Position numbers and translations under genes: made by a program. DNA of 7,166 nucleotides, taken from Deltaproteobacteria bacterium. Its GTDB lineage: Bacteria > JAUYMQ01. The notes below the pieces were generated by a model. That model worked only from the letters and a program-made list of their open reading frames with translations, had not been told where the DNA came from and ran no database searches. This document shows positions 1-7,166 of this stretch, piece after piece. The DNA lies in NCBI GenBank assembly GCA_030698575.1, contig JAUYMQ010000402.1, forward strand, positions 1 through 7,166. The letters run 5' to 3'. The number at the start of each line of letters is the position of its first letter. The first letter of the stretch is position 1.

Positions 1-283
1 TTTGGCGATGCGGTCAGGCAAAATGCCCGCCCTCCTTCGAAAGTCGCAAGCGTGGGGCTTCCCCCTCGCTCCGGGTGACGCCCGCCGTCACCTCCCGGGG
101 GCTTCGGGCCCGCCCCTCGGCACTGTAGATCGGTTCAAGCCCGCCCCGGTTTATTCCGATACGCCTTACGATCTTCCCCCGTTGGGGATCGCGGGACCGG
201 GGCATTCTATCAGGTGCCCCCCAGGTCGCTATACGGCGCCCTGCCCGCACCCGGACAACGAGGCCGATCTCAGGAGTGGGCTC
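1..283. other. Upstream non-coding region, no gene recognised
   Basis: This stretch stays open in the pilT frame, but its translation is rich in Pro, Arg and Gly and resembles no domain. The pilus ATPase has its own ribosome binding site and a normal family N-terminus at 284. A GC-rich hairpin is visible: 75-80 pairs perfectly with 86-91 around a five-base loop, and 71-74 can pair with 95-98 after a small bulge. It has no T run, so I do not call it a terminator. No convincing -35/-10 pair for the downstream gene was found. A minus-strand reading is also open across 14-304 but is compositionally similar and unrecognised. Confidence 0.5.
272..276 (+). promoter_or_regulatory. Ribosome binding site setting the pilT start
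   Basis: AGGAG lies 7 bases before the ATG at 284. It decides the start in favour of 284 over the further-upstream in-frame ATGs, which would add 94 residues without family resemblance. Confidence 0.75.
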
Positions 284-1432
<1,149 letters not shown>

Positions 1433-1471
1433 TTTCCGTTCAGGGCACATTCAGCCCCCTGTTCGATACCT

Positions 1472-1493
1472 CGCTCCCGCGCGCCAGGGAGCG
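1472..1493 (+). other. Hairpin in the pilT / kinase-like gene gap
   Basis: A perfect 7-base-pair stem (1472-1478 with 1487-1493) surrounds an 8-base loop. It lies between the pilT stop and the GTG at 1510. There is no T tract, so it is more likely an RNA processing or translation-modulating element, or chance in GC-rich DNA, than a terminator. Confidence 0.3.
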
Positions 1494-1509
1494 CTGACAT
1501 GAGAGTCCC

Positions 1510-3303
1510 GTGCCAGCGAACGCACCCCTCGACCAGAAGACTCTGATGCGCGTTCTCGACCAGTGCACCGCAGCGGTGCTGCTGGGTGACGCGGAAGGGG
1601 TCATCACCTACGCCAACAAGGAAGCGGGCCGGCTGTTCGCCAGGCCCGTGGAGGCCCTTGTGGGGGCGCGGGTGGAGACTCTCCTGTTGCCGGATCAGCG
1701 CGGGGGCTTTCAGGAACAGTGGCAAAAGGCGCTCTCGGGGGCGCTTGTGACGGGCGTCGCGATAGAAGCACAGCGGGCCGACGGCGCGGTGGCGACTGTA
1801 GAGCTTACCCTTCTCCCGGCGGACATCGCCGGCGGGAAAGCGGTCCAGATCAACCTCCAGAACTTGGCCGGCCTGAAGGCCGCCGAGGCCCAGACCGAGG
1901 AGGTCGCGCTTCTTCTGTCGAAGCAGCGGCGGGCCCAGGCTGCATTGGCTTCGATCCAGAGGATCGTGAACAGCGGGGGCGAGGTTGTAGGCATGGCGCA
2001 GCGCTGCCTCACCGAGGCGGCCAAGGCGACCGGGGCTCAGCTCGGCCTCCTGTACACAATCGAGACTGCTGGAAAGTCGCTTTTGCAGGTGGCCTGCTAC
2101 ACGCCCGGCGAGGCTCCGCCGGAGCCGGAAGCCATCAGTCACGCGCCGGCCCTTGCGAAGCGCGCCATCACCGAGGCCCGGCCGCTCGATGGCTCCAGCC
2201 TGCCCCCGGACGCGGCCCTTCTCATCCAGACCGGAGACTGGAAGCGAAAGAGCGGCGGGATAGCCGTCCACCCGATGCGTTTCCATGGAGAGGTCATCGG
2301 GGCTCTCTTGCTTGCCGGACTGCGGCCCTTTTCACACGAGGACACCGAACTGATCGTGCTTCTGGCGGATCAGATCGCGTTCGTCATCGCTCATGCCCGC
2401 ATTCTTTCGAGGGCGGAATCGATGGCTGAAGATCTTTCGCTCAGCCAAAAGCTTCTCGAGGGGCACGACACCGAACTCTTGCGGCGTAGCGAGGAACTGC
2501 TCAACCAGGACGTGGAGCTTCTGGAGAAAAACGAGAAGCTCGAGAAAGTGGAAAAGCTAAAGCGTGACTTTCTGGAGAAGATGTCCCGCGAGATGCGCAC
2601 TCCGCTCAACCGAATCGTTCAACATCTGATCTCCATTCTTTCGAACGAAGAGGAACAGATGTCAGACGAGTCGATGGAGCACTTGCGGGGGGCCCTTGGA
2701 GAGGGAACGGCCTTCTCGCGCACGCTAAACAACATTGTCGACCTCTGGCGGCTTCGGGAGCAGCAGGTGCCGGTGGACTCCAAGCAGGTTCACTTCGAGG
2801 CGGTGGTCGACGAGGCTATCCATCACGTGCAGCAGGTCGCGCTCGAGCGAAACGTGACCATCGAAAAGGATCTGGACGGGGTGATGGGCCCCATCAAGAC
2901 GGATCTCGGAAAGCTCACCCAGATCATGACCGAGATCATCGGAAACGCCGTAAGGTTCACGTCCAACGGCAATGTGACGATCGTGGCCGAGTCGAACAAC
3001 GATGCTCTGGTCTGCAAAGTCGCCGACACCGGCATAGGTATCGCGGCCGACGATCTGCCAAGGGTCTTCGACGAGTTCTTCCAGGTTGATGAGAGCGCCA
3101 GCAGCGGATTCAACGGAGCCGGGCTGGGCCTCTGCATCGCGAAGCATCTTGCCGAGCTCATGGGCGGGGAGATCAGGATCGAGAGCGAGATCGGGCGCGG
3201 CAGCGTGCTGACCTTGACTCTTTCCCAGCCGAACCAGTCGAAATCCTCGCGACGCGGAGACGGGCTGGGAGCCCTCCTTCCGGGCTCCGCGGGAGGCGGG
3301 TAG
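1510..3303 (+). CDS. PAS-GAF histidine-kinase-like protein lacking the phosphoacceptor His
   Basis: This 597-residue soluble protein has no membrane segments. The domains in order are PAS-like (about 12-120), GAF-like (about 145-300), a charged coiled coil (about 305-355), HisKA-like (about 353-418) and HATPase_c (about 425-572), then a Ser/Gly-rich tail. The ATP-binding domain looks intact: N box with N479, G1 box DTGIGI (506-511), F box FDEFF (520-524) and G2 box GAGLGL (536-541). The H box reads FLEKMSREMRTPLN (354-367), so Arg360 (codon CGC, 2587-2589) stands where the phosphorylated His of the usual SHE[LM]RTPL belongs. As read, it cannot autophosphorylate by the standard route. The start is GTG at 1510 with a weak GAGAG (1501-1505) before it; ATG 1546 is a possible alternative. 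No receiver domain or response regulator is in the window. Its place between a pilus ATPase and a PATAN-like protein suggests a role in pilus control (inference). Confidence 0.9.
   Translation: MPANAPLDQKTLMRVLDQCTAAVLLGDAEGVITYANKEAGRLFARPVEALVGARVETLLLPDQRGGFQEQWQKALSGALVTGVAIEAQRADGAVATVELTLLPADIAGGKAVQINLQNLAGLKAAEAQTEEVALLLSKQRRAQAALASIQRIVNSGGEVVGMAQRCLTEAAKATGAQLGLLYTIETAGKSLLQVACYTPGEAPPEPEAISHAPALAKRAITEARPLDGSSLPPDAALLIQTGDWKRKSGGIAVHPMRFHGEVIGALLLAGLRPFSHEDTELIVLLADQIAFVIAHARILSRAESMAEDLSLSQKLLEGHDTELLRRSEELLNQDVELLEKNEKLEKVEKLKRDFLEKMSREMRTPLNRIVQHLISILSNEEEQMSDESMEHLRGALGEGTAFSRTLNNIVDLWRLREQQVPVDSKQVHFEAVVDEAIHHVQQVALERNVTIEKDLDGVMGPIKTDLGKLTQIMTEIIGNAVRFTSNGNVTIVAESNNDALVCKVADTGIGIAADDLPRVFDEFFQVDESASSGFNGAGLGLCIAKHLAELMGGEIRIESEIGRGSVLTLTLSQPNQSKSSRRGDGLGALLPGSAGGG
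3268..3288 (+). other. Hairpin just upstream of the DUF4388 gene RBS
   Basis: GGAGCCC (3268-3274) pairs perfectly with GGGCTCC (3282-3288) around a 7-base loop. It sits inside the last codons of the kinase-like gene and 2 bases before the GGGAGG ribosome binding site. CCTCC at 3273-3277 could alternatively pair with GGAGG at 3292-3296, so it might modulate coupled translation. That role is speculative. Confidence 0.3.
3291..3296 (+). promoter_or_regulatory. Ribosome binding site for the DUF4388 gene
   Basis: GGGAGG is placed 8 bases before the GTG at 3305. It supports a GTG start only 1 base after the stop of the preceding gene, which implies translational coupling. Confidence 0.7.
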
Positions 3304-3304
3304 C

Positions 3305-4570
3305 GTGGGCGACCAGGGAACGCGCGGCGGGCCGGATCAGGACACGCAGCCGCTCTATCGCTTCGCCAGCCTTGGTGAAAACCACGTCGTCTGCCGGCGC
3401 GAGGGGCCCTACCCCAACGATCGAATCACCGACACATCACGAATTCTCCTGAGCGGCGATCTGGCCATTATCGAAGTCGCGGACCTTGTCAACTTCCTGA
3501 GCATGTCGCGGCTCACGGGCATCCTTCTTCTCATCATCGATGGAAATCACGAAAAGAGCCTCCATTTCAACAAAGGCGAGCTGGTCTTCGCGAGCTCGAG
3601 CGCCTCGGAAGACCGACTCGGCGAGGTCCTGGTCCGCCTGGGCCAGCTAAATCAGCGGCAGCTCGAGGCCGTAAGCATCAAGTTCCCGGGCAACATGAAG
3701 ATTGGCCGTTTCCTCGTCCAGCAGGAGCTGATAAGTCCCCAGGGCCTCTGGGAGGGCATCCGCCAGCAGGTGCGCGAAATCTTCTTTGGCTTTCTGGAGG
3801 CGGAACACGGCGTGTTCTTCCTCCTCGACGCGCGCCCGTCGGCCAGCGAGGAGTTGAACCTCTCCCTGACGACGCACAACCTTCTGCTCGAGGGAGTTCA
3901 GCGGAAGGACGAGCTTGCACACTTCAGGAAACGCATTCAGAACGACGAGGTTATCCTCCGCAAGCGCCACCCGCTCCCCACGAAGGAGCTGACGGCCAAC
4001 GAGCGGCGGCTTCTCAATCTCGTGGACGGGAAGCAGGACATTTCGCAGCTTTCCAGGCTCTCACAGCTCGAGCGTTTCATTACCCTGAAGACCCTCTTCC
4101 ATCTCATGCAGACGGGATTCGTCGAGATCTGCGACACGTCCGTGGAAGAGCCGCCCCGCGTGGAGAAGGCATCGACAGACGAGCCCGGTGCGATCGCCGA
4201 CGAGCGCCAGTTGCGGGACATCGTCGGGGTGTTCAACGAAATCTATGTCGAGGTGCTCCAGGCGCTCACCCAGAAGATGCCGGCGGCGGGGGCCCTCAAA
4301 ACGCTCAACGCTTTCTTCCAGAACCCGGAGCCGCACCTGGTCCCCCTCTTCCGGGGTATCAAGCTCGGGGGGGGTGGCACGCTGGACGCAAGCGCCCTGC
4401 TCCGAAATCTGCGCGCCATGACCTCCGCCGACGCGGGCACCTGCCTGACGGACGGGCTGAAGGAGCTGTTCTTCTTCTGCGTCTTCGAGGCCACGAGCCG
4501 CCTCGACCCTTCCGCCGAGGAAGCCCTTCTCGAGCGCGTCCAGAAACTTCAAAAGAACCTGCGAGGTTGA
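3305..4570 (+). CDS. DUF4388 / PatA N-terminal-like (PATAN) protein
   Basis: This 421-residue cytoplasmic protein has no signal peptide or membrane segments. After a polar N-terminus of about 45 residues, residues 48-200 match the DUF4388 pattern: an opening like LSGDLAIIEVADLVNFLSM (49-67), a TGILLL strand (71-76), GELVFASS (91-98), then the LGEVLVRLGQL and IGRFLVQQELIS helical repeats (105-145). Residues 229-275 resemble the small helical, winged-helix-like segment that often follows DUF4388. Residues 300-421 are helical and unassigned. In cyanobacteria, PATAN-bearing regulators control type IV pilus motors, PixE by binding PilB1. That fits a gene 1 base after a sensor-kinase-like gene and in line with a pilus ATPase. 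No receiver domain is fused to it here. The family call is fairly firm; the role is inferred from context. Confidence 0.82.
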   Translation: MGDQGTRGGPDQDTQPLYRFASLGENHVVCRREGPYPNDRITDTSRILLSGDLAIIEVADLVNFLSMSRLTGILLLIIDGNHEKSLHFNKGELVFASSSASEDRLGEVLVRLGQLNQRQLEAVSIKFPGNMKIGRFLVQQELISPQGLWEGIRQQVREIFFGFLEAEHGVFFLLDARPSASEELNLSLTTHNLLLEGVQRKDELAHFRKRIQNDEVILRKRHPLPTKELTANERRLLNLVDGKQDISQLSRLSQLERFITLKTLFHLMQTGFVEICDTSVEEPPRVEKASTDEPGAIADERQLRDIVGVFNEIYVEVLQALTQKMPAAGALKTLNAFFQNPEPHLVPLFRGIKLGGGGTLDASALLRNLRAMTSADAGTCLTDGLKELFFFCVFEATSRLDPSAEEALLERVQKLQKNLRG

Positions 4571-4577
4571 TGCAGGT
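4557..4577 (+). other. Hairpin spanning the DUF4388 gene stop codon
   Basis: ACCTGC (4557-4562) pairs with GCAGGT (4572-4577), with the TGA stop in the 9-base loop. The following bases are AT-rich (4582-4589) but hold no proper T run. It could be a weak terminator or a 3'-end stabiliser closing the three-gene pilus module; confidence is low. Confidence 0.3.
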
Positions 4578-4638
4578 CCGCTAATATTTCTCCGCGCTCA
4601 CGCCCCATTTTCGTTCGCGCTCTCAGCGAGAGATCTCC

Positions 4639-5442
4639 GTGCTGCTTTCGAGCCTTAATTTTGGAGCCGCTGTCCCCCTGCTGCTGCTCGCCCTGGCCGC
4701 CGCCCCTTCCGCCATCGCCGCGGACCAGGCGTCGGAAGCCACGCGCCTCGAGGCCGAGGCTGAGACGCTCTGGAACCGCCGGGACGAGCCCGCCAGCATG
4801 CGGAGCGCGCTCGATCTCCAGGAGCGCATCGCGGCGGTCGTTCCACGGGACGCGAGGGCTCAGGCCAACCTTGCGAGGGCCTACTGGTGGTACGCGCACC
4901 TCCTCCCGGCCGCCAATGTGGCCGAGAGGCGGGAGCTGTATCGGCAGGGGGCCGGAGCGGCGCGGCGGGCCCAGGCTCTCGCTCCGGCTGAACCGTCGGG
5001 ATACTTCTGGGAGGCGGCCAATCTCGTCGAGGCAATTACAATCGGGCGGCGGTTCGTTCCGCCGGATGATGTCTTCCGGATCCGTAAACTCGTCGGCGAG
5101 GTCAACGCCCGCAACGCCTGGTATCAGCACGGCTCGATCCGCTACGTCGAGGCGGTGCTCATCCTCCGGCTGCCGGCGCCGGAGCGATGGATGATCGGAC
5201 GGCGCCTCTCGTCCGCGGTGGATCTCGCGATGGGCGCCCTCGGCTTCGAGAACAACTGCTTCTACGGCCACTGGGTGCTCGCCCAGGCGCTGGCCGCCAC
5301 GGGGCGCCGGCGGGCGGCCATCGTCCAGCTCGATTCGATTATCGATGGAAACCCCGAAGGATTCCTTCCGGACGCCCCCGAGAACCGGGTGGTGCGGAAA
5401 TGGGCCATTACCTACCGCGAGGAGCTGGCTGCGGCGCGCTGA
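4639..5442 (+). CDS. Secreted helical-repeat (TPR-like) protein, TatT-like
   Basis: This 267-residue protein is predicted to be exported. A hydrophobic segment (11-22) is followed by an A-x-A signal peptidase site (A25-I26-A27), so the mature part is periplasmic. The rest is alpha-helical and Ala/Arg/Leu-rich with TPR-like spacing: an NLARAYWWYAHLL helix (77-89), an arginine-rich helix ending in LAPAEPSGYFWEAANL (114-129), and a later HWVLAQALAATGRRRAAIVQLD repeat (211-232). The layout recalls TatT/TP0956-type periplasmic TPR proteins associated with some TRAP transporters, but no TRAP transporter gene is in the window. The GTG at 4639 is the only normal start after the in-frame TAA at 4582; GAGAG at 4628-4632 may serve as its RBS. 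With this start the signal peptide has no positive charge before its hydrophobic core. Secreted TPR-like is fairly sure; the specific family is tentative. Confidence 0.75.
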   Translation: MLLSSLNFGAAVPLLLLALAAAPSAIAADQASEATRLEAEAETLWNRRDEPASMRSALDLQERIAAVVPRDARAQANLARAYWWYAHLLPAANVAERRELYRQGAGAARRAQALAPAEPSGYFWEAANLVEAITIGRRFVPPDDVFRIRKLVGEVNARNAWYQHGSIRYVEAVLILRLPAPERWMIGRRLSSAVDLAMGALGFENNCFYGHWVLAQALAATGRRRAAIVQLDSIIDGNPEGFLPDAPENRVVRKWAITYREELAAAR

Positions 5443-5449
5443 GCGCCGC
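5431..5449 (+). other. Hairpin spanning the stop codon at 5440-5442
   Basis: GCGGCGC (5431-5437) pairs perfectly with GCGCCGC (5443-5449), and the five-base loop holds the TGA stop. It is very stable but has no T tract, so it may slow or process the transcript without acting as a classical terminator. Confidence 0.35.
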
Positions 5450-5468
5450 AGGCGGCCGGCGCCCCGCT

Positions 5469-5473
5469 GGGAG
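5469..5473 (+). promoter_or_regulatory. Ribosome binding site for the small membrane protein
   Basis: GGGAG is 7 bases before the ATG at 5481. It fixes the start there rather than in the long open frame that runs from 5187 inside the preceding gene. Confidence 0.6.
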
Positions 5474-5480
5474 CAACCCT

Positions 5481-5894
5481 ATGATTGATGAACTCGCCGG
5501 GCCCAAACGGCCCGGGAAAAGGCCCCTGCCCGTCACTCTCCTTGCCGGGCTCTACCTGTTCCTGGGAATCGTGTTCGCCGGCATGGGAATCCAGGACCTG
5601 GCATGGGACGAGTTCAAGCCCGGGAAACCCATGGACCCGGACCTTCTCCCCTGGGCCATCGGGTTGCTCTCCCTGGCATTCGCCTTCGCCGGCACGGCCG
5701 CCGGGCTCTTCAGGATGCGGCGCTGGGGACGGCGGAGCGCTCTGGGGCTGGGCGCTCTCTTTGTATTCACAGGGATTTACGGTTTGACGGAAAGTGCGCC
5801 CCTGCTCGCCCTGCTCATCACCCCGGGGGCCGCACTCCTCATCGGCTTCCTGTACCTCCTGCGTCCCGGGGTCGCGTCGCGCTTCGGAACCTGA
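5481..5894 (+). CDS. Small four-helix membrane protein, function unknown
   Basis: This 137-residue protein has four predicted transmembrane helices at about 17-37, 56-78, 86-103 and 107-127. Positive charge clusters lie before helix 1 (KRPGKR, 9-14) and between helices 2 and 3 (RMRRWGRR, 78-85), with Arg also in the C-terminal tail. By the positive-inside rule both ends are cytoplasmic. The first loop is acidic and Pro-rich (about 38-55). I recognise no catalytic or binding motif and no named family; many bacteria carry such small hydrophobic proteins. It starts 38 bases after the secreted protein gene, so the two may be co-transcribed, though a strong hairpin lies between them. It is real as a gene because of the RBS, the charge pattern and the topology. 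Confidence 0.72.
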   Translation: MIDELAGPKRPGKRPLPVTLLAGLYLFLGIVFAGMGIQDLAWDEFKPGKPMDPDLLPWAIGLLSLAFAFAGTAAGLFRMRRWGRRSALGLGALFVFTGIYGLTESAPLLALLITPGAALLIGFLYLLRPGVASRFGT

Positions 5895-5943
5895 CCGGGC
5901 CGCGGCGAGAACACCCGCCAGTGGCCCCCCGGAGATGGCGCGT

Positions 5944-5951
5944 GCTAGCCT
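5944..5951 (+). promoter_or_regulatory. Possible extended -10 giving a leaderless nth transcript
   Basis: TG at 5943-5944, one base, then TAGCCT (5946-5951) matches an extended -10 (TGnTAnnnT). It ends 6 bases before the GTG at 5958, so transcription would begin at or next to the start codon. There is no good -35 and no ribosome binding site in front of the gene, which fits a leaderless mRNA but does not prove one. Confidence 0.35.
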
Positions 5952-5957
5952 CCCTTT

Positions 5958-6629
5958 GTGCGTAGCCGCGACCTGACTCCCGCCGACACCCCGCTGATCC
6001 TCCGCGCCCTGCGCCGGCACGCGCAGGGGCACCGCCTCCCCTCTCTCTCGATGGTCGCGGAACAGCGGCGCGACCCCTTTCTTATCCTGACGGGCTGCAT
6101 CCTTTCGCTGCGCACAAAGGACGAGACCACGCTGCCAGCGGCCGAGCGGCTCTTCGCCCTGGCCGATACGCCGGCGCGCCTTCGGCGTATCTCCGTGAAG
6201 CGGATCGAACGCGCCATCTATCCGGTCGGATTCTATCGTACCAAGGCCCGGACCCTCAGGACCCTCGCCGCGCATCTGCTATTGCATCACGCCGGCAAGA
6301 CGCCCGATACGCTGGAGGAGCTTCTTGCCATCAAGGGGGTCGGGCGAAAGACAGCGAACCTCGTGTTGACCCTCGGCTTCGGCAAGCCCGGCATATGTGT
6401 CGACACGCATGTGCATCGAATCTCGAACCGCTGGGGGCTCGTCACGACGCGGACGCCCGAGCAGACGGAGATGGCCCTGCGCGAGAAGCTCCCCCGGAGG
6501 TACTGGATCGAATACAACGATCTTCTGGTCACCTTCGGAAAGACCCTCTGTCACCCCCTGTCGCCGAAATGCAGCATCTGTCCGGTGCGCGCTCGCTGCC
6601 CGCGGCGAGGCGTGAAGCGGTCCCGGTGA
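5958..6629 (+). CDS. nth: Endonuclease III (HhH-GPD DNA glycosylase/AP lyase)
   Basis: This 223-residue base-excision-repair enzyme removes oxidised pyrimidines and nicks at abasic sites. The fold signature ILTGCILSLRTKDETT (43-58) is followed by the helix-hairpin-helix IKGVGRKTAN (125-134) with the catalytic Schiff-base lysine K131. The catalytic aspartate is D149 in VDTHVHRISNR (148-158). The [4Fe-4S] cluster cysteines are C198, C205, C208 and C214, with the exact C-x6-C-x2-C-x5-C spacing. Length is normal for the family. An in-frame TAG at 5946 forbids an earlier start, so GTG 5958 is the first possible codon; no good RBS precedes it. The gene is probably transcribed on its own and is not functionally tied to its neighbours. 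All catalytic residues are intact. Confidence 0.93.
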   Translation: MRSRDLTPADTPLILRALRRHAQGHRLPSLSMVAEQRRDPFLILTGCILSLRTKDETTLPAAERLFALADTPARLRRISVKRIERAIYPVGFYRTKARTLRTLAAHLLLHHAGKTPDTLEELLAIKGVGRKTANLVLTLGFGKPGICVDTHVHRISNRWGLVTTRTPEQTEMALREKLPRRYWIEYNDLLVTFGKTLCHPLSPKCSICPVRARCPRRGVKRSR

Positions 6630-6655
6630 GCGCTTTTACCGCGGTGCGATTCAAT

Positions 6656-6684
6656 TTGACCGGGATGGGGCTTCCGGGTAGGAT
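6656..6684 (+). promoter_or_regulatory. Sigma70-type promoter of a small RNA
   Basis: TTGACC (6656-6661) and TAGGAT (6679-6684) are separated by exactly 17 bases, the best promoter match in the window. It predicts a start near 6690-6692. No protein-coding start that I can support follows. Confidence 0.65.
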
Positions 6685-6690
6685 CCCTCG

Positions 6691-6903
6691 GGACTGCCTG
6701 GTACGCGATGGCCGGTTGCAATTTCTACCCTCATGCTCAAAACCGGGATCCGTTCCTCGCTGCTGAGTGTCTTCCGCCCAGTGCGGAAAACCGGACGCAC
6801 GCGACACGGAGCCCACCTGGTAATACAGGGTTTAAATTCACTGGCCACGTCGGCCGTGGCGGTTACCCCATGCAAGAGGCGGCTCCCCGGAGCCGCCTTT
6901 CGC
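6691..6903 (+). ncRNA. Putative structured small RNA, rod-shaped, possibly 6S-like
   Basis: About 210 bases lie between a good promoter and a hairpin terminator, with no credible reading frame. The whole transcript folds into one nested rod. Pairings from the outside in are: 6695-6697 with 6872-6874; 6700-6703 with 6864-6867; 6704-6706 with 6859-6861; 6708-6715 with 6850-6857 (8 pairs, two of them G-U); 6720-6724 with 6834-6838; 6727-6731 with 6827-6831; 6743-6747 with 6816-6820; 6753-6756 with 6808-6811; 6767-6771 with 6803-6807; and an apical hairpin 6772-6777 with 6783-6788. Internal loops lie between the stems. A long closing stem, an interrupted middle and an apical hairpin in about 185 bases plus terminator is the general plan of 6S RNA, the RNA polymerase-binding regulator. 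I found no sequence signature to prove that class; it could be another regulatory RNA. Confidence 0.5.
6877..6903 (+). terminator. Rho-independent terminator of the small RNA
   Basis: AGGCGGCTCC (6877-6886) and GGAGCCGCCT (6889-6898) are perfect complements, giving a stem of 8 to 10 pairs. TTTCGCTTT follows (6898-6906). The T tract is broken but lies on the plus-strand side only, so this ends the plus-strand transcript. Confidence 0.62.
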
Positions 6904-6948
6904 TTTGTGCCTGGACATCGAAGAGAGAGACCGGAGAGAAGAGGCGGC

Positions 6949-6987
6949 AAAAAAAGCGAAGCCCCCGGAACGCAGGTTCCAGGGGCT
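6949..6987 (-). terminator. Rho-independent terminator of the PEP-CTERM gene
   Basis: On the minus strand a stem of 6 plus 5 pairs with one mismatch (6960-6965 with 6982-6987, 6967-6971 with 6976-6980, four-base loop) is followed by TTCG, C and seven T (plus-strand A run 6949-6955). It lies 51 bases after the stop of the minus-strand gene. Confidence 0.78.
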
Positions 6988-7038
6988 CTGCTATTTCGGA
7001 GACCGCCCCCGCTCAGGCGGCCCTTGCTGGGGAGGAGG

Positions 7039-7166
7039 CTATTTGCGACGCCGCCGGAGCCGCGCGAGGCCGGCCAGGCCCGCACCCAGGAGCGCGATGG
7101 AGCCTGGCTCCGGAAGCTGGAACTCGGCCGAGGCCCTTCCCTTCGACTTCACGTTGAAGAGATCGA
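7039..7166 (-). CDS. C-terminal end of a PEP-CTERM sorted surface protein (partial)
   Basis: The 3' end of a minus-strand gene runs in from the right edge; its stop (TAG) is at 7041-7039, and 41 codons are visible. They form a textbook PEP-CTERM sorting signal: a LPEP box (visible residues 17-20), a hydrophobic helix rich in Ala, Gly and Leu (about 22-34), and a terminal basic cluster RRRRK (37-41). Such tails are recognised by exosortase (EpsH/XrtA family) in the inner membrane, which cleaves at the PEP motif to release or anchor the protein at the cell surface, usually together with exopolysaccharide production. Nothing of the main domain is in view, so its role is unknown. The gene has its own terminator downstream and points toward the small-RNA unit. 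Confidence 0.85.
   Translation of the reverse strand, partial: DLFNVKSKGRASAEFQLPEPGSIALLGAGLAGLARLRRRRK

Follow-up and report, generated by a model that had tools for sequence, protein, structure and literature searches.

Which gene, if any, occupies the gap between an endonuclease III-like gene (5958-6629, + strand) and a convergent gene on the - strand for a PEP-CTERM exosortase-sorted protein (from about 7039 to 7166 in the window, i.e. the whole 7,166-nt stretch of DNA analysed; L002:643-1332)? A sequence-only reading had proposed an orphan structured small RNA without any known sequence signature, either a divergent 6S RNA or a new family. 6S RNA is a small RNA of many bacteria that restrains the main RNA polymerase as growth slows. 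The check suggested by that reading, a comparison with the Rfam 6S model, confirmed the 6S lead: scanning the whole window with Rfam returned a single match, to RF00013 (6S RNA), at 6688-6869 on the + strand, covering the model over its full length (positions 1-187 of 187) with a score of 64 bits (E 2.8e-11; curated cut-off, 46.4 bits). So as not to depend on one model alone, we built a separate covariance model, R1, from 15 distant 6S genes of other bacterial genomes that were aligned without the window, and R1 likewise recovered the locus (44.5 bits, E 6e-10) while matching nothing in 80 other nth loci. As its 64 bits fall inside the range spanned by 6S genes in the other genomes searched (31.8-106.9 bits), the window gene is no outlier among them. 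We thus have very little doubt that the gap holds a canonical 6S RNA gene (ssrS, RF00013) of ~180 nt with its own sigma-70-type promoter and its own terminator. The gene is genuine and ordinary, without unusual features.

A new family of structured small RNAs, 6S-like in shape alone, might have been entertained for an isolated lineage such as this one, for which the genome collection searched contained no other genome of the same phylum. The location of the gene could be read the same way, since a 6S gene beside nth was found in other bacteria neither by Rfam (20 loci) nor by R1, whose search of the 80 other nth loci yielded nothing at E ≤ 1. However, the full-length curated match in both sequence and structure refutes this alternative in practice, and conserved 6S motifs such as CCCACCTG as well as the independent recovery by R1 leave it with next to no probability. 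Given the above-cut-off match and the R1 result, "orphan" and "new family" have to be dropped from the earlier description, and the supposed lack of a known sequence signature was an error.

The predicted structure of the RNA is in line with this assignment. The segment 6690-6869 has a predicted folding energy of -76.2 kcal/mol, lower than that of 199 among 200 dinucleotide shuffles (z = -3.3), and standard base pairs occupy 43 of the 49 pairs of the 6S consensus, giving a rod made up of a closing stem, a central bubble and an apical arm. Of the 49 consensus pairs with a base on each side, 41 recur in the minimum-energy fold, which was predicted with no reference to the family. In the closing stem, 6689-6706 pairs with 6850-6867, the 3′ strand of which carries the conserved (A/T)CGGC motif; a bubble-adjacent, P2-like helix (6720-6731 with 6827-6838) follows, whose 5′ strand also comprises most of the predicted template for product RNA (pRNA) synthesis. 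The central bubble is formed by 6732-6744 on its 5′ side and 6815-6826, part of the conserved CCCACCTG motif, on its 3′ side, and the apical arm with its terminal loop (6745-6814) is opened by invariant GG/CC pairs, all on the + strand.

Covariation among 22 homologues, aligned by sequence only, supports these helices: the score was 0.327, compared with 0.168 in shuffles (reached by none of 500) and 0.107-0.199 when the structure was slid along the alignment, a control that is somewhat favourable because the homologues were gathered with the Rfam model itself and the tested structure was projected from the window's own match. The shuffle control and the closing stem that RNAalifold drew from a window-free alignment agree with the covariation result. 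Changes on both sides were seen in 33 of the 43 pairs in the homologue alignment, including 10 of 14 in the closing stem, where 74% of cells were paired. By fold z-score, consensus and covariation, the structured RNA gene perceived on the + strand is real. Two helices had been named as its test, and they fared differently. The pairing 6720-6731/6827-6838 is the 6S helix beside the bubble (64% of cells paired in homologues; covariation 0.251 vs 0.154 in shuffles) and survives along with the overall structure, whereas 6708-6715/6850-6857 fails, being in the wrong register: in the 6S consensus, 6850-6857 pairs with 6698-6706, and among homologues the proposed pairing stood out little or not at all from the shuffle control (36 to 346 of 500 shuffles reached the observed values).

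Upstream of the RNA, a sigma-70-type promoter (TTGACC-17-TAGGAT; 6656-6684, + strand) is the sole match of its type within 6000-7166 (0.2 expected in shuffles). The promoter and its 17-base spacer are as first described, but it agrees with the consensus at 9 of 12 bases, a decent match for which "near-ideal" is too strong. Downstream, the intrinsic terminator was also correctly recognized: 6872-6906 (+ strand) forms a G+C-rich hairpin (-23.1 kcal/mol; z = -4.3) with a TTTCGCTTT tail after it. A simple terminator scan did not list this hairpin, probably because the extended stem consumes part of the T tract. Another terminator-like site lies at 6959-6988 on the - strand, near the PEP-CTERM gene. 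Family membership by sequence and structure, covarying helices, bubble anatomy, and promoter and terminator motifs are what the analysis shows at this locus.

6S RNA mimics an open promoter and holds the housekeeping holoenzyme until it is released through pRNA synthesis (PMC8876501, PMC8414754). By analogy with the family, we infer that the window's 6S RNA would do the same, holding sigma-70 RNA polymerase and releasing it by pRNA synthesis; RpoD-family sigma factor genes occur in the genome. Under this model, the RNA would mimic an open promoter and, upon growth slowdown, bind the RNA polymerase holoenzyme carrying the housekeeping sigma factor; copying of the RNA by the polymerase, with a start opposite about U6734, would then yield short pRNAs that refold the RNA and bring about its release. 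At the edge of the bubble we looked for a template whose pRNA would have GG at positions 4/5 or 5/6, the latter being a hallmark described for other 6S RNAs (PMC8414754). The predicted start opposite U6734 gives 5′-AUGAGGGUAGAAAUUGC (beginning AUGAGGGUAG...), with GG at positions 5/6, which is a weak test because the start was itself placed by analogy with known 6S RNAs.

The assembly contains a second RF00013 match, on contig C171, scoring 62.3 bits (43.7 bits with R1) and thus, like the window gene, above the Rfam cut-off. The C171 sequence is 96% identical to the window over 481 bp and stops at window position 6685, which places the promoter outside the compared stretch. Both copies lie at contig ends, both adjoin the same PEP-CTERM gene, and the final 88 bases of the window (7079-7166) are exactly identical to C171, with about 4-7% divergence just before; such an exact overlap after a diverged stretch in itself points to an assembly of mixed strains. 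Taken together, contig ends, shared neighbour and identical bases make strain variation in this metagenome-derived assembly likely, and the C171 copy most probably represents this locus in another strain. That the genome instead carries two nearly identical 6S genes from a recent duplication is improbable. We consider it equally doubtful that C171 represents a second gene elsewhere in the same genome, so that the two would form a 6S-1/6S-2-like pair or one would be degenerate: two above-cut-off copies of such similarity in one assembly would suit this explanation, but copies at contig ends with 88 shared bases are what is expected where an assembler splits strain versions, the same PEP-CTERM gene lies beside both, and the similar scores indicate that neither copy is degenerate.

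Comparing what are probably two strain versions, the 6S gene differs by 4 substitutions in 179 nt and the next 209 positions by 14 substitutions and one indel; by this comparison, the gene changes more slowly than its flank, a point in favour of the 6S assignment. Within the RNA, C6732A lies in the bubble and leaves the GG of the predicted pRNA intact, while pairing is kept by a G-C to G-U change at 6700/6855 and a G-U to G-C change at 6692/6864. A6799T, on the other hand, breaks the A-U pair 6761/6799 in the apical arm and counts against the 6S assignment.

The same alignment bears on whether the gap might instead encode a short protein, since open frames of 95-149 amino acids cross it on both strands. 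Long open frames are expected from a G+C-rich composition, and frames of such length are no exception; a Pfam search of the frames gave no match, and most of the 16 substitutions between the copies in the 149-aa frame change a residue (12 of 104 residues differ). On the latter two grounds short protein-coding genes were rejected, and we regard a coding gap as exceedingly improbable.

The upstream endonuclease III-like gene has an HhH-GPD domain match, and its top NCBIfam match is nth, with a score under the NCBIfam cut-off; its product is at most 68% identical to named relatives, which are spread over Nitrospirota, Binatota, Rokubacteria and others. The PEP-CTERM protein ends in LPEPGSIALLGAGLAGLARLRRRRK. 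Farther upstream, 284-4570 encodes, on one strand, a PilT/PilU-family pilus ATPase and after it a PAS-GAF histidine kinase and a DUF4388 protein, possibly a twitching-motility control cluster, and 4639-5442 encodes a 267-aa protein with a signal-peptide-like start that matched nothing in Pfam and NCBIfam searches. A search of the assembly for 16S rRNA found none, and a distant blastn search with the gap against plasmids returned no match.

The locus adds one more 6S RNA, from a poorly sampled uncultured lineage, and fits the broad spread of this RNA. It also illustrates that a structural reading by eye can be largely correct, with a standard Rfam search answering the remaining part at once. 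Among known systems, Ms1 RNA of Actinobacteria shares the 6S-like rod and binds RNA polymerase (PMC9130861); unlike the RNA in question, for which 6S is the sole family to pass the Rfam cut-offs, Ms1 binds core polymerase and was described from Actinobacteria. The likeness to 6S RNA (SsrS, RF00013) extends from the length of ~180 nt, closing stem, central bubble and apical arm to the conserved GGG/CCCACCTG and (A)CGGC motifs, the predicted pRNA template with GG at 5/6, the sigma-70-type promoter and the terminator. Its differences, namely the position between nth and a PEP-CTERM gene and, as a minor point, CTACCCTCAT in place of the TTGAGCCAACA that many homologues carry at the edge of the bubble, are not noteworthy beside these shared features.
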